DNA of 64,000 bases from a virus: positions 62,001-126,000 of the IMG/VR virus record IMGVR_UViG_3300020153_000001; one strand, given 5' to 3'. The translations under genes were made by a program, and so were the position numbers. Position 1 is the stretch's first letter, and each line of letters opens with the position of its first letter. Shown here in pieces: positions 1 through 64,000 of the stretch. The notes beneath the pieces were generated by a model, which ran no database searches, was not told where the DNA came from, and saw nothing but the letters and a program-made list of their open reading frames with translations.

Positions 1-191
1 GCGCGCTTGTGATTAATAGGGCTTAAGATTTCTTCTTCTGGTTCCTTGTCTTTATATTCCACGTCTTTTAGCTCGATAGTCCAGTTACCCTGGCTATAAG
101 AAGGCGTGGAAATAAAAGAATTACGGACAGCGTCGAAGATACGCTGCCGTATCGTCTTAACATCGGCAATATCGATAAGCTCGCCAGTCAT
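1..191 (-). CDS. Hypothetical protein, N-terminal part (runs off window)
   Basis: An open frame begins with ATG at 191 (MTGELIDIADVKTIRQRIFD) and continues past the left edge, so only 63 residues are visible. The visible part is charged and ends in a Glu/Lys-rich stretch. It lies 3 bases below the stop of the membrane-protein gene to its right, so the two are probably co-transcribed. No family was recognised. Confidence 0.7.
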   Translation of the reverse strand, partial: MTGELIDIADVKTIRQRIFDAVRNSFISTPSYSQGNWTIELKDVEYKDKEPEEEILSPINHKR

Positions 192-194
192 TGT

Positions 195-1172
195 TTAAGA
201 GAGGAAGTGAATCGTACGCTTTTCGTTGGTGCGTTTTGGACCTTCTTTAGCAAGCCCGTAAGGTATGGCGGGACGACCTGCGCTTTGCTCGACGGTCTTA
301 TGCTGGAAGATCTGCTGGAATTCGTCAGGATCGATCTCAACAGGGTAAGGGGAACCAGACAGAATACTAAGCGCTTTCCCTACAGCAGCTTGCTCTGGGT
401 CAGGAGAATGCGGGCTGGCTTGCTCGAAGGCACGATATGTTAAAAGGGCCGCAACGACTCCTAAACCATATAGCCCATAGACAAACGCCGGCGGGACGGC
501 CGATATAATCTGCCATAATACGCCTGAAGAAGCCGTCTTTGTAAGCGTTACTCCCACTTCTGGCTTTGCGGGACTATCGTCCGTGCTCACTGCGGAGTCA
601 AACGGCTCTGGCATCTTAGCCTTAATTAGCCGTTTCAACGACGCAAGCATCCTCTTCTTGGCCGCCGCTACGTCTTCTGAGACCTCTGCTGTAAGCTTTG
701 AATTTGTAATAAGATCGCCTATCTTTCCTCCTACCCACGACCCAAGCCACACTAAGAGTCCCGTCATCGTAAAGCCTGCAACATGCCTTAGCGATTGTAT
801 GGGCATATAGCCAGAAACATACTCAATACCTTCCGCAGTAAGCGCAACGGGAAGGGGAAGGGTAACGGACTGTTGAGCCTGCTTAACTTCTTTAACCACA
901 CCTATCCACTCTTCCTTAGGGATGCCGCCATAAAAACGCTGCTGACGAACCTTCTCTATCGCAGACCGCACGGAATCGCGTAGCTTGTGGAGGCTAAATA
1001 CACTTCCTATCGCCGATATCGCCATTGAGCCTAGCAAGGCATACCACATGATTTCCGCGGCAGTAACGCTTTCGGGGGATAGGGCAGACATTGTTTGGGC
1101 GTTCTTAACGAATCTCTTGTCAATATAGTCAAAGAAATCTTCAAGGTCGCGTCGGGTGATCGTAACACTCAC
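195..1172 (-). CDS. Putative membrane protein
   Basis: A protein of about 325 residues with at least three hydrophobic segments: near residues 40-60 (WYALLGSMAISAIGSVF), near 130-150 (GLLVWLGSWVGGKIG) and near 230-260 (VYGLYGLGVVAALLTY). Basic and charged loops lie between them, so it is probably an integral membrane protein. I place the start at a GTG at 1172, just below a copy of the 20-bp palindrome. The in-frame ATGs at 1262 and 1226 would overlap the upstream gene and translate the palindrome. The ribosome site before the GTG is weak, so the start is uncertain. Family unknown. Confidence 0.7.
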   Translation of the reverse strand: MSVTITRRDLEDFFDYIDKRFVKNAQTMSALSPESVTAAEIMWYALLGSMAISAIGSVFSLHKLRDSVRSAIEKVRQQRFYGGIPKEEWIGVVKEVKQAQQSVTLPLPVALTAEGIEYVSGYMPIQSLRHVAGFTMTGLLVWLGSWVGGKIGDLITNSKLTAEVSEDVAAAKKRMLASLKRLIKAKMPEPFDSAVSTDDSPAKPEVGVTLTKTASSGVLWQIISAVPPAFVYGLYGLGVVAALLTYRAFEQASPHSPDPEQAAVGKALSILSGSPYPVEIDPDEFQQIFQHKTVEQSAGRPAIPYGLAKEGPKRTNEKRTIHFLS

Positions 1173-1184
1173 GAAACCGCTCTT

Positions 1185-1204
1185 TTTTGACTCCGGAGTC
1201 AAAA
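1185..1204. repeat. 20-bp palindrome, copy 1
   Basis: Perfect TTTTGACTCCGGAGTCAAAA lying just 3-prime of the 133-residue gene's stop and 12 bp before the proposed GTG start at 1172. Confidence 0.95.
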
Positions 1205-1206
1205 TT

Positions 1207-1608
1207 TTACGTAAAATGGGATGCATCTTTCGTAAGCTCCGAATAAAGTTGTGCCCATTCAAGATAAATGTGATAGTTTTTCCGTTCGTCGTCCCAGTGC
1301 CGCTCTACAAAGATCTGTCGGAACCAACCATTTGCAATCCTGTCTTGTACCCACTGGTACGCTTTACGATCATCTTCATTAGACAAATCAAAAAGATCGT
1401 GCCGCCAATCAGCGACAAGCGTCGTATACTCGTAAATCTCGTTCAGGTCAAGCTTAGGAAGTACGTTTGAAGACCTTAGACGTAGCGGTAGACCGAACGG
1501 CATGAACTGCCAGTAAAGATAGCCGTTATGCCGTTCGTCTTGCTCACCGGCGTACTTATAGATTGCCGCAGGACGCTGACCTGTAAACGTCTGCTGTAGA
1601 TTGGACAT
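1207..1608 (-). CDS. Hypothetical protein, 133 aa
   Basis: Starts MSNLQQTFTGQRPAAIYKYA and ends DASHFT. It is soluble, aromatic- and charge-rich (WRHDLFDL, ERHWDDERKNYH), with no signal peptide or membrane segment. No family was recognised. It sits between two genes with predicted membrane segments in a tight minus-strand run. The ribosome site is weak. Confidence 0.75.
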   Translation of the reverse strand: MSNLQQTFTGQRPAAIYKYAGEQDERHNGYLYWQFMPFGLPLRLRSSNVLPKLDLNEIYEYTTLVADWRHDLFDLSNEDDRKAYQWVQDRIANGWFRQIFVERHWDDERKNYHIYLEWAQLYSELTKDASHFT

Positions 1609-1639
1609 TGAAACATACTTTTTTATTTATTACCTGGCA

Positions 1640-2059
1640 TCAAGCTACCTCTTTTTTAGCCTTTTCCTCTTCGGCTTTTTGGGCCTCTGCATCGAATTCG
1701 TCTGCTAGTTCTTCGCAGACAGTCTTTATGGCTTCATCGCGCGCCCATTCGTCGGACGATCTAGCATGGCCTCTAGTCACCTGCTTATAGGCGCCAAATA
1801 GGCTATGCACCGTAACAAAACCAGCACCAAAGAGGGTAGGTAGAACCAACCAGGAGAGTGCTTTCTCTAATACCGAACCAGCAGTACCGGTGAGAAAGGA
1901 CAGGCCTTTGGTGGCTATTGTCCCAAATATGGATCCTCCTCCACCAGCGGCTGCTTTCTTTACGCGTTTCTTGGCTGCTGGTTTTCGATTTTGTTTGCTG
2001 GAATAAGCTCGTATCCGCTCACAAGGACTTTCTTTGCAGGTTCTTTTTTGAACTCCCAC
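1640..2059 (-). CDS. Hypothetical protein with basic N-terminus and hydrophobic centre
   Basis: About 139 residues from a GTG at 2059 preceded by GGAAGAG. The first 35 residues are very basic (PAAKKRVKKAAAGGGG). The middle holds a hydrophobic stretch (ALSWLVLPTLFGAGFVTV), and the C-terminus is an acidic/Lys-rich helix (DEFDAEAQKAEEEKAKKE). The first 100 bases overlap the end of the upstream gene in another frame. The true start may therefore be a non-standard codon near 1950, where a strong GGAGGAGG lies. Function unknown. Confidence 0.6.
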   Translation of the reverse strand: MGVQKRTCKESPCERIRAYSSKQNRKPAAKKRVKKAAAGGGGSIFGTIATKGLSFLTGTAGSVLEKALSWLVLPTLFGAGFVTVHSLFGAYKQVTRGHARSSDEWARDEAIKTVCEELADEFDAEAQKAEEEKAKKEVA

Positions 2060-2430
2060 TTCTGCTCTTCCTTTGCTCCAGGAGGAAGTATAAGCCTAGG
2101 CTTGCTGCTAAGGTACTGCTCGGACATAGCTCGGCTAGCACGCTTACGCATCTGCATGAGCTTATCGCGGTTTTCGTCCTGTCTTAGCGCAGTAAGGCAA
2201 GCCTCTCTAGCATTATCCAACAGCTGACGCGCTTCCATACGCTCATTTGGCCAATCTTCGTGCATCGTATATACCGCGACAGCACGTTTGTAGAACTCGA
2301 CAGGGTCGACGCTTGTAACGCACTGCCAAACATCGTTTTTGGCATCTGCGGCCTTTTCGGTATCGACGACCATAATACGACCACGCTCAGCCCAAAATTC
2401 AACCGTCTTATACTTATATACTTTACCCAT
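1960..2430 (-). CDS. Hypothetical protein, 156 aa
   Basis: The start at 2430 (MGKVYKYKTVEFWAERGRIM) is chosen because GGAGGAG precedes it and it overlaps the previous stop by 8 bases. The product is mostly helical and charged (REACLTALRQDENRDKLMQM), ending in a Lys-rich tail. There is no signal peptide. Family not recognised. It is co-transcribed with the acetyltransferase gene upstream. Confidence 0.75.
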   Translation of the reverse strand: MGKVYKYKTVEFWAERGRIMVVDTEKAADAKNDVWQCVTSVDPVEFYKRAVAVYTMHEDWPNERMEARQLLDNAREACLTALRQDENRDKLMQMRKRASRAMSEQYLSSKPRLILPPGAKEEQKWEFKKEPAKKVLVSGYELIPANKIENQQPRNA

Positions 2431-2980
2431 TACTCGACTCCTCCTCGTTAGAAGAGGGAATACGTCGGAAAAATAAAACCGTGTCTTCGTTTTTGTCAGG
2501 TCGACGGATAAGCCTGGACTCAAATCCAGACTTCTTAAAAAGCGCAAGCGCAGCCAGATTTCTTTCTCCTACTTTGGCGTATATACTATAACCTTTTGCG
2601 TGGGTCATAAGATCATTTAGCATTGCGCTTGCCAACCCTTGTCGACGGAACTGCTTGATAACGCCAATACGAAGTATTCGCACTCGCTTTCGTTTACTGT
2701 TAACAGAAAACACCATAAAACCCACAATAGGCGCCACGTCTTTTTCCACAAGGCATACAAGAAGCCATCTATGCTTTGCTAACGCACGACGCATAGGGTC
2801 GATAGGAGGTAACCGGCCAAAGCAGTCCTCATACACGTGAAGCACCCCTATAATGTCAGTGTGACTAAGAATAGGGCGCAGTATAAAATCTCCCTCTGAG
2901 AATATAGTATGTATCTGACCCAGCCTAACTGGCATGATAGCACCTACAAGTGCGGGAAGGCGTATGTTCTTGTCCGACAT
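2423..2980 (-). CDS. GNAT-family N-acetyltransferase
   Basis: About 185 residues. The acetyl-CoA binding core is visible as VRILRIGVIKQFRRQGLASAML, which contains the R-x-x-G-x-A pyrophosphate loop (RRQGLA). It is followed by YAKVGERNLAALALFKKSGF, the usual Asn/Phe end of GNAT motif B. The arrangement resembles RimI-like protein N-acetyltransferases, which transfer acetyl groups to amines. The substrate is unknown. The start at 2980 (MSDKN) has GGAG 8 bases upstream; an ATG six codons earlier is possible. It is the first gene of the leftward unit, facing away from the plus-strand genes. Confidence 0.85.
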   Translation of the reverse strand: MSDKNIRLPALVGAIMPVRLGQIHTIFSEGDFILRPILSHTDIIGVLHVYEDCFGRLPPIDPMRRALAKHRWLLVCLVEKDVAPIVGFMVFSVNSKRKRVRILRIGVIKQFRRQGLASAMLNDLMTHAKGYSIYAKVGERNLAALALFKKSGFESRLIRRPDKNEDTVLFFRRIPSSNEEESSNG

Positions 2981-3058
2981 CACAGACGCTCCGTACAATC
3001 CGGAAGTACAAAGAGCACGAAGGACAAAAAGAAAAATAAGGAAGGGTTTCTTTTGTTG

Positions 3059-3080
3059 AATACGAAAATATAATCGTATT
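3059..3080. promoter_or_regulatory. Operator-like inverted repeat in divergent intergenic region
   Basis: AATACGA and TCGTATT are separated by 8 A/T bases. On the plus strand the repeat is followed by TTGACC about 17 bases from TTAACA, a plausible promoter for the gene at 3156. The repeat lies between divergent units, as an operator would. Confidence 0.4.
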
Positions 3081-3155
3081 ATATTGACCGGTGTCTTTAT
3101 TTTAGTTTAACATATTGATAACTTATTTTCGATATTCGGAAGGAGAACGCTGACG

Positions 3156-3491
3156 ATGCCACGATCTGTACTGCTAACACCAGCAATACTAATCTCTATG
3201 ACAAAAAAAGAGCTTAAAAAATACGACGACGAGCTCGCAGATATCATCGACTATGCGCCAGGAGTAGCGTATACAAAATGCTTGACAACAGAAGACGCGC
3301 TGTCCGCAAATAAGTTTTGGCGAGACGTTATGACAAAGATAGGGAAAACGTGGGACGATGAGAAGCTTATTGAAATTGGACAAAAACTTGAGGCTGACGA
3401 GATTGTCGTTAAGTATTATAATGACAATGGTAACCCAACGCTAAGACGTATTAAGGTCCCTAATAAGAGGAGCTCGAAATGGCAAAGGTAG
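3156..3491 (+). CDS. Hypothetical protein, 111 aa
   Basis: Starts MPRSVLLTPAILISMTKKEL with GGAAGGAG about 11 bases upstream. The body is soluble and Lys/Asp-rich (KKYDDELADIID, GKTWDDEKLIEIGQK). An internal ATG at 3198 has no ribosome site. It overlaps the next gene by 13 bases, so the two are translationally linked. Function unknown. Confidence 0.75.
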   Translation: MPRSVLLTPAILISMTKKELKKYDDELADIIDYAPGVAYTKCLTTEDALSANKFWRDVMTKIGKTWDDEKLIEIGQKLEADEIVVKYYNDNGNPTLRRIKVPNKRSSKWQR

Positions 3492-3754
3492 TCTCTACGC
3501 GTGTTGAAAGCGGTAACATCATCGTGACCCTGGAGGCCGACAACCGGGAAGAGCTAGTCGATCCTTTCACTATGCGAATGGCGCTCGACGCGGCCAATAA
3601 GCTCGGTTTCCATAACTGCGCTATCGCTATGAACACAAAAGGCCCTTATCCCGTTGACGCCGAAACAGGCGAACCCCTCAGTATGCCTAAACCTAACGTT
3701 AAAGTGGCGTTTAGACGGGATATCAATTGCGTGTTTAACACGATGCCGTTCTAA
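3479..3754 (+). CDS. Hypothetical protein, 91 aa
   Basis: Starts MAKVVSTRVESGNIIVTLEA after a good AAGAGGAG site. It is probably a small mixed alpha/beta protein ending in CVFNTMPF. No recognisable domain. It is the second gene of a plus-strand pair and is followed by a palindrome copy. Confidence 0.75.
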   Translation: MAKVVSTRVESGNIIVTLEADNREELVDPFTMRMALDAANKLGFHNCAIAMNTKGPYPVDAETGEPLSMPKPNVKVAFRRDINCVFNTMPF

Positions 3755-3781
3755 AGCCGGTCAATCTGTCTTCTCCACGAT

Positions 3782-3801
3782 TTTTGACTCCGGAGTCAAA
3801 A
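3782..3801. repeat. 20-bp palindrome, copy 2
   Basis: Intergenic, about 88 bp before the glycosyltransferase start on the plus strand. Confidence 0.95.
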
Positions 3802-3888
3802 AATCTGTCTTCGATAGCTGATAGTCTGCCTACAGCGCGTCTAGTTTAATAGTCGAAAGTAATTTTTGCTTTATGTTGGAGTCGTGTT

Positions 3889-4968
3889 ATGGGGATCTAT
3901 CTCATCGGCTACCCCGGCGACGTTGGCGGAGCAAACGCAGAGTGCTGGCATACGGTTAAATTGTGGCGTAAATTTGGATTGGACGTAACCCTCATCCCCA
4001 CATGGGGGGGACCTCTTCCCGAATTCCGCAGCCGCTGCGACGAGATAGGATGCCGGACGCTCGTCATTAAGCAATCTGAGCTCTCTAATCTTGAGGAACT
4101 AAAAGGCGCCCCTGTAATCTCCTTCTGCAATAGCGAGTTTCTTAAAAACGCAGATACTATACGGCGCATGGGCTGCAAGATCATTTGGGTAGGGTGCATG
4201 TGCTGGCTGTTTAACGAAGAGAAACGGCACTACGCAAGAATGAACCGACCGTTTGACGCCTATATATTCCAGAGCCAGCATCAGTATAACACCTTACTAC
4301 CACAGCTCGAACGCTACGGCGTTAAAAAAGAAAGCTGCTTTCTTGTAAGGGCGGCATTTGCGCTCGATGAGTGGACCTTTAAACCACTCCCTCACAGGAA
4401 AGGCGAGCCATTCGTCGTGGGAAGGATAAGCCGACCTGCCCCAGACAAATTTCATACTTATACATGGAAGATATATGAGCGCATTATCCACCCTATTCAC
4501 GCAAGGATTATGGCGTGGAGCCCGGAAGTAGAAAAAAAGATAGGAAAGCCTCCACAATGGGCCACGGTACTAACCAGCCGGGCGGAGACAGCACAGGAAT
4601 TTTTCTCGCAATTGCATTGTATGATACAAGCAAGCGATCATGCTCAAGAGAACTGGCCCCGTTCCGGTCTTGAGGCTATGGCGGCAGGGGTGCCCATCGT
4701 TACGCACAACGCTTGGGGATGGAAGGAGATGATAATTCATGGCGTTACGGGATTTTTGGCGGACGATTTGGACGAAATGGCCTATTACGCTACTAAGCTA
4801 GCATACGAAGAGGAGCTTAGGCGGTTTATAGTAGAGTCTGCACGAAAAAAGCTTTATGAACTTACAGACGACAACACGATATGGCAAAGATGGAAAACCG
4901 CCTTTGAGTACGTCGATAAAACGTATGGGACGAAGATTTTGACTCCGGAGTCAAAATCTGCCATCTAG
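3889..4968 (+). CDS. GT4-like glycosyltransferase
   Basis: A 359-residue protein with a GT-B layout. Residues 1-120 form the N-terminal Rossmann-like half (YLIGYPGDVGGANAECW, then CNSEFLK). The C-terminal half carries the nucleotide-sugar signature ENWPRSGLEAMAAGVPIV followed by GVTGFLADD, typical of GT4 retaining transferases. It moves a sugar from a nucleotide donor to an unknown acceptor. It starts at ATG 3889 behind TTGGAG. The last residues (ILTPESKSAI) are the in-frame translation of a palindrome copy. A terminator follows at 5013. It is separate from the glycosyltransferase cluster at 13-20 kb. Confidence 0.85.
   Translation: MGIYLIGYPGDVGGANAECWHTVKLWRKFGLDVTLIPTWGGPLPEFRSRCDEIGCRTLVIKQSELSNLEELKGAPVISFCNSEFLKNADTIRRMGCKIIWVGCMCWLFNEEKRHYARMNRPFDAYIFQSQHQYNTLLPQLERYGVKKESCFLVRAAFALDEWTFKPLPHRKGEPFVVGRISRPAPDKFHTYTWKIYERIIHPIHARIMAWSPEVEKKIGKPPQWATVLTSRAETAQEFFSQLHCMIQASDHAQENWPRSGLEAMAAGVPIVTHNAWGWKEMIIHGVTGFLADDLDEMAYYATKLAYEEELRRFIVESARKKLYELTDDNTIWQRWKTAFEYVDKTYGTKILTPESKSAI
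4937..4956. repeat. 20-bp palindrome, copy 3
   Basis: Inside the last codons of the glycosyltransferase gene, adding a short ILTPESK tail. Confidence 0.95.
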
Positions 4969-5012
4969 TACGCTCTTTTTTAAAATCTAGCTAAAAAAAG
5001 AAAATATAGATT

Positions 5013-5036
5013 CGGGCTGTTGATCAGCCCTTTTTA
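5013..5036 (+). terminator. Rho-independent terminator after glycosyltransferase
   Basis: The stem GGGCTG/CAGCCC (5014-5019 with 5025-5030) is followed by TTTTT. The minus-strand side also has an extended T-tract ending TTTTTTTAGCTA. Confidence 0.75.
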
Positions 5037-5058
5037 TATCCCCTTAAACATAAGAGCT

Positions 5059-5250
5059 AAAAAAAGAGCACGCTCTGGCAGTGGGTTCGTCTAGGCGCCC
5101 CGGGCCGACGGGCGCCTCCCCCCGTATACTTCCGAAACGACTTCTTCGGATATTCCACCGCCAGCAGGCCCGGCTCTTTTTCCCCTCCCGCCTACTAGCC
5201 GCCGGGCTCGGCTGGCCCAACAGGGCCTTGGCGGGAAGAGCCCGTACATT
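5059..5250 (-). ncRNA. Structured RNA, copy 1 of a duplicated family
   Basis: A stretch of about 190 bases that closely resembles 6115-6322. Read on the minus strand, domain 1 has outer pairings GGGCTC/GAGCC and CCCGCC/GGCGGG enclosing hairpins GGCCC-TGTT-GGGCC and AGCCG/CGGCT. Domain 2 is closed by TGGCGGTGG/CCACTGCCA around hairpins CCGAA/TTCGG and AGGCGCC/GGCGCCT. Many paired positions differ between the copies while pairing is kept: GGCCC/GGGCC here is GGTCC/GGACC there. The unit runs from a cassette promoter to a GAGC-GT-GCTC hairpin with T7. A peptide frame exists through it but does not look coding. Function unknown. Confidence 0.75.
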
Positions 5251-5284
5251 CATGTTTAATTGCCGTGTTATTGTCAAATCTTTA
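5251..5284 (-). promoter_or_regulatory. Cassette promoter element (structured RNA copy 1)
   Basis: On the minus strand, GCTAAAG, then TTGACA, then CGGCAATTAA. The inferred start is an A at 5250, 12 bases after the C of GGC. Confidence 0.55.
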
Positions 5285-5330
5285 GCTTATATTGCATGGG
5301 CTAAAAAAAGCAAACCCCGTCATGGAAGAA

Positions 5331-5350
5331 TTTTGACTCCGGAGTCAAAA
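5331..5350. repeat. 20-bp palindrome, copy 4
   Basis: Intergenic, between structured RNA copy 1 and the terminator of the 209-residue gene. Confidence 0.95.
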
Positions 5351-5374
5351 CTTGCCGTTTGAGTTTTTAATAGA

Positions 5375-5440
5375 TAAAAAAAGAGAGCGCAGCCAGCAGG
5401 GGAACTAGACAGCTCGCCCTGCTGGCTGCTTATTTTTTAT
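5375..5440 (-). terminator. Strong bidirectional terminator
   Basis: The 13-bp stem GCAGCCAGCAGGG (5389-5401) pairs with 5417-5429. A-runs on the left and T-runs on the right allow termination in both directions. The minus-strand tail reads CTCTCTTTTTTTATCTA. Confidence 0.85.
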
Positions 5441-6066
5441 TTATAAACGACAATGTCTATTTCGTATTTACCCCCGTGATACCCTGGGGAATACCGGACG
5501 CCGGCAACGTGGGCTCGGTCGCCCGGTTGTTCAACTACTGGCGAATGCCATCCATCCTTTCCGGGGGCGACCTTAACGGTCTCACCCCAGGATGTCTTTA
5601 ATACCTTCGGTAGCCGCCAGTAGCCCTCGGCCATCTGGCGGCATGTGGGGTGAGCAAGCACTAGTGTTAGTGTCTCGTGATGCCGCTCCCCCGCTCTGCT
5701 GAGGAAATCCTCGTTCTTGTCGAGCCTTTCCCCCGTCCTGGGGTACTCGGCTCGAATAATCTCTTTTGTCAGGTCGACGGGTAATTGAAGCTCCCCGGCC
5801 AACTCTTCCCACGTAAGGGCCTCCTGCCCAAACGTCCCGTGCATTGGGCTCAGTAATTCTATTGGACGGGTTCCGTCCTCGAGCCCGATCTCGTATTCCG
5901 TCCACGACCATTTCCCGCAGGGGTGGTGTTCTCTTTTCAAAACAACGCACCACCCCGGGATATCTTTACCTTCAAATTTTCGGGCCTCGCGGCCCTTGAT
6001 AAGGTATAGACGCGGATACCGCCCGCCATGTTCCCTGCCGTCAGTCCACTGGAAAACGCTAATCAT
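5437..6066 (-). CDS. Hypothetical accessory protein, 209 aa
   Basis: The start at 6066 (MISVFQWTDGREHGG) follows GAGGAG. The longer frame upstream runs through the structured RNA and is not credible. The protein is soluble, Trp-, Gly- and charge-rich (GWCVVLKREHHPCGKWSW, PGYHGGKYEIDIVV), with no recognised family. It looks GC-richer than the virion genes. It has its own promoter region, a structured RNA leader (copy 2) and its own terminator, and so forms a self-contained unit. Confidence 0.75.
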   Translation of the reverse strand: MISVFQWTDGREHGGRYPRLYLIKGREARKFEGKDIPGWCVVLKREHHPCGKWSWTEYEIGLEDGTRPIELLSPMHGTFGQEALTWEELAGELQLPVDLTKEIIRAEYPRTGERLDKNEDFLSRAGERHHETLTLVLAHPTCRQMAEGYWRLPKVLKTSWGETVKVAPGKDGWHSPVVEQPGDRAHVAGVRYSPGYHGGKYEIDIVVYK

Positions 6067-6114
6067 GTTTTTATCTCCTCTTAAAAAAAAGGACTTGAAA
6101 CTTGCCGAAAATCT

Positions 6115-6322
6115 AAAAAAAGAGCTTTTTGAGGTGGTAGGTTCAACGGCGCCCCGGGCCACGGGCGCCTCCGCCGTATTTACCTTTTCCCCCGAAGGGG
6201 ATGCACTTCTCTCTCTTCGGATATTCTCCACCCCAACGGCCCGGCTCTTTTTTCCCCTCCCGCCTACTAGCCGCCGGGCTCGGCTGGTCCTTTGGACCTT
6301 GGCGGGAGGGAGCCCGTCCATT
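6115..6322 (-). ncRNA. Structured RNA, copy 2, also leader of the 209-aa gene
   Basis: Paralogue of 5059-5250. Shared blocks include CCCCTCCCGCCTACTAGCCG (plus-strand reading) and TCTTCGGATATTC. Hairpin a is GGTCC-AAA-GGACC and domain 2 closes with GGGGTGG/CCACCTC, both compensated relative to copy 1. The domain-2 hairpin is CCCCTTCGGGGG. It ends in AAAAAGCTCTTTTTTTAG about 50 bases before the start of the gene at 6066. It could be an independent RNA or a leader that controls read-through. Confidence 0.75.
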
Positions 6323-6358
6323 CATGTTTAATTGCCGTGTTATTGCCAAATCTTTAGC
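6323..6358 (-). promoter_or_regulatory. Cassette promoter element (structured RNA copy 2)
   Basis: On the minus strand, GGCTAAAG, TTGGCA, six bases, then CGGCAATTAA. Nearly identical to the element at 5251. Inferred start is an A at 6322. Confidence 0.6.
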
Positions 6359-6366
6359 CAACAATT

Positions 6367-6699
6367 AGACCTACCCTTTCCTCCCCCCTTTTTTCTATAG
6401 GCTGGTAGAATAGATAGAAATAATGAGCGAGAGAGATAGAGAAAGAGAGGAGAGAGCTAGATAAAAAATTGGGAGGAAAAGAGTGGTAGTTGCCCTTATT
6501 ATGGTTTGGTTGGTTTCTCTTTTTTTAAGAACGGAACAAAGAGAAAGTTAGATTAACTCGTTATTTTCTTATATAAGAAAAAAAGAGAGAGAAGGAAAAA
6601 TAATAAAAGCAAAGAAAAAAATCTCTAAAAAATAGAGAGGCGGCAGGTAAAAAAAAGTAAAAAAAGTCTTTTTTTCCTTATCTATGGGAAGGAAAGTAG
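6367..6699. other. Gene-free, purine-rich AT tract
   Basis: About 330 bases without a credible gene. The plus strand is dominated by runs of A and G (GAGCGAGAGAGATAGAGAAA). It contains small hairpins TTCTTATATAAGAA and CTCTAAAAAATAGAG. No terminator or cassette promoter is visible inside it. Confidence 0.6.
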
Positions 6700-6737
6700 C
6701 TAAAGAGAGAGCGGCCCCCGCCTCGGGGGCGGGGGCC
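6700..6737 (-). terminator. GC-rich terminator of the small lipoprotein gene
   Basis: The stem GGCCCCCGCC/GGCGGGGGCC (6713-6722 with 6728-6737) directly abuts the stop codon. The minus-strand tail is GCTCTCTCTTTAGCTA. Confidence 0.8.
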
Positions 6738-6932
6738 TCATTTTACTATAACCGGGTCCCCCTTCCGGGGGACCACGACGACTCCCCCGGACGAGGTGAC
6801 GACGACGATGTCATCACCCCGCCGGACGACGGCGACCGTCCCGGGGAGCGACTCAATCTGGGAAGGGGGCGCAGAACACCCCCCTCCCCCCATCGCGGCT
6901 AGGATGATTAAAGCAATGAACGCCCTTTTCAT
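6738..6932 (-). CDS. Small predicted lipoprotein, 64 aa
   Basis: Starts MKRAFIALIILAAMGGGGCS: a basic n-region, a hydrophobic helix and a lipobox-like GGGC at residue 19. It should therefore be exported, cleaved and lipidated at the Cys. The mature part is about 45 residues rich in Val and Gly (VVRRGDDIVVVTSSGGVVVV). It follows AAAGGAGG and has its own promoter element and terminator. Phage lipoproteins of this size often act in superinfection exclusion. That role is inference here. Confidence 0.75.
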   Translation of the reverse strand: MKRAFIALIILAAMGGGGCSAPPSQIESLPGTVAVVRRGDDIVVVTSSGGVVVVPRKGDPVIVK

Positions 6933-6972
6933 CTTTTTATTCCTCCTTTTATAAAAGGAACTTTTTCCGACC

Positions 6973-6992
6973 CACATATAAATGCCAATTTT
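6973..6992 (-). promoter_or_regulatory. Cassette promoter element (small lipoprotein)
   Basis: The minus strand reads TTGGCATTTATATG, with inferred start at 6972. The upstream TTGRCA part is missing. The leader holds GGAA-AAAG-TTCC, then CCTTTTATAAAAGG, which can pair with the ribosome site. Confidence 0.4.
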
Positions 6993-7129
6993 TAATGCAT
7001 TATTCGGGAATCTTTCCTCCTTCCCTAATACGCGCCTTGTAGCAAGGAGCTTTTCCCTAGCCGCTACGTCATTCTTATAAATAAGGAAGAATATAAAAAG
7101 CGGCAAGTTTTGGGGATAAGAAGACCTTT

Positions 7130-7149
7130 TTTTGACTCCGGAGTCAAAA
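7130..7149. repeat. 20-bp palindrome, copy 5
   Basis: Intergenic, between the lipoprotein unit and the tRNA-Thr pair. Confidence 0.95.
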
Positions 7150-7325
7150 AAATAAAGAGGAGGGGTGAAAAGGAGTTATGAATACAATAAACATCCTCTA
7201 TAATTGAGGGAAGAAGTTTTAAAAATAAAAAAATAGAAGTGGAGCTTATAAACCGTTTTGTAGGCGTTTAATCTTAAAAAAGAGCCATCTCCATAAGATG
7301 AATGACGCGGCAAGGCGCCGATTAA

Positions 7326-7393
7326 GCCGGTCTCCGACGGCGGAAACGGCGGCTTGTACCCGCCGAAGCGGGGTTCGACTCCCCGGACCGGCT
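7326..7393 (+). tRNA. tRNA-Thr (TGT) with minimal D arm
   Basis: The 7-bp acceptor GCCGGTC/GACCGGC is followed by T as discriminator and no encoded CCA. The anticodon arm is GGCGG-CTTGTAC-CCGCC (anticodon TGT). The T arm is CGGGG-TTCGACT-CCCCG. The D arm shrinks to CCG-ACGG-CGG, a 3-bp stem with a 4-base loop, so the usual loop GG is doubtful. Total length is 68 bases. Confidence 0.75.
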
Positions 7394-7395
7394 GT

Positions 7396-7463
7396 GCCTG
7401 CCTGATGCGGCATCGACGCTGATTCGTACTCAGCGGAAGGGGGTTCGACTCCCCCGGCAGGCT
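7396..7463 (+). tRNA. tRNA-Thr (CGT) with minimal D arm
   Basis: Begins two bases after the first tRNA. The acceptor is GCCTGCC/GGCAGGC, discriminator T, no CCA. The anticodon arm is GCTGA-TTCGTAC-TCAGC (anticodon CGT) and the T arm is GGGGG-TTCGACT-CCCCC. The D arm is GATG-CGG-CATC, with a loop of only three bases. Also 68 bases long. Together the pair would read ACA and ACG codons. Confidence 0.75.
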
Positions 7464-7733
7464 ATTAACTAATAGACCTATCTTTTATCATTATTAATAA
7501 AAATAAATAAATGAAAATTCCGCAGAATTCCCGTTTTTCACTGCCGAATTTCTGCAAAATTTCCGCAAAATTCCTGCTGAATTCTGCGGAATTCCTGCAA
7601 AATCAACGTATTAATTTGGCCGTAATCGCTATGAATCCAATCATCCTGCAATTCGTGCGCCAGCCAACTAAAGCGATTAGCCGATAAGCACGACAAATTT
7701 AACTAATTACCTTCCACATACACAATACTAGCT
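7464..7733. other. AT-rich intergenic region carrying phased repeats
   Basis: About 270 bases without a credible gene. It holds the phased repeats at 7514-7604 and otherwise AT-rich sequence with no hairpin of note. Confidence 0.6.
7514..7604. repeat. Helically phased AATTCCTGCAA repeats
   Basis: Successive units in the right half are AATTTCTGCAA, AATTTCCGCAA, AATTCCTGCTG, AATTCTGCGG, AATTCCTGCAA and AATC, with steps of 11, 11, 11, 10 and 11 bp. Two further units (AATTCCGCAG, AATTCCCG) lie to the left. One unit per helical turn puts the A/T steps on one face of the helix, as in bent DNA or iteron-like protein-binding sites. Confidence 0.7.
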
Positions 7734-7942
7734 AAAAAATAAAAATTCTAGACTGAGGGTAGAAGCTTTGAACGGCCCCCTCAGCCAACCCAAGCTCCTT
7801 TCGGGGGAAGTGGGAGGAAGATGGATAATTGGCCGCCTGCTTCATTGCCAGGGCGGGGCCCTTTCTGCGGTCGAACCGCACCGGAACCTCGCCCCGGCCG
7901 GCCGTCTGGCGGCCAACGAATATAAATAATACCCTTTGGGGT
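7734..7942 (-). ncRNA. Structured RNA, GC-rich, unrelated to the duplicated pair
   Basis: On the minus strand, about 209 bases run from a cassette promoter to a terminator. The outer stem TTGGCCGCC (7829-7837) pairs with GGCGGCCAA (7908-7916). Inside lie the hairpin GCGGTTCGACCGC and a GGGGC/GCCCC pairing. The end is CTGAGGG/CCCTCAG (7753-7759 with 7778-7784) followed by TTTTTATTTTTTAGCTA. No convincing start codon occurs, so it is more likely an RNA than a gene. Function unknown. Confidence 0.6.
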
Positions 7943-7976
7943 CACACTTAAATGCCATTGTTTTGCCAATTGTTTA
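7943..7976 (-). promoter_or_regulatory. Cassette promoter element (structured RNA at 7734)
   Basis: The minus strand reads TTGGCAAAACAATGGCATTT, then AAG. GG and GC are ten bases apart, as in sigma-54 type sites. Inferred start A at 7942. Confidence 0.55.
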
Positions 7977-7984
7977 ACGAAATT

Positions 7985-8004
7985 TTTTGACTCCGGAGTC
8001 AAAA
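7985..8004. repeat. 20-bp palindrome, copy 6
   Basis: Intergenic, just upstream (minus sense) of the cassette promoter at 7943. Confidence 0.95.
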
Positions 8005-8041
8005 GATTTGATCTTCTGAACGTGCTCCTCCAAAGATAAAT

Positions 8042-8091
8042 AAAAAAGGGGGCTGGTCGAGCATAGTTTCCCTGGCTCGACCAGCCCTTTT
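8042..8091 (-). terminator. Terminator of the small membrane-protein gene
   Basis: The 13-bp stem GGGCTGGTCGAGC (8050-8062) pairs with 8075-8087. T-runs occur on both strands (minus-strand CCCTTTTTTATTTATC). Confidence 0.85.
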
Positions 8092-8101
8092 AACGGCCGG
8101 T

Positions 8102-8245
8102 TCACCACGTCTTGATCCCGATGAACCGGCCAACCAAATATAGCGCGGCCAAGGCCGCGATGAATGCCCTGGCCGCGCTACCGGCGTCCATATTGGCGGC
8201 GGCAACCGCCACCGCCAATACGAACGCGACAACGGCCGCCAACAT
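8102..8245 (-). CDS. Small hydrophobic membrane protein, 47 aa
   Basis: The minus-strand frame starts MLAAVVAFVLAVAVAAANMD and ends FIGIKTW. GAGGAGATGGGAA precedes the ATG, a strong ribosome site. Two hydrophobic stretches (residues 2-17 and about 25-40) suggest a hairpin in the membrane. It has its own promoter element, a hairpin leader (GAATCGG-GCGGT-CCGATTC followed by Ts) and a terminator. It is too short for family assignment; a holin-like or exclusion role is possible but unsupported. Confidence 0.7.
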   Translation of the reverse strand: MLAAVVAFVLAVAVAAANMDAGSAARAFIAALAALYLVGRFIGIKTW

Positions 8246-8309
8246 TTCCCATCTCCTCAAAAAAGCAAGGAAAAAAACTAAAAACCCAGGGGAATCGGAC
8301 CGCCCGATT

Positions 8310-8340
8310 CAAGCTTAAATGCCGCTACTTTGACAAAAAA
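8310..8340 (-). promoter_or_regulatory. Cassette promoter element (small membrane protein)
   Basis: The minus strand reads TTGTCA, six bases, CGGCATTTAAGC. It lies partly inside the 3-prime end of the 75-residue gene. Inferred start A at 8309. Confidence 0.5.
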
Positions 8341-8552
8341 TATACCGCTATAAATACAATAAGCGGCGTCAGTGCCGTCATGCCTAGCTTAAACCCAAAG
8401 TCGCCGCCTATAAGCACAGCCGCCGCAATAGCGAGCGAAGCTGCAGCTATACCGATAGGTAGGCCGAACTTCGCATTCTGGGCGTATTCATTAACTATCA
8501 GCGGTAGAAAGAACAATCCAGTCGCAACGGCGGCCAAAATTAACCCGTCCAT
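8325..8552 (-). CDS. Small integral membrane protein, 75 aa
   Basis: Starts MDGLILAAVATGLFFLPLIV behind AAAGGAC. Three hydrophobic segments cover most of its length: residues 4-20, about 32-50 (GIAAASLAIAAAVLIG) and about 56-73 (GMTALTPLIVFIAVYFL). Function unknown. It sits between other accessory genes. Confidence 0.75.
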   Translation of the reverse strand: MDGLILAAVATGLFFLPLIVNEYAQNAKFGLPIGIAAASLAIAAAVLIGGDFGFKLGMTALTPLIVFIAVYFLSK

Positions 8553-8630
8553 TGTCGTGTCCTTTCGCTTCCATTAAGCCGTTAAAAATATCGACAGAGG
8601 GCACCAGCCTCTAATAGTACGACGCCTGAT

Positions 8631-9029
8631 TTAGTTCTCGATAACAGGAAGCATGTCTATAGCAATAACGGCCCGTAACAGATTAGCAAGGTCGCGGTCA
8701 AAGTCCACATCATTAGTAGTTACGTATAGCTTGTTATTTCGACACCCTACCCTTGTCTCATATAATATGCTTTCGATCTTTTTCGTGTTTTGTTCGTACT
8801 TATCATCTTCTCTTAGATCTCTAATCGTACTTCCGTTGTCATCTATGGTAAAACCATCCCCTTGCTCTCTTACATAAAGCTCGATATGATAACCTTTGCG
8901 TGATTTAATAGGGCAGAATACGATAACGTGATCGTCAAATAATGTATAATCGAATCCCAACGTCATCTGGCACAAATACTTGCGCAATAGCGTCTCAAGA
9001 TTCAGTTTAGCCTTCGTTTCGTGTTTCAT
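8631..9029 (-). CDS. DUF1828-like protein, 132 aa
   Basis: Starts MKHETKAKLNLETLLRKYLC. The centre FDDHVIVFCPIKSRKGYHIE followed by GFTIDDNGSTIRDL resembles DUF1828, where a beta-rich core ends in a T-D-D-G-type turn. Members occur near mobile elements and phage exclusion genes, and their activity is not settled. Length fits that family. It faces away from the plus-strand genes at 9165, with a palindrome in the divergent gap. Confidence 0.5.
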   Translation of the reverse strand: MKHETKAKLNLETLLRKYLCQMTLGFDYTLFDDHVIVFCPIKSRKGYHIELYVREQGDGFTIDDNGSTIRDLREDDKYEQNTKKIESILYETRVGCRNNKLYVTTNDVDFDRDLANLLRAVIAIDMLPVIEN

Positions 9030-9062
9030 CGAAGCCCTTTCTTAAAAGAGACCAAAAACCAT

Positions 9063-9082
9063 TTTTGACTCCGGAGTCAAAA
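9063..9082. repeat. 20-bp palindrome, copy 7
   Basis: In the divergent gap, 34 bp from the minus-strand start at 9029 and 82 bp from the plus-strand GTG at 9165. Confidence 0.95.
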
Positions 9083-9164
9083 TGCCGGGGCGATTCATAA
9101 GAGCATAGAAATATGATAGATTGGAGATTGGGCAAACCGTATTTCCGTAACGGAGGAAGAACGC

Positions 9165-9554
9165 GTGGAGAAGCGATTTCTGCCTGTAAAGAAGAAAACG
9201 GTCATCGAAATTTGCCTGCTTTTGGGGTTTGATGAGAATTTTGAAAATCTCAGCCAGAAAGAGAAGGATATCGTTACAGCTGTTGTTTTTGTCGCTTACA
9301 AATACGACGCTGAGATTGTGAGAATTATATTTAGAAAGTATAAAGATCAGCTTCTCGATAATATAGAGACAGCGGATATCAAGCTAGGCATAGCAGATAA
9401 TACGTGGGCTACCATCTTTATCAACGGCATACCTCAAAAATGGTATGATATTAAAAACGCGAAGTTTATAGACGATACCCCTATCGTGCTAGACGCCCGA
9501 GTGTTCGATATAAAAGGGATTACTAAGCTCATTGAGCTTCGGCTTACCGACTAA
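9165..9554 (+). CDS. Hypothetical protein, 129 aa
   Basis: Starts at a GTG with CGGAGG 8 bases upstream. It is soluble (KRFLPVKKKTVIEICLLLGF, IFRKYKDQLLDNIETADIK) with no recognised domain. It is followed at once by a palindrome copy and a second plus-strand gene, so the two are probably one unit. Confidence 0.75.
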   Translation: MEKRFLPVKKKTVIEICLLLGFDENFENLSQKEKDIVTAVVFVAYKYDAEIVRIIFRKYKDQLLDNIETADIKLGIADNTWATIFINGIPQKWYDIKNAKFIDDTPIVLDARVFDIKGITKLIELRLTD

Positions 9555-9560
9555 GCCGAA

Positions 9561-9580
9561 TTTTGACTCCGGAGTCAAAA
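9561..9580. repeat. 20-bp palindrome, copy 8
   Basis: Between the two plus-strand genes, 20 bp before the ATG at 9601. Confidence 0.95.
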
Positions 9581-9600
9581 TTTTTAGAAAGAACCACCAA

Positions 9601-10302
9601 ATGAGCCGACTGACAGCCATATTTGAAGACCCCGAATCGACCCCTCCCATTCTTTATCTTGCTCTTGCAGAAAAATATGGACCAAACGTATTAGACGGAG
9701 AGTATGCTGCTATTAAAGCCGAGCTAGAAGAAGAATTGGGCCATGAAGTAAACGAGAGCATAATGAATAAGGTCATGGCGGCAATAAGCGTCATGACAAA
9801 TGATTATTGGCAGAACCGCATTATAGACTTTAGCCGAGTTACGATAGCGCTTGCGACGGGCGCATTTGATCTACTAAACTACAGACCACCTTCTGTCTAC
9901 GAGATCGCGATCGCAAGCGTCGATATATGTCTGCTCAGGACGGGCTACCCGCTTATTTTCGCGGACAGGATAAAACGATTTGTTAATCTTTCCTGCAGCG
10001 CCGAGCAGTACGTATTAGTACCTAAGATCATCAACTACTTATATGACGTAGACAACAACTTCCGCGCAATTAATGCTTGGCAGGGCGATAAGCCCATGAT
10101 GGATGCCGTCTATGCGATAGCGAAAACGAAGGTTGATAAGGTAGATATGGACGTGATTGAGCAGTTCCAGAGATTTATTGACTGCGCGTATCGGCACGGA
10201 TATGAGGCGTCTGCTAAATATGCTACCGCGATGCTAACAGCATATAGCGAAAGTAAGTCTGCGTTTTTCAGCTTCAAAAGCGCTGTAGAGGCAGAGAAAT
10301 AA
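9601..10302 (+). CDS. Hypothetical helical protein, 233 aa
   Basis: The start at 9601 (MSRLTAIFEDPESTPPILYL) is preferred over the earlier in-frame start, which would translate the palindrome. It is predicted mostly helical (YAAIKAELEEELGHEVNES, QFQRFIDCAYRHGYEASAKY). No family was recognised. It converges with the gene at 10403, with a shared terminator between. Confidence 0.75.
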   Translation: MSRLTAIFEDPESTPPILYLALAEKYGPNVLDGEYAAIKAELEEELGHEVNESIMNKVMAAISVMTNDYWQNRIIDFSRVTIALATGAFDLLNYRPPSVYEIAIASVDICLLRTGYPLIFADRIKRFVNLSCSAEQYVLVPKIINYLYDVDNNFRAINAWQGDKPMMDAVYAIAKTKVDKVDMDVIEQFQRFIDCAYRHGYEASAKYATAMLTAYSESKSAFFSFKSAVEAEK

Positions 10303-10321
10303 ATAAAGTTCAATATCTAAA

Positions 10322-10380
10322 AAGAGAGCAGAGAGGGGCTGGTGGCTACAAATACCAGCCAACCAGCCCCTCCCCTTTTA
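10322..10380. terminator. Bidirectional terminator between convergent genes
   Basis: GAGGGGCTGGT (10333-10343) pairs with ACCAGCCCCTC (10362-10372), with an inner GGCT/AGCC. CCCCTTTTA follows on the plus strand and CTCTCTTTTTAGATA on the minus strand. Confidence 0.85.
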
Positions 10381-10402
10381 ATTTCTAATTTTGTCTTAAT
10401 CT

Positions 10403-11182
10403 TTAGTCAGCAGATCTGCCCGGACGAGGGTGGGACAACAAGAACCACCCATCAAGGCCCCTAATCTCCTCATGCTCCGGGGCAGTAACCGGGCCTGTAA
10501 TCTTGGCCAGAGCGTAGGCCGTATCCTTGTTCTCGTCAAACCACCTTATCCAGGTCTGGACCGTAACTTTATGGTTATAAAGCGTCTTTACCAGGTCTTC
10601 ATCAAATGGGTCCGGCGACACTCCATATAGATTGACGGGGATGATACTAAGGTTTCCCTGTTTTATTGGAACACACTCTGTATTTTCGTCAAATCTGATA
10701 TCAACCGTCGGTATGTCGCCCGCCTCTTCTAGAATCCATGCATAGCTTAGTCCGGATGCCACATACCATGAGACGGACTCGTATCCTCGGCTTCTGAACA
10801 TATTCAATATGTTTTCTCCGCCTTTTCTTGCGTGGGCGGGCGGGAATATGTCTCTAACGTAACGCCATAACTTTAGTTTGCCGGGCAGCTCGGCCCGGTG
10901 ACATCCCGACCGGCTTGTCAAATCCCGACCGATAAGCGCGAATCCTTCCGCCGCCTCGTACGTCCATGCTGGGATATCTTCTTCTCCTTTAATAGAATTG
11001 GGCATAACCGGATTTCCCTGTATCTTACGTATGCATAAATGATCCTCAAAGTTAACGTTGACTTTATTAACGTAAAAGCCAGTCTGATATCCTTCATGGT
11101 CTACTTTGACTGCAGGGACAAATAAAAAGTTGGTCGCGTCGATAGTCACGTCAACAGCTTTCGGTTCGGTAGCGATAGACAT
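10403..11182 (-). CDS. Hypothetical accessory protein, 259 aa
   Basis: Starts MSIATEPKAVDVTIDATNFL after a strong AAAAAAGGAGG site. It is soluble with mixed alpha/beta character (DHEGYQTGFYVNKVNVNFED, WYVASGLSYAWILEEAGDI). No family was recognised. It lies downstream of csrA, beyond a hairpin with a T-run that could act as terminator or attenuator, so expression may depend on read-through from the tmRNA-csrA unit. Confidence 0.75.
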   Translation of the reverse strand: MSIATEPKAVDVTIDATNFLFVPAVKVDHEGYQTGFYVNKVNVNFEDHLCIRKIQGNPVMPNSIKGEEDIPAWTYEAAEGFALIGRDLTSRSGCHRAELPGKLKLWRYVRDIFPPAHARKGGENILNMFRSRGYESVSWYVASGLSYAWILEEAGDIPTVDIRFDENTECVPIKQGNLSIIPVNLYGVSPDPFDEDLVKTLYNHKVTVQTWIRWFDENKDTAYALAKITGPVTAPEHEEIRGLDGWFLLSHPRPGRSAD

Positions 11183-11220
11183 AAAACGCCTCCTTTTTTG
11201 AAAAAGGGTAACACTACAGA

Positions 11221-11271
11221 CAAAAAACGACGACCACCAGTAAAACCTGCTACTAATGGTCGTCGCCCACG
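11221..11271 (-). terminator. Terminator or attenuator between csrA and the next gene
   Basis: CGACGACCA (11228-11236) pairs with TGGTCGTCG (11257-11265), followed on the minus strand by TTTTTTG. The gene at 10403-11182 starts 38 bases after the T-run. Confidence 0.8.
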
Positions 11272-11287
11272 CGGGTATACAAAAAAA

Positions 11288-11479
11288 TCACTCGGTTGAC
11301 GCTTGCTTTTTCATCTTTTCTTCTAGCTCGCCCCGCCATATTTTTACTTCGGGAGGGGCGTCTATGGCCAATCTAACCTTCCCTGCCCGCTTGTCGATAT
11401 CCGTTACGACTATCCTTATCGAAATGTTACCGTGGTTGATGACAAGGGTTTCGTTCTTTCTTCGCGCAAGTACTAGCAT
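11288..11479 (-). CDS. csrA: CsrA family translational regulator
   Basis: A 63-residue protein starting MLVLARRKNETLVINHGNIS and continuing IRIVVTDIDKRAGKVRLAID, then APPEVKIWRGEL. This matches CsrA over its whole length, including the N-terminal L-x-R-K strand and the R-x-E-L end of the core that contacts RNA. CsrA dimers bind GGA motifs, often over ribosome sites, and block or promote translation. It starts 50 bases after the tmRNA 3-prime end and is probably transcribed with it. Its own leader CCCTTTTTAGAAAGGAG contains a GGA. Targets may be host or phage mRNAs. Confidence 0.92.
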   Translation of the reverse strand: MLVLARRKNETLVINHGNISIRIVVTDIDKRAGKVRLAIDAPPEVKIWRGELEEKMKKQASTE

Positions 11480-11530
11480 TTCGACTCCTTTCTAAAAAGG
11501 GAAAGAAAAATATGGCCTGATACAAAAAAG

Positions 11531-11890
11531 TGGAGGCGGCGGGAATCGAACCCGCGTCCCGCGGCGGCCTTCGGATAGGCCTGGTACGTGCGTAGTCGGT
11601 TTTTGAATTTCGCCAGCCGGGGCCCAACCGACAGGGCCATCTCGACGGCTAGCCGGCCTTGAAGTTTAATCTTGGGCCAAACCGGCGCCGACCCAAGACG
11701 AGCCGGAATTGCCGACCGGTTTTCGGGCCTCTCCGGCAAAAGCCCTCAACCGGGCTGCCTATCGACTAAGCAGCAATCGCGAGCGGCTGCTCGGCGTGTA
11801 ATTTTGCAGTCGGCTTTTAACGTGGCCAGCCGACCAACCACGGCACGGTGCCTATCGCCAGAGCCGTCCGGTCGAATCCAATTCGCCCCC
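11531..11890 (-). ncRNA. ssrA: Transfer-messenger RNA (tmRNA)
   Basis: On the minus strand the 5-prime end reads GGGGGCGAATTGGATTCGAC, the classic tmRNA start. The 3-prime end has T arm GCGGG-TTCGATT-CCCGC and CGCCTCC plus discriminator A. The 7-bp acceptor GGGGGCG/CGCCTCC includes a G3-U70 pair, the alanine identity. A tag frame (11766-11807) reads AKLHAEQPLAIAA then TAG. CCA is not encoded; T6 follows immediately. The length of about 360 bases is normal. It would rescue stalled ribosomes and tag the product. Confidence 0.95.
11766..11807 (-). CDS. tmRNA tag reading frame
   Basis: Resume codon GCA followed by 12 codons and TAG, encoding AKLHAEQPLAIAA. The hydrophobic AIAA end resembles the ALAA degron recognised by ClpXP-type proteases. 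Confidence 0.85.
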   Translation of the reverse strand, partial: AKLHAEQPLAIAA

Positions 11891-11912
11891 AATAATTAAA
11901 TGCCACAATTAT
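11891..11912 (-). promoter_or_regulatory. Cassette promoter element (tmRNA-csrA)
   Basis: The minus strand reads TGTGGCATTTAATTATT directly before the first G of the tmRNA. It fixes the element at 12 bases between the C of GGC and +1. The upstream TTGRCA part is absent. Confidence 0.55.
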
Positions 11913-12051
11913 TAATGAAGACAGCTGTTTCTATCTATGAGCTTATTCGCTCTCAGGCAATTCAATGGATGTCGGTAGTCAAATACGAGTTCCCAGGCAC
12001 GGCGAGGTTTGTACTCGTATAGTGCCTCGATGATTTGATCTACCAAAGCGA
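11912..12051 (-). other. Possible frameshifted continuation of the 73-aa gene
   Basis: A second minus-strand frame here reads protein-like (IALVDQIIEALYEYKPRRAW, then LNCLRANKLIDRNSCLH) but lacks a convincing start. Its useful part begins about where the gene at 12040-12261 stops. A single frame change would join them into one protein of roughly 115 residues. It may be a broken gene, a programmed frameshift or a sequencing error. Confidence 0.35.
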
Positions 12052-12261
12052 TACAATGGCCGACTCTGGGAACGCACACAGCCGATTTGCCTCTGCGAGA
12101 AAAGCTCGCACACTGGCCCACTTGTTCAGTTGCGCCCAGCGATCTCCATCAACGCGTAGGTCGAGGATGTACGTCGTAATATCGCTGAGTGCCTCAGAGA
12201 TCAGATGGCTTGCGAGCGCACGTCTGTCTTTAGGTGACAATATATTATGCTCCTCTGACAC
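12040..12261 (-). CDS. Hypothetical protein, 73 aa (possibly truncated)
   Basis: Starts at a GTG (SEEHNILSPKDRRALASHLI), overlapping the end of the radical SAM gene by 17 bases, with GAGG upstream. It is helical and charged and ends AFPESAIVSLW. The frame below it may be its displaced C-terminus. Function unknown; last gene of the modification cluster. Confidence 0.5.
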   Translation of the reverse strand: MSEEHNILSPKDRRALASHLISEALSDITTYILDLRVDGDRWAQLNKWASVRAFLAEANRLCAFPESAIVSLW

Positions 12262-13015
12262 GATAAGGTACCTCTTGATGCTGTCGGTTTCTATAAGCTT
12301 CCCATTTTTCTGAAGATCTCAGCCACGTTTCAGACATTAATATACCATATTTTTTCTTACAACTACTAGCAAACTTTTTGTCGAGTCCCAGCGTGCAACC
12401 ACAATGAGAACATAACTTTCTTTGATGCTCGACGATAAAGTCTGGGTCGAATAGATCACTCAAGTTCGGTGTTCTGGCACCAAGCCCTAAAACGGCATCT
12501 AAAGCACCGCCTATACAGCAGAACGTATAGCCTACAGAGTCCAAGGAAATCCCACACCTACCCGGATTACAGGAACACAAATAGCACGGTTCCCGCGTAA
12601 TACCTAAATCGATTGGCGCTACACAATAATCTAATATGCTATGGACGATACTATACCTTTGTGGTGCGTTACCTAACACGACTCCCTTGGCCAGAGCCCA
12701 ACTTAACAATAGTTGCGAGTCTTGGGTGGCGCCGTTTGTGAAAACGTAGACTTCATTGAAATGTTTAAGCCCAAGATCGACAAAATTGAGAAAGTCAGGA
12801 TGAAGCGTTGGCTCCCCACCAAGAATAATGACCGTATGGAATCCATACTTTGGAGCTTCTTCGCAACACTTCTTAGCGTCATCTAATGTCATATCCGGTG
12901 TATGTGTGTCGTTAAGAAACGCAAAACGATTACAACCAACGCATCGTAGATTGCACTTATACGTGATATGCCATTCAACTTTGCCGCTTTTTGGTCTGTA
13001 GTCTTTGGTATTCAT
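12245..13015 (-). CDS. Radical SAM enzyme A
   Basis: A 256-residue protein. WHITYKCNLRCVGCNRF near residues 15-31 contains the C-x3-C-x2-C cluster motif that binds the [4Fe-4S] of radical SAM enzymes. It is followed by ILGGEPTLHPDFL, the GGE SAM-binding motif. More Cys pairs occur later (CYLCSCNPGRCG, CCIGG, CSHCGC) and could hold an auxiliary cluster. Such enzymes use a 5-prime-deoxyadenosyl radical to modify peptides, sugars or nucleotides. It is a clear paralogue of the next gene and overlaps it by 41 bases. The substrate is probably linked to the adjacent glycosylation genes, by context only. Confidence 0.85.
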   Translation of the reverse strand: MNTKDYRPKSGKVEWHITYKCNLRCVGCNRFAFLNDTHTPDMTLDDAKKCCEEAPKYGFHTVIILGGEPTLHPDFLNFVDLGLKHFNEVYVFTNGATQDSQLLLSWALAKGVVLGNAPQRYSIVHSILDYCVAPIDLGITREPCYLCSCNPGRCGISLDSVGYTFCCIGGALDAVLGLGARTPNLSDLFDPDFIVEHQRKLCSHCGCTLGLDKKFASSCKKKYGILMSETWLRSSEKWEAYRNRQHQEVPYRVRGA

Positions 13016-13748
13016 ATCTGCTCGCCTTTAACCAGGAATCGGACAGGTAAATCCTATCGACTAGATGCAGCATTGACTTTTGAACCTTCTTATCTAGTCC
13101 CATGAACGCGCCGCAACGCTTGCATAACTGTTCCGTCTGCCATCTAGCAAAGTCTGGGTCGAACAGATCGGCTAACTTTTTCGTCCTTACATTAAGGCTT
13201 CTTAATGAATCGATAACACCTCCGATGCAACACACAGTATAACCTAGGCTATCTACCGAAAAACCACAACCCCAACCTGAACATCCCGAATGCCAGTCGC
13301 ACGGTGTTGTTCTATTTATCCCAAAGTCAGACGGATCTATAAATGTGTCTTTCACAAATGCTCGATAAAACGCCTTGATATTCTTCTTAAAAGAACCGCG
13401 GTCTATAAGAGCCCCTTTTGATTCAGCCCAAGCAAGAATATAATGCGTTGCCTCTGTAAAGCCGTTAGAAACAATCTTTATACGTGCAACGTGCGGATGT
13501 AGGCGATCAACGAAATTCAATATATCTGGGTGCAATGTCGGCTCGCCACCTAGTAACACTATTGTGAACCTTTTTCCCAACGCTAGCATTTGCTCGATAA
13601 ACGAGTCAACATCTCGCATTGTCATATCGGGGACAGGAATATCAGCAATAGAGAGGCCTCTATTGCAGCCCGGACAACGTAGATTACATCGATACGTTAT
13701 ATGGAACTCGGCCGCGTTATTCTTTGGTGTATAGTCTGGCGCTGTCAT
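12975..13748 (-). CDS. Radical SAM enzyme B (paralogue of A)
   Basis: A 257-residue protein with FHITYRCNLRCPGCNRG as the cluster motif and LLGGEPTLHPDIL as the GGE motif. Later Cys groups are CDWHSGCSGWGCG, CCIGG and CKRCGA. It aligns with enzyme A through most of its length (DSLGYTVCCIGG versus DSVGYTFCCIGG). Its start overlaps the stop of the upstream glycosyltransferase in an ATGA, so translation is coupled. Tandem paralogues in a phage are unusual. Confidence 0.85.
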   Translation of the reverse strand: MTAPDYTPKNNAAEFHITYRCNLRCPGCNRGLSIADIPVPDMTMRDVDSFIEQMLALGKRFTIVLLGGEPTLHPDILNFVDRLHPHVARIKIVSNGFTEATHYILAWAESKGALIDRGSFKKNIKAFYRAFVKDTFIDPSDFGINRTTPCDWHSGCSGWGCGFSVDSLGYTVCCIGGVIDSLRSLNVRTKKLADLFDPDFARWQTEQLCKRCGAFMGLDKKVQKSMLHLVDRIYLSDSWLKASRYEYQRLQTKKRQS

Positions 13749-15430
13749 AGGGATCTGGCTCTATCGAGGGCATTGACTACCGTCTCTAATATCTTGTTAT
13801 TATCAAACTGAGCCTCCGCGTACTCTCTAACAACGCTCCTGTCAAACTCCATCGCAGCACGCAAAGCGTCCACGTAGATTTTAAACTCAGGCAGGCTAGA
13901 TTTGGCTTGAGGAATTGCGGGCACAAAAATGCCGGTAACACCGTCTGTTATAAACGGAGCGCCTCTTGTAACCCCTACGATAGGACAGCCGGAAAGGAGG
14001 ATTTCCGCGGTAGCTATACCGCCAGACTCGTCTTGAGATAGATACGCGCATGCCCTAGACCTGGCAGCAACGTGAAATAGCTCTTCACGCTTATAGCTGC
14101 CATATCTAATGATGACACTTTTTGGAAATAGTTTAACTAATAGCTCAGTTAAACCTTCTGGTACGTAATTTTTGACATAAACAAGGAGGTCATACGTTGG
14201 ATCTTTAGGGCCATCTGGCCAAGGATCGACGGGGTACGGCCATAAAACTATTTCGGCGTTATTGAGCGGCCCCCTATTAGCGATTACAAGATTTTTATAC
14301 CACTCACTGTGGCAAAATATCATTCGACAGGTGGCGGCGTCTAATATGGAGGATTCTAGTTTGTCTATCCTAGGCCGACGTGAATTAATAAAGAAAACGT
14401 TAGGACCCACCACAAAAGGCCCAGTCTCATCTGCCCATCGGACGATCTTTTGCCTATCTCCTAGCCACCAAAACCAGGGCAATACTGCTTTGCTAATAGG
14501 CTGGTCTGTTATTTGCAACCAATCTAAACCCTTCTTTATTCTGTCTTTCAGTAGCTTTTGAAGGGCGAACATCCCTATACCGGGACCAGCGTTAAATGGA
14601 GACTTCAAGTTGCCTATCAGATTAACTCTTTTGCCTGTACCGGAAGTGTGAACCATCGGCGGCTTATCGCCGCTAGTATGCGGTGTCTGATGTTGTATGT
14701 CGGCTTTGACGTTGGGGGATGGGGGCTGGTTCAATAGCTGACCGCCTGGTAGTTCTATGGGAAACGTATTCCAAGGTCGACTCCATCGTATGTCTATTTT
14801 TTCGCATTTTTTAATCGTTCGTTGCCCTAATTTTACGTAGTCGCTCGCGCTCATGTGGTATGAATTCGTACCATCCCATCTATAAACAAGGTACGGCGGA
14901 TAGTACTTGCACGGGTCAACTTCTTTGAACTTGGCTGCTATCAGTCGACCACCAAACTCCTGATCTTCTCCGCTATTTAGATTCTTGTAGCCGCCTATTT
15001 TGTAGAAAGCATCTTTTCTAAACGCCCACGATGGATGATATACATTTTGTGATGGCATAGCCTTTAGCTTGTTATCTTTGAACGACAATACAAGACTAGG
15101 CCTGCAAAAATCGCCCTCCTTTAACGCCCTTGCGCAGGCAGAAAACCAGTGCGGCAGGTAAATATCATCGTCGTCGGCAACGAGGAATCCTTCTGCATCC
15201 GGGCTAGCCAGAGCAATACATGCGTTTCTTTTCTCGCCTAACGAGTTAAAGCGGCGAGGTATAGATATAATTCGCCATCCGTCACCCTCTTGATTACCAT
15301 ACTGGCCGGCGTCATCTAGTATAATTAGCTCTCTTAGCGCCTTTGGGTAATCTTGGTATAAAAAGCACTGGATGAGCTCGCCTAATAAATGGGGCCTATC
15401 ATATGTTACGCAGACGGCTGTCAGCTTCAT
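13745..15430 (-). CDS. Two-domain glycosyltransferase (GT2 plus GT-B-like)
   Basis: A 561-residue protein. The N-terminal domain (1-220) is GT2: AVCVTYDRPHLLGELIQCFL, then FLVADDDDIYLPHW with the DxD metal site, and FYKIGGYKNLNSGEDQEFGG. After a Pro/Ser linker, residues 270-561 look GT-B-like (ESGGIATAEILLSGCPIVGV, then GVTGIFV). Two sugar transfers by one polypeptide are likely. The ATG at 15430 lies 10 bases from a GGAG provided by a palindrome copy. Confidence 0.8.
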   Translation of the reverse strand: MKLTAVCVTYDRPHLLGELIQCFLYQDYPKALRELIILDDAGQYGNQEGDGWRIISIPRRFNSLGEKRNACIALASPDAEGFLVADDDDIYLPHWFSACARALKEGDFCRPSLVLSFKDNKLKAMPSQNVYHPSWAFRKDAFYKIGGYKNLNSGEDQEFGGRLIAAKFKEVDPCKYYPPYLVYRWDGTNSYHMSASDYVKLGQRTIKKCEKIDIRWSRPWNTFPIELPGGQLLNQPPSPNVKADIQHQTPHTSGDKPPMVHTSGTGKRVNLIGNLKSPFNAGPGIGMFALQKLLKDRIKKGLDWLQITDQPISKAVLPWFWWLGDRQKIVRWADETGPFVVGPNVFFINSRRPRIDKLESSILDAATCRMIFCHSEWYKNLVIANRGPLNNAEIVLWPYPVDPWPDGPKDPTYDLLVYVKNYVPEGLTELLVKLFPKSVIIRYGSYKREELFHVAARSRACAYLSQDESGGIATAEILLSGCPIVGVTRGAPFITDGVTGIFVPAIPQAKSSLPEFKIYVDALRAAMEFDRSVVREYAEAQFDNNKILETVVNALDRARSL

Positions 15431-17312
15431 GTGTTTTTGACTCCGGAGTCAAAAACCGATGGCTAACGAGGCAGTTCTTATTCACGAGCTGTTTTAATAC
15501 CCGCAGCCCGATACTTCTCCCCGTGTGTGGGTGAGCTGCCAGCTTAGTAATCTGGTCTTTATGTATTCTATAACGTACTAACACGTCAGGAATATTGTAT
15601 AATTTACGACCACTCATATAAGCACGAAGCCATAAGTCTAGGTCGATACAACAACTTAAACGCTCGTCATATCCCCCTAAACTGGTTATACTCTTCTTCC
15701 TGTACATTACGCCTGGGTTATTAATGAACCAAGGCCGGTTCCATAAAACGTATTTCGCTAGCTCATAATAAGAAGGTATGGGCGTACTAGCATGATTTGT
15801 TACGTGCAGTATTCTACCTGTGTCATCGTCGAATGCTTCTAGCTGGCATCCGCAAATATCAATATCTGGGTTCGACTTCATTGCGGACACCATCCTTGCC
15901 AGCCACGTTGGGTACGCAATATCGTCGCTATCAAAACAGGCTACGAGCTCGTGTTTCGCCTCTTTAAGCCCTACATTTCTAGCAGCGCTAGCCCCTCTGT
16001 GGTCGGGTAGTACTATTAGCCTTACCCTGCTATCGGACTTGGCTATATCGTGTAGCTTGTTCTTTGTTGATTCGTTTGACGACCCATCGTCAACCAATAT
16101 GAGCTCCCAACTGGGCCACGTCTGCGAAGATATTGACTGGTAGCATTCCTCTAGATATTTGGGTTTCGTGTTATACACAGGAACGACTATAGATACCGGC
16201 GTTTCGGTCGCAGTGAACGGCACATCTGGCGGCAAGGTGCCGTTGTAGACAGCTTGTAGATATTCGGCCCAGCGACGGCCGACTTCGTCCATATTATAGT
16301 TTGCCCTTATCACTTCTCTAGCGCGTAAGATATTTGCTTTATTGCTTTCGCTAGTAGCTTCTAGGATTGCAGTAGCTAGCGTCTTACCGTCGCGCGTCGG
16401 CCGAATGGTTACAGAAAATTTGCCATACTTAGACTCAAAATATGGTACGCCACCAACTGGCGTAGCAACTGTCGGTATTCCCGCAGCCCACGCTTCCAGC
16501 AACGCCAAGCTGCAGCCTTCGCAACGGCTTACAAGGACAAAGCAGTCAACGGCAGATAAAATGTCGCCGACTTGTGCGCATTTTTCTACAAAACGGGCAC
16601 GAGGGCATATAGAACGAATATAGTTAACCTCTTTTTCTTCCGCCGGCCCCACAAACACAGGGATGTATCTGTCACCTAGAACGTTGGCTGCGTTTGCGAC
16701 CACGTCGACTATCTTGCAACCGTCATCGACAACCCTACCAACGTAACCTATCACAACGTCATCATCCGACACCTTCCAACGATTTCTTATTTCTTGTCTA
16801 CCTAGGATGGTATTGCATCGATCCAGGTCAACGCCATTAATAATGACAGTTGTAGCTTCCGGCTTTGGTAAAATCGCAGATGCGGCTGGAGATACAGCCA
16901 CCCATCTATCCACAAGCGGCGCTACAGCAGCCGATAGTCTCCTTATATAATCGCTGCTGCTGTTCGAGACAAAAACGCTTATGCTGTTTTCACATTTATT
17001 AGGCGAAAAACAGCCTCTATACACCACGATCTTATTACTCGCGAAATTCCATATATCCGGCCTGTATAGTTGGACCGATCCCAAGAGAAGAGCTTCTTCG
17101 ACAACCAACGGATTATTAAGCGAACTAAGAAACGCAATGCCGAGATAATTAAACACCTTACTGTCCAACGACTTTGCCAGATTGACAGCGGATCTTGAGT
17201 TGCCGCCGAAAGACAAATGATTTACGACAATCCCAACAGGTATTCTATTGGGATATAGCTCAGACATTAGTCTGGTCCTAATTTCATGCGAAACCTTAAT
17301 GTCAGGAAACAT
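15399..17312 (-). CDS. Two-domain glycosyltransferase (GT4 plus GT2), copy 1
   Basis: A 637-residue protein. Residues 15-360 are GT4-type (VVNHLSFGGNSRSAVNLAKS, IINGVDLDRC, VIGYVGRV, EGCSLALLEAWAAGIPTVAT). Residues 375-620 are GT2 (VSIVVPVYNTKPKYLEECYQ, LVDDGSS, ACFDSDDIAYPTWL with the DxD). It is paralogous to the next gene. Its final codons contain a palindrome copy (FLTPESK) and overlap the next start by 32 bases. The start at 17312 overlaps the upstream gene by 11. Confidence 0.85.
   Translation of the reverse strand: MFPDIKVSHEIRTRLMSELYPNRIPVGIVVNHLSFGGNSRSAVNLAKSLDSKVFNYLGIAFLSSLNNPLVVEEALLLGSVQLYRPDIWNFASNKIVVYRGCFSPNKCENSISVFVSNSSSDYIRRLSAAVAPLVDRWVAVSPAASAILPKPEATTVIINGVDLDRCNTILGRQEIRNRWKVSDDDVVIGYVGRVVDDGCKIVDVVANAANVLGDRYIPVFVGPAEEKEVNYIRSICPRARFVEKCAQVGDILSAVDCFVLVSRCEGCSLALLEAWAAGIPTVATPVGGVPYFESKYGKFSVTIRPTRDGKTLATAILEATSESNKANILRAREVIRANYNMDEVGRRWAEYLQAVYNGTLPPDVPFTATETPVSIVVPVYNTKPKYLEECYQSISSQTWPSWELILVDDGSSNESTKNKLHDIAKSDSRVRLIVLPDHRGASAARNVGLKEAKHELVACFDSDDIAYPTWLARMVSAMKSNPDIDICGCQLEAFDDDTGRILHVTNHASTPIPSYYELAKYVLWNRPWFINNPGVMYRKKSITSLGGYDERLSCCIDLDLWLRAYMSGRKLYNIPDVLVRYRIHKDQITKLAAHPHTGRSIGLRVLKQLVNKNCLVSHRFLTPESKTHEADSRLRNI
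15435..15454. repeat. 20-bp palindrome, copy 9
   Basis: Inside the 3-prime end of the upstream glycosyltransferase. Its GGAG lies 10 bases before the ATG at 15430. Confidence 0.95.
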
Positions 17313-19125
17313 TTGCTAAGCTCTTGAGACACGACGAAAATTCTCTTTTCAGGATAGCAGATCGATAGGCCATGTCTGGACTGGCTGTAAGCTGTTCTTT
17401 ACCATGTTTTCGGTAGTTAACTAATATGTCTGGTATGTTGGTTATTTTCAGTCCTGCCTTAAACGCACGTAACCACAGATCTAAATCCTCGCAATATAGC
17501 GAGTTTTCGTTGTAACCCCCGATTTTCACTATTTTACTTCTTCTAAATATAACGCCAGGATTGTTGATGAGCCACAACCCTCCCGTATCTGCACGTGGCT
17601 TTATGCATTCATACGTAATTGCTTCTGGATGCTGCGTCGTATAGATTGTCTTACCGGTGGTGTCGTCAAATAAGCGTAACTGACACCCGCATATGTCAAT
17701 ATCGGGATTTGCCTTCATTGCAGCAACCATTCTTGCCAACCACTTTTGATCGGCAACATCGTCGCTATCCATGTTAGCCACAAGATCGTACTTCGCTACA
17801 TTAATTGCAACGTTACGGGCAGTAGCAACACCGCAGCGCACTGGAAGTCGCACGAGTCTTACTCTAGAGTCCTTGGCAATTTCTTGCAGCTTTTCCGTAG
17901 TGCACGTCTGAGTAGACCCGTCATCTACGATCACAAGTTCCCAGTGTTTCCATGTCTGAGCCTTTATAGAATCCCAATATTCCTGCAAATATTCAGGTTT
18001 TGTGTTGTAAACTGGAGTCATTATGGAAACGTAAGTCTCTGACGGCGTAAATGGCTTATCGGCAGGAGCTTCGCCAGTATGAATAGCGCATAAATATTCT
18101 GTCCATCTACGTCCAAACTCGTGGATATTGTAGTTTGCCAGTATAATATCTTTTGCCCGTCTTCGGCTTTCTTTATCTACCATCACCTTCAATACTGCAC
18201 GGGCAAGCTCGTCTGCAGAGCACGCGGAAACGTCGACTGTAGGGCTGCCATATTTGGCCCTGCAATAGGATACGACACCCACATCCGACGAAACCGTTGG
18301 TACGCCAGCCGCCCAGGCCTCCATAATAGCTAGACCGCACCCTTCTGATAGGCTTGGAAGTACGAAGCAATCCATCGCAGCAAGCGCATCACCCACATGA
18401 ATCGATGACGACACTATCTTGCTGGAAGGACAAACGGCATATATCTTTTCGACTGTCAACTTGTTATAAATTTCGCCTACAAAGACAGGCACAAAACGCT
18501 TACCAAGCATCCGCGCAACTTCTGCTAAGAGTTCTGGCTTTTTGCTCCTGTCGTTTGCTATCCTGCCTAAGTAGCCTAATACGATCTGGTCTTCGCTTAC
18601 TTTCCAGCGTCGTCTAATTTCGTCGCGTCCAATTATAGGCAAGCATCTGTTTATATCGACACCATTTAGGATTATCGTTACTGCACTATGGTTTGGCAAA
18701 GCGCTTGCCGCCGCAGGCGATACGGCAGCCCAATATTTAACATATGGAATCAACGCATTGTGGCATGGTATTCCGGCGCCATGACCGACATATAAGACGT
18801 TACCGTCGTTATATAACAGAGGTAGCAGAGGAACTAACGGGCTACAATTTGCCACTATAGTGATTATGTTTTTGTAGCTTGACCATCGTGTAACGTCGCC
18901 ATAGTTCACAAGTTTTGTAAATCGTTGTACTTCATCAACTAGCTCGATACAATGTCCGTCGTAGTAACCTAGCGCTACGCCAAGAAAATCTATCTTATTC
19001 CGATCTACGGATTTAAGTAGATCGGCTATCCACCTTTCGTAGCCGCCCATAAACATCGCGTAGGCGCTAATTCCAACAACAGCTTTTCCTTTGTCGATTT
19101 GTACTTGGCTATGCGCTGCATTCAT
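17302..19125 (-). CDS. Two-domain glycosyltransferase (GT4 plus GT2), copy 2
   Basis: A 607-residue protein with the same domain order as copy 1: GT4 signatures (IILNGVDINRC, IVLGYLGRIAND, EGCGLAIMEAWAAGVPTVSS) then GT2 signatures (VSIMTPVYNTKPEYLQEYWD, IVDDGSTQ, ANMDSDDVADQKWL). Copies 1 and 2 come from a tandem duplication. It probably assembles an oligosaccharide on a virion or host-surface acceptor. It overlaps the upstream gene by 17 bases. Confidence 0.85.
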   Translation of the reverse strand: MNAAHSQVQIDKGKAVVGISAYAMFMGGYERWIADLLKSVDRNKIDFLGVALGYYDGHCIELVDEVQRFTKLVNYGDVTRWSSYKNIITIVANCSPLVPLLPLLYNDGNVLYVGHGAGIPCHNALIPYVKYWAAVSPAAASALPNHSAVTIILNGVDINRCLPIIGRDEIRRRWKVSEDQIVLGYLGRIANDRSKKPELLAEVARMLGKRFVPVFVGEIYNKLTVEKIYAVCPSSKIVSSSIHVGDALAAMDCFVLPSLSEGCGLAIMEAWAAGVPTVSSDVGVVSYCRAKYGSPTVDVSACSADELARAVLKVMVDKESRRRAKDIILANYNIHEFGRRWTEYLCAIHTGEAPADKPFTPSETYVSIMTPVYNTKPEYLQEYWDSIKAQTWKHWELVIVDDGSTQTCTTEKLQEIAKDSRVRLVRLPVRCGVATARNVAINVAKYDLVANMDSDDVADQKWLARMVAAMKANPDIDICGCQLRLFDDTTGKTIYTTQHPEAITYECIKPRADTGGLWLINNPGVIFRRSKIVKIGGYNENSLYCEDLDLWLRAFKAGLKITNIPDILVNYRKHGKEQLTASPDMAYRSAILKREFSSCLKSLANVS

Positions 19126-20503
19126 CGCACGCTCTAAACTCGCTTATTAGGTCGGCGCTGTCTAATATTATGTCATAGCTTTCGCTTAACATAACCACTC
19201 CACACACTGGCTCATTTCTTGCGACGACTCTGACAATTTTACCGTCATAACAAGGTAGTGTGTCTTGTATATCGGCAACAAACACTTTGCTTAGCGTATT
19301 ACAGTCAACTATAACCCAATGTCTTCCATCTGAGCATTCTGGCGATAGAGCAACTAAGCAATCTTCTGGCGCATAAATAGTCCCTCGTTGGTAGCAGTCA
19401 TCGACAGCCCAATCGACGATGGCCCCTTCTGATAACGCCCCCTGCAAGGCTTTCATATAAGATGGGCGGGCGATGTATGCATATACCCGATATATAGACC
19501 TTGCCCTGACCACACCTAATATGCCGGTAGCTTGCGGCGGGGATGCGTGCTCGCACCCGAGTACGATACACTCCCAATCTTTCGGCACGCTTGCTAAGAA
19601 TTCAGATACTTGTTCTGTGAAATTATCCGCAATATAGGCACAGTCCTCCATGATAAGTACCGAGTCGACGCCGCTAGAAAAACCGTCATGCAGCGCTTGT
19701 AGGTGTGTCATTTGGCGGCCGAGGAGCCTATTATTTAGACTTACTCGGCGTATAGCCTTGGATCTGTCTGCGTCCGTTAATTTATAAACAGTTGGGATGA
19801 CAAACGGCCATCTAGACCCGTGTAGCGAGTCTATTAGCTTCGAGGCCAGGTTTGGACGATAGTCATTCTCAATTACATATGCACAACCGACAAACTTTTT
19901 AAGTTCTTCTTCCGAAAGCTTGCAGCCCCATTTACAAATCGGACAGTGTTCTGTGGCCATTGCTATCTTATTCTGCCACGCTCTCGGGTCTCGACTTAAT
20001 CGGCAACCACATATTTTGCATATCTTTTTGTCGTGGTCGTAATTAGAACAGGCTTGGCATATCTGTAGGATTTTATTTATCTCTTTGGCAGATCTAGTAG
20101 GTCTACCACTTGCTAGCCACCGTGTAAGCGCCTTTGAATATCTTACAGCGCGATTAATGATATTTGGCGTTTTCGAGCCTTGAACTTCTGTCGTGCCCTT
20201 TTTACATTGTGGTCTTCGAGATAATATAGTGATAGCTTCTTTGTTATTAACACTTCCTTTTAAAGCAACGTAGTCTCCGCATATCTTGCACGTCCAGTGT
20301 CGATTTCCGTCAGCTCTATAACTTTCTATCCATACGTGTCCGCCGACATTTAAAATCTCACTCTGCCAACCGCACGGCGGTAGCTTATCGAAGTCCGGCA
20401 ATATTACAGAACCATCGGAGTTCCTAGCCAACCTAACAATCGCGCCGCAACGGCTGCATTCAAGTAGAGTTTCTGTGATTTTGTTAAATGTGCAGGCCGA
20501 CAT
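19109..20503 (-). CDS. GT25-like glycosyltransferase with zinc fingers and a DC-repeat tail
   Basis: A 464-residue protein. The N-terminal half has several CxxC pairs (CSRCGA, CKICGDY, CQACSNYD, CKICGC, CPICKWGC). Residues 220-390 resemble GT25 enzymes (SVLIMEDCAYIADNFTEQVS, CIVLGCEHA). The last 75 residues (WVIVDCNTLSKVF, IVRVVARNEPVCGVVM, ACDEC) are one unit of the DC-repeat that fills the neighbouring 673-residue protein. The shared unit suggests docking to, or origin from, that protein. The DxD-type site reads MEDC, so activity is not assured. Confidence 0.65.
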   Translation of the reverse strand: MSACTFNKITETLLECSRCGAIVRLARNSDGSVILPDFDKLPPCGWQSEILNVGGHVWIESYRADGNRHWTCKICGDYVALKGSVNNKEAITILSRRPQCKKGTTEVQGSKTPNIINRAVRYSKALTRWLASGRPTRSAKEINKILQICQACSNYDHDKKICKICGCRLSRDPRAWQNKIAMATEHCPICKWGCKLSEEELKKFVGCAYVIENDYRPNLASKLIDSLHGSRWPFVIPTVYKLTDADRSKAIRRVSLNNRLLGRQMTHLQALHDGFSSGVDSVLIMEDCAYIADNFTEQVSEFLASVPKDWECIVLGCEHASPPQATGILGVVRARSIYRVYAYIARPSYMKALQGALSEGAIVDWAVDDCYQRGTIYAPEDCLVALSPECSDGRHWVIVDCNTLSKVFVADIQDTLPCYDGKIVRVVARNEPVCGVVMLSESYDIILDSADLISEFRACDECSA

Positions 20504-20510
20504 GACTCTA

Positions 20511-22532
20511 CTACTCCGGACAGCTAGACAATTCTGACAGGACTTCGACTGTAGGACGAACAGCGGTTACATATTCCAAGGCTGTCCCGTATTGTACAAC
20601 GCCGTCTGCAATTCGCTTTATGGTATAAACCCGGTCTAGCGGCAATACACCGCCGTAATATTCGCTATCGCGGCTATCGCACAATTGCAGCCTTGTGTAT
20701 ATCTCAAAGTCGTAGCCACTACCCAACTCCGGACTATTATTAGAACTAGACTCCGAACTGCTTTCATTACTTGACCCTGAAGAATCGATTGGGCTGGTCT
20801 GGGCGGGCAGAATCGGCTGGACTATGCGAGGGTCCTGTTGGCCTAAGAGCAATACGGCTTGGGCATTGGTAGCAGGGCAGTTAGATCCAATATAGATTGC
20901 CGGCCAAATTCGGTATCCTTCTGGCGTGGTTCTCCAGTCAACAGCAATGTAGGGGTCTTCATAATCGGTCCATACTCCTTCATACCAACCTTCTGCGTAA
21001 GCGACAGTCCCCGGGTCGTCGCAGAGATGAAAGATGGTGTAGGTCGTGCCCCCCGAACTGCTTTCGCTACTGGACTCGGAACTGGATTCACTACTAGACT
21101 CGCTACTGCTTTCGCTGCTGGATTCGGAGCTGGATTCGCTACTGGACTCGGAACTGCTTTCGCCGCATGGTAATACTAGTACGTCGTCCATTTGGGAAGA
21201 ACTGCACAAGCAACCCTCCTTAAAGTAGAGCTCGATTACGCTAAACTTTATGCAATTGCCATCGATAGTTGGTGGGCTTGCAAGGGCATAAGCCGTGGTT
21301 GTTATTCCATTACAACCACACAACGACTCTAGGCATTCTTCGCAAGATGAAAACGGCCCGGTTACATCTTCTGGAACAATAGACTCCGTCGGAGCGTTTT
21401 GGGTTACATAGCCACACGAGTAAATCCTACCATTAACCATTACTCGTACTATAAGTCCTTGCAGAAACGGCAGTACGTCTTGATACCCCTCCAGCTTTAT
21501 AAGCTTGTTAGGATCATTACAATCTTCTATAACCCAAGTACAACGTAAGCAGTCGGTACTAACAACCTCGATAGTGAGAGTGTTAATGCCGACATATTTT
21601 TCGCCAGAGTAACCCTTTGTGACAGTGCCGCAGATGAGAATATAGTCGCCTTCCTTTATCCTAATTACGACATTTCCTTCATACCGCCCGAGCTCGGTAT
21701 GTAAAGATGGGAATAGTAGCTTTCTACTAGGATCATTACAATCCTCTACTATATAGGTACATTCATCGCAATCATTTATGGTCTCCACGGTTAGCGTTTC
21801 GCTGGTATTAGTCTCTGTATATAGGCCCCTTTCCACTTTGCCGCACATAACAAAATTGGATCCTTCCAGGACGCGTACAAACTGACCTTCATAAGTGTCA
21901 AGACCAGGATATTCCGATAGATGGACTTTCCTGTTCTCGTCGGCACAGTCTTTTACATACCATTTCGGAATACACTCCTCGCAGTCTTTGTAAGGTCCAA
22001 CAATCCGACGACCGCGCCGCTCTTCGCCGTCCTCGCTATAAACAACCTTACCACACGCAACGACTTCATCGTTTTCGTCTAGTACTGCAACAATCAGGTC
22101 CACGTATCGCGATAATTCATAGTTTAATGCTGGAAAACGCAATATCGACTGCGTATTGCAGTCTTCTATACCATACTCGCACACGGAACACGTATCGAGA
22201 GGCTCGATTGTAGGTATATCGCTATGTTCTTCTTCTGTATAATGCCCAAACTCAATCGTACCGCATACAACAACATGATCAACGTCAGTGACACGGACGA
22301 GAGTGCCCCGGCCAAGCTCTGCTAGCGCGTCCTGGCGATGGACGACATAGACTCTTCTGTTACTGTCAAAACAGTCTACAACAACCCACACATCGGCGGC
22401 GCTAGAACTACTAGACGAACCTGAGCCGCCAGACGAACTAGATTCGCTAGATGAACTAGGCTCTTCACCGCTAATCGAACAAATATCGTCCGGCAACGGC
22501 TTAAACGCTAGTGTTGTATATCGCTTTGCCAT
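20511..22532 (-). CDS. Repeat-rich, serine-rich virion surface protein (probable)
   Basis: A 673-residue protein. After a Ser/Gly-rich linker (residues 25-45), five units of about 75 residues follow the pattern W-V-x-D-C, then V-R-V and C-G-x-V, ending C-x-x-C (VWVVVDCFDSNRRVYV, then CSVCEYGIEDC and similar). A second part has a long (SSES)n tract near residues 450-490, then domains separated by another Ser/Asn linker. Such architecture fits a fibre or adhesin at the particle surface. The Ser tracts are plausible O-glycosylation targets for the adjacent transferases. It ends 8 bases before the GT25-like gene. Confidence 0.65.
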   Translation of the reverse strand: MAKRYTTLAFKPLPDDICSISGEEPSSSSESSSSGGSGSSSSSSAADVWVVVDCFDSNRRVYVVHRQDALAELGRGTLVRVTDVDHVVVCGTIEFGHYTEEEHSDIPTIEPLDTCSVCEYGIEDCNTQSILRFPALNYELSRYVDLIVAVLDENDEVVACGKVVYSEDGEERRGRRIVGPYKDCEECIPKWYVKDCADENRKVHLSEYPGLDTYEGQFVRVLEGSNFVMCGKVERGLYTETNTSETLTVETINDCDECTYIVEDCNDPSRKLLFPSLHTELGRYEGNVVIRIKEGDYILICGTVTKGYSGEKYVGINTLTIEVVSTDCLRCTWVIEDCNDPNKLIKLEGYQDVLPFLQGLIVRVMVNGRIYSCGYVTQNAPTESIVPEDVTGPFSSCEECLESLCGCNGITTTAYALASPPTIDGNCIKFSVIELYFKEGCLCSSSQMDDVLVLPCGESSSESSSESSSESSSESSSESSSESSSESSSESSSGGTTYTIFHLCDDPGTVAYAEGWYEGVWTDYEDPYIAVDWRTTPEGYRIWPAIYIGSNCPATNAQAVLLLGQQDPRIVQPILPAQTSPIDSSGSSNESSSESSSNNSPELGSGYDFEIYTRLQLCDSRDSEYYGGVLPLDRVYTIKRIADGVVQYGTALEYVTAVRPTVEVLSELSSCPE

Positions 22533-22557
22533 ACTACTATCCTTTTTTAACTATTGA

Positions 22558-23946
22558 CTATTGCGCGTTCACTTGTAATAAAGGTTTCGTACCATCTTGA
22601 ACGTACTCGACGACGGAAATAAATTGCATGTCCGGCGCTACATTAGCAGGTAGTATAATCGCAGTAGCGCATCTATAGAAAAATCTAACCATTACTTCGG
22701 CTGGATTTATTGTGCTAAGGTCTTCATAGTATTCGGACAAAAGGTTGTATAACATAACATCCAACGTTCTCTCTCGCTCGCGTACTCGATCCCAAAACAG
22801 AGTCACATCGTTAGAGCTACCTTCTAATGGCCAGCTAATCTCATAGCCACGCGCAGTTTCGACTATTGTTGTTTGAACAGTGTTGTTTACGGCGTATATA
22901 GTGTTCGATGGTCCTGATACGATAATCGAATCCTTTTCTAGGTGCCGTTGCGACACATCTTCTAGCTCTCTAACAGATGCGTTTTCGGCTGTACGCTCCG
23001 CACTCACCAGTGTCAATATACCATCGGGATATATCGGTATCTTTGGAACATATGAAGGCACGACGCCGTCGTGAAAGTCTATAACATTGAAGCCTTCCAC
23101 GAGCGGCGTCCATTTTGTGAGCTTGTCGTTTTCTGAAACAGCAAGTTCAAACGATGACGATACAAAATATTCCATTTTATCTGTTTTAACAAGATTACCA
23201 CCTGTAACCGGGGTAATGTCCAAAACTATTTCCGATTCGGCAACAGAGATGGGGATCTCATAGTATAAAGCTGCTAAACCCCTAAGCCTCGCTGGCGTTA
23301 GTCCTTTGGCTAGCGCCTCCACCATCAGCAGCGTAAAGAGTAAACGATCGTAGTAGTCGTCGACGCATTTGTTGTTGACATCAATGAGGTATGTGAAGAA
23401 TCTATCTAGTAAGGATGAGTTCAGAAGCGTAGCATTCTTTAGCCACAAAACATAAAAGTACCGCTGCCCGCCGCCATAGTAACCATAAAAGGACGCTCGC
23501 GGATCGCTAAGAAAGTACAAGTAGTCGCCGTCTATATAGAACTCATCATCCCATGTAATAGTTGGATCGAACGGCTTATTTACAATAGCTTCTATGCTGA
23601 ATATATGCGACGGCAACGGTACCCGATACTGTCCACTTACAGCCTGAATATCGTCATCGCTGATAATTAATGGAATGTGCTTGTATTTAACGACCGGAGA
23701 GAATTTGTCGAGTATCGAGCTAAGATCGTAAGAGAAGTCGCTTATTATTAGCTCGTAAATCTTATAGTGCGACTTAAATACAGCATCTACCAAGGACTCA
23801 TGTCCTGGCATCGCGGCCGTGAAGCTGTCCCTTATAGCCAAAAAGCTGTCCAAAGGGATGGATACATCTATAGATGGTATATCAATCGGTCTGTATATAG
23901 CGCTTATCGACCTGGATGTAGCCGTACCATCTCGCCAGGTAATCAT
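22558..23946 (-). CDS. Tail/baseplate-associated protein, 462 aa
   Basis: Starts MITWRDGTATSRSISAIYRP at 23946, directly after a palindrome whose GGAG gives a 6-base spacing. The product is mixed alpha/beta, acidic, with no signal peptide. Its place between a baseplate J-like gene and a surface repeat protein suggests a tail or baseplate component. No family was recognised by sequence. Confidence 0.6.
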   Translation of the reverse strand: MITWRDGTATSRSISAIYRPIDIPSIDVSIPLDSFLAIRDSFTAAMPGHESLVDAVFKSHYKIYELIISDFSYDLSSILDKFSPVVKYKHIPLIISDDDIQAVSGQYRVPLPSHIFSIEAIVNKPFDPTITWDDEFYIDGDYLYFLSDPRASFYGYYGGGQRYFYVLWLKNATLLNSSLLDRFFTYLIDVNNKCVDDYYDRLLFTLLMVEALAKGLTPARLRGLAALYYEIPISVAESEIVLDITPVTGGNLVKTDKMEYFVSSSFELAVSENDKLTKWTPLVEGFNVIDFHDGVVPSYVPKIPIYPDGILTLVSAERTAENASVRELEDVSQRHLEKDSIIVSGPSNTIYAVNNTVQTTIVETARGYEISWPLEGSSNDVTLFWDRVRERERTLDVMLYNLLSEYYEDLSTINPAEVMVRFFYRCATAIILPANVAPDMQFISVVEYVQDGTKPLLQVNAQ

Positions 23947-23966
23947 TTTTGACTCCGGAGTCAAAA
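23947..23966. repeat. 20-bp palindrome, copy 10
   Basis: Fills exactly the 20-bp gap between the stop of the baseplate J-like gene and the next ATG. Confidence 0.95.
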
Positions 23967-25574
23967 TTATGAAACCAGGATAGACACGTTCTGGGGATAT
24001 TGAACTAGTGCTGTGTTCTTTCCAGAAACGCCATAAGCAGATAATGTAGGCACACAAAGGCTGCTAGAAAATCCGATTGTGTAATAAGTAAGATTAGGTA
24101 GCAGGATAGATCCCCCAAATGTGGTATTTGTTATATAAACTCCAGACGGTAGTAATGAATTAACTGCATCAGCTAGGTCGGCGCCGTAAACGCATTCTTC
24201 AAACATGAGCGAGTTGATAAACTCGCTTGCTTTTGCCTTTATCGCATTTGCTATTTCATCCGACACGGTTTTTGTTAAATAAATTCTCGTATTAACGTGG
24301 CAAATGAATGGCGCTTTTACCAGTATGTCTAGCCCGACAGGCCTAATCTCGTCACAAGATAGGTATTTTTGCGCGCTATCGACAGCGGGCATATGATAAA
24401 TAGTAGCATAATAATCTTGCGTTCTTGTTCCGACCTCTTCCGGTAATACTTCAGTATCGGTGTCGACGAATTCAACTGTTATTTTATGAAACGGCGAAAA
24501 AACACCCTCTGCGATACTTGCTATATCCGGAACGAATGGAAAACCTGTAGGGTTTAGATCAAGGCTAGCTGTTTGCAATGTTATTTCGTATCCCTCGTCG
24601 GTAGGCAGCGACGTAATAGATCTTACTTTTGTGACTAAGTACGATACAGGACACAAGCCCCTCCCAACTGTAAACGACCAGATACCATCATTATTAGAGT
24701 TAATCCCTATCAATGTAGCTGTTACGCGTTTTGTTGTGTAAATAGGTGTTCGCAGAGTTCTTACATAGATATCAATCTTGCCGCCTATAGAAACGGGCAA
24801 TATACCGCGACGGTCTCGCTGCATTTCGGCGTCATTGGCGCCAATAACAGATACTGCAATAGTTCCGAGTAGATTGTTGTCATAGTATTTGTTCGTGGAG
24901 GCTGTTCTTAGTAGCGAAAGAACCTGTGTGTTGTTAGCTAGCCCCCTAATCCCAAGACCAGCCAATATCCTGTTTGCAGCTTCTTTGGCGGTTTCGGGAT
25001 CTGCGCCTCCGTAGAACGACGACGACAAGATCGCGTAAAGATTAGGTATTTCGAGCGTAGTCGAAAGCGGCGTGTTTTCTTGAATATTATAAACGGACCC
25101 GACGGACGTGGCCTTTAATGGCACATCAAACCCCCAATAAGGACCAACTCGTACTAATATCCGATCTTCCGGACTCAGTCTATATTCTTCAGAAGGAATA
25201 GCTCTTACAGTCTCTGTCGATTCGTACGACAGATTGCTGGTGGTAGTGAATATGGTACCGGCTGGTATCGTGATTACAGATGTCGAACTAACTAGTATTG
25301 TGGCCGAGCCTGTGGCGTAGAGACCGTCGCTAATAGAAACGCCCAGCCCTTGTAAGAACGATCTAGCAACATCCTCATCGACCAGTCCCGCTACTATATT
25401 CTGTAGACCGACCGATTTGAGTTTTCGCTCCACGTCGTCGGAGATATATCCATATATGGCTGTGGCGGGCTGAACAAGCAATCGATCTATAATGTTGTTC
25501 TGGAATGATATATCAGGAAACTGAGAAGAAAGGATGCCTAATAGGGTTTGCCGAATTGTTGTCACATCAGCCAT
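23967..25574 (-). CDS. Baseplate J-like protein
   Basis: A 535-residue protein. The N-terminus (IRQTLLGILSSQFPDISFQN, then IYGYISDDVERKLKSVGLQN) and ATGSATILVSSTSVITIPAG, followed by a T-x-x-G-type beta region, match the P2 J / T4 gp6-like baseplate family. DPETAKEAANRILAGLGIRG is the usual later segment. The protein forms the inner baseplate ring or wedge of contractile and some other tails. It lies in a run of baseplate-region genes. Confidence 0.8.
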   Translation of the reverse strand: MADVTTIRQTLLGILSSQFPDISFQNNIIDRLLVQPATAIYGYISDDVERKLKSVGLQNIVAGLVDEDVARSFLQGLGVSISDGLYATGSATILVSSTSVITIPAGTIFTTTSNLSYESTETVRAIPSEEYRLSPEDRILVRVGPYWGFDVPLKATSVGSVYNIQENTPLSTTLEIPNLYAILSSSFYGGADPETAKEAANRILAGLGIRGLANNTQVLSLLRTASTNKYYDNNLLGTIAVSVIGANDAEMQRDRRGILPVSIGGKIDIYVRTLRTPIYTTKRVTATLIGINSNNDGIWSFTVGRGLCPVSYLVTKVRSITSLPTDEGYEITLQTASLDLNPTGFPFVPDIASIAEGVFSPFHKITVEFVDTDTEVLPEEVGTRTQDYYATIYHMPAVDSAQKYLSCDEIRPVGLDILVKAPFICHVNTRIYLTKTVSDEIANAIKAKASEFINSLMFEECVYGADLADAVNSLLPSGVYITNTTFGGSILLPNLTYYTIGFSSSLCVPTLSAYGVSGKNTALVQYPQNVSILVS

Positions 25575-25590
25575 GGTTTATTGTCCTTAT

Positions 25591-26031
25591 TTACTGTAAA
25601 CTGAACTGGTATTTGCACGAAATATCGATACCGTCAAGATCGTTAAGCTGAAACTGTACTTTCATGGTATTGTTTTCGATAGTGCTCGTTACGTTCCCGA
25701 CAATCTGCACGACGTGCTCGTTAGAGATAGTTTTGACGAGAATGTTGGTATAATACCATCTTACAAAATCTCTTAGCGTCTTGCTGAATAAGTCGTTTAC
25801 GATGCTACTTGTCAGGGCGCCCGCCGAGTAATATTGTCGACACAGGACCAAAAACGGCGAGCCAAAATATGGATCTGAATACTCAGATATGCTTTCGGGC
25901 GTTGTTGACGCATACGCATATAATAGCTGTTCTATGTAGATGTTTTTGTCTGTGGCTAGTTGATACGGCGGCGACAGGGCCGTTAGCTCGCCAGACTGAT
26001 CTTTCTTGTACAAACAGATATCGTATATCAT
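25591..26031 (-). CDS. Probable baseplate-region protein, 146 aa
   Basis: Starts MIYDICLYKKDQSGELTALS and ends DLDGIDISCKYQFSLQ. Size, beta-rich C-terminus and position just before the J-like gene are those of a small baseplate wedge protein (gp25-like slot), but the sequence match is too weak to name it. It overlaps the upstream gene by 4 bases. Confidence 0.6.
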   Translation of the reverse strand: MIYDICLYKKDQSGELTALSPPYQLATDKNIYIEQLLYAYASTTPESISEYSDPYFGSPFLVLCRQYYSAGALTSSIVNDLFSKTLRDFVRWYYTNILVKTISNEHVVQIVGNVTSTIENNTMKVQFQLNDLDGIDISCKYQFSLQ

Positions 26032-26390
26032 CTCGTAGATTCCCTTCCTTCTACCGCAAAGTCGTCGACTATAGTCTTGGTAAACATCGGCAGCCGCGTC
26101 GATAAATTGCTAGAAATAATAAACGCCCTGCTAGGCGTTAGGTTCCTCAATAAAAACGCCCTATACATCGCAAGACTGTAGGCAGACTTCAACTGAGCCG
26201 TTATCATCTTGCCATCGCTAGCGCGTCGTTCTTGTAACACCTCAGCCGGTGTTTTGCCAGAGGCTTGTTTAAAGACGTTATATGCGCTTTCTCCACCATC
26301 GTTTAAAGATATATCTTCAGGAACAAACCAATCACTAGCGCCGTTACTGACGCTAATCATTTCCGACCACATATCGAATATATCAGACAC
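26028..26390 (-). CDS. Hypothetical protein, 120 aa
   Basis: Starts MSDIFDMWSEMISVSNGASD. Helical and charged, no membrane segment. It overlaps both neighbours by a few bases between the sigma factor and baseplate genes, so it is translationally linked to them. Function unknown. Confidence 0.7.
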   Translation of the reverse strand: MSDIFDMWSEMISVSNGASDWFVPEDISLNDGGESAYNVFKQASGKTPAEVLQERRASDGKMITAQLKSAYSLAMYRAFLLRNLTPSRAFIISSNLSTRLPMFTKTIVDDFAVEGRESTR

Positions 26391-27198
26391 TGTATTTTCC
26401 TTTCTGTAACTGATACCAATACTTGATCCGCTCTTCTATCTCGGCAATACGCTGACTAACCCTACCAGGGCTTAAGTGCAGCTTTTCTGCTATCTCTTTC
26501 TGCGGCGTTTTATTTCTGCCGTGAAGCCCGTAATAGAGCTCTATAATCGCCTTGTCAATTGGATCAGCATCTATGTAAGCTAGCTCAAGCAGCTGCGTAA
26601 AGGCATCCGTCGTGGCAAGCGGAGAAGTAGGGATTTCAGATATTCCCTCCGCCGTTTGTCTGACAGTAGTAGCTTCGGGTAGTGCCATCCTGCCCTTTTG
26701 TCGTATTTTCTTTATCCTTTCAATGGAAAGACCCGTGTAGTCCGCCAATTCTTCCGTATTTGGTAGCCTGCCCAGCGTCTGCACTAGCTCCTCTTCAGCG
26801 TTATTAAGCATAGTAATATCCATCGACACCTGCTCTGACTGCCGTATTATCTGTCTTGTCTGGCCGCCAAGTCGCTTCAGGCGTTGTAAATTTAGGAAAA
26901 CATGGTTAGTTAGGGGGCCTTTAGATGGATCGTAAGATTTAATAGCGTCTATGACTAGTTTTTTGGCCCTCGTCCGAAGACTGGGCGTGTCGGCTATATC
27001 GGCGGCGTAGTAGTGAATGGCATAGTCTAGTAGACTATTCATTTTATCGACCAAAGCCGTCATGGCATCCGGTGACTTTGTCTTAACCCAGCTTTCGTAC
27101 AGGGGAATATACTCTTCTTCCTTAAATTTGTATTTCGATCCTGCCTGACCTGTTTGCCTTCTTTCTAGAATAATATCTAATAGCGACCTTTCCAGCAT
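26383..27198 (-). CDS. Phage RNA polymerase sigma factor (sigma-70 family)
   Basis: A 271-residue protein. Residues 70-110 (AIKSYDPSKGPLTNHVFLNL) resemble region 2. Residues 130-160 (LGRLPNTEELADYTGLSIER) are region 3. Residues 205-265 hold a region-4 helix-turn-helix (KTPQKEIAEKLHLSPGRVSQ). It would direct host polymerase to phage promoters, perhaps late genes. GGAG precedes the ATG and a palindrome copy lies 91 bp upstream. It may read the cassette promoters or promoters near palindromes; neither is shown. Confidence 0.8.
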   Translation of the reverse strand: MLERSLLDIILERRQTGQAGSKYKFKEEEYIPLYESWVKTKSPDAMTALVDKMNSLLDYAIHYYAADIADTPSLRTRAKKLVIDAIKSYDPSKGPLTNHVFLNLQRLKRLGGQTRQIIRQSEQVSMDITMLNNAEEELVQTLGRLPNTEELADYTGLSIERIKKIRQKGRMALPEATTVRQTAEGISEIPTSPLATTDAFTQLLELAYIDADPIDKAIIELYYGLHGRNKTPQKEIAEKLHLSPGRVSQRIAEIEERIKYWYQLQKGKYSV

Positions 27199-27289
27199 AA
27201 TATATCTCCGCGAAGTGATAGCTAAAAATAAAAAACTCCGCCAAAACCAATTATACCTTAAATAATCACAAGGCTCTATTTGCTACATA

Positions 27290-27309
27290 TTTTGACTCCG
27301 GAGTCAAAA
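27290..27309. repeat. 20-bp palindrome, copy 11
   Basis: Between the sigma factor start and the Csx15 unit terminator. Confidence 0.95.
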
Positions 27310-27335
27310 ATAGAACGTAGAAGCGTTCTAAAATT

Positions 27336-27380
27336 AGCTAAAAAGAGAGAGCACCGGCCGAGGGGGCTCGGCCGGTACTT
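27336..27380 (-). terminator. Terminator of the Csx15 unit
   Basis: ACCGGCCGAG (27353-27362) pairs with CTCGGCCGGT (27367-27376). The minus-strand tail is GCTCTCTCTTTTTAGCTA. Confidence 0.8.
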
Positions 27381-27385
27381 CCCCC

Positions 27386-27763
27386 TCATCGTTTATTCCG
27401 GGCCGAGTCCCGGGCCGCTTGCAGATTAATAATTTCCGCCACTTCGTATTGTGGCGGAGTAGTTTCGCCGGGGCGGAGGCGCAGGATGGGTGGGAAATAA
27501 CCCATCCTGCCGTGCAGTTCGGCTAGAACGGCGCAGGCAGCCGAAGCCAGGGACGGCGGATTGACCAGAATGGGAAGGCTTTGCCACTGGTCGGGCGTGA
27601 GCCCGACCTCATCGAGCAAGGCGGCTGCCTGCTTGGGGAAGGAACAATTGTGGTCAAACTGGCACTTTACGTTTATCACTTTCGTGACCAGTTTACCCGT
27701 TAGAGCCTGGATCTGCTCCTGCTGTTGTGCCGTGATGGGGTGTGCAAAGTTGATCAAGATCAT
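27386..27763 (-). CDS. csx15: Csx15-family protein (type III CRISPR accessory, CARF-related)
   Basis: A 125-residue protein beginning ILINFAHPITAQQQEQIQAL and continuing WQSLPILVNPPSLASAACAV, AELHGRMGYFPPILRLRP and YEVAEIINLQAARD. These follow the Csx15 pattern over the full length. Csx15 is normally found beside type III CRISPR loci and has been placed in the CARF superfamily with a predicted role in cyclic oligoadenylate binding or cleavage. No Cas genes are near here. A stand-alone phage copy with its own promoter and terminator is a candidate anti-CRISPR that removes or sequesters the signal. The gene looks GC-richer than its neighbours. Confidence 0.85.
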   Translation of the reverse strand: MILINFAHPITAQQQEQIQALTGKLVTKVINVKCQFDHNCSFPKQAAALLDEVGLTPDQWQSLPILVNPPSLASAACAVLAELHGRMGYFPPILRLRPGETTPPQYEVAEIINLQAARDSARNKR

Positions 27764-27819
27764 TTCACTTCTCCTTTAAAAAAAGCCCAACTCCGGCGCC
27801 GCCACGGCGGCAGCGCCAC

Positions 27820-27852
27820 CAAACTTAATTGCCTAGAAAATGGCCAAAATTT
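27820..27852 (-). promoter_or_regulatory. Cassette promoter element (Csx15 unit)
   Basis: The minus strand has GGCTAAA, TTGGCC, then AGGCAATTAAG; spacing is one base longer than in other copies. Inferred start G at 27819. The leader has GGCGC/GCGCC, then TTTTTTTAAAGGAG. Confidence 0.5.
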
Positions 27853-27930
27853 AGCCGCCTAGTCCCGGAAAACCGTTAATTTTTAGATTATGCGGGAGCC
27901 GACACGCGACAAACTATAGATTAGAAACAA

Positions 27931-27956
27931 AAAACTGCGCTAATTAGCGCAGTTTT
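27931..27956. terminator. Palindromic bidirectional terminator
   Basis: AAAACTGCGC/GCGCAGTTTT with TAATTA in the centre, 37 bp after the HD hydrolase stop. Confidence 0.75.
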
Positions 27957-27992
27957 CCGTGTTAAGAGTAAAAATTTAAGTAGATAAAAAGG

Positions 27993-28607
27993 TCATTGTG
28001 GCATATTTTGTGATCGTACTAGGTGCTTGCATAAAGCTCGCCTAAATATGGGCTTTGCAAGCCATCTTGCCTTAGCAAAGTCCCACCACGTAACGCATAC
28101 ACTGTCGGCGTAATCAGCATATTTCTCAAAGTCCATGTCCCATATTGGTAGCTCGCCCCTAGATGCCACAATTCGCTTTACTTCGTTTACTAAGGCGAGG
28201 TTGTCAGCAACTTTGACGCGTTTATCGTCGAGTATTGCTGGGTCCAAAAACGCGGCCTTGCTTATTACTTCTATTAGTTGACGTTCATATTTCTTATGGA
28301 CGTGCATTCCGGGTAGGCCTCTTATTGGACTGATTATATCTCCTATAAACGCTTCTGCCGCGTCGTGTATTAATGCGGCAATATGGATGTCCTTGTCCTG
28401 CGGCCATAGCTTCCTGGAAATGATGTGAGCGAGGACGCTGTGGCTCAAAACGCTAAAAAACTTTGTACAATGCCCCTGAAATCGGCAAATCTTGCTTAGA
28501 CTGCTTATGATTTCCTCCCAGTCTATATCGTGCGGAGTTAGCTTTCTTATATCTATGACCCTGCCTGAGGCTGTTTCAAACCTTCCACGGTGCTTATAAC
28601 GACTCAT
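27993..28607 (-). CDS. HD-domain hydrolase (YfbR-like nucleotidase)
   Basis: A 204-residue protein. HCTKFFSVLSHSVLAHIISR supplies the first His, AALIHDAAEAFIGDIISPIR the HD pair, and KRVKVADNLALVNEVKRI the final Asp. These metal ligands and the spacing fit HD phosphohydrolases of the YfbR / 5-prime-deoxynucleotidase type, which dephosphorylate dNMPs and are common in phages. It has a palindrome 55 bp upstream and a terminator after it, so may be a one-gene unit. Confidence 0.85.
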   Translation of the reverse strand: MSRYKHRGRFETASGRVIDIRKLTPHDIDWEEIISSLSKICRFQGHCTKFFSVLSHSVLAHIISRKLWPQDKDIHIAALIHDAAEAFIGDIISPIRGLPGMHVHKKYERQLIEVISKAAFLDPAILDDKRVKVADNLALVNEVKRIVASRGELPIWDMDFEKYADYADSVCVTWWDFAKARWLAKPIFRRALCKHLVRSQNMPQ

Positions 28608-28661
28608 AACGTTACTCCTACGGCTAAAGCGGCTTCATATATTATAGCCAAAAAATCAACT

Positions 28662-28681
28662 TTTTGACTCCGGAGTCAAAA
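28662..28681. repeat. 20-bp palindrome, copy 12
   Basis: 54 bp upstream of the HD hydrolase ATG on the minus strand. Confidence 0.95.
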
Positions 28682-28778
28682 ATTACATGGTCATTATAGT
28701 AGGCAAAATAGACTGATAAATCTAGTCGTGGGCAGTTTCTTAGGAAACATCCGTAAGAATCGTTTCGATAGAATAGCT

Positions 28779-28839
28779 AAAAAAGAGACAGCCGGCCTAC
28801 CCGCAGTTTGTACAAACTACGGGTAGGCCGACCATTTTT
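28779..28839. terminator. Long bidirectional terminator
   Basis: The 11-bp stem CGGCCTACCCG/CGGGTAGGCCG (28793-28803 with 28820-28830) is capped by AGTTTGTACAAACT. The minus-strand tail is GTCTCTTTTTTAGCTA. Confidence 0.9.
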
Positions 28840-29455
28840 AGCTTGTCTGAGCCGCCCTCTCCAGTGTCCCATCCAGCCACCAGGGCAGTACTTCCTTGTA
28901 ATCCCCGGCTAAGCTCTGCCGCCAATTCTCCAAAAGCGGCAGGTTAACCAGGGTTGACAGCAGTGCGAGATTTTCCGGGGTCTGCAGGGCCTCGTCGAAC
29001 GCGGCGAGGGCATCGACGTACCGATTCACCGCGTCCCAGAGCGGTATAGAAGCTGGCTCATTCCAGCTTGCCTCCTGGGCTTCCGAAAGGGCCTCCAAAA
29101 CGAAGAGGGATTCCATTCGGGCCTCTAATAATTCGGCGCATATTGCTTCTTCAAGTTCCGGCGCGGTTTGGCCGCGCCGGGCGCCTAACAGTTGAGCGTC
29201 CTCTGTCCACAGCCGAATGAAATCCTCACCTAGCTCCGCCGCGGCGATGGCTACTGGTGGGTGTAAGCAGCCATCCATATCCGGCGGGACTTGGACCCCA
29301 AATGCACGACAGCGCCCCAGTGCCGCGGCCAATTGGTACGCCGCTAGTTTGGCCTCATAGGAGACCTCTTTCTGTTCCCGGTTCTCGAACTCTTCTAAGG
29401 CGGCCGCCTCAAGGGCCTCTTTTAGTTCATCCAGGAAGAAGAATTCTTGACACAT
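28838..29455 (-). CDS. Acidic helical accessory protein, 205 aa
   Basis: Starts MCQEFFFLDELKEALEAAAL after TTTTGGAGG. The sequence is strongly acidic and Ala/Leu/Glu-rich (LEEFENREQKEVSYEAKL, PELEEAICAELLEARMES, ALAAFDEALQTPENLALL). It is predicted almost all helical, with no membrane segment. It looks GC-richer than neighbours and sits between its own promoter and terminator. Very acidic phage proteins can mimic DNA or block host enzymes, but nothing specific supports that. No family was recognised. Confidence 0.75.
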   Translation of the reverse strand: MCQEFFFLDELKEALEAAALEEFENREQKEVSYEAKLAAYQLAAALGRCRAFGVQVPPDMDGCLHPPVAIAAAELGEDFIRLWTEDAQLLGARRGQTAPELEEAICAELLEARMESLFVLEALSEAQEASWNEPASIPLWDAVNRYVDALAAFDEALQTPENLALLSTLVNLPLLENWRQSLAGDYKEVLPWWLDGTLERAAQTS

Positions 29456-29522
29456 TTTATTCCCTCCAAAAGTAAAAAAAAAAGGACCGTTCCTCTTGGG
29501 GCGGCACCGCACCGCCCGCGTC

Positions 29523-29562
29523 CCATATTAATTGCCGCGAAAACTCCAAAAACTTTAGCGGT
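29523..29562 (-). promoter_or_regulatory. Cassette promoter element (acidic protein)
   Basis: The minus strand has GCTAAAG, TTTGGAG, then CGCGGCAATTAATATG. Inferred start G at 29522. The leader has GGGCGG/CCGCCC, then GGA-ACGG-TCC with T10 before TTTTGGAGG. Confidence 0.55.
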
Positions 29563-29569
29563 ATCGGGG

Positions 29570-29604
29570 GGAGGCGGAGCAGTGTACCGCTCCGCCTCCT
29601 TTTT
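29570..29604 (+). terminator. Terminator hairpin
   Basis: GGAGGCGGAGC (29570-29580) pairs with GCTCCGCCTCC (29589-29599), followed by TTTTT on the plus strand. On the minus strand a T-run comes about 20 bases later. It probably insulates the gene at 29680 from the acidic-protein unit. Confidence 0.75.
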
Positions 29605-29679
29605 CTGCTGATTTCGCAATCAACAAATTTTAGGGCTTTCTCTATTTGGCTATTCTTTCAGCAGCGTCGAAAACCAACT

Positions 29680-30510
29680 CTATCGTTTGTCGGCCTCCTT
29701 GAATGTGCAAGCATAGCACTTGCTAAGCGTGTCTACTACAATGTCTTCGTCGAGCTCGTGCCCAAAATATGTGGCGCATCCTATCTGATCACTACCATCA
29801 TCGTCGACGATACAGACAACAACGTCATAGACACAACCGTTTAACGTGTCTTCCAGTGTTTTGTACAGCTTCTCCACAGTCGACTGGTCGTTCTGGTCTG
29901 TCACGTACTGGCAAATACGTTGCTTAAATTCCTCTATAGGCATATTACTGAGCGCTTTCGCAACGGTTTCATCAAAATCAAGGATATTAGATAGATTGAA
30001 GTTGCTAATACCGAAATCCAAATCCATTGCGTATCGAACAGTTTTCATATCCGGCAGAAATAACCCTGCCGGGCAAACAACGTCCCATTGTCGATCAATC
30101 TGACATCCGCCAATAGGGTATATATAGATACCGCTATGTATGTAGGCCTCAAATGGTATAAGTAGTGAGGCAAGGTATCTTGGCGCGTTGCTATCCTCGC
30201 GCAACGGTTCTTCGCATTTGTAGTACCGGTATAGTTTCCTTGCGAGCTCTTCGTCTTTTACCAAGTCTTTTAGAAAGAACAAAGGCACTACACCATAATG
30301 CTCAAGATATTCGTTACCAACGTAAGCTGGTTCGACGAAGGCAATCGTCAGATCGCCGTTGCCGGTTTCGATAACCCACAGCGCTGTATCGTCAATTTCA
30401 ACGATATCGTCGTATCTCAAATCTGCGTAACGAATTTTTTGCAGGTTTCGTGCTTTTAGCTGACGAAAGTCACGCACATCATTTAAACTAAGGCGTAATA
30501 CTTCGGGCAC
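29680..30510 (-). CDS. Hypothetical protein, 276 aa
   Basis: Starts MPEVLRLSLNDVRDFRQLKA after AAGGAGG. It is acidic with mixed structure (LRYDDIVEIDDTALWVIETG, YDVVVCIVDDDGSDQIGCAT). No domain was recognised. A palindrome copy lies 34 bp upstream and tRNA-Arg further up. It is the last gene of the RT-MoxR region. Confidence 0.75.
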   Translation of the reverse strand: MPEVLRLSLNDVRDFRQLKARNLQKIRYADLRYDDIVEIDDTALWVIETGNGDLTIAFVEPAYVGNEYLEHYGVVPLFFLKDLVKDEELARKLYRYYKCEEPLREDSNAPRYLASLLIPFEAYIHSGIYIYPIGGCQIDRQWDVVCPAGLFLPDMKTVRYAMDLDFGISNFNLSNILDFDETVAKALSNMPIEEFKQRICQYVTDQNDQSTVEKLYKTLEDTLNGCVYDVVVCIVDDDGSDQIGCATYFGHELDEDIVVDTLSKCYACTFKEADKR

Positions 30511-30544
30511 GGTCCAGATCCTCCTTAAGGGTAGCGTTAATAAT

Positions 30545-30564
30545 TTTTGACTCCGGAGTCAAAA
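30545..30564. repeat. 20-bp palindrome, copy 13
   Basis: 34 bp upstream of the ATG at 30510, between that gene and tRNA-Arg. Confidence 0.95.
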
Positions 30565-30685
30565 TTAAGCCTATAAGATCCCAACCGTCCGATCCACCGA
30601 CTGTGTAAGTGATAGCTAGTCTGCGCTGTTCTGTGATGGAACTCGCGTAGGAAGATTGTGGCTGTCGCCTATTGATAAAAAATAA

Positions 30686-30758
30686 TAGGCCGGGCAGGAA
30701 TCGAACCTGCAGCCGGCGGATTAGAAGTCCGCTGCTCTATCCTTTGAGCTACCGGCCC
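30686..30758 (-). tRNA. tRNA-Arg (TCT)
   Basis: Normal cloverleaf, 73 bases: acceptor GGGCCGG/CCGGCCT with a G-U first pair, D arm GCTC/GAGC, anticodon arm loop CTTCTAA, T arm GCAGG-TTCGATT-CCTGC, discriminator A. CCA is not encoded. It reads AGA codons. Confidence 0.95.
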
Positions 30759-30799
30759 TTGGCTTTTCCTTTAAGATCAGGGAGAAATGCGCCCGCCTC

Positions 30800-31810
30800 C
30801 TATCCGGTTATTTGTCTAAACGCCTCGTTGCACGCAGATATCGCAAATTTGCTATCTAGACCGTCGGAGAACGCGGCTATTTCGTCGTGGTCGACAAGCT
30901 GTTTGGACAGATTGTTATAAGCAGCATAATAGTCCGGCGCGAGTAGCTCTTTTCTTTCTGCTAGCTGTTGACCTAACTGGATGATGTTTTCGCGTGTCGT
31001 CTTGCAGGGGCTGGCCAAGAAGGTGCAGAGCGCCCGCCTTACATCTCCTGCTGTTAGGAAATAGCTGATAGCTTCATTAAGAGCGCTCTCATTAAACGTA
31101 GGCGGAATGCCGTGTCCAAACTGCGAATAGTATGAAAGCAAGCTGACCTCTGATATATATGTCCTATTTACAAGCGGCCAAATAGCTGGCGTGACGCAGC
31201 CGTCAAATGCGAGGTTTGTCACTATATTACCGTTTATCGAAGAGCGACTATTTTCGTCGGCTGGCAAGACGACTATATTGTAGCTGTCGAAGTCGTAGTC
31301 TACAGCTTTCAAGTTATGACAAGCACACAAGTCATGGAGCCTACGCGTTGCATATTCTTCTGTCTGTCTTATAAACGACCCGCCCGACATGTAACAGCGC
31401 GGAGCAAGCCTGCACAAAACCTTTACAGCTAGCAGATCGATAATACGCTCCGACGTATGATATTGGCGAGACATGGCGAAATCGTATATGGCGTAGATTT
31501 CCTCCTTTGTCAGATACTTGGCTGCGCGGAACAAAGTTAAGATCGGAGCATTTACGATAACCGGATATCGCTCTTCAACGCTGGCAAAAGGTATAAGGCC
31601 AAGATCGGCGACGGCTATCGGGCACGTTTCAATAAGCCGACGTAATAGGCGACGACAGTCGGGAGCAGACCAGTCGTTATATATAGCAGATAGCAGCGTG
31701 TATTTTGGGTCACAAAACTTCTCCCTAATATTGCTAATAGAAACCGACCCGAAGTCTATTCCTCTAGATTTGAAATCCCTTAGCAGGGCTAAAAACGGGT
31801 CGTAGACCAT
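30800..31810 (-). CDS. Helical repeat-like protein, paralogue 3 of the MoxR-VWA neighbourhood
   Basis: A 336-residue protein starting MVYDPFLALLRDFKSRGIDF. Residues 85-110 (APILTLFRAAKYLTKEEIYA) match residues 85-110 of the protein at 32886 (APIFAALQVFPYLSKEEIRK), so the two are related. Mostly helical and soluble. It lies between tRNA-Ile and tRNA-Arg. Function unknown; association with the MoxR-VWA pair is by context. Confidence 0.7.
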   Translation of the reverse strand: MVYDPFLALLRDFKSRGIDFGSVSISNIREKFCDPKYTLLSAIYNDWSAPDCRRLLRRLIETCPIAVADLGLIPFASVEERYPVIVNAPILTLFRAAKYLTKEEIYAIYDFAMSRQYHTSERIIDLLAVKVLCRLAPRCYMSGGSFIRQTEEYATRRLHDLCACHNLKAVDYDFDSYNIVVLPADENSRSSINGNIVTNLAFDGCVTPAIWPLVNRTYISEVSLLSYYSQFGHGIPPTFNESALNEAISYFLTAGDVRRALCTFLASPCKTTRENIIQLGQQLAERKELLAPDYYAAYNNLSKQLVDHDEIAAFSDGLDSKFAISACNEAFRQITG

Positions 31811-31902
31811 GCTAAGTCTCCCATATGACCGCTGCTCGAAGAGAAACTAAATAATCTTATGGGTGCCCGTAATTTGTTTAACTTGCGGCAAGCGGCCGTA
31901 AA

Positions 31903-31975
31903 TAGGCCAGGCAGGACTCGAACCTGCGACCCGTTGCTTATAAGGCAACCGCTCTCACCCCTGAGCTACTGGCCT
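31903..31975 (-). tRNA. tRNA-Ile (TAT)
   Basis: Cloverleaf of 73 bases: acceptor AGGCCAG/CTGGCCT, D arm GCTC-AGGGGTG-AGAGC, anticodon arm GTTGC-CTTATAA-GCAAC (anticodon TAT, reads AUA), T arm GCAGG-TTCGAGT-CCTGC, discriminator A, no CCA encoded. Confidence 0.95.
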
Positions 31976-31996
31976 ACCTCAATTGCTACTGACATG

Positions 31997-32881
31997 CTAC
32001 ACGCATATCATACTCGAGCGCTGTTCTGCATTAGTCGATGTTGTCGGCGTACTTGCTATGTAATCGTATAGCGTCAGTAGAAAAGACGCGTTCTTCGTTT
32101 TTCCCTGCAACACTTCGATACATCGCCTGGGTAAAGACCCTATATACCTGAAAGCAATGGCTTCTGCAAGGTCATACATTGCGTTGGCCGTTGCTTTGTC
32201 AAATAAACTTTCCCTGGCATAATAAGCTAGCATATATGGAATAGAATTGACCGGCTCGTTAACATGCTTTAGCAAATCTAACAAAGGCGGTTCGTGTTCG
32301 TTATTCGGCTTATATCCGAGAAACAGCGGCATAATAGATGGCAGGAAAAATTTATCGTTATCGACTATCTCCTTGAAAGTCTTACCGCAGCAGATCCTGC
32401 AAGCATCGGCGAACGTTAATCTACGCGTGTTGAAGTACTTAGGAATAGCACACGGCTCAAGTAGCTCTGTGTGTCTTAGACTATCAATGTCTGAAACGTC
32501 GACGTTGCTTACTACGCATTTGTGTTCTTCTCCAACGACATCTTCAAATACGCTATCGAACACCTTTTTTGTCTGTTCAGTTCTTAGCGTCTTTACAAAT
32601 AGTTCTCTAAATAGCTTTCTAACAGGCGGTTTAAGCTCCGGATACAGATCGATAACAACCAGTCTAATATCTTCGACGAAATATACCATGCTGGCCTTAA
32701 ACAAAGATTCGTCAACAGTCGATGGCATTATACTTATCATTGCTTTCGTGTTACACAGCTCGTATGCCATTTGTATAATGACGTTTTTGCCGCCGATTAG
32801 TGTTGATGTTTCGCCACTGTCGTAATTAACTATACTGCTAAGTCTGTATAACATACCGGCGTTTCTATATAGAAATAACAT
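31997..32881 (-). CDS. Helical protein, paralogue 2 of the MoxR-VWA neighbourhood
   Basis: Start at 32881 (MLFLYRNAGMLYRLSSIVNY) with GGGAGGG 8 bases upstream; an earlier ATG would overlap the previous gene. 294 residues, mainly helical, with PSIMPLFLGYKPNNEHEPPL in the middle. Its overall layout and position are like those of the flanking proteins, but sequence similarity is weak. Function unknown. Confidence 0.7.
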   Translation of the reverse strand: MLFLYRNAGMLYRLSSIVNYDSGETSTLIGGKNVIIQMAYELCNTKAMISIMPSTVDESLFKASMVYFVEDIRLVVIDLYPELKPPVRKLFRELFVKTLRTEQTKKVFDSVFEDVVGEEHKCVVSNVDVSDIDSLRHTELLEPCAIPKYFNTRRLTFADACRICCGKTFKEIVDNDKFFLPSIMPLFLGYKPNNEHEPPLLDLLKHVNEPVNSIPYMLAYYARESLFDKATANAMYDLAEAIAFRYIGSLPRRCIEVLQGKTKNASFLLTLYDYIASTPTTSTNAEQRSSMICV

Positions 32882-32885
32882 GCTA

Positions 32886-33872
32886 CTACCCTCCCGCAAA
32901 CGCACTGTCAACCACATCCGTGATATACAAGCTATCTAGTTTATTAATGTCTTCGGCAGATAGAGAATAACGCATAAATGTTCTAAACATTGTGTAAGCT
33001 TCCGTTTTTACAAGCGCAGATGCTGTTTTAAGCGCAACATCTGGTAATACTGAAAACGGCGAATTGAACACAATACTAGCAAGATATATCGGATCTGCTT
33101 TACTGTATATGTTACTGACGTATTCGTTCAGTATGAAAGGATTAAATAGTACTGGTAAGGTCGAATGATGCTCTGATATTAAATGTCCTGGTGGAATGTA
33201 CAGTTCCCACAAATAGGACATTGTTACAGGTCCGCGCACAGCACCTTCGTCGGATATTCCCTCTACGAACCTGAACTTCGTCCTGGCAGTGTGGTGTCGC
33301 TTAGCCTGCTTGAAATGCGTCATGTTTGCCAAATACGCCGGCAAATCGGCAAAGTCGTTAATATCACTGGAACTGGTAAATTCGCGCAAACTGGCTGTGG
33401 TCGCTTCTGTAACCTCGGCGACTGCGTTTTTCGACCGACGGCTAACGGCTTTGGCAACTAGCTGGCAAGCACAAATGACGGAGATGTTAGATTTTATCTC
33501 ATATAACTTTTGCTCGTATATTATGTCGAATATTTTTCTTATCTCTTCTTTCGATAAATATGGGAATACCTGCAAAGCTGCGAATATTGGCGCTGAACGA
33601 ATAGCAAGGTCTCGCTGCTCCGGACTTAGTCTATGAATCAGGGTCTCAAGAAGCGTCTCCGGGCAGCGCGTTGCTGCGTCTAGACGTTGTTCTTCCGTTA
33701 ATGCGCCATATCCGTAGATTACAGCCATAACGGGGTAGTCGTCGTAAGCCTTTGCTATATCTTCAACGGAACCATACAACAACGCTAGCAATACGTTACA
33801 TGAGTCTGTCTTCTTCGCCTCTTTCGGCACCACGATTTGTCGTCCTGCGACAAGTTTCGGGTCTGGCCACAT
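32886..33872 (-). CDS. Helical repeat-like protein, paralogue 1 of the MoxR-VWA neighbourhood
   Basis: A 328-residue protein starting MWPDPKLVAGRQIVVPKEAK behind AAGGAAA. Short helical units recur (YGYGALTEEQRLDAATRCPE, IHRLSPEQRDLAIRSAPIFA), giving a HEAT-like look. It follows the VWA gene with a 3-base gap, so it is in the same operon. It could be a substrate or adaptor of the ATPase; unproven. Confidence 0.7.
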   Translation of the reverse strand: MWPDPKLVAGRQIVVPKEAKKTDSCNVLLALLYGSVEDIAKAYDDYPVMAVIYGYGALTEEQRLDAATRCPETLLETLIHRLSPEQRDLAIRSAPIFAALQVFPYLSKEEIRKIFDIIYEQKLYEIKSNISVICACQLVAKAVSRRSKNAVAEVTEATTASLREFTSSSDINDFADLPAYLANMTHFKQAKRHHTARTKFRFVEGISDEGAVRGPVTMSYLWELYIPPGHLISEHHSTLPVLFNPFILNEYVSNIYSKADPIYLASIVFNSPFSVLPDVALKTASALVKTEAYTMFRTFMRYSLSAEDINKLDSLYITDVVDSAFAGG

Positions 33873-33875
33873 CGG

Positions 33876-35243
33876 TCATTTCCTTTTTAAGTGCGGAAAT
33901 AGGTCGTCTAGCATAACATATTGTACCCAGTCTGGAATCTGCCAGTGATCCGGCTTTGTTATAACCGCAATAACCTTCGTCGTTTTCGGCTCTTCGCCCC
34001 ACGGCGTCCAACCGTCTGTGAATACAATAAGGTAATCTAGGGGTTTGCCCTGATTCATCTCCTCGATCTGCTTTATCATTTTACCCACGTCCGTGCCGCC
34101 TTCGCCTATTAGAATAGGCTTTTGGCCTCGGCATAGTTTCTGCACACTATTGACGTCGGTATCGCCGGAATAGAACATGATCTCGCTATATTTATCGTTT
34201 CTTACAAACGCGTTTACGCATTGAATGCACATGCGAAGCTCGTGTTCAAGCTCCATACTTCCAGATGTGTCAATGAGTACCCCTACACGAGCGTAGTTAC
34301 CTGTATATGGCGGAATGACATAGCCCATTCTATATTGTTCAACGTACTGTCTGCGGCGTACTCGTGTAATGTCGAGATTCGATGACCCGCTCTTATGAGA
34401 CATTCGCCTTGCGTCGGTAAGTAATTTAATGAGCTTTCCTATACTCGCGTTACAACCAAATTCTTCTAGTTCTCTAAGTACGTTACCCCTTGACGTACCG
34501 CGCTGCAAGTGCATAATGGTCTCCCTTGCTATATCTATTAAGTTGGAGACCGTCTGTTGAGATGGGGCCGCATTGGTATCGCTCTCCCATGGTTGAGGCT
34601 GCCCGTGCACGGCGGAACCGGCGTGAGCACGAATAATGTCTTCATCTATATTACCGCCAGACTTGGTGTTACTTACACCATTAGAACATTCTGAGGCGTT
34701 GCCTGACTCACCGGTATTGGACTGATCGTCCGCCGATCTTATCTTGTCCTTTATCTCCTGAAGCTTTCTATATAGATCGTTTAGTCTATTCTGTGCCTCT
34801 TTTGGTAGCTGGTCGATGCTTGACGACGACAATCTACTAACATAGTCCTCTACGGTAAGACCGTAAGGTAGGCCATAAAAGATAGGGTCAATAAGAAAAC
34901 GCTTAGCAAAGTCGTGTGATAAAGCTCCGAGGTCCTTCATGAACGAATATAGCGCCATCCTTGCAGCTATTGTCCATGTTTCTGGAGAACAAACCTTAAA
35001 CTGTTCATATCTGTCAGCGTGGTGCAATACAAGATGGAACATGTCCCTGATAATGAAGAACGGCAGAAGGAGGATATCCTCTTCTGTGACACGACGGTCG
35101 ACGTACATTACCATACGCTTTGATAGCCCAGCTACTGGGAGCATTGGATGATCGACAACGACAATTGGCATTTCCATAATCATCTCTTTTAGATACGGGA
35201 ACTTACTGGCTGCTTGTAGCTTGGCAACAGCAAAGTCTTCCAT
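33876..35243 (-). CDS. VWA-domain protein partnered with MoxR ATPase
   Basis: A 455-residue protein; start at 35243 (MEDFAVAKLQAASKFPYLKE) with AAGGAG. The C-terminal 180 residues are a VWA domain: ARVGVLIDTSGSMELEHEL supplies the MIDAS DxSGS, then GEGGTDVG and VFTDGWTPWG. The N-terminal part has FHLVLHHADRYEQF, reminiscent of the metallopeptidase-like domain found with VWA in DUF2201-type proteins, though the usual Glu is missing. Such proteins work with MoxR AAA+ ATPases in remodelling or metal insertion. It follows the ATPase gene by 10 bases. Confidence 0.85.
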   Translation of the reverse strand: MEDFAVAKLQAASKFPYLKEMIMEMPIVVVDHPMLPVAGLSKRMVMYVDRRVTEEDILLLPFFIIRDMFHLVLHHADRYEQFKVCSPETWTIAARMALYSFMKDLGALSHDFAKRFLIDPIFYGLPYGLTVEDYVSRLSSSSIDQLPKEAQNRLNDLYRKLQEIKDKIRSADDQSNTGESGNASECSNGVSNTKSGGNIDEDIIRAHAGSAVHGQPQPWESDTNAAPSQQTVSNLIDIARETIMHLQRGTSRGNVLRELEEFGCNASIGKLIKLLTDARRMSHKSGSSNLDITRVRRRQYVEQYRMGYVIPPYTGNYARVGVLIDTSGSMELEHELRMCIQCVNAFVRNDKYSEIMFYSGDTDVNSVQKLCRGQKPILIGEGGTDVGKMIKQIEEMNQGKPLDYLIVFTDGWTPWGEEPKTTKVIAVITKPDHWQIPDWVQYVMLDDLFPHLKRK

Positions 35244-35253
35244 ATCGGTCTCC

Positions 35254-36363
35254 TTACATTGCGCTACGAAGTTTTGTTGCAAGCGGCATGATAAGTGATA
35301 CGATATCAGGCGGTAATACAAGGTCGGGCTTTCTGCGATGCAATAAATGCACCATCAAGGCCGAGAATTCGCCGTGCCCGTTATGATATAGCTCTTCAAT
35401 AAGATTAAACACACCGCGGCATTCTTCGCTGTTCTCTAGATCAACAGCGGCACAGGCTGACCCGACAATGATATATAGCTGATCCAACCGGTACCCTCTT
35501 AATACCTTAAGCCCTTTTGCGGCTTTCTGAATCAATTCCTTAACATCTGGCAGATCTAACTGTTCGAGATATTCACAGAATGCCCCGGCTGCTTGTTTGC
35601 CGACACAACCGCTCGCGATACGGAAGATATTTTCCTTATAGATACCAGCGGCTTTAGCGCCGGCAAGCGCCCGACGCGCCAGATCCCATGACCGGCGCGT
35701 AGGAACGGGCTGATTTGTCATGCCCTTGACGTCCTTTGCAGCGAATGTGATGAACTGATGCGACGTCTTAAGAAAACCGCTGATGTAGCCGCCAATCTCA
35801 GGCAGATATTTGCTCCAATCCTCCTTCGATATTTTCGGGACGCTTGGAACCTCAATATCAAAGCTCATATCAGGTGAGATCATGTGGGTCATCCACCTAT
35901 CATCGTCAGGCTGCCAGTCGAAGCAGCATACACGTGTAATAAATGGAATAGAGAATAGTGACGAGTTTGTGCCGGTTTCGACAGGGTTACCGGCGAGAAC
36001 GAACCACGTGTGATCTGGGATTTTATAGGCTCCAACGCGGCGATGGGACAGAATTGTCAGCATTCGCAATTGATATGACTCGTCAAGTCCAGACGCCTCG
36101 TCAAAGAAGATAATCGACGGTTCTGAGCTAGCTACCTGTACCCACTCTGGAGGGGTATATTTCATGACGCCTTCTTTAATATCGATATATGGCAGACCCG
36201 TTACTTCGATGGGGTCACCCTGATGGACAATAGCACTATAGCACCGTCGCCCGAGTTTCTTGGCAACGAGCTCGATAGACGTTGTTTTTCCGCTCCCAGC
36301 AGGACCGCACAGATAGATAGGAACACCGGTCTGCATAACAACGAACGGCGTACTGTCAAACAT
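35254..36363 (-). CDS. MoxR-type AAA+ ATPase
   Basis: A 369-residue protein. Walker A is YLCGPAGSGKTTSIEL (residues 17-32), Walker B is PSIIFFDEASGLDE and sensor 1 is FVLAGNPVETGTNSS. These identify the MoxR/CobS-like AAA+ family, which forms rings and remodels partner complexes, usually with a VWA protein, as here. CobS-like genes occur in many large phages. AAGGAG precedes the ATG, and the gene overlaps the 117-residue gene by 8 bases. Confidence 0.88.
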   Translation of the reverse strand: MFDSTPFVVMQTGVPIYLCGPAGSGKTTSIELVAKKLGRRCYSAIVHQGDPIEVTGLPYIDIKEGVMKYTPPEWVQVASSEPSIIFFDEASGLDESYQLRMLTILSHRRVGAYKIPDHTWFVLAGNPVETGTNSSLFSIPFITRVCCFDWQPDDDRWMTHMISPDMSFDIEVPSVPKISKEDWSKYLPEIGGYISGFLKTSHQFITFAAKDVKGMTNQPVPTRRSWDLARRALAGAKAAGIYKENIFRIASGCVGKQAAGAFCEYLEQLDLPDVKELIQKAAKGLKVLRGYRLDQLYIIVGSACAAVDLENSEECRGVFNLIEELYHNGHGEFSALMVHLLHRRKPDLVLPPDIVSLIMPLATKLRSAM

Positions 36364-36709
36364 TCGCAGTCTCCTTAGTTAAAGGGGTTTCTACTAGCCG
36401 CAACAGAACGTAGTTTCGGTTGGCAGCTTCGGGGTCGCAGTGTGGTAACTCTTTATGAATGTTCTCTATGTGAATGCTATATTTCTTGTCGTCGTACTTA
36501 AGCTCCAGCACATCTCCTATCTTTCGAGTTGTGACAATAATAGAATACTTTCTTGGTGGTTTCTTATGACCAGGGTATAAAAGCTCGATCTCGCGCCAGA
36601 ATTGCAGTCGAAGGCTGACTCTAGATCTAGTCATTTTCTTAACAGAAAATGTAATAGGAGGGCTAGCCACATAGAGCTTAGCCTTCTGGTAAAGGACGAG
36701 TAATTCCAT
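36356..36709 (-). CDS. Hypothetical protein between RT and MoxR, 117 aa
   Basis: Start at 36709 (MELLVLYQKAKLYVASPPIT) with GGAGC 8 bases upstream. It is basic in the middle (KKMTRSRVSLRLQF, GHKKPPRKYSII) and could bind nucleic acid. It begins 4 bases after the RT stop and overlaps the ATPase start, so it is co-translated with both. No family was recognised. Confidence 0.75.
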   Translation of the reverse strand: MELLVLYQKAKLYVASPPITFSVKKMTRSRVSLRLQFWREIELLYPGHKKPPRKYSIIVTTRKIGDVLELKYDDKKYSIHIENIHKELPHCDPEAANRNYVLLRLVETPLTKETANV

Positions 36710-36713
36710 CTTG

Positions 36714-37679
36714 TTAGCTCCACGCCCCAAAGGTTGTCGAGATCGTCGATTTTGCCCATTCTTCGTTCTTCCTTTCTACAAACTTCTTCCACGATAAAAG
36801 TCCTTTTGTCTGATTTGATTCGGGGTAAAACTTCATCATAAATCGAAGTCTACGCTTAACAGCTCTCGTAATATGACAACCGTGTTCGTCCACGGCTAGG
36901 CCAAGGATGTGTTTGCGACCCTCTTTCACGTCTTGTAATTTTACCTTACACAAGGAGAACTCTTTTAGACATTCTTTGAGATAATTTAGCACCTCATCCG
37001 CCATACTCTTGTCGTTAAATGAGAAGACCATATCGTCTGCATACCGCGTGTATACGACATTATTACGCATCGCCCATTGCCATATGCGTATATCATTTTC
37101 TAGAAACGCGAAATTAGACAGAATGGGACTTGTTGGGAATCCTTGGGGAAGCGCTAACGAGCTTGCAAAATTGTATGGCGGACTAAACGTTCTATTTTCA
37201 AAATCGTATGGCGAGATAAATTTGTTATCTGCAAAATCGAACGATAGCGGTGATAGAAGTGGCCTCCTTATCAGTTCAAATGAAAATTTTCGCATAACGT
37301 TGTGGTAATTCTCAACAGCGCGGCTCAGCTTGCAATTGTGGAAGAAATCTACGATATCTACGGACAGGCTATACCTACAGCCACAGTGGGGTATCGCGGC
37401 GTCGACGACATTACCGCCAATCGTAAAACCGTATACGGGGATATTTTTGTATCTTCGCGTTTGCACAAAATGCTTGTAATTGCGAGTAAGCTGTCGCGCA
37501 ATTTTTCTCATTATTTTTCTCTGTGCTTTGTCGGGAATAAAAATTAATCGAATCCTGCCGTCCGGCTTTTTAATCTCCCGTCTATAAATATTTCCGCCTG
37601 GCAGCTTGTAATATCTCAACCGTAGTGAGTTGTCCCTAATAATAACAACACGCTCTGGCACCTCGTAAACTTTTCCCAT
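36714..37679 (-). CDS. Reverse transcriptase, retron-like
   Basis: A 321-residue RT, the length of retron RTs. The fingers carry KKPDGRIRLIFIPDKAQRKI. Motif A is SLSVDIVDFFHNC, motif B ALPQGFPTSPILSNFAF and motif C VVYTRYADDMVFSF with the catalytic YADD. The thumb has ILGLAVDEHGCHITRAVKRR. The TSP in motif B argues against a diversity-generating RT, which usually has SQ there. The retron-typical VTG and NAxxH motifs are not clearly present (LGL replaces VTG). AAAGGAC precedes the ATG. Upstream lies a 1-kb field of structured DNA including a retron-like module. Confidence 0.88.
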   Translation of the reverse strand: MGKVYEVPERVVIIRDNSLRLRYYKLPGGNIYRREIKKPDGRIRLIFIPDKAQRKIMRKIARQLTRNYKHFVQTRRYKNIPVYGFTIGGNVVDAAIPHCGCRYSLSVDIVDFFHNCKLSRAVENYHNVMRKFSFELIRRPLLSPLSFDFADNKFISPYDFENRTFSPPYNFASSLALPQGFPTSPILSNFAFLENDIRIWQWAMRNNVVYTRYADDMVFSFNDKSMADEVLNYLKECLKEFSLCKVKLQDVKEGRKHILGLAVDEHGCHITRAVKRRLRFMMKFYPESNQTKGLLSWKKFVERKNEEWAKSTISTTFGAWS

Positions 37680-37718
37680 AACAGTCCTTTCAGGCGCAGC
37701 GGCAACTGAACAAAAAAT

Positions 37719-37882
37719 GGGCGGCCGCCGTCGAGGGGGGTATCGGTGCTGTGGACGGCTTTAGCCGGGCCACAGTAATACCGATGCCTACCTGACAGAC
37801 CTGGTTTTTTTTAGCTCGGGTCTCCGGTCGGGTCATCAACCAGCCGAGCGCACCGAGCGAATAAATGCACGGCGGCCGCCCT
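37719..37882 (-). ncRNA. Closed structured module A (nearest the RT gene)
   Basis: GGGCGGCCGCCGT (37720-37732) pairs with ACGGCGGCCGCCC (37869-37881). Inside, ATCGGT/ACCGAT stacks on CTGTGG/CCACAG around CGGCTTTAGCCG, and a second hairpin uses CTCGG/CCGAG. On the minus strand the closing stem is followed by ATTTTTTG, so it may end as a terminator 40 bases before the RT start. Confidence 0.6.
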
Positions 37883-37896
37883 TTTACCGTTTAGAT

Positions 37897-37916
37897 TTTT
37901 GACTCCGGAGTCAAAA
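37897..37916. repeat. 20-bp palindrome, copy 14
   Basis: Between structured modules A and E, about 220 bp upstream of the RT gene. Confidence 0.95.
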
Positions 37917-37929
37917 ACTTACGCCACGA

Positions 37930-38054
37930 CAAAACCCTGCGGTTGCAATAAGTGTATCAGCAGGGTCCGGCGCAGATAGCCACCGCCCCTAGGAACTAGA
38001 ATGGTGTGCCGGCGGCAGAACCGTTCTGCCGAACTACCGGCGGCGCCAGACCCT
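37930..38054 (-). ncRNA. Closed structured module E
   Basis: GGGTCCGGCGC pairs with GCGCCAGACCC (38044-38054) with one G-U. Inside, GCCGG/CCGGC encloses GGCAGAA-CCG-TTCTGCC, and CACC/GGTG forms another arm. A neighbouring hairpin ACCCTGC/GCAGGGT shares bases with the outer stem, so two folds compete. Confidence 0.5.
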
Positions 38055-38108
38055 TATCGACTAAAAAATAGTAATCTGATGAAGGCTAAATATTTTTGTT
38101 AATATATT

Positions 38109-38270
38109 CTGCCGCGCTAGCCAGTCCGTATCGAACGGATAACTAGAACTGCGAAGCGAAGCAACCGCTGCAGCGAGCAAGTTCTAGTTAGTCCTGTGTT
38201 CTAGGGCATTTTTTCGCCGATCATTCGTTCGTACGTCGGCGACACGCATACGGACTGGCTAGCGCGGCAG
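38109..38270 (-). ncRNA. Retron-like module D (a1-msr-msd-a2 arrangement)
   Basis: A perfect 23-bp inverted repeat (38109-38131 with 38248-38270; arms begin CTGCCGCGCTAGCCAGTCCG). Read on the minus strand, the same strand as the RT, the order is: arm a1, a 7-bp hairpin TCGCCGA/TCGGCGA, a single-stranded AAAAAATGCCCTAGAACACA, a long hairpin based on AACTAGAACT/AGTTCTAGTT with GGA/TCC, then arm a2. This is the layout of a retron RNA. The gap to the RT (430 bases) is longer than usual. Confidence 0.6.
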
Positions 38271-38408
38271 GGCGGACGGGTCAATATGCTGCTATCGTAT
38301 GGGATTTAGCCGGCTCCGGGCTAACTCTCATAACCACGCAGGATTTACGCCGGGCTCGTGCCCGGCGTCAGGCATAGCAGCTGCGTTGTAAACAATTCGT
38401 CCGCCCTG
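38268..38408 (-). ncRNA. Closed structured module B
   Basis: CAGGGCGGACG (38269-38279) pairs with CGTCCGCCCTG (38398-38408). Inside is CTGCTAT/ATAGCAG, then hairpins TTAGCC-GGCTCCG-GGCTAA and CGCCGGGC-TCGT-GCCCGGCG, a cloverleaf-like fold. It abuts module D. TATATA lies just upstream on the minus strand. Confidence 0.55.
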
Positions 38409-38458
38409 TAGCTTATATATCAAAGCAACCTCGCATTAAACAGAGGATTAGTTGCTAA

Positions 38459-38515
38459 TAAAAAACGCCAGCGGGGTTTTATGGCCGCTGGCGACTGACC
38501 AGCGTCAGGCTGGTC
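38459..38515 (-). terminator. Double hairpin terminator after module C
   Basis: On the minus strand CTGACCAG-CCTGACG-CTGGTCAG is followed by CGCCAGCGG/CCGCTGGCG and TTTTTTATT. Strong signal for the end of the module C transcript. Confidence 0.85.
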
Positions 38516-38521
38516 AGATTG

Positions 38522-38721
38522 TGCCGACATCGCTGCGAAAACTTCCTTACGAGGCGATGGCCGAGACGTTCACCCGTCGAGGCCGAGCCGAGTGAGCCGA
38601 AGTTTTACCAGCCATCCACCTTGGTTTTCGCCGGTCGGTTAAACCGGCGTCAAGCATGTCGGCTTTTCGGCCTAAAAGGCCGATAGATAAAAAAACAAAT
38701 GGAGACCATTAAATTGGTCCC
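38522..38721 (-). ncRNA. Closed structured module C with hairpin leader
   Basis: From the inferred start at 38721, the minus strand gives a leader hairpin GGACCA/TGGTCC followed by a T7-containing stretch, then GCCGACAT (38656-38663) pairing with ATGTCGGC (38523-38530). Inside are AAAACTTC/GAAGTTTT and GCCGG/CCGGC. The unit ends at the double terminator. No credible frame. Confidence 0.6.
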
Positions 38722-38756
38722 CAATATTAAATGCCGGTGTTTTCAAAAAATATTCA
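38722..38756 (-). promoter_or_regulatory. Cassette promoter element (module C)
   Basis: The minus strand reads TTTTGAAAACACCGGCATTT, then AATATT. Inferred start G at 38721. It places the RNA array in the same promoter class as the accessory units. Confidence 0.55.
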
Positions 38757-38763
38757 GGGATAA

Positions 38764-39372
38764 CTAAGTCTCCGGCCGCTTAAATACAGCATCGACGTTT
38801 TTTAGACTCCAAACACCCCTCTTGTTTTTACGAGCCTGTTCCTCTTCGCTTTTCCACCATTTGCCCGTGCATCTAGCTAACCCTTCTTTTACCAATTGCT
38901 GCTGCACGCACTGGCCATATTCGTTATACACGACACCGCAGTCGTCCGGTTCTCCTTTGATTTGCTTTACGAATATACGCTGTCCAGCCACAAGTTTATT
39001 GAGTGCCCGCCTTGCTTCGTCGCCAAACGGAGCTTCAATAGCCGGTGTTTCAATACCGGAGAGGTATATTCTGTCGCGCAATAGTATGGCTCTTTTGATA
39101 AGAATTGTTCTCCCGTTTACAGCCCTGATAGCGTCGACATAATATTCATTTACGAAAACGTCGTCTGAACTATCGGGCGCGCAGCTAAAGCTTAGTATGG
39201 AAAGGCTTATCGCTATTGCGGTTGCAGTACTAAATCCGATGACGAATTCAGGATGTTCGTTGACCATATATTTCATACCCTCATAAATGCAATTAAAAAA
39301 CAGAGCCAATAAGCTAAATAACGTCCTTAGTATGGATAGCAGAATGCTGAGAATGGACTGCACTATCGTCAT
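38764..39372 (-). CDS. Membrane-anchored staphylococcal-nuclease-like protein
   Basis: A 202-residue protein. Two N-terminal hydrophobic stretches (SILSILLSILRTLFSLLALF and VIGFSTATAIAISLSILSF) anchor it. Residues 75-195 follow the SNase fold (RIYLSGIETPAIEAPFGDEA, LVAGQRIFVKQI, SEEEQARKNKRGVW). The arginines expected before the L-x-GI turn and in the D-x-Y-GR turn are replaced (IYLSGI, DDCGVVYNE), so nuclease activity may be lost. It could be a binding or structural relic, or an exclusion factor. Confidence 0.75.
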   Translation of the reverse strand: MTIVQSILSILLSILRTLFSLLALFFNCIYEGMKYMVNEHPEFVIGFSTATAIAISLSILSFSCAPDSSDDVFVNEYYVDAIRAVNGRTILIKRAILLRDRIYLSGIETPAIEAPFGDEARRALNKLVAGQRIFVKQIKGEPDDCGVVYNEYGQCVQQQLVKEGLARCTGKWWKSEEEQARKNKRGVWSLKNVDAVFKRPET

Positions 39373-39378
39373 TTGGTT

Positions 39379-39621
39379 TTACCTCTTTTTTATGATCTTA
39401 TAGACCGGCACTAAAGTGCTCTTGCCGGTTATATCGTATCCTCGTCTGAAGCTAACTTTAACTAGACCGCGTTCATACAGCCGACGAAGCCGTCTTTGAA
39501 CTGTAGTGATAGACAGGCCCGTCTTTTCGGCGATCTCTCTAGACGACATACCATCGATAGCATTTTCTATACGACGCAGCTCAGAAACGACTTCATTGAT
39601 AGTTATTTTATCGTTTGACAT
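39379..39621 (-). CDS. Small winged helix-turn-helix regulator
   Basis: An 80-residue protein. MSSREIAEKTGLSITTVQRR followed by LRRLYERGLVKVSFRRGY is a clear winged helix: helix, recognition helix, beta wing. It is likely a DNA-binding transcription regulator. It is the only small regulator seen in the window and therefore a candidate for binding the dispersed palindrome or cassette promoters; this is inference. It overlaps the upstream gene by 14 bases. Confidence 0.8.
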   Translation of the reverse strand: MSNDKITINEVVSELRRIENAIDGMSSREIAEKTGLSITTVQRRLRRLYERGLVKVSFRRGYDITGKSTLVPVYKIIKKR

Positions 39622-40480
39622 ATACGACCTCCGGACGCTCGTGCTCTATATTACGAATAAACGCTTGTGTAAACAGGGTTGCCTTATGCCAACGGATTAC
39701 TATACCTCCTATTTGTGGCAGCGCTTGTCTAGCGCCTGGTATTTTATAAGCGAAAGGCGTCTTAAGTTGCCAGCCTGGTGTTGTCACAACTGTAGTAAGA
39801 CCTGACGCTGTATAGCACCGCACTTCCATGTGTCTGTGTCTATGGCTTCTTACGATCATGTCCGGGTGTCGCGAACCCCATCTTGTACATTCGACAAAGG
39901 ACTCAGAGAGTTCCTTCATTAGTGCGGTGCTCTCATAGTGCATCGATCCTGTTACTGAGATATGATGGGCAAAATGCGCTAAACCGCCTCCTATTTCTAA
40001 TAATAAGTCATATCTCGACGATTTGCCGTCCCTATTTTTTACAGTTCCTAGCTTACGGGCCAGTAGCTCTTCATATTCCGCGCTTGGACCTACGTGTGCC
40101 TCTGTACCACGAACGAGAAATATACGACCGTCGCATTTTTCCGCAATAGGCGCCAATACCTCGTATGCGATCTTTATCTGATCCGCTAAGTTATGCGTAA
40201 TCTGCGTTACAGATCTATGATGAACGCCATCTATTGTATCGCCGTTTATTACAACACAATAGTCTTCGTCGCCTAGTACGGAAGGAACCCAGCCGTTCCA
40301 AAACTCTTGCCACCAAGCCCAAAGCTTCTTTTGCAGTTCAGATGGCGAATAGTAGCCGCCCTCGTCGAGCGTCACGCCCTTGTCAGGACAAAGCCCTAAC
40401 TGACATCCACAATGTAGATCCGAGACAACAACGCACGCCTCAATCTTCTTTCTCCCGGTCGTTCTTCTGCTCTGACTCAT
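39608..40480 (-). CDS. Calcineurin-like metallophosphoesterase
   Basis: About 290 residues from ATG 40480 (MSQSRRTTGRKKIEACVVVS, with ACGAGG upstream). Metal ligands appear as VVSDLHCGCQL, INGDTIDGVHHRS, VRGTEAHVG and DMIVRSHRHRHM. These match the D-x-H, G-D, G-N-H-like and G-H-x-H blocks of this family, with TEAH in place of the usual NHD/E block. It probably hydrolyses phosphoesters on nucleic acid or nucleotides. It overlaps the upstream gene by 41 bases. Confidence 0.8.
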   Translation of the reverse strand: MSQSRRTTGRKKIEACVVVSDLHCGCQLGLCPDKGVTLDEGGYYSPSELQKKLWAWWQEFWNGWVPSVLGDEDYCVVINGDTIDGVHHRSVTQITHNLADQIKIAYEVLAPIAEKCDGRIFLVRGTEAHVGPSAEYEELLARKLGTVKNRDGKSSRYDLLLEIGGGLAHFAHHISVTGSMHYESTALMKELSESFVECTRWGSRHPDMIVRSHRHRHMEVRCYTASGLTTVVTTPGWQLKTPFAYKIPGARQALPQIGGIVIRWHKATLFTQAFIRNIEHERPEVVYVKR

Positions 40481-40865
40481 ACAGCGACCTCGTAGGAGCC
40501 CTGATATTAACTGCAAATACGTTTTTAAGAAGCATCGACGCAACACCGTAACACGCTATCAGCACGGCACTGAAAAACTGAGACGATGGGAATAACGACG
40601 ACACGGCGGTCAGTACGGCAATAACCATCAATATAGCACCATTAATAATATATTTATTCCTCCAGATAGGGCCTTCGTCTTCCTTTTTAGCCTGATACCA
40701 CCCATGTCTCCATGACCAATATTCCGGCGTACCAAATTTATATGGATTGTCTTCTTCTCCTATCTTTTCTCGATAAGAAAAGAAACCCTCCATAAACGGT
40801 TGGGACGTCTGCAAAGTCTTATGAAGATTTTTTGCGCTTACGAGCTCGAACTTTTTTATCTCCAT
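40440..40865 (-). CDS. Two-helix membrane protein with RMF/CrpP-like motif
   Basis: A 141-residue protein. NPYKFGTPEYWSWRHGWYQA (residues 40-59) is like the NPY...W..GW motif of small RMF/CrpP-type proteins. Two hydrophobic helices follow (INGAILMVIAVLTAVSSLF, FFSAVLIACYGVASMLL), then a charged tail. The combination of this motif with membrane anchors is not one I recognise. Function unknown. Confidence 0.7.
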   Translation of the reverse strand: MEIKKFELVSAKNLHKTLQTSQPFMEGFFSYREKIGEEDNPYKFGTPEYWSWRHGWYQAKKEDEGPIWRNKYIINGAILMVIAVLTAVSSLFPSSQFFSAVLIACYGVASMLLKNVFAVNIRAPTRSLYESEQKNDREKED

Positions 40866-41634
40866 TCTGTTCGCCCTTAGCGCTAAAAGTGGTCACTCGG
40901 ATGGCCCAAGCGTCGACACCATATCGTGTATTGAAGTAGGTTTCTGGAATGTAGCAAATGCCGCCTTTGCCCCACCTTTCGCTCCACGAATTCTGCGTCT
41001 CGACCCACCAACGGTCTCTATATTTCTTTAAACCAACTCCAAGCATTGCATGAAGCCCGACAACGTTACTAACTCGCTCTGGTACGAATCCGTCTTTGGT
41101 TACACTTTCAACAAATCCTCTCGTAACAGGTATCCCGAAAGACACGGCAAACCCGGATAGTATCGCAGAGCAAATTTCGTCGAAGCTTGTACAATCATAG
41201 CTCTCAGTTATACGATACTTTTTCGCTTCTTCTTTCCAGTTTCTAGGCCATCGGCTAGGTCGCCACTCATAGTGCGATATAAGCGATACAGGGCAGCAGC
41301 CGACGTTGGTGAGCGCCGTAATAGACCTGTCAAGCGTCGATCCGCCATCGACGCCACCGTTGATTTGGCCATACAAGCTACCTATGGACAGTTCAACGTC
41401 GCTCAAACCTGTCTGTATCCGACACAGCATAACAGCAGCAACACCTGACGCGGCCACACAGCTTCCTTGACCGTCTTGGTCTAGGATTCGCGGGATATAG
41501 TGCGACAAAGAAAAGTCATGCCACTGGTCACGAGGGATAACTGGCATGACCTCAGAGTAGATAGGACTTACTTCGCCGTAGGCAACGGTACGAGGCAATA
41601 AGCCAAAATGAAAGCCTTTATAGCTATCAGCCAT
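40819..41634 (-). CDS. Papain-like (C1 family) cysteine protease
   Basis: A 271-residue protein. ILDQDGQGSCVAASGVAAVM has the oxyanion Gln and catalytic Cys, VVGLHAMLGVGL the His, and WWVETQNSWSERWGKGG the Asn followed by the usual W-G-x-x-G. All key residues of a C1 protease are present. No signal peptide or clear propeptide. In a phage it may process virion proteins or attack host proteins; context gives no target. The C-terminus is very basic. Confidence 0.88.
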   Translation of the reverse strand: MADSYKGFHFGLLPRTVAYGEVSPIYSEVMPVIPRDQWHDFSLSHYIPRILDQDGQGSCVAASGVAAVMLCRIQTGLSDVELSIGSLYGQINGGVDGGSTLDRSITALTNVGCCPVSLISHYEWRPSRWPRNWKEEAKKYRITESYDCTSFDEICSAILSGFAVSFGIPVTRGFVESVTKDGFVPERVSNVVGLHAMLGVGLKKYRDRWWVETQNSWSERWGKGGICYIPETYFNTRYGVDAWAIRVTTFSAKGEQNGDKKVRARKRKKSS

Positions 41635-41645
41635 ATTTTACTCCT

Positions 41646-42629
41646 TTACCATCCGATATAGTAACGAGGAGTCGGACAATATCCACCTGGACACGACTGT
41701 GGTACAACCGGCCAGGGACTGTTTTGTATGACAGGAGCCGTAGACCAGCGGACGCTCGTATCTTTCTTCTCCTGCTGCGTCGTTGGCATATCCTTGACCC
41801 TGCTCTTTATACTATCGAAATCGTCGTTTCCTATCTTCGTGAGCACCCTTAAAAGATCATCTGACGTTCTAGGAAGCGGAAATTCGTGTAGACGCGTACC
41901 TTTTTCCGAGATTACAAACACATACGGCAGTCCTCGCCGAATTGCAAGATTAATCCACTCAATGTACTCCTTGGGCGGCGTGTTGCTCGGAGTAACGATA
42001 TCCTTGTCTATTTTGAAAAACGCCCAGTTCTTAGACTTAACATATCTGTCGACTTCGCGCGAGAAGATAACCGACGCTAACTGGGGGGTACGTTTGCTGC
42101 TTTCCTCTACTATAATCACACCCCATACTTTTTCGACTATAGGCTTAGGCTCAGGTTTCGGTTCTGGCTTTGGTTCAGGTTTTGGCTCAGGTTTAGGTTC
42201 TGGCTCAGGTTTTGGCTCAGGTTTCGGTTCTGGCTTTGGTTCAGGTTTGGGTTCTGGTCCTGGCGGCACCGACACTTCAATAGGCCATTCAGCGTATCCG
42301 ACGAGCTTGCCGGTATTGACAGTTAACCAAACGAGATACTTCGACGGATTATCCGCAGTAAAGAATATAAACGGTTTCGAGTCCCACGATATGGCAGGAA
42401 CTATCTTTACATTATCGCGCGGCCACACATAAACTTTCGCCGAATTGAGAACTTCAAGCGGCAAACCAGAAATTGTGAGAATAGCCACTTCTCCATACGT
42501 TACTTCGTTCGGGCCACTAAATGAGACGTTTAGTTCTTCAGGCGGGGCAGGGGGCATTGGTGGTTCGTCCTTTCCGCAACCGAGAATCGGAATCAACAAA
42601 ATCGTAGCAATAGCGAAAACGCGTTTCAT
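41646..42629 (-). CDS. Lipoprotein with Pro-Glu-Pro-Lys linker
   Basis: A 327-residue protein; start at 42629 with GGAG 7 bases upstream. MKRVFAIATILLIPILGCGK is a lipoprotein signal with lipobox ILGC. A beta-rich domain (residues 30-130) is followed by a long (PEPK)n linker, which could span periplasm or cell wall. A second domain (KVWGVIIVEESSKRTPQLAS, GLPYVFVISEKG) resembles a thioredoxin-like fold without a CxxC. It is probably surface or periplasm located; exclusion or host-surface function is possible. Confidence 0.75.
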   Translation of the reverse strand: MKRVFAIATILLIPILGCGKDEPPMPPAPPEELNVSFSGPNEVTYGEVAILTISGLPLEVLNSAKVYVWPRDNVKIVPAISWDSKPFIFFTADNPSKYLVWLTVNTGKLVGYAEWPIEVSVPPGPEPKPEPKPEPKPEPKPEPEPKPEPKPEPKPEPKPEPKPIVEKVWGVIIVEESSKRTPQLASVIFSREVDRYVKSKNWAFFKIDKDIVTPSNTPPKEYIEWINLAIRRGLPYVFVISEKGTRLHEFPLPRTSDDLLRVLTKIGNDDFDSIKSRVKDMPTTQQEKKDTSVRWSTAPVIQNSPWPVVPQSCPGGYCPTPRYYIGW

Positions 42630-42697
42630 AAGCACACTCCGGGCGAATGAAAGGGAAGGTCTATTCATAATTCATTATAGCCTATACCTTACCGAGC

Positions 42698-44950
42698 TCA
42701 AGATATAACAGCTCGCAAAATCCCGGCAAGCATGCCGCTCTGTTGTAGTTTTTCCCTGAATGCTGGGCTCAATGCGAGTATGGCACCGGCAAGCGTACCA
42801 ATTTTATGTCCGATTATGGCTCCAAGGCCCGCCTTTAGAGCTGTATATGCAATCTCTCCCGGAGTTACAGAGTTTCGCCCAGCAGCTAATGCTGTAGCAT
42901 ATACCGGTCCGGCCATGATTGCCTTTTCTATGCTGTCTAAATATCGATCACGTAGTATAACGTCCCGCCAATGCGGCTCGTTAACAACGTAGGTCGGTAC
43001 AGAGACGACCGGCTCCTTCGTCTTATCGTTAATCGGCGTAAACGGTGGATATTGAATCGTTAAATCCTGCCCCTTCTTCACCGGCCATGGTTCTAGGAAG
43101 CTTTCTAGGCCCTTTCCCTGATACATCCTGGAAAATCCGGCAAGGAGACCCGGCAGTGCCCCTAGCACACCGCCGAGCAGCGCTAGCCTGACTACTAGTT
43201 TGTTTGTGTCTACTGGTTTGCCGCGCTCTAACAGGTTCATAAGACCTGCCGCGGCAAGTGCCCCTATAGCACTAAGACCCGCAGCCAGCGCTCCACCGGC
43301 TAAACTCATAGATAGCGGCGTCGGCCCCCCAATCGGTTGGGTCATGGCTTCCATTGTATCATATACCCAGCCAAGGGGCGACCACTCGTTGCCTGCGACC
43401 TTTAATATACCTCCTTCTTCCGTTTGGACGTATAGCCTATTTTCCTTTATAGCACGGGCGGCTTCGTCCTTATATTTATCAAACAGCCGCCTCACTTCAT
43501 CGAACACATTAAGCCACTTATCGCGCTCGTTTGGGTCATCGACGATATTAAGATAAGCAACTTTTATCCTCGGCGGCGGGCTTGCTGGCGGCACGACAAC
43601 TTGCGGCTTATCTTCGTCGATGGCGATAAATACTGGTGCTCGCAGCGCTCCGGTTGGGAACTGCCCCTGTGCCTTCACTCTGGCAACTCTACCTATATAC
43701 TGATCTTTATTTTTCCACATATCTTCTCTGAATTCATCGCTAAATCCGGTTCCAACATATCCAGCAATGGGACCATCCGGCTCAAACGAATAATAAAATC
43801 CGCCAGCAGCTTTATCTTTATACTTACCTTCGCCCGGGGTTATACCGCGAATGTAGACGTTGAACTCCTCGACAAGCTTGGCTTTCATTGGCTCTTTGCC
43901 AGCCGGACGCAATATGACGCCTTCCTCTGTCCTTGGATGCTCTCCTTTCAGTATAGAATTCCACAGCTTTCTTGCTGACTCGGAAGTCGCTGCGGTTTGT
44001 ACTATGTCGAACGTATCTTTCGGCAGGTATGGCAGTACCTGTTCTTGTAATATTTTTAGTCGTTCTTGGTATTCTTTGTCTGCTATTGGTTTACCCCCGA
44101 TCCGAACTATGTCAAAAAGACTTACTTTTAGCTTTGTGCCGGTCTCTAGCTGCTTTATAAGGCTTTTTGCAATAACGGAATTGAGGAATGACCCTAACTC
44201 TTGTGGAGGTATTGCTTTACCTTCTCTTTCGCCCCATATTTCGCCGCCAAGTATAGAGTTTCTTATATCTGGAGGAAGTTCGATTTTCGGTCTGCCTCTG
44301 AGTATGCGCTCTGTATGAACTATCGGACGACCTGTCACAGATTTTCTAACGCTGTAAACTTCCACCGCGTCTTTAAGGAGCTTAATGATGCCGTGCGCAC
44401 CGTCAATTTTCTCCTGAAGCGTGTCGCCATTTTTCATTTTGTTAATGAATTCTTCGACCTTCTCCGGGTCTACAGACTTCATCCTTGGCTTTTCGTATTC
44501 AGGATATTCCGATGGCGTATTGTTAATAAGGTACCATCTTCGCCAGTCTTTTTTATCTCTAACGATAGTAAATCTTGATGGTAGACGTTGCTCGGCGGTT
44601 GTAAAGCTAATGGATTCTGGCGTTACATTTGTTATGAGGACTTGTGTTTCTAGTACCTTCTTGACATTACCAGCCCCGTAGCCGGACCGTATTCTCCCGC
44701 CGTAGTCTTTATAATCGTAGTCATGCAGCGGCTGTTGGATCGCAAGTATCTTGTCTCCTGTATCGGGTAAAAACTTACGAGCAGACCAAGAGAGTAGACC
44801 AAGATCCGGAGTACCAATACGGATATCATAGTGCTTACCCGCTCGCAAAGCGTCGTGTTCTTGTATCACGAGCGTGACAAGCTGCCCGGGTTTGAGAGCG
44901 GTGAAGTTACCAAACCTAGACTTGTCTTGTATTCCGGGAGCAAAAGCCAT
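42698..44950 (-). CDS. LigD-type phosphoesterase plus ATP-dependent ligase with hydrophobic C-terminus
   Basis: A 750-residue protein. Residues 25-70 (LVIQEHDALRAGKHYDIRIG, LLSWSARKFLP) match the LigD 3-prime-phosphoesterase domain. Residues 185-400 are a ligase adenylation domain: LQEKIDGAHGIIKL (motif I, K-x-DG), LGGEIWGE (III), EEGVILRP (IV), followed by an OB-like part (IGRVARVKAQGQFPTGALRA). Residues 540-750 hold Gly/Ala-rich hydrophobic helices. I know of no ligase with such a tail. The ATG follows a palindrome that supplies GGAG. It sits among virion genes, so delivery with the particle is conceivable. Confidence 0.8.
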   Translation of the reverse strand: MAFAPGIQDKSRFGNFTALKPGQLVTLVIQEHDALRAGKHYDIRIGTPDLGLLSWSARKFLPDTGDKILAIQQPLHDYDYKDYGGRIRSGYGAGNVKKVLETQVLITNVTPESISFTTAEQRLPSRFTIVRDKKDWRRWYLINNTPSEYPEYEKPRMKSVDPEKVEEFINKMKNGDTLQEKIDGAHGIIKLLKDAVEVYSVRKSVTGRPIVHTERILRGRPKIELPPDIRNSILGGEIWGEREGKAIPPQELGSFLNSVIAKSLIKQLETGTKLKVSLFDIVRIGGKPIADKEYQERLKILQEQVLPYLPKDTFDIVQTAATSESARKLWNSILKGEHPRTEEGVILRPAGKEPMKAKLVEEFNVYIRGITPGEGKYKDKAAGGFYYSFEPDGPIAGYVGTGFSDEFREDMWKNKDQYIGRVARVKAQGQFPTGALRAPVFIAIDEDKPQVVVPPASPPPRIKVAYLNIVDDPNERDKWLNVFDEVRRLFDKYKDEAARAIKENRLYVQTEEGGILKVAGNEWSPLGWVYDTMEAMTQPIGGPTPLSMSLAGGALAAGLSAIGALAAAGLMNLLERGKPVDTNKLVVRLALLGGVLGALPGLLAGFSRMYQGKGLESFLEPWPVKKGQDLTIQYPPFTPINDKTKEPVVSVPTYVVNEPHWRDVILRDRYLDSIEKAIMAGPVYATALAAGRNSVTPGEIAYTALKAGLGAIIGHKIGTLAGAILALSPAFREKLQQSGMLAGILRAVIS

Positions 44951-44970
44951 TTTTGACTCCGGAGTCAAAA
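44951..44970. repeat. 20-bp palindrome, copy 15
   Basis: Exactly fills the 20-bp gap between the stop at 44971 and the ATG at 44950, providing its GGAG. Confidence 0.95.
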
Positions 44971-46719
44971 CTAGACAAACTGAGGCTTAGTTACCACCTC
45001 CATGAGGGGTTTGATACCCATCCTTTCTTCCGGGCCGCTTAACGTTGTTGCTATCGCGAGCAAAGCTTCCGGCAAATCTATCTTACCTCTTTCCTTCTGG
45101 TCTTTTGTTTTAGCGACCTGGGTTTTTCGCTCTGGCGATATTTTCGTAATTTTCTGGTTATCCTGCCCCTGTCCAGGTCGAGGCTCAACAGTTTCGGCAG
45201 GATAATAGTCCATCGTAGCGCCGAGTACACGCATTAAAGTATCCCACCAATTGGTGGGCGGATTCTCGGCAACGTCTTTTATGGCACTTATGAGTCTTAT
45301 GCCGGTCTTATTTCGTCCAAGAACTGGCGATTGCGGTCTTTCCATGTTCTCCCTAACAAGCTTATCAACCTCTACAAATAAGTTGGGATCATAACGTCTA
45401 ATAATTTGTTCCGCCTCTGGGTATGTATACCCTATAAGTCCAGCAAAGTTCGCCGCGGCCGCCATTCTCGCGAGGCCGGGCGAGACGCCACCACGTATAA
45501 GCCCGGCTGCTAGCATACTCACATTGCGTTCAAACTCCATTAACTGGGCGCCTCTCAGCGCGTGTTGTACTCTCTGATCGTTAAAGTACGGCTTGTACAG
45601 ATTTGGACTTTGTAGAAGTATCAAAGCGTCTTGCGCCGACAGCCCGCTCTGTACTAGTAATGTATACGCCTGGTTGGCGTTAAATATTGGAATAGGCCGA
45701 CCGGACAGAATCTGCTGAGCAGCAGCATATCCCGGCGAACCAGGACGTAACTTTCCTTCGCTATATGCAAATACAAGGGCGCCGTACCATCTACCGCCCA
45801 TAGAGTTTATAGCATGAACTATTCTTTCGGCATCTTTTTTTAGCGCTTCATCCGCGGCAAGCTGACCAGCCCCGGCAGGGGCGAATATCGCCCTGAGCCT
45901 ATTTACTGTGAACCGTAAACGCTCTACCTGCTCGGCCGTAGCACCGCCTACCTTTTCTGGCGCAAGACTGGGAATCAGCGATTGGTACGCTACAACTGCG
46001 TCGCTAATATCGACGCTTTGACCGAGATCTTCCAGCAATAGAGCAGTTTTTACTACTGCAGGACCGTGTCTGTTTATGTCTCTTATAATCTCGTCAAAGC
46101 CGGCGTTATATTTAATAAGACCCATCGTCATCATGTGGTATACCATTTCGCCGTATGCGCCGGCCGGCATACCGCCTGTCTTGGCTATAAATTCGTGGCT
46201 CTTCAGGTCAGCATTGGCATATATGTTCTTGGCTATGTAGTCGGCTACATCTCTAAACAATAGTCTTCCAGACGGCCCTTTCCACGAAAGAGATGGGTCA
46301 AACTTCTGGAAAGCTGCCCCAACATAGTCGTATAGTTGGGTCAAGCTTCCCGTAGGCGCTAACAAATAGTCTAATGCCTCCGGGAAAAACAAATTTATGT
46401 AGTACACAATATCATAAATTAGCTTTCTGGTGTCATCCGGCGCGACACCGACATCTGGAAATCCAAACCACTTTGCGACTGAATTTACAATACGGTCAAC
46501 CTCCTTTTTCTCGAGCTCTGCTACTTCACCTCTTTCTGCAAGCCTTTTCCTAAACGCGGTAAGATCTCTTTTTGCGGCAGCGCTACGAGGCACTAAGCCC
46601 ATCTGATGCATGTACATGAGGGCGAACATTTTAAGAAGCGACCAGACCGCCTCAAGCGCGCTTGGCCCTTCTTCGGCCGTTTGCTGTTGAAATTGCTGTC
46701 CGACAGGAACTCTGGTCAT
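44971..46719 (-). CDS. Large virion-type protein, 582 aa
   Basis: Starts MTRVPVGQQFQQQTAEEGPS. Mostly helical and Ala-rich (VERLRFTVNRLRAIFAPAGA, ARMAAAANFAGLIGYTYPEA) with a Gln/Lys-rich segment near 515-550. No enzyme motif. Position and size suggest an internal or structural virion protein. No family was recognised. Confidence 0.65.
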   Translation of the reverse strand: MTRVPVGQQFQQQTAEEGPSALEAVWSLLKMFALMYMHQMGLVPRSAAAKRDLTAFRKRLAERGEVAELEKKEVDRIVNSVAKWFGFPDVGVAPDDTRKLIYDIVYYINLFFPEALDYLLAPTGSLTQLYDYVGAAFQKFDPSLSWKGPSGRLLFRDVADYIAKNIYANADLKSHEFIAKTGGMPAGAYGEMVYHMMTMGLIKYNAGFDEIIRDINRHGPAVVKTALLLEDLGQSVDISDAVVAYQSLIPSLAPEKVGGATAEQVERLRFTVNRLRAIFAPAGAGQLAADEALKKDAERIVHAINSMGGRWYGALVFAYSEGKLRPGSPGYAAAQQILSGRPIPIFNANQAYTLLVQSGLSAQDALILLQSPNLYKPYFNDQRVQHALRGAQLMEFERNVSMLAAGLIRGGVSPGLARMAAAANFAGLIGYTYPEAEQIIRRYDPNLFVEVDKLVRENMERPQSPVLGRNKTGIRLISAIKDVAENPPTNWWDTLMRVLGATMDYYPAETVEPRPGQGQDNQKITKISPERKTQVAKTKDQKERGKIDLPEALLAIATTLSGPEERMGIKPLMEVVTKPQFV

Positions 46720-46721
46720 GG

Positions 46722-47054
46722 TTATAGCAAGGCGTCGATTATAGCTCTAATGGCTTTAAAGATATTATTTCCGTCTATTATGACCCCCGTGATAACACCA
46801 CCTATGGCTCCGGTTAGAAGACTACGAAGGACGTTAAACCGCTTCTCCTGACATTGAAGACGATGCACCGATAACTTTTTATCGACATATTCTCTCATGT
46901 CATCTGATAGTTTACACGACCACTCTTTTAGAGTTCGCATAAACTCATCGTGGAGCTTGGTATTTTCGTTTTTAACTTCGATAAGTGCTTTGGATACGGC
47001 TGAATCTATCAAAGCTGATACCCACTCACGGTCCTGCGCTGTCAGTGGCGGCAT
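46722..47054 (-). CDS. Coiled-coil protein with C-terminal membrane segment, 110 aa
   Basis: Start at 47054 (MPPLTAQDREWVSALIDSAV) with AAGGAG. A charged helical part (ALIEVKNENTKLHDEFMRTL) is followed by a hydrophobic end (LLTGAIGGVITGVII). The plan resembles XhlA-type holin-associated proteins, so a lysis role is possible. It overlaps the cold-shock gene by 29 bases. Confidence 0.65.
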   Translation of the reverse strand: MPPLTAQDREWVSALIDSAVSKALIEVKNENTKLHDEFMRTLKEWSCKLSDDMREYVDKKLSVHRLQCQEKRFNVLRSLLTGAIGGVITGVIIDGNNIFKAIRAIIDALL

Positions 47055-47274
47055 CGGACTGCTCCTTAGTAAACTTAACAAGCCTAGCACGTACTCTCGA
47101 ATTGACTATATAGTCCTCGTATTCCACGTCGTATCCTGTTCGCAGATCGACAAACGGTACGTCGCCGACGTAGACTTTTACATGGAAGAATACGTCAGCG
47201 CCACCCCCAACAGGAGTGATAAAACCATAGCCCTTTTCGCGGAATATCTTCTTTATTTTGCCTTTCTTGAACAT
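47026..47274 (-). CDS. Cold-shock-domain protein
   Basis: An 82-residue protein. KKGKIKKIFREKGYGFITPV followed by GGGADVFFHVKVY matches the two RNA-binding motifs of CspA-like domains (K-G-x-G-F-I and V-F-x-H), with TGYDVEYED closing the barrel. It probably binds single-stranded RNA or DNA. Phage Csp-like proteins may act on mRNA or transcription termination. The tail is short and acidic. Confidence 0.85.
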   Translation of the reverse strand: MFKKGKIKKIFREKGYGFITPVGGGADVFFHVKVYVGDVPFVDLRTGYDVEYEDYIVNSRVRARLVKFTKEQSDAATDSAGP

Positions 47275-47292
47275 AGCGAGCCTACCTCCATA

Positions 47293-47775
47293 CTAATCAA
47301 CCATTAGCACGGATTTGAAATGACTTATAAGCGCCAGTATAATAGCCTCGGCCTCGATAGTGCCGACGTGCCGACTGAGCGACTTGAAGACTATATCCGG
47401 TACACCGGCTATAACGCACAACTTGTCTTCCGTCAATAGTTTCGACCAAAAGTCCAACACTTTACCGCCGCCCAACGTGCTATAATCGAACTTATCTAAC
47501 CGTATCGCAGACGAAACAACCGACGCGACTTCTGTCGAACTTTCTGGCTCAGCGCCACCATAAACAAGCTCGACAATTCGGTCGAGAGGAATACGCATTA
47601 CCTGGTTTAGGCCGTGTGTCGCCACAAAATATATAATAGCTTTGACAATGTCTGACTCTGTGGCTCGCCCTGCCGAAACATTATGTAGTATTTCTTCTTC
47701 CGATACGGACAGAAACGAATCCGGATCTGAGAAAAATTCCGCTACTTTATTATTTAGAAGCTCCCTTAACGACAC
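47293..47775 (-). CDS. Hypothetical protein, 160 aa
   Basis: Starts MSLRELLNNKVAEFFSDPDS. Helical, acidic, no motif (SEEEILHNVSAGRATESDIV, LGGGKVLDFWSKLLTEDKLC). Located between the cold-shock gene and the 962-residue virion gene. Function unknown. Confidence 0.7.
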   Translation of the reverse strand: MSLRELLNNKVAEFFSDPDSFLSVSEEEILHNVSAGRATESDIVKAIIYFVATHGLNQVMRIPLDRIVELVYGGAEPESSTEVASVVSSAIRLDKFDYSTLGGGKVLDFWSKLLTEDKLCVIAGVPDIVFKSLSRHVGTIEAEAIILALISHFKSVLMVD

Positions 47776-47789
47776 CGTACTCTATCCTT

Positions 47790-50678
47790 TCATTTGTCTT
47801 TTATTTCCCCAGCCTCTTTTAGAGCTTTGTATAACGCGTTTAGCATAGAATCGTTACCACGATTAAGCGCGGGTAACAGCAGCCATTGCGTGGCGACCGG
47901 GGCGCTTTGAGAACGCACTTCCTCAATACCTTCGACAGCACCTATAAGACCGTAACCAACGGCGCCCGGGGCAATACTAGAAACCCATCCTGGAATCCAG
48001 CTATTTGGAATCGCTCTTTGAATCACTTTACCTGCTGGCGTAACTATAACTAGCGGTGCTGCAGTACGACCCACGCCCAGCCAGAAGTCAGCTGTTCCCG
48101 GCGTGAGAATGAATTTATTCCCTGCTAACGACGAAGCGAGAGCAAGACTAGGAGACGTTGGCACAGAGACCGCATAATGGCTGCCAACATTCGTAGCCAA
48201 ACTCAAAGCAGCCTGCAGGGCGGGAACACCTTCGGCTCTCAGCGTCGGCTGTTCTCTGCCAGACGCCTCGCCAGCGACCTGTGGCGGGCTGTAAATGTAG
48301 TTAATCAGCGCGGGCCATCCTTCCTTTGTTAGCAGTCCGGCAACCTCACGGGCTAATGTCGGAGAATATCTTGCTACGTTGTTCAACAATCGTTCGGTGA
48401 TTTTTGGGCTACCGCCGGAAGCTATCACTATATTTCGCGCAACATACCTTCTATCAAACACATTGTTGAGTATCAGCGCGTCAAGCGTGGGATCAACGCG
48501 CGGCCTGTATTCAAACAGATACAACCGCTCCATATCATTTATTATTTCTCTCGAAATTATCTCTGACATTAGCAGCCGGTGCATACCTGATGGCATACGC
48601 CCAGCTAACACGTCGCCTGCACCGCTTCGGCGTGCCAAAAAGTGCTGTTTAGCTAGCCGCGGCAGTTCTATATTCTGGTACCACTCTAATAATATATTAA
48701 ACTTAACAACGTCATTCATCGCTTTCTTGAACTTTTCCTCGTCTTTTAGCACATCTTCCTTAATACCTATAAGCGGTCTGCCATTCACTCGCTGGTTTCT
48801 CTCAAAATCATATATCTGTTCATGACCGACCGACTCAAAACGGGATAACGTTCTAAACAAGTACCGTACAAATTCTTCGTAATTTAGCTTCATATTCTCT
48901 ATTTCTTCTGTCGTTATAACTGTAACAGGCTTACCGCGGAAATTCATCACGCCACCGGCACCTATCACAGGTCCTGCAACATACCTTGTCGCTATAAGCG
49001 CCGGGGCTAAGACGTATGAAACATCGCGCTCGTCCTTTACGTCAAGCTCGCTTGCTAAAAAGCTCAGACCCATTTCCGCTGGCGAACTGTCACTACCAGT
49101 CACTCCTTCAATAGCCCGGTCGTTACTAATAATGTTGCTAATCGCATCGCGGTCTTCCAACGACAGTTTAATGATCTCCCTAGCTTTAACTTGGCTATAT
49201 ACCGGCGCGGTCGCCGGTACAGCTGGTACAAGCAAGGGTGAAAATAAAATAAACGGCATAACGCCCTCGGGTGGTATCGGTTTATCTGTTTTGGCGAGCT
49301 TTTTAAATGACGTTATGACTTTCGGAGAAGTTTCAGCTCCCAGCTTCGCTAAATAGTCGGCTACGGCTATATGCTTGTTTTCTATGTCATCCGGCCATAT
49401 ACCAAGTGCTGCCCGTGAGCCTGATATGAGTAGATAATCAAGGCGTTTTTGATCAACGAATAGTCCGCCGTGAAGCGACAAAAGACCGAAGGCCGACTGG
49501 CCTCCTTCGTGTGCCGGTGCTGTTGCTAGATACATTGCAGTATTTCTCAGAGTAGCTTCGCGATTTTCTTTTGCACGAAGGAATGAAAGATCGGTTGATG
49601 ATAATGCAGGCCCGGCTATCGCAAGCCACTTGTAAAATTTCATAGCTTGCGACACAGCCTGCATGGATCCGGTTGGCGTGAACAGTCCGATTAGAATCGA
49701 ACCAACCGAATCGATCAAACGTGTCGCTTCACTACCAACATCTATGTAGTCTCCGAAGATATCATACGCAATCTGTTCTGGCACCGTGCCGCCAAGCCAT
49801 CGGGTAACTGTCGCGTATAAACCAGTCACTGGCCGTTGTCTAGCCCATTCCGGCGCCTCTTTTCCTGTAAGCCGACCATATAAATGGGCTGTCCCCACAC
49901 GTAGGTCTTGGAAAGGAATCCCTGCTGACTCTCCGATGTATCTCGCAGCATGTTGTATATAAGATGTTAGAGAACGCGGCGATGCACCTAATATCTCGAG
50001 ATAGTGGTTACGTAACTCTACGAAGTTGCGTATTGTTTGCTTCTGTGCGTCTGTGAGGCTGTAGTTATATATTGCACTTTGATATCGCGTATCTTCGTCC
50101 TTACTTATCAGCTTTAGTAATTCTATAAGGAATGCACGACTTGCTACGGTCAATAACTCCTCTTTGCTTAACGGGTTCGTTCCCTCGATGCGAAGTCTGC
50201 GGTGTAGGTTGGGTGTTGTACCAACTAGTTTAAGTGCATATGGGTCTATCGGTGGAACGTGTATAATCGCCGAACTCTCCGGCTTTTGTGCAGGAAAGAT
50301 GTCCGGACCAACAGGTCGGTTTATGGGGCGTTTAGACCGTTCTAGCAACCAATGTGCCTGTTCGCCAGTAACAAAAACGTCCGGGTCCGGAAACGGCAGC
50401 GTCCGAAAAGGCGGTTCGCTAATTATATGTAGTGCTTTCGGTTCTGTAGAACCCGTTTGATATCGCGGTGTTGCGGTACTTTGAGGAACAACTTTGAGCG
50501 ATTTTGGTGGCAACGGTATATTTATATTGTCGCCTCCGACAACGACAGCCTTACTCCGGTCGTCCGTCAACCTTCCCCTTAGGTCATCCAAGATACTGCC
50601 GAAATCCTCAGCGTACTTTATATTTACCAGCCTTAGAATGTCGTCAATCGTTAATGCTATCGAAAGCCTATTCATCAT
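47790..50678 (-). CDS. Very large virion-type protein, 962 aa
   Basis: Starts MMNRLSIALTIDDILRLVNI. The longest protein in the window. Residues 100-200 are Pro-rich, a long helical centre follows (LTDAQKQTIRNFVELRNHYL), and Gly/Pro/Ala-rich hydrophobic stretches lie near the end (LIVIAPGAVGYGLIGAV-like). Size and neighbours suit an internal capsid, ejection or tail-related protein; no enzyme motif or family was recognised. It overlaps the upstream gene by 4 bases. Confidence 0.65.
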   Translation of the reverse strand: MMNRLSIALTIDDILRLVNIKYAEDFGSILDDLRGRLTDDRSKAVVVGGDNINIPLPPKSLKVVPQSTATPRYQTGSTEPKALHIISEPPFRTLPFPDPDVFVTGEQAHWLLERSKRPINRPVGPDIFPAQKPESSAIIHVPPIDPYALKLVGTTPNLHRRLRIEGTNPLSKEELLTVASRAFLIELLKLISKDEDTRYQSAIYNYSLTDAQKQTIRNFVELRNHYLEILGASPRSLTSYIQHAARYIGESAGIPFQDLRVGTAHLYGRLTGKEAPEWARQRPVTGLYATVTRWLGGTVPEQIAYDIFGDYIDVGSEATRLIDSVGSILIGLFTPTGSMQAVSQAMKFYKWLAIAGPALSSTDLSFLRAKENREATLRNTAMYLATAPAHEGGQSAFGLLSLHGGLFVDQKRLDYLLISGSRAALGIWPDDIENKHIAVADYLAKLGAETSPKVITSFKKLAKTDKPIPPEGVMPFILFSPLLVPAVPATAPVYSQVKAREIIKLSLEDRDAISNIISNDRAIEGVTGSDSSPAEMGLSFLASELDVKDERDVSYVLAPALIATRYVAGPVIGAGGVMNFRGKPVTVITTEEIENMKLNYEEFVRYLFRTLSRFESVGHEQIYDFERNQRVNGRPLIGIKEDVLKDEEKFKKAMNDVVKFNILLEWYQNIELPRLAKQHFLARRSGAGDVLAGRMPSGMHRLLMSEIISREIINDMERLYLFEYRPRVDPTLDALILNNVFDRRYVARNIVIASGGSPKITERLLNNVARYSPTLAREVAGLLTKEGWPALINYIYSPPQVAGEASGREQPTLRAEGVPALQAALSLATNVGSHYAVSVPTSPSLALASSLAGNKFILTPGTADFWLGVGRTAAPLVIVTPAGKVIQRAIPNSWIPGWVSSIAPGAVGYGLIGAVEGIEEVRSQSAPVATQWLLLPALNRGNDSMLNALYKALKEAGEIKDK

Positions 50679-51007
50679 TTACCTCCTGCCATATTACGAA
50701 GCTTATTTATAAGGTTTGTATTCTGTTGTTGCTGTATTGGATTGCTAACAACTTCTGTACGTACCGCTTCTTCAACTTCGTCGAAGCTTTGCGGAGGCAT
50801 AACTGGTACATCTACAGGCCTAAGATCATCTACGTTTATTGTTTCGCTTGATAATTCGATGTCGGACTTTATGTTAATAAAACAACTTAATATTCGATTC
50901 CTGTCCAAGCCGTTGCGTCCATGGATACGGTCGTAAAGCGTCGGCGCACCTGGAATGACTAACGAGGTTGGATTAAGGGGAAGTTTATTTACCCAGAATA
51001 TTTCCAT
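50675..51007 (-). CDS. Hypothetical protein, 110 aa
   Basis: Start at 51007 (MEIFWVNKLPLNPTSLVIPG), 6 bases after the GGAG of a palindrome. Ends QQQNTNLINKLRNMAGGK. Soluble, Val/Pro-rich; function unknown. Lies between the portal and the 962-residue protein. Confidence 0.7.
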   Translation of the reverse strand: MEIFWVNKLPLNPTSLVIPGAPTLYDRIHGRNGLDRNRILSCFINIKSDIELSSETINVDDLRPVDVPVMPPQSFDEVEEAVRTEVVSNPIQQQQNTNLINKLRNMAGGK

Positions 51008-51027
51008 TTTTGACTCCGGAGTCAAAA
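51008..51027. repeat. 20-bp palindrome, copy 16
   Basis: Nearly fills the 23-bp gap between the portal stop and the next ATG, and supplies its GGAG. Confidence 0.95.
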
Positions 51028-51030
51028 ATC

Positions 51031-52953
51031 TTACCTAGGCATCATGGCGCGTCTTGCCATACGGCCCATTTCTCTATCCATTTCTTCTATCTTGGCCTTA
51101 ACGAGAGCGTGGACGGTCGGATTCTTGACACGAAGCTTACGCAACTCGCTAATTCTCTGCCCAAGCGGCAGGCTAAATAGCTGTTGAGCAAGAGTTGTTG
51201 CAATCTGCTCTAGGTCTTGTACGGTCATAGTCGACTGCCGCATTGTAAGCTGCGCCAGTGTCTGCTCGGCAGGCGATACTGGTCCCGGCGGAACAGGCGG
51301 CTGCCCTTGAGCAGGAGGCGGACCAGCCATACCACCAGCCTGGGGCGGCATTGGCCCCCCGGCGATGGCTGGCGGCTGACCACCAATAACGGCTTCCGCG
51401 TCGCCCGTGCCAACAGGAATGCTGAGGAGCTGACGCATAGCTTGGCTTTTCTCGATGTCTTCCTTGGCCTTCTCCATAAGCGCCGTAAGCTGTTTTTCCT
51501 CCGTAAGCGACTGCTGCGTTTCTTCGATGAAATCCTCTATGCCAAGCCCGCGCAGTGCCGTCGATTTGGATACGAGACCTGCCTGCATGAGTTGTATTTT
51601 GGCAAGCTGTTTATTGATATCATCGCTGATAGACGGCTTCAGTAACTTGACTTGTACTCTGTCCCAGTCCAACAATGCCGCTATCTTGTCTACAACCCAT
51701 TGCAGGAATCTATTAAATATATGAATCACGTAAGACCAGTTCGTCTCGAATAGGCGTAACGCGGCAGGAGCAGCCTGGACGGAAAGGGACCCCTTATACA
51801 ATTCCATGGGTATCCCGACCGATTCCAGAAGCTCGGCTCGAATGTATTCGAGCAGCTGTACCGGGGCAAGATGCGAAGCTTCTGCTCCAACGAACTGGTA
51901 TTGAACAGGAAATGGGAATATGGCCCAGCTTGTTGGATCGTATCTCCTAGCTTGCACGGCGAAGTGCAGCTGTTGTGCTATAACGCCGGCGTCATCGGCT
52001 GCTAGCGCATCCCCGATAGCGCCGCCTCTAGCGGCTGGTGTCAATATCCTAAGAGGTATTATGTAGTCTAATGCTACAGCTTCATTGTGTCTGTGAAATA
52101 GGGCAACAAGCCAGGCTTGGCGGAAATGAGCTAGTAATGGACTTATTCCCCATCCCCTAAGAATATGCCCGGCAAGCGTGGGAACTTTAGCGTGGAATAG
52201 CTCGGACGGATAAAATCGGATATTCTGGTTTTTGGCAGCAGCCTGAAGTACCTCGTCCGGAGCATTGGCTATAACCAGGGGAGATCCTCTCGCAACTTCT
52301 GTCCTAAAATATGCCGGTATTCGCCATATATGTCTCGTAGCACCTGAAAATGGATCGAATTCGATTTCAATCTCGAATGGCGACCAACGCTTTATTATGA
52401 GCTTTTCTGCCACAATGTTGCGGCGAGTTACGGTCTGCCAATTTGTGGGACGTTTACACTGCGGGCATATTGCACGCAGATTACCATCAGCCCACTTAGC
52501 TTTCGTACTTTCACTATTGTCTAGCAATCGAAGAACGGTCGTTTCAAACGAGCAGTTTTTATGCTCGCACCTGGCAAACTTCTCGAACGGCGCTATGACA
52601 CTAACAAAAGCGTTGCCATACGTAAAGTAATCCAACCCAAAGGATTTTAGATGACTATGAATACCGAGAATGTTCTCAAGAAGATCCTTATAGCTTCGTT
52701 TGCCTTCCCTATCCGTACCTATGATGTCTATTTCCGTAATAAAGTACGATATAACGCGCTCTATCGCCGACCTATATACGGGCTGCGTGGTTACAAGAAA
52801 CTCACAAAGGCGCAGCGCATCCCACAACGTTGCGGGAAGCTGCGTACTGGCATAGTCAAACCAGGGCGCAGGGAAGGGTTGGAATCTAGCACGATATGTG
52901 TACGCATCGCCAAACGCGCCTGCCCCTGTTGTTTGAAATGGGTTGTCTATCAT
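51031..52953 (-). CDS. Phage portal protein (probable)
   Basis: A 640-residue protein. The early part (LPATLWDALRLCEFLVTTQP, VYRSAIERVISYFITEIDII) and the body (LLESVGIPMELYKGSLSVQA, NWSYVIHIFNRFLQWVVDKI) follow the helical crown and stem pattern of portal proteins. It forms the dodecameric channel through which DNA is packaged. A CxxC pair (CEHKNC, CPQCKRP) is inserted near residues 135-165, which is unusual. The C-terminus is Pro/Gly/Gln-rich. Position downstream of the terminase gene supports the call. Confidence 0.75.
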   Translation of the reverse strand: MIDNPFQTTGAGAFGDAYTYRARFQPFPAPWFDYASTQLPATLWDALRLCEFLVTTQPVYRSAIERVISYFITEIDIIGTDREGKRSYKDLLENILGIHSHLKSFGLDYFTYGNAFVSVIAPFEKFARCEHKNCSFETTVLRLLDNSESTKAKWADGNLRAICPQCKRPTNWQTVTRRNIVAEKLIIKRWSPFEIEIEFDPFSGATRHIWRIPAYFRTEVARGSPLVIANAPDEVLQAAAKNQNIRFYPSELFHAKVPTLAGHILRGWGISPLLAHFRQAWLVALFHRHNEAVALDYIIPLRILTPAARGGAIGDALAADDAGVIAQQLHFAVQARRYDPTSWAIFPFPVQYQFVGAEASHLAPVQLLEYIRAELLESVGIPMELYKGSLSVQAAPAALRLFETNWSYVIHIFNRFLQWVVDKIAALLDWDRVQVKLLKPSISDDINKQLAKIQLMQAGLVSKSTALRGLGIEDFIEETQQSLTEEKQLTALMEKAKEDIEKSQAMRQLLSIPVGTGDAEAVIGGQPPAIAGGPMPPQAGGMAGPPPAQGQPPVPPGPVSPAEQTLAQLTMRQSTMTVQDLEQIATTLAQQLFSLPLGQRISELRKLRVKNPTVHALVKAKIEEMDREMGRMARRAMMPR

Positions 52954-52955
52954 GA

Positions 52956-53633
52956 CTAGACGTTCTGATCGGGAAAGCGTTCTTCTAGGATTTTGAATAC
53001 CTGAAACTTTAATCCGTCGAACTCAAAGTGCCCGTATTCGCTTGTTTTGGTTATCAACACACTATTCTCGCCGTTAATATAGATACCAATAACCGAGTCT
53101 GTCGAAGTAACGAAATCTAGCATTTCGTCCTTTTCGTCGTCGAGCGACCTTATCAAGACGATATACCTGCCGCCTTCTGTAATCACGTATTTGTGATATT
53201 TGCTCGTAATAAGGATGGGAGAATTGGTAACGGCAAACGTTACTTTGATGTCGTTTTTGCGTTTAGTTTCCGGAACAACAGGAGCGATACTTGCCGTCGA
53301 CACTATGTTGTTCGCGCCTGTCGGAGTTTGATGGTTTTGCATAACAGAGCGCAGTAGATCTGTCCCCTTTGCGTTACGTACAGGTTCTACTTTGCCTGTA
53401 GTCGGATCAAAAATACGTTCAAACTCCGTACCAGGGTCAATAATGACAGGATTTGCTTTTTTGGGATCATACCAGGACATGACACCTCCCTTAGATCTTG
53501 GGACTTGGTACGACGGACCACGAAAACCATACATCTCGGCCAAATTTGGAATCTCAATGATTCCCATCATTTGGCCGTCTGGATCTTTTCTAGACAGAGC
53601 GCGCGCCTCTGCTGAAGAATAACTAAATGACAT
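52956..53633 (-). CDS. Hypothetical protein, 225 aa
   Basis: Starts MSFSYSSAEARALSRKDPDG. The second half is beta-rich (VTFAVTNSPILITSKYHKYV, FEFDGLKFQVFKILEE). No family. It lies between portal and terminase, where scaffold, protease or adaptor genes are common. It overlaps the upstream gene by 11 bases. Confidence 0.7.
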   Translation of the reverse strand: MSFSYSSAEARALSRKDPDGQMMGIIEIPNLAEMYGFRGPSYQVPRSKGGVMSWYDPKKANPVIIDPGTEFERIFDPTTGKVEPVRNAKGTDLLRSVMQNHQTPTGANNIVSTASIAPVVPETKRKNDIKVTFAVTNSPILITSKYHKYVITEGGRYIVLIRSLDDEKDEMLDFVTSTDSVIGIYINGENSVLITKTSEYGHFEFDGLKFQVFKILEERFPDQNV

Positions 53634-53979
53634 CTATATCTTCCTGCGCCGCGTTATCAAGACATATTGGATAGTATTGCCCACTAGGAGAAACAACAGA
53701 TAACGGATTATTGCGTATGCTCCACTTCTGACCTTCAAACATATAAACGAATAAAGGATAGTCCTTCTTCGTCTGATGTAGCTCTAACAGCTTAGATTTG
53801 CACTGCTCTACGTCATCAAGTTCAACCAATGTCGGCTTCCCGGCCATCGAAGCTATAACAAGATAGAACTTATTACGGCCAGACTTCTTTAATGCTTCGG
53901 CGGCCTGTTTTAACGCCACGGCTAGACCTTCAATTACGCCGACATCTTCAGCCTTAAATTGGTCTTCCATACTTGGCAA
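53623..53979 (-). CDS. Hypothetical protein, 118 aa
   Basis: Starts MPSMEDQFKAEDVGVIEGLA. Small alpha/beta protein (AAEALKKSGRNKFYLVIASM, VYMFEGQKWSIRNNPLSVVS). Overlaps both neighbours, so translation is coupled. Function unknown. Confidence 0.7.
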   Translation of the reverse strand: MPSMEDQFKAEDVGVIEGLAVALKQAAEALKKSGRNKFYLVIASMAGKPTLVELDDVEQCKSKLLELHQTKKDYPLFVYMFEGQKWSIRNNPLSVVSPSGQYYPICLDNAAQEDIDVI

Positions 53980-55117
53980 GCTCCACCCACACGGACTCTG
54001 GAATCTTATAGCCGCGTTCGACCCTCATAATCGGCGTTATACCCATACCCGCTACAACGTCGTCAAAAATATCGCCGTGTTTGAACGACGCAAGCGCCTC
54101 TTGCAAACGTGCCTTGTCGAACTTATCAAAGTCAGGATCTGAAGCAAGTTTAGTAAATGTCTCTCCGAGCGAGTCCTTCAGCATAGACGGCGTGATGGCA
54201 TCAAATGCTTTGGCGTCGTAGATCGCGCCAGTTGTTGGATTGACGATTATATCGACGGCTTCGGCGTCCTTTTCGGTTATAGTAAATACATAGTCCTCCG
54301 GAAGCCCCGCTAAACGGTAGTGCCGAGTCCACCTATTAGCGTTATCGATCTGGTCGATAAGCTCAAGGACAGATTGCGCCTCTGCTATCTTAACAGCGGC
54401 AGATTTTTCTCCGCCAGCCATCTTCTTTGCCAAAACTTCTAGCTCTTTTGCAAGATCGTATTTACCGTCGGCACGAGCCATATTTACCCGGCTTCTAATA
54501 ATATTGCATAACCCCTCTATAGAGGGGATGCCGATACATGCTGACTTTAGTATGCAATCTAGTTCGTCTTTAATAAAGGCGCTTTCTCGCTCGGCCGCTG
54601 CCAGTATTTTAGTCGCCATCTGCTGTCTGTCGGCGAAGCTGGAAATATCTGTTCTGTTTTCGCTGAAATACTTTGCAGCCGCCTTAACTTCGTGTCGGTT
54701 CCTCAGCGGATAATACCGGCGCTTATGGCCCGCGACGACCTTAACAAGAGCAAAATAGTCGTCTGGAAGATCGTTGTCGCTGGCTGTCTTCTCTAAAGCC
54801 TCGACTATGTCCTTCTTAAGCTTCAGAACCTCGTCTGTTATATTGAATAGGTCGGCTGCCTCTAAAATACGCCGCTCCACGTTTTCGTCTGCATTCTTCT
54901 CCAACCAAAAATAAGCCGCCGAAACCCATACGGCAGCGGGATTTGTTATTGGATAGCGTTTCCTATATGGATCAGCGTAGTCAAGGCTGCCCTTAGCATC
55001 CTTGCCGTAAATAGCATCAGCAGACGCTAACTTTACAAATTCCGGCGCGTTAAAGCTAGAGATTATGTTGGCAGTTCTTTGCCCGCTTTGGTCAGTACGT
55101 TGATCAAAAATGGCCAT
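53954..55117 (-). CDS. Virion-region protein, 387 aa
   Basis: Starts MAIFDQRTDQSGQRTANIIS with GGAGG. Helical and charged (KLKKDIVEALEKTASDNDLP, ATKILAAAERESAFIKDELD). No catalytic motif. Its place right after the terminase gene suggests a capsid or scaffold role, but no family was recognised. A palindrome lies 22 bp upstream. Confidence 0.65.
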   Translation of the reverse strand: MAIFDQRTDQSGQRTANIISSFNAPEFVKLASADAIYGKDAKGSLDYADPYRKRYPITNPAAVWVSAAYFWLEKNADENVERRILEAADLFNITDEVLKLKKDIVEALEKTASDNDLPDDYFALVKVVAGHKRRYYPLRNRHEVKAAAKYFSENRTDISSFADRQQMATKILAAAERESAFIKDELDCILKSACIGIPSIEGLCNIIRSRVNMARADGKYDLAKELEVLAKKMAGGEKSAAVKIAEAQSVLELIDQIDNANRWTRHYRLAGLPEDYVFTITEKDAEAVDIIVNPTTGAIYDAKAFDAITPSMLKDSLGETFTKLASDPDFDKFDKARLQEALASFKHGDIFDDVVAGMGITPIMRVERGYKIPESVWVELAKYGRPI

Positions 55118-55139
55118 ATTATTAGACCTCCGTTGGAAA

Positions 55140-55159
55140 TTTTGACTCCGGAGTCAAAA
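55140..55159. repeat. 20-bp palindrome, copy 17
   Basis: Between the terminase stop and the 387-residue gene, which has its own GGAGG site. Confidence 0.95.
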
Positions 55160-55186
55160 ATTATCTCTAAACTCTATTATAACTTA

Positions 55187-56959
55187 TTAGGCCGTCGTCT
55201 CTGAGGCATAGCTGGCAAGTATATTGGCCAAATCCGGCCAGCGGGTACGTATCCATATAGCCGAGCAGGCGTAGTTTACGGCGTGAACGAAGTCGTCTAT
55301 CGACCCTGGCTGCTTAGAAATATGATAACGCTCCCTGATAATAGACTGCGTCCGATCCTCTTTCAAAGATAGAAAGTCCGTAGTAAGACAACTATCCGGA
55401 TCGTCCTTCTTATATGCAAAGAACTGTATATGGCCTAGCTTGATAAGTGCACATAGAAGCTGTAGCGTTTTTGACTTATGCAACAATACATATGGACGAG
55501 GTTGTAACGGCGACGGTTCCTTTATCTTATAGACAGCCTCCATGCTTGTTCCGCTATATAGCATAGGAATTATCTTGTTGTCTGGAAATCCTGCGTTAAT
55601 AAGTATGGTTTCACGAACCATGCCGCCGCCGCCGTAGTCGTGAGCCAGAATAGTTGGATTAAAATGATAACAGTATCGACATATTTCGGCAGCCTCGCGT
55701 AGATGATCGTTTGGGGTAAGTAATCGCTTACCCCAAATTACGTGCAGCTTACCATCGGGGCACAGTCCTACAAGAGCCAATGTCGTAAAGCTTGTCATTT
55801 CTTCCCCGCCACCACCCCAGTCTATACCTAATGCCGTAATAATGTAGTCTTTTGCTTTCTCTATAGCAGTCTCGTCCTTATTCTCCCACAGAGTTGATGC
55901 TCGCTGTAGATCTACTTCGCCGACTAGAGCCGCAGAAGCGTCATACGGCCAACCCATGACCTCGTTATAGAATATGTACGCCGGCCCGTTTATTTTCTTA
56001 AGAAGCGTCGCCCAGTTCCGCTGGTTTGCATAATGATGTGGCAGCAATATCTGTGGAACGTGGTATCCAGTAAATTCGTGAACGCGATCCTTGAACCTAT
56101 GGACCCACATACCATTTCTGGGGGATATGGGCTGCCGACATTTGTGGCATAAAAGAGCAGGGTATCGTTCGGATATCTTATCGTGAACTGGCCCGAGTAA
56201 CTTTTCGAGATGATAGTCTGGCGACGGTATATTCCATGTCGTAAGACCATTTGTAGTGCAATGGGTGCATCGAATAAACCATTCAGCTTGGCTGCTTCGG
56301 TACCATAGCGTCGCTAACGTGTTGCTTGTTGTTTTCGGCGTCCCAGCGTAAAGAGCCTGTACCCCAAATTTAGCGTGGGAGAGAGTCTCTTTAATGATGT
56401 CTATGGTCGGCAATAGCATGTCTTGCGTCTCGTCGCACAATAGTCTTGTGGACGCGATACCTCTTGTACGGTCAGGATTATCGTAGGCATAAGTGAGTAT
56501 CACGTGAGAACCGTTAGTAAAGTCCTTCTGGAATACCTGGTCGACGCTGTCTTTGCCCATTAATATCCTACCAATTACAGAAGAACGCAGTATTGGACTA
56601 AGATATAGTGTGCTGAAGCGGGTAGCGTGTATTTCTCTGGGAAATACGACCGTAACCGTAAAATATGGTACGCTAGCTGCCAAAAGAAGGCTCTGGACGG
56701 CGATATTAGTGGTTTTGCCGACCTGCCTGCCGCACATTAGGACCGTTTCCATCGGCTGGCGGAGGCTAAAGAGAGGCGAGAAGACAAAATGATCTTCTAG
56801 AGTTAGTGGTTCGCCGTTTATGCTGAATAGAAAAGGCAGAAGCGGTACAGCGCTGCTATTGTTCTGTGCTATCAACGCCAGCTCTGAAAGAGCTTTTTCG
56901 ACATCTCTTTGGTGTCCGACGCTAGAACCGTTAGTTGAAACAGGAGCCGACTCGAACAT
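55187..56959 (-). CDS. Large terminase subunit (TerL)
   Basis: A 590-residue protein. Walker A is VLMCGRQVGKTTNIAV (near residue 75), Walker B is RLLCDETQDMLLP, and the nuclease domain begins ALGIDWGGGGEEMTSF with further acidic residues in LAHDYGGGGMVRE. These define the two-domain DNA-packaging motor: ATPase plus RNase H-like nuclease. CTHCTTNG, CHKCRQP add a Cys pair between them. The start overlaps the upstream gene by 88 bases and has a poor ribosome site, so it may lie further in. Confidence 0.92.
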   Translation of the reverse strand: MFESAPVSTNGSSVGHQRDVEKALSELALIAQNNSSAVPLLPFLFSINGEPLTLEDHFVFSPLFSLRQPMETVLMCGRQVGKTTNIAVQSLLLAASVPYFTVTVVFPREIHATRFSTLYLSPILRSSVIGRILMGKDSVDQVFQKDFTNGSHVILTYAYDNPDRTRGIASTRLLCDETQDMLLPTIDIIKETLSHAKFGVQALYAGTPKTTSNTLATLWYRSSQAEWFIRCTHCTTNGLTTWNIPSPDYHLEKLLGPVHDKISERYPALLCHKCRQPISPRNGMWVHRFKDRVHEFTGYHVPQILLPHHYANQRNWATLLKKINGPAYIFYNEVMGWPYDASAALVGEVDLQRASTLWENKDETAIEKAKDYIITALGIDWGGGGEEMTSFTTLALVGLCPDGKLHVIWGKRLLTPNDHLREAAEICRYCYHFNPTILAHDYGGGGMVRETILINAGFPDNKIIPMLYSGTSMEAVYKIKEPSPLQPRPYVLLHKSKTLQLLCALIKLGHIQFFAYKKDDPDSCLTTDFLSLKEDRTQSIIRERYHISKQPGSIDDFVHAVNYACSAIWIRTRWPDLANILASYASETTA

Positions 56960-58161
56960 AATATTATTGGAACCAAGCTTTCCCTGACAATCGCCTTAAC
57001 AATCGCCGATCTAACAGCGCCTGACATGACGGTCGCGCCGTGCATCGATACCGTTGTAATAATCTTTCTCCCATCTATATATGTTATCTCAACAACCAGT
57101 TTATCTCTACGCACGTCGACTATTTTGGCGGCAAAATTGGTTATTGGGGTCATGTTAAGCGCATCCAGCCAGCAGTTTTTCCTCATGATTATATACGCAC
57201 CACTGCCAAGTAGTATTACACCATCATGTTCATTAATCTTTTCTACAACAAGCTTATCTTTTTGCAATTTAAATGGCTTATTATAAACAACAAAGGACAC
57301 GTCGTGCGCACGTACGGCTCTTTTTTCTATAGCCGATATTAACGCATCAACATCGTCTATCTCTGCCGGGTCATAGGTGGATATGTAGGCGCCTACCGCG
57401 TCGGCAACACATATCGTCTTGTTGATCTCACGGTGGCCGCATCCTTCAGGAATTGCAATGATAATATCCGCTTTACGGTTTATATTCAGAAAAGATATCG
57501 GGAAGTTATTATCTGTTTCGACAGAAGTGCGCGGGCTGCTACGCCTTTTGCGAAAGCTCCATCCGGCAAACGAGTAAATAGGAATATCTAGATTGCCCTT
57601 CAACCGTGCGTTAGAAACATAGCACTTTAGCGTGTCTAATGGAGATATAAATATCGCTAGATCGCTCTTAAATACACTGTCGCGCGGCAGTATACCGCCT
57701 ATTTTTTTACCCCCACCAAAATAGAACAGCGACCGGCCTTTGAATATTAGATGCCCCGTAACCAAACCTTCGCAAATATATAATCGACAAGCAAAACGTA
57801 ATCTGCCGGCGTAGTTTACGTAGCAGAATATGTTTCTTAAAACGTGCGCCGCGTCTGCCGTTGAAATAAGCGGATCGAAGTATCTTTTGAGCCAAGATAT
57901 GAACTCGGGGATGTCGTCATCAGTGATAGGGTGCTCTTCGCGCAATCTTCGACGCGGCGATAGCGGAGGTCTCTCAATGTGTTCAAATAAATCCGGAAAC
58001 CGCTTAATGCCACATCTAGGGCAGCAGATAACAGGCATTAGGCTGTCGCTACAATATATCGTAGCGGTTCCACCACAGTCGCGACATTCCAAGTCCGATG
58101 GTATCGGGATGGCTACGTTATCGCTAATGTAGCGCCGTACGGTGGGGTCTCTGTAGCTCAT
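56872..58161 (-). CDS. Zinc-finger protein, possible primase-like
   Basis: A 429-residue protein. LECRDCGGTATIYCSDS followed by VICCPRCGIKRFPDLFEHIE gives CxxC...CxxC near residues 25-55, like the zinc domain of phage primases. The body has ACRLYICEGLVTGHLIFKGR and DLAIFISPLDTLKCYVSN, which only loosely recall a TOPRIM core. No helicase motif. The primase assignment is tentative. It overlaps terminase at its end and the next gene by 4 bases. Confidence 0.5.
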   Translation of the reverse strand: MSYRDPTVRRYISDNVAIPIPSDLECRDCGGTATIYCSDSLMPVICCPRCGIKRFPDLFEHIERPPLSPRRRLREEHPITDDDIPEFISWLKRYFDPLISTADAAHVLRNIFCYVNYAGRLRFACRLYICEGLVTGHLIFKGRSLFYFGGGKKIGGILPRDSVFKSDLAIFISPLDTLKCYVSNARLKGNLDIPIYSFAGWSFRKRRSSPRTSVETDNNFPISFLNINRKADIIIAIPEGCGHREINKTICVADAVGAYISTYDPAEIDDVDALISAIEKRAVRAHDVSFVVYNKPFKLQKDKLVVEKINEHDGVILLGSGAYIIMRKNCWLDALNMTPITNFAAKIVDVRRDKLVVEITYIDGRKIITTVSMHGATVMSGAVRSAIVKAIVRESLVPIILCSSRLLFQLTVLASDTKEMSKKLFQSWR

Positions 58162-58595
58162 TTTAGTTTGATTGTCGTGGATATCGTCTTTGCCGCATCT
58201 TGAATCTTATCGGCTATCGGAGCCTTCGTCATTTCGATATCTAATATCCACCTTATAGAAGTATGCGTAGCCGCCAGAAATATCTGACCTATCTTTGTAT
58301 ATACAGCCATTTGAACCGGTATAGGCAAGTCAAAAAAGCCGGCCGTTCCTAGCGCTTCTCTTACATCTACTGTCATATTACTAAGAGCCTTTGCGATACG
58401 CTCCGCCGCTATCGCAAGTTGTCCGTCACTGATATTATTTTTCACAAGGAAATCGTTGAACCACGGCTCCCTAGCAGACGGCTCAAGCTGTGCTATAGCT
58501 TCCCTTATCAACAGCGGACCGACATGAGCCAGGTCTCTTTCTGGGTTGTAAAAAGGAACCTCCGACGGGTTTGCAATAGGTCTGAACTGTAGCAT
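58158..58595 (-). CDS. Hypothetical protein, 145 aa
   Basis: Starts MLQFRPIANPSEVPFYNPER. Helical second half (ERIAKALSNMTVDVREALGT, IADKIQDAAKTISTTI). No motif. Overlaps the zinc-finger gene by 4 bases; size and place could fit a small terminase or accessory subunit, but this is unsupported. Confidence 0.65.
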   Translation of the reverse strand: MLQFRPIANPSEVPFYNPERDLAHVGPLLIREAIAQLEPSAREPWFNDFLVKNNISDGQLAIAAERIAKALSNMTVDVREALGTAGFFDLPIPVQMAVYTKIGQIFLAATHTSIRWILDIEMTKAPIADKIQDAAKTISTTIKLK

Positions 58596-58612
58596 TTATC
58601 GTTCCTCCATAG

Positions 58613-59356
58613 CTAAAAAGAAATAACAAGGTCTTTCGTGTATTTACCGCCTATGACGACAGGTATGTAGTATGCATTCCTGGCTATTATCTGTGTATAT
58701 TCTGTCTTGGATCTATACCACAAGTCCATCAGCAAGGCATTACGTTGTCGTATCTTTTTAGTAGTGCCGACTGAGCTAATACTAAACCTTGGATATTTAG
58801 CCCTTGACGGCTGTAGAACGCACACAAAGGTTATCGCCGACAGCTGCGACATTCGGAATATGCCCTTGTCAAATGATAACCGCCTGCATACTAAGACTCC
58901 GGCGTCGTTAGATAAGTATATTCTACCTGTTACCCCGGCAGCCAGCCCTGTAAGGACGTGGTATCTCATATAACCGCTAATTTCGGCTTCTGGGTCTTCC
59001 GGGCATATGAACTGACATATTGCTGGCTCCTCCTTCGTCTGCCCTACCCAATAAGGAACTGGTATTGAATTTCTTATCCTCTTAGCATTAGCAGCCAGCC
59101 GCCATGACATAATCTCCAGTTCGTTCTTATCTGGCGTGGTATCGTAAAGCGGCAGTACGCAGTCAATAATAGTTTCCGGTTTGGGCGGTTTGAATATATC
59201 TACTAACCGTTTCGACATTTCGAGTAGCTCGTCGCTACCTATCTTTCTATCGGCGAACAGCAAGAGGCGGCTATATATCTTACTAGCTAGCCGTTTTATG
59301 AGTTTAAGAGATATGTATGGCTTTTTGCGCCCGTCCATAGTTAAATATTTAGCCAT
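58613..59356 (-). CDS. Hypothetical protein, 247 aa
   Basis: Starts MAKYLTMDGRKKPYISLKLI. Basic N-terminus, then mixed structure with CQFICPEDPEAEISGYMRYH and VTFVCVL-type strands. No family. It lies immediately downstream (minus sense) of the 387-bp inverted-repeat element. Confidence 0.7.
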   Translation of the reverse strand: MAKYLTMDGRKKPYISLKLIKRLASKIYSRLLLFADRKIGSDELLEMSKRLVDIFKPPKPETIIDCVLPLYDTTPDKNELEIMSWRLAANAKRIRNSIPVPYWVGQTKEEPAICQFICPEDPEAEISGYMRYHVLTGLAAGVTGRIYLSNDAGVLVCRRLSFDKGIFRMSQLSAITFVCVLQPSRAKYPRFSISSVGTTKKIRQRNALLMDLWYRSKTEYTQIIARNAYYIPVVIGGKYTKDLVISF

Positions 59357-59389
59357 CTTAGCCGACCTTTAATAGCTAAGCCGCCTTGA

Positions 59390-59776
59390 CCCCGGGTCCA
59401 GCGGCTGTCGGAGGCGAGGGTGTGTTGTGGCAAGACAACATCGCAGTATTCAGGGCAGTCGTTGCTACCGCCCGTACGGGTGGGCCTGAACCCACCAATA
59501 CATCCTCACGTTCACCTACTGCTAGCCTCATGGTAAAGACCATTCTAAGCATATCGATTGTTAGGCCAGCGATGTCTTACAAAGACTGACAGTCCGGTAA
59601 TATCTAACTGGGTTGAATTGTACTTGTCGAACCATTTCTGATTCGATAATGAAGACATCAATGCGAACTCAAGTCCTGGATGTATTGGACCAATACACGA
59701 CTGGAGCAAGGCATGACCTCGTCAATGTTGCCTTGCCACAACACACCCTCGCCTCCGACAGCCGCTGGACCCGGGG
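59390..59776. repeat. 387-bp element bounded by 52-bp inverted repeats
   Basis: Left arm 59390-59441 (begins CCCCGGGTCCAGCGGCTGTC) and right arm 59725-59776 are complementary at 51 of 52 positions. Inside, CCAATACATCC (59495-59505) pairs with GGATGTATTGG (59679-59689), and CCCGTACGGG and GGTGGG/CCCACC form hairpins. No flanking direct repeat and no credible gene. It is either a strongly folded RNA/DNA or a small non-coding mobile element. The whole 59357-59879 gap holds no other feature I can see. Confidence 0.85.
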
Positions 59777-59879
59777 AATGGGGGGGACGTGGGACGGTTC
59801 GGAAAGTGGAATGTGTTGTTTAAGGCAAAGATCAGCCTGACTACTTCAGGCCCAATAATCCAGGAAATATCAAAAAGGG

Positions 59880-61088
59880 TTATGACTTGGACAACGCCTT
59901 ACTAATGGCGTCCATTAAAATCTGCAAATCATCTAGAACGCCGCCGATTGATTTTGCCAGATTTTCCAATAGTTTATAAATTTGGTCATCAAGCTCAATA
60001 TCGGCCAGATCGGAGACAAATTCCTTGTCGTCGCATAACGCCTTTACAGTTCGCTCTAGTGGAACTAATTGTCTATACAACTTAGCGAGCCTATGCTCCA
60101 TAGACGATGGTAGCACCGTCTCTGGACCTCTGCCTCTCGGCTTGCCTTTACCTTTTAGCAGGATTTCTAGGTCTCTTGCCGGAATGCCTTTATTTACAAC
60201 CTCTTCTGCATACTCAACAACTTCTTCATCGTTGTCCAAACGGGACAACGCCAGCATATGCCTAAAACTTAAAGAGCCTTTGGCGCCTTCTTTGTCGTTA
60301 TAGGCTATGAGCTGCTTAAACTCCTTCTCTTCCCATCTATCATATACCTGCTTTGCCTTATACAAAGTCCGTATTGTATTATTTCCTAGCATCCCTGCCA
60401 GGACGGCCATTCGATCTCTAAAATCATGTCCTGCCTTTTCTGCAGCTCGCCTTAGCTTATCGACGTAGCTTCCTAGTTTCCAATACCACATAAGGCTATC
60501 TTTTAAGTACGAGTTAATATGCCTACAAATATCTCGAACGATGGGTTTCTCAAAATCGTACAATGCATCAAAGTTTATGCTTCTTATCGAATCGAATACG
60601 CCTTCAGCAACATGTCCTGATTCCGGTAACTGACTCTTAGACGCCACGACAAGACTATCGTCTGGGCGCTCGCTTTTGTCTCTCATCTTCTCGCTTCCCT
60701 CTTTCTTATCGACGCGAAACACAAACAGCCATTGATAATCTGTTCCAAAACTAGATATATCAAACGATAAGTCACTTGTAGCGCCTATATCGTAGAAAAA
60801 CTTCAAAACGTCGGCATCGCCCTGCTCATCGGCACCGTCTTTCTCAGATAAGAATGCTATACTGCTTACATTAATGCTAGGTATCTTATTCAAATATTTA
60901 TGGAACCCTTTCCTATCGACTATTAACAAGTCGTATTGAACATCAGGATGTACTTGCTCGATCCTAATTGAGTCGCCGACGGCTATTCTACCAACGACCG
61001 CCAGTCTTGCATCGACAATCCTCGTAACGTCATATATCTCCAAAGTTGTTCGTAGAAACTGCCAAAGCTTATCAATTTTGTGGCTCAT
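59880..61088 (-). CDS. Hypothetical protein, 402 aa, ParB/DUF1016-like in places
   Basis: Starts MSHKIDKLWQFLRTTLEIYD. Residues 180-320 (CRHINSYLKDSLMWYWKLGS, GSLSFRHMLALSRLDNDEEV, NKGIPARDLEILLKGKGKPR) loosely resemble the helical DUF1016 N-domain or a ParB-type helix-turn-helix. The C-terminus is a charged helix. Function unknown. It overlaps the RecA-like gene by 4 bases. Confidence 0.6.
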   Translation of the reverse strand: MSHKIDKLWQFLRTTLEIYDVTRIVDARLAVVGRIAVGDSIRIEQVHPDVQYDLLIVDRKGFHKYLNKIPSINVSSIAFLSEKDGADEQGDADVLKFFYDIGATSDLSFDISSFGTDYQWLFVFRVDKKEGSEKMRDKSERPDDSLVVASKSQLPESGHVAEGVFDSIRSINFDALYDFEKPIVRDICRHINSYLKDSLMWYWKLGSYVDKLRRAAEKAGHDFRDRMAVLAGMLGNNTIRTLYKAKQVYDRWEEKEFKQLIAYNDKEGAKGSLSFRHMLALSRLDNDEEVVEYAEEVVNKGIPARDLEILLKGKGKPRGRGPETVLPSSMEHRLAKLYRQLVPLERTVKALCDDKEFVSDLADIELDDQIYKLLENLAKSIGGVLDDLQILMDAISKALSKS

Positions 61089-62350
61089 AACGCGTCCTCC
61101 TCAAAGCTAATGTCCAGTGTACCATCTTTAATGTTTTCCATAGGACTGTCGTAGTCGTCGCCAGTCTCAACCTTGGACTTAACTAGAGGTTTCTCTGCGT
61201 CATAAAGGTCTATCACGTTAATACCGAATATCTTATAGAGTTCCTGCAATATGTCTTTTTGCTCTTCAATCTTGATACCCATGTCATGGGCAGAAATGGG
61301 ATCTGACTGTGGCACTTTTAGCTGTTCGCAATAGAACAGGTCGCCTCGGGCACGTTTTTTGATGTCCAATATCTTCTTAACCTTTGGAAGAAGTATCTCC
61401 TTATCTGCCTTTGGCATACCTGTCCCATCGTAAAGCATCCATGTTGTGGCTTCCCACCACTCAAAATTGCTAATAAGCATTGGCTTATCGTCAACCACTT
61501 CGTTCCACTGCCTCAGCACGACTGCTATCTTCTTATCCTGTGCCCCTCGGCAATTTTTGGATGTGTATAGCTGGATGAGGGTCTCGTGATAGCTTATATC
61601 ACCGGCCTTTTTCTGTTCTGTACGGCTGCGTGTCACTCTGATTTCTATAGAGTTCTGATGCCTTAGATACTGACCTCCCGGCGTGCGATATACCGGCAGC
61701 CCTGTTATTGGATGGACCGATTCCTTAAGATGGTTTACCCCTATCAGGTTATATGGATATCCCTGTACGGCTGAGGTATAGGCGCTCAACCAGTCGCCGA
61801 TCAGCATAGCAGCTTCGCCAAAGTGCCTCTGGGCGAATCCTTGCCTTAGTACATCGTTAAATAGCTTACTGGGGAGCTTACCCATGTAGCTATCTACTAT
61901 AAACGCAATAGGTTTCTGATCCTCTCCTTGCCGGTCTTTCATTATCTTAACGGCTTCTATGATAGCGCGCTGCCATTCCTCAAGAAACCTGCACTCGTAC
62001 ACTACCACTCTAGGGGGGTCACTTCCGATAATACTTTCCCGCAGTGCGGGGGTGGGTTTTGTTTCGGCTTCGCAGATAATTATAGCCCCACCGCAAGCGT
62101 GGTGCCACCTACCTATTTCTACGGCAAGCGTAGATTTAAACGAAGCCGGAGGTCCGACAAGGTGGTATACCACCCCTAACGGCATCCCTGTATTTTGTAG
62201 TAAATACCGAACTGCAAGCGACGGTACAGGCAACCCCAACAGAAGCGTAGGGGGACTTCCTAGTATCTTATCGCCCTTAGATAGTTTGTTTTGTAGAACT
62301 TTCAGTGCGCTGTCTAGACTATCATCTACAGGGTAGTTTCTTTGTGACAT
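61085..62350 (-). CDS. RecA/UvsX-like recombinase ATPase
   Basis: A 421-residue protein from ATG 62350 (MSQRNYPVDDSLDSALKVLQ) with TTGGAGGCG. Walker A is VYHLVGPPASFKSTLAVE; IIICEAETKP provides the catalytic acidic residue and PIAFIVDSYMGK is Walker B. YNLIGVNHLKESVHPITGLP precedes an L2-like region. It probably forms filaments on single-stranded DNA during phage recombination and replication. The C-terminal 80 residues are acidic. Confidence 0.85.
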   Translation of the reverse strand: MSQRNYPVDDSLDSALKVLQNKLSKGDKILGSPPTLLLGLPVPSLAVRYLLQNTGMPLGVVYHLVGPPASFKSTLAVEIGRWHHACGGAIIICEAETKPTPALRESIIGSDPPRVVVYECRFLEEWQRAIIEAVKIMKDRQGEDQKPIAFIVDSYMGKLPSKLFNDVLRQGFAQRHFGEAAMLIGDWLSAYTSAVQGYPYNLIGVNHLKESVHPITGLPVYRTPGGQYLRHQNSIEIRVTRSRTEQKKAGDISYHETLIQLYTSKNCRGAQDKKIAVVLRQWNEVVDDKPMLISNFEWWEATTWMLYDGTGMPKADKEILLPKVKKILDIKKRARGDLFYCEQLKVPQSDPISAHDMGIKIEEQKDILQELYKIFGINVIDLYDAEKPLVKSKVETGDDYDSPMENIKDGTLDISFEEDAL

Positions 62351-62365
62351 TACGACGCCTCCAAT

Positions 62366-62385
62366 TTTTGACTCCGGAGTCAAAA
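62366..62385. repeat. 20-bp palindrome, copy 18
   Basis: 15 bp upstream of the RecA-like ATG, which has its own GGAGG between. Confidence 0.95.
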
Positions 62386-62430
62386 AATGGTATAGGCTAT
62401 ACTAGCCTATACCAACCAACCCCCGACAAA

Positions 62431-63441
62431 TTATTTATCTGTACTGAAATCCTCTAATGCTTTACGAAGCATATCCCTAATCTCGGATATGTCATTATCT
62501 GGCTTATCGGCCTCGTTAGGCTGACCATCGTCAGCCGGGACGTCGAACGGAATATCATCAAATGAAGGCAAACCATTGTCTGCCTCGTTTTGATCAATTG
62601 GCTCGTTAAATAAGTATGCAGACACTTCTCGTGGAAGTAGCTCCTTAAATGTTCGTTTTTGTTCTTCGTCGCTAGCAAATTCAAGGATGTCTTTCCACGG
62701 CCTTATTACCTGCAGCTTTTCAGGTTCAACGGGAGCCGTCGGCGGCTCGCGTAGCACGTCAACGGCAAATCCCACGTTGCTGCGTTCCGTACATAATACA
62801 ACGCGTTGTGGATCAATAACCTGGGATGGGCGGATATTCACAAGCGCGCCGTCCGTAGATTTAATAATGTCCTTACCGTACCCATAAGCCATCCTTGCCG
62901 CCTGGGCAAGTGCTTGTCCAGCAGTTTGTTGAAGAACTAGTACAGATAGTTTATTTGGATCGATCTCGCTTTTTCTCGAATGTTCCACAACCTCGGCAAA
63001 CGCAAGATACAAAACGCCCGGGCGCCTCAATACAGGCTTATTCAGAGGATCGAACGCAGATCCGCGTAGTCTTACCAAATTGTAATGTTCCCAGGCAGGC
63101 TTTGCGCCGCTAGCTACGACATCGTAGATCGTCTTATAGACGCGATATGCCAACGTATTCTGGATGCTGTATTCATCAAACATCGTCCTGTCGCCTATAA
63201 TGATCGTTTTTTGCCGTGTTGGCGACGAGATTGTTATACCGTAGACGGGATACAACCACGGACCGCATTTACCGTTATAGGCGACGCTGTCTACCAGGTC
63301 TCCGTTTTGTAGTCTACCCGGTAGTACCCTAAAAATGTTAGCCGAGCTACCCCACATAGGGTACACTATGTTGTACTGATTGGCAAACTCGGGTTTCAGC
63401 AGCACAGTAGTTCTAGAGCTGAGTTCGTCGACGTCAAACAT
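62431..63441 (-). CDS. Hypothetical replication-region protein, 336 aa
   Basis: Start at 63441 (MFDVDELSSRTTVLLKPEFA) with AAGGAGAAGG. Mixed structure (VYGITISSPTRQKTIIIGDR, VLYLAFAEVVEHSRKSEIDP) and an acidic tail (DDIPFDVPADDGQPNEADKP). The acidic end recalls single-strand-binding or adaptor proteins, but no family was identified. Confidence 0.65.
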   Translation of the reverse strand: MFDVDELSSRTTVLLKPEFANQYNIVYPMWGSSANIFRVLPGRLQNGDLVDSVAYNGKCGPWLYPVYGITISSPTRQKTIIIGDRTMFDEYSIQNTLAYRVYKTIYDVVASGAKPAWEHYNLVRLRGSAFDPLNKPVLRRPGVLYLAFAEVVEHSRKSEIDPNKLSVLVLQQTAGQALAQAARMAYGYGKDIIKSTDGALVNIRPSQVIDPQRVVLCTERSNVGFAVDVLREPPTAPVEPEKLQVIRPWKDILEFASDEEQKRTFKELLPREVSAYLFNEPIDQNEADNGLPSFDDIPFDVPADDGQPNEADKPDNDISEIRDMLRKALEDFSTDK

Positions 63442-63715
63442 CTTCCTTCTCCTTTCCACTAACAAGGACCCTTTCTACATACGCCTTACCTGTACGAAGA
63501 AAATCATCATATATCTTGTTCTCGTCCTCTTCTTTTAATTGTTTAACGATATTCTTCGCTCTATCGACAATGTCCTGAACCGGATATGTCGAATTGATTC
63601 TATAACCGCACATTGGGCAGACGGCGTCCACGATGAGATCCTCTTCCCTGTAAAGCATAAACCTGCGGTAACCGCACACAGGACAGGTTTCGTTGTTGCT
63701 AATGTATCTAGCCAC
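63434..63715 (-). CDS. Small zinc-ribbon protein, 93 aa
   Basis: CPVCGYRRFMLY and CPMCGYRIN give a CxxC...CxxC zinc ribbon in the first 40 residues. A charged helix follows (IVKQLKEEDENKIYDDFL). Likely a nucleic-acid or protein-binding adaptor in the replication module. Overlaps the next gene by 8 bases. Confidence 0.75.
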   Translation of the reverse strand: MARYISNNETCPVCGYRRFMLYREEDLIVDAVCPMCGYRINSTYPVQDIVDRAKNIVKQLKEEDENKIYDDFLRTGKAYVERVLVSGKEKEDV

Positions 63716-63733
63716 ACCAGACTCCTTGTTGCA

Positions 63734-64000
63734 TTAACCCAGAGGAATTCCCCACCTTTGATATACCTCTATATCCGAGAAGAAATGATAGTAGTCTCCG
63801 TATGCTTCTCCGTCTGCTGTACAAGGCCGGAACTTGACGCTACTAACGCATTCAGGAATTATTTCGTTCTTTACTACGTCTACGTGTTTCTCTGGAACTT
63901 CAAGAAGACAAGCATCATGCATTTGAAGAACTATTCTATACCCTATTTGCTTTCTCATATTGTGTGAATATAGCTTATAAAGGGTGAGATTCATAGCGTC
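63734..64000 (-). CDS. Family A DNA polymerase, C-terminal end (partial)
   Basis: Only the last 88 residues are inside the window; the gene continues past the right edge. IVLQMHDACLLEVPEKHVDV contains motif C (Q-x-HDx-x-x-x-E) of PolA-type polymerases, with the catalytic Asp. The tail (YGDYYHFFSDIEVYQRWGIP) is short. It replicates the phage genome, together with the RecA-like and zinc proteins downstream. Confidence 0.85.
   Translation of the reverse strand, partial: DAMNLTLYKLYSHNMRKQIGYRIVLQMHDACLLEVPEKHVDVVKNEIIPECVSSVKFRPCTADGEAYGDYYHFFSDIEVYQRWGIPLG

Follow-up and report, generated by a model that had tools for sequence, protein, structure and literature searches.

Retrons usually comprise one reverse transcriptase, one noncoding RNA and an effector. 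The RNA normally adjoins its reverse transcriptase, and the phiR73 retron is an example of one carried by a prophage. The stem formed by the complementary ends of a retron RNA contains the priming guanosine or ends just before it, and validated exceptions to the (T)AGC priming context are known, e.g. ACGC and CAGA (PMC6868368). The NAXXH motif of region X and the VTG motif of region Y each occur in 14 of 16 validated retrons, and validated retrons with a substitution in one of these motifs are on record (PMC6868368). In Retron-Nex1 (Ne160) of Nannocystis exedens several duplicated msr/msd repeats are found, with no reverse transcriptase within a kilobase (PMC6868368). The locus described here lies in a window of 64 kb, the whole stretch of DNA that was analysed, from the 135.5-kb virus record IMGVR_UViG_3300020153_000001. 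It probably represents a divergent retron of a phage, with a single reverse transcriptase that uses at least four different msr-msd-type RNAs, encoded in tandem, as its templates (Table 1).

Table 1. Features of the locus in the window and of the array in its relative (coordinates beginning with L002); in boundary motifs a slash marks the inner end of an arm
Feature	Coordinates	Strand	Description
Small protein	36356..36709	-	Directly 3' of the reverse transcriptase gene; ATG 5 nt past its stop
Retron-like reverse transcriptase	36714..37679	-	321 amino acids, YADD; profile and fold matches
E5	37719..37881	-	a1/a2 13 bp, boundary T/GC..CG/A, interior 137 nt; then T-run; nearest the reverse transcriptase
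Palindrome copy TTTTTGACTCCGGAGTCAAAAA	37896..37917		Directly upstream of E5 and the reverse transcriptase; counterpart in relative precedes whole array and reverse transcriptase
E4	37962..38054	-	12-bp arms, without T/GC..CG/A boundary
E3 (element of the first-pass annotation)	38109..38270	-	a1/a2 23 bp, boundary T/GC..CG/A, interior 116 nt
E2	38288..38381	-	Inner a1/a2 8 bp, boundary T/GC..CG/A, interior 78 nt
E1	38523..38663	-	a1/a2 8 bp, boundary T/GC..CG/A, interior 125 nt
SNase-domain protein	38764..39372	-	Hydrophobic N-terminal segment; upstream of array, syntenic in both phages
U1	L002 7666-7826		Relative, upstream of reverse transcriptase; T/GC..CG/A boundary
U2	L002 7854-8030		Relative, upstream of reverse transcriptase; T/GC..CG/A boundary
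U3	L002 8045-8297		Relative, upstream of reverse transcriptase; arms about 50 bp; T/GC..CG/A boundary
U4	L002 8293-8459		Relative, upstream of reverse transcriptase; without T/GC..CG/A boundary
U5	L002 8486-8668		Relative, upstream of reverse transcriptase; T/GC..CG/A boundary

The window contains genes for a terminase, baseplate, a UvsX-like protein and a ligase, as well as tRNAs and a phage-encoded tmRNA gene (11530-11890, minus strand; predicted tag AEQPLAIAA). A scan with the neighbouring ATPase gene yielded the sole relative found, the 144-kb record IMGVR_UViG_3300031950_000001 (G001). Its reverse transcriptase is syntenic, has the same neighbours, and is 57% identical to that of the window over a MAFFT alignment (59% in the genome search); the flanking ATPases are 73% identical. 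Single-protein scans of viral and genome contigs gave no further relatives of the reverse transcriptase, alignment scans for close relatives returned G001 alone or nothing, and a DNA pattern scan for the unit of the relative returned G001 only.

A first-pass annotation of the window had pointed to a retron-sized reverse transcriptase with YADD and a TSP-type motif B at position 36714, and the 321-residue reading frame found there indeed carries YTRYADD and LPQGFPTSP. The protein matches Pfam RVT_1 (PF00078) at 7e-18. Its best PADLOC model is RT_III-A with 120 bits, and it scores 116 bits with the NCBIfam profile of retron St85, under the cut-off of 235. Lower scores were obtained with the profiles of group II maturase (51 bits, cut-off 300), Drt2 (44 bits, cut-off 390) and Drt3a (25 bits, cut-off 200), and a group II intron RNA was not among the Rfam matches of the window. 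Typical phage retron reverse transcriptases (n=3) reach about 200-280 bits on their own best models, of which the present enzyme attains about half. The best matches by sequence in the PDB are the retron reverse transcriptases of Kva2, Ec86 and Ec78. An AF2 model with a pLDDT of 83 retrieved retron reverse transcriptases as the ten best folds of the PDB, followed by DRT2 as the eleventh. The NAXXH motif is altered to AAIPH in the window and to AVLPH in the relative. The first reading had also noted the lack of a clear VTG, rightly so, since this position reads HILG (ILG) in the window and RLLG (LLG) in the relative. As validated retrons with altered NAXXH or VTG exist, loss of these motifs weakens membership of the retrons without excluding it. 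In a phylogenetic tree the two enzymes form a fully supported pair inside no sampled or named retron clade, on a long branch with the reverse transcriptase of another locus, L046, beside the group II introns (90/88). This grouping of the pair and L046 with group II introns is possibly due to long-branch attraction. The enzyme is treated as a divergent retron-like reverse transcriptase by profile and fold.

The altered NAXXH and VTG, the position outside sampled retron clades and the eleventh rank of DRT2 would also suit a system of the DRT/UG type rather than a retron. In such a system the reverse transcriptase would bind several structured RNAs and prime in another way, e.g. from a protein or by rolling circle, and the units would serve as cofactors or as templates, with no 2'-5' branched msDNA as product. 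This explanation is considered unlikely, as the retron profile scores 116 bits versus 44 for Drt2, the ten best folds are all retron enzymes, and the layout of the units described below, an arm and then a G, is retron-like.

Upstream of the reverse transcriptase gene lies an intergenic gap of about 1.08 kb (37680-38763) with dense predicted folding, where the sole open reading frame of at least 50 amino acids is a 55-residue antisense frame. Folding pieces of this gap yielded five closed elements, E1-E5. E3 had already been described in the first reading as closed by perfect arms of 23 bp. These arms (38109-38131 and 38248-38270, 23 nt each) are 100% complementary and stand 116 nt apart in an element of 162 nt. 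The proposed succession of one short hairpin, a single-stranded run and a long hairpin was also recovered, 5' to 3' on the strand of the reverse transcriptase, with an A-rich run. The distance noted between this element and the reverse transcriptase is real, but it is not empty, as E4 and E5 fill it. The same boundary motif recurs in E1, E2 and E5 in this gap, so the coordinates first given cover part of the system only. The proposal of a retron-like unit thus held for the combination of a reverse transcriptase with an a1-msr-msd-a2 shaped RNA, since retron profiles and folds rank first, the stem is followed by a G and the pattern recurs in the relative; what had to be given up is the single unit, which is replaced by a tandem array of distinct ones.

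In E1, E2, E3 and E5 the last base of the a1 helix is a T with GC directly after it, and CG precedes a2, which begins with A. The individual boundaries are CAT/GC..CG/ATG in E1, TAT/GC..CG/ATA in both E2 and E3, and CGT/GC..CG/ACG in E5; the arms of the four units differ in sequence with their complementarity kept. E2 is nested within an 11-bp outer stem (38268-38278 and 38398-38408). E4 is either a degenerate unit or a different structured element. With the arms enforced, the units fold in the order of arms, about 5-6 nt, a 5' hairpin, an A-rich stretch, a long 3' hairpin and arms again. E5 has an extra small hairpin in the stretch of about 5-6 nt after a1, and in some units a small hairpin stands ahead of the long 3' hairpin. 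Rfam gave nothing relevant at or below the gathering threshold. Altogether 8 units, 4 in the window and 4 in the relative, share T/GC..CG/A at the inner ends of their arms (8-23 bp), and in all 8 the closing stem ends immediately 5' of the G, which is the layout of retrons. The priming context is TGC in the units, not the usual (T)AGC.

Within the relative, U1 and U2 are 94% identical in the first 54 nt inside the arms, the rest being without similarity in blastn, and U2 and U5 are 85% identical throughout. An alignment of units of the relative showed constant ends and a constant 5' hairpin with a variable middle, the tips of the 3' hairpins being different, and RNAalifold found 43 pairs in it, of which 4 have both partners changed. 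A blastn comparison of unit interiors from the two phages gave no significant similarity; sequence turnover has affected the array, while the flanking genes are still recognisable. Promoter-like sites are slightly more frequent in the array region of the relative than in shuffles, and local promoters and terminators in the window region are not above shuffles. The relative contains a borderline tRNA-like sequence (L002 6760-6825) and an extra 218-residue open reading frame (L002 6913-7569) between the SNase gene and the array, in the place that E1-E3 occupy in the window.

Only one of the RNAs, probably E5 as the nearest to the reverse transcriptase, might work as a retron RNA, the others being decayed duplicates or remnants of past units. 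This would agree with the usual adjacency of retron RNA and reverse transcriptase, with the boundary being absent from E4 and U4, and with the palindrome-marked start common to E5 and the reverse transcriptase. The duplicated msr/msd repeats without a nearby reverse transcriptase in Retron-Nex1 are a precedent (PMC6868368). Such decay is nevertheless held to be a little less likely still than a DRT/UG-type system, because E1, E2 and E3 have perfectly paired, different arms and the full boundary, and the relative also has four intact units. That the units are several templates for one reverse transcriptase is the part of the array reading in which there is most confidence.

The palindrome copy in front of E5 belongs to a repeated near-perfect palindrome, TTTTGACTCCGGAGTCAAAA, which the 135-kb record contains 30 times and the window 18 times, in many cases shortly before a gene start. 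The copies in the window are at 1186, 3783, 4938, 5332, 7131, 7986, 9064, 9562, 15436, 23948, 27291, 28663, 30546, 37898, 44952, 51009, 55141 and 62367. The relative has more than 30 copies of a variant palindrome, TTTGATTCCGGAATCAAA. The palindrome looks like a phage-wide regulatory element, and transcription may start near it. As E1-E3 are located upstream of the palindrome, another start or read-through would be needed for them.

Hairpins are frequent in phage intergenic regions and T-runs follow several of the units, so that terminators, attenuators or mobile palindromes standing in front of a reverse transcriptase gene by chance have to be considered as well. The boundary with arms of at least 8 bp was searched for in the two phages, about 280 kb in all, on either strand. 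This gave 15 matches, the 8 array units and 7 others, compared with a mean of 8.0 in Markov shuffles. The 7 others all have 8-bp arms, and one that was inspected lies inside a gene; outside the arrays the boundary motif is at chance level. For the gap in the window, dinucleotide shuffles led to an expectation of 0.005 boundary units versus 4 observed, and its antisense strand has none. Of stems of at least 12 bp with 60-230 nt between the arms the gap has 3, and its dinucleotide shuffles had 0.01 on average. As the motif was picked by eye in the units on which it is tested, the test is not independent for the whole set; a motif taken from the units of the relative alone would still predict the four of the window. 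Ordinary phage structures are regarded as very improbable, since in both phages the boundary-matched units form a cluster nowhere but upstream of the reverse transcriptase, on the same strand as its gene, blastn detected no further copies of them in either genome, and their interiors, at 78-157 nt, by far exceed the loop of a terminator.

A survey was made of 97 distinct phage reverse transcriptase loci with at least 800 nt upstream, including that of the relative. The maximal number of non-overlapping stems with one common boundary was 1 at 82 loci and 2 at 13; a single locus reached 3, and the relative alone reached 4. An array of this kind is thus absent from the 96 other phage retron-like loci. 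Locus L151 has three AT-rich stems of 8 bp with ATA/TTT as their common boundary, which were judged to be due to chance, and nothing convincing was seen upstream of the reverse transcriptases of L046 or L017. A similar scan found single stems with the inner boundary AGA/AGT close upstream of several retron-type reverse transcriptases of 562-613 amino acids, and this recovery serves as a positive control for the scan. CAGA is the known priming context of Ec67 (PMC6868368).

Two neighbouring proteins are candidate associates of the reverse transcriptase by their position: the SNase-domain protein and the small protein encoded directly behind the reverse transcriptase. The latter is 43% identical to its counterpart in the relative, with synteny in both phages, and has a confident, beta-rich predicted structure; profile and fold searches assigned it to no recognisable family. 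An idea taken from its sequence, that it could be a CsrA-like RNA-binding partner of the reverse transcriptase, obtained no support from profile or fold. An AAA ATPase and a DUF2201 VWA-like protein, a pair of the MoxR/VWA type, are encoded directly downstream of the reverse transcriptase operon (33876-36363, minus strand). Elsewhere on the minus strand of the window are two adjacent radical-SAM proteins, QueE-like by PHROGs (12245-13748), and a papain-family cysteine protease (Peptidase_C1; 40819-41634). Among the neighbour genes scanned none belongs to a known effector family. A resolvase match is found in the relative only, and neither phage record has a match to a tyrosine integrase, so that a defence role carried by a prophage suggests itself less readily here than for the phiR73 retron and other retrons of prophages.

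The occurrence of the array in the relative as well suggests that, in the course of infection, a single enzyme produces a whole series of small DNAs. Each transcribed unit RNA would fold via its paired ends a1 and a2, and the G directly after a1 would be the priming G. The reverse transcriptase would then copy the 3' hairpin, beginning at the G just 5' of a2 in the CG that precedes this arm, and would stop near the A-rich run. The predicted product is one branched msDNA species per unit, with differing hairpin tips. An idea that unit interiors might act as donor or antisense sequences was not supported: comparison with the rest of the phages gave only insignificant matches of 12-22 nt, a result that argues against a role as templates with which the phage would be edited. 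A tentative view, given less than even chances, is that of a natural multiplexed retron, whose reverse transcriptase would make a library of different msDNAs in the infected cell from a cassette array that is itself evolving. Arms and 5' hairpin would be constant and the 3' tips interchangeable, with host defences or rival phages selecting for their replacement. Somewhat more doubtful than this view is the guess that a set of msDNA-RNPs is made in infection as decoys or sensors against nucleases of the host or of competitors; this function is the weakest step of the main reading, a retron with several templates. Further weak points of the main reading are a basis of two phages only, the missing boundary in U4 and E4, and the lack of a recognised effector among the neighbours scanned.

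To our knowledge, the production of several small DNAs by one reverse transcriptase is otherwise a feature of engineered retrons. Should the units be copied, one phage reverse transcriptase would make several small DNAs, the array would show which parts of the template must be kept and which are exchangeable, and the question would be raised why a phage needs many of them. In the open-access literature no report was found of a phage reverse transcriptase directly behind an array of diverged templates, and a search there for natural multi-template retrons yielded Retron-Nex1 alone, as a partial precedent. Its locus likewise contains several repeats of msr/msd type; unlike there, the present array stands directly before its reverse transcriptase, in a phage, and its units differ strongly from one another. 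The DRT2 and DRT9 antiviral systems also combine a reverse transcriptase of related fold with a structured noncoding RNA. Their enzymes are larger, however, DRT profile and fold scores are lower for the present one, and we know of no a1/a2-then-G layout in them. With the bacterial retrons (Ec86, Ec67, the Ec78/St85 family and Kva2) the locus shares the profile and fold of the reverse transcriptase, an RNA upstream of it on the same strand that is closed by its own ends, the G right after a1, and a 5' hairpin followed by a long 3' hairpin. It differs from them in the TGC instead of AGC context, in the altered NAXXH and VTG, in having no known effector, in being carried by a large phage in which no tyrosine integrase was recognised, and in the several diverged RNAs per reverse transcriptase. 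Compared with the retrons normally described, what stands out is that one reverse transcriptase apparently serves a number of diverged templates and that its host genome is that of a large phage, not of a bacterium.
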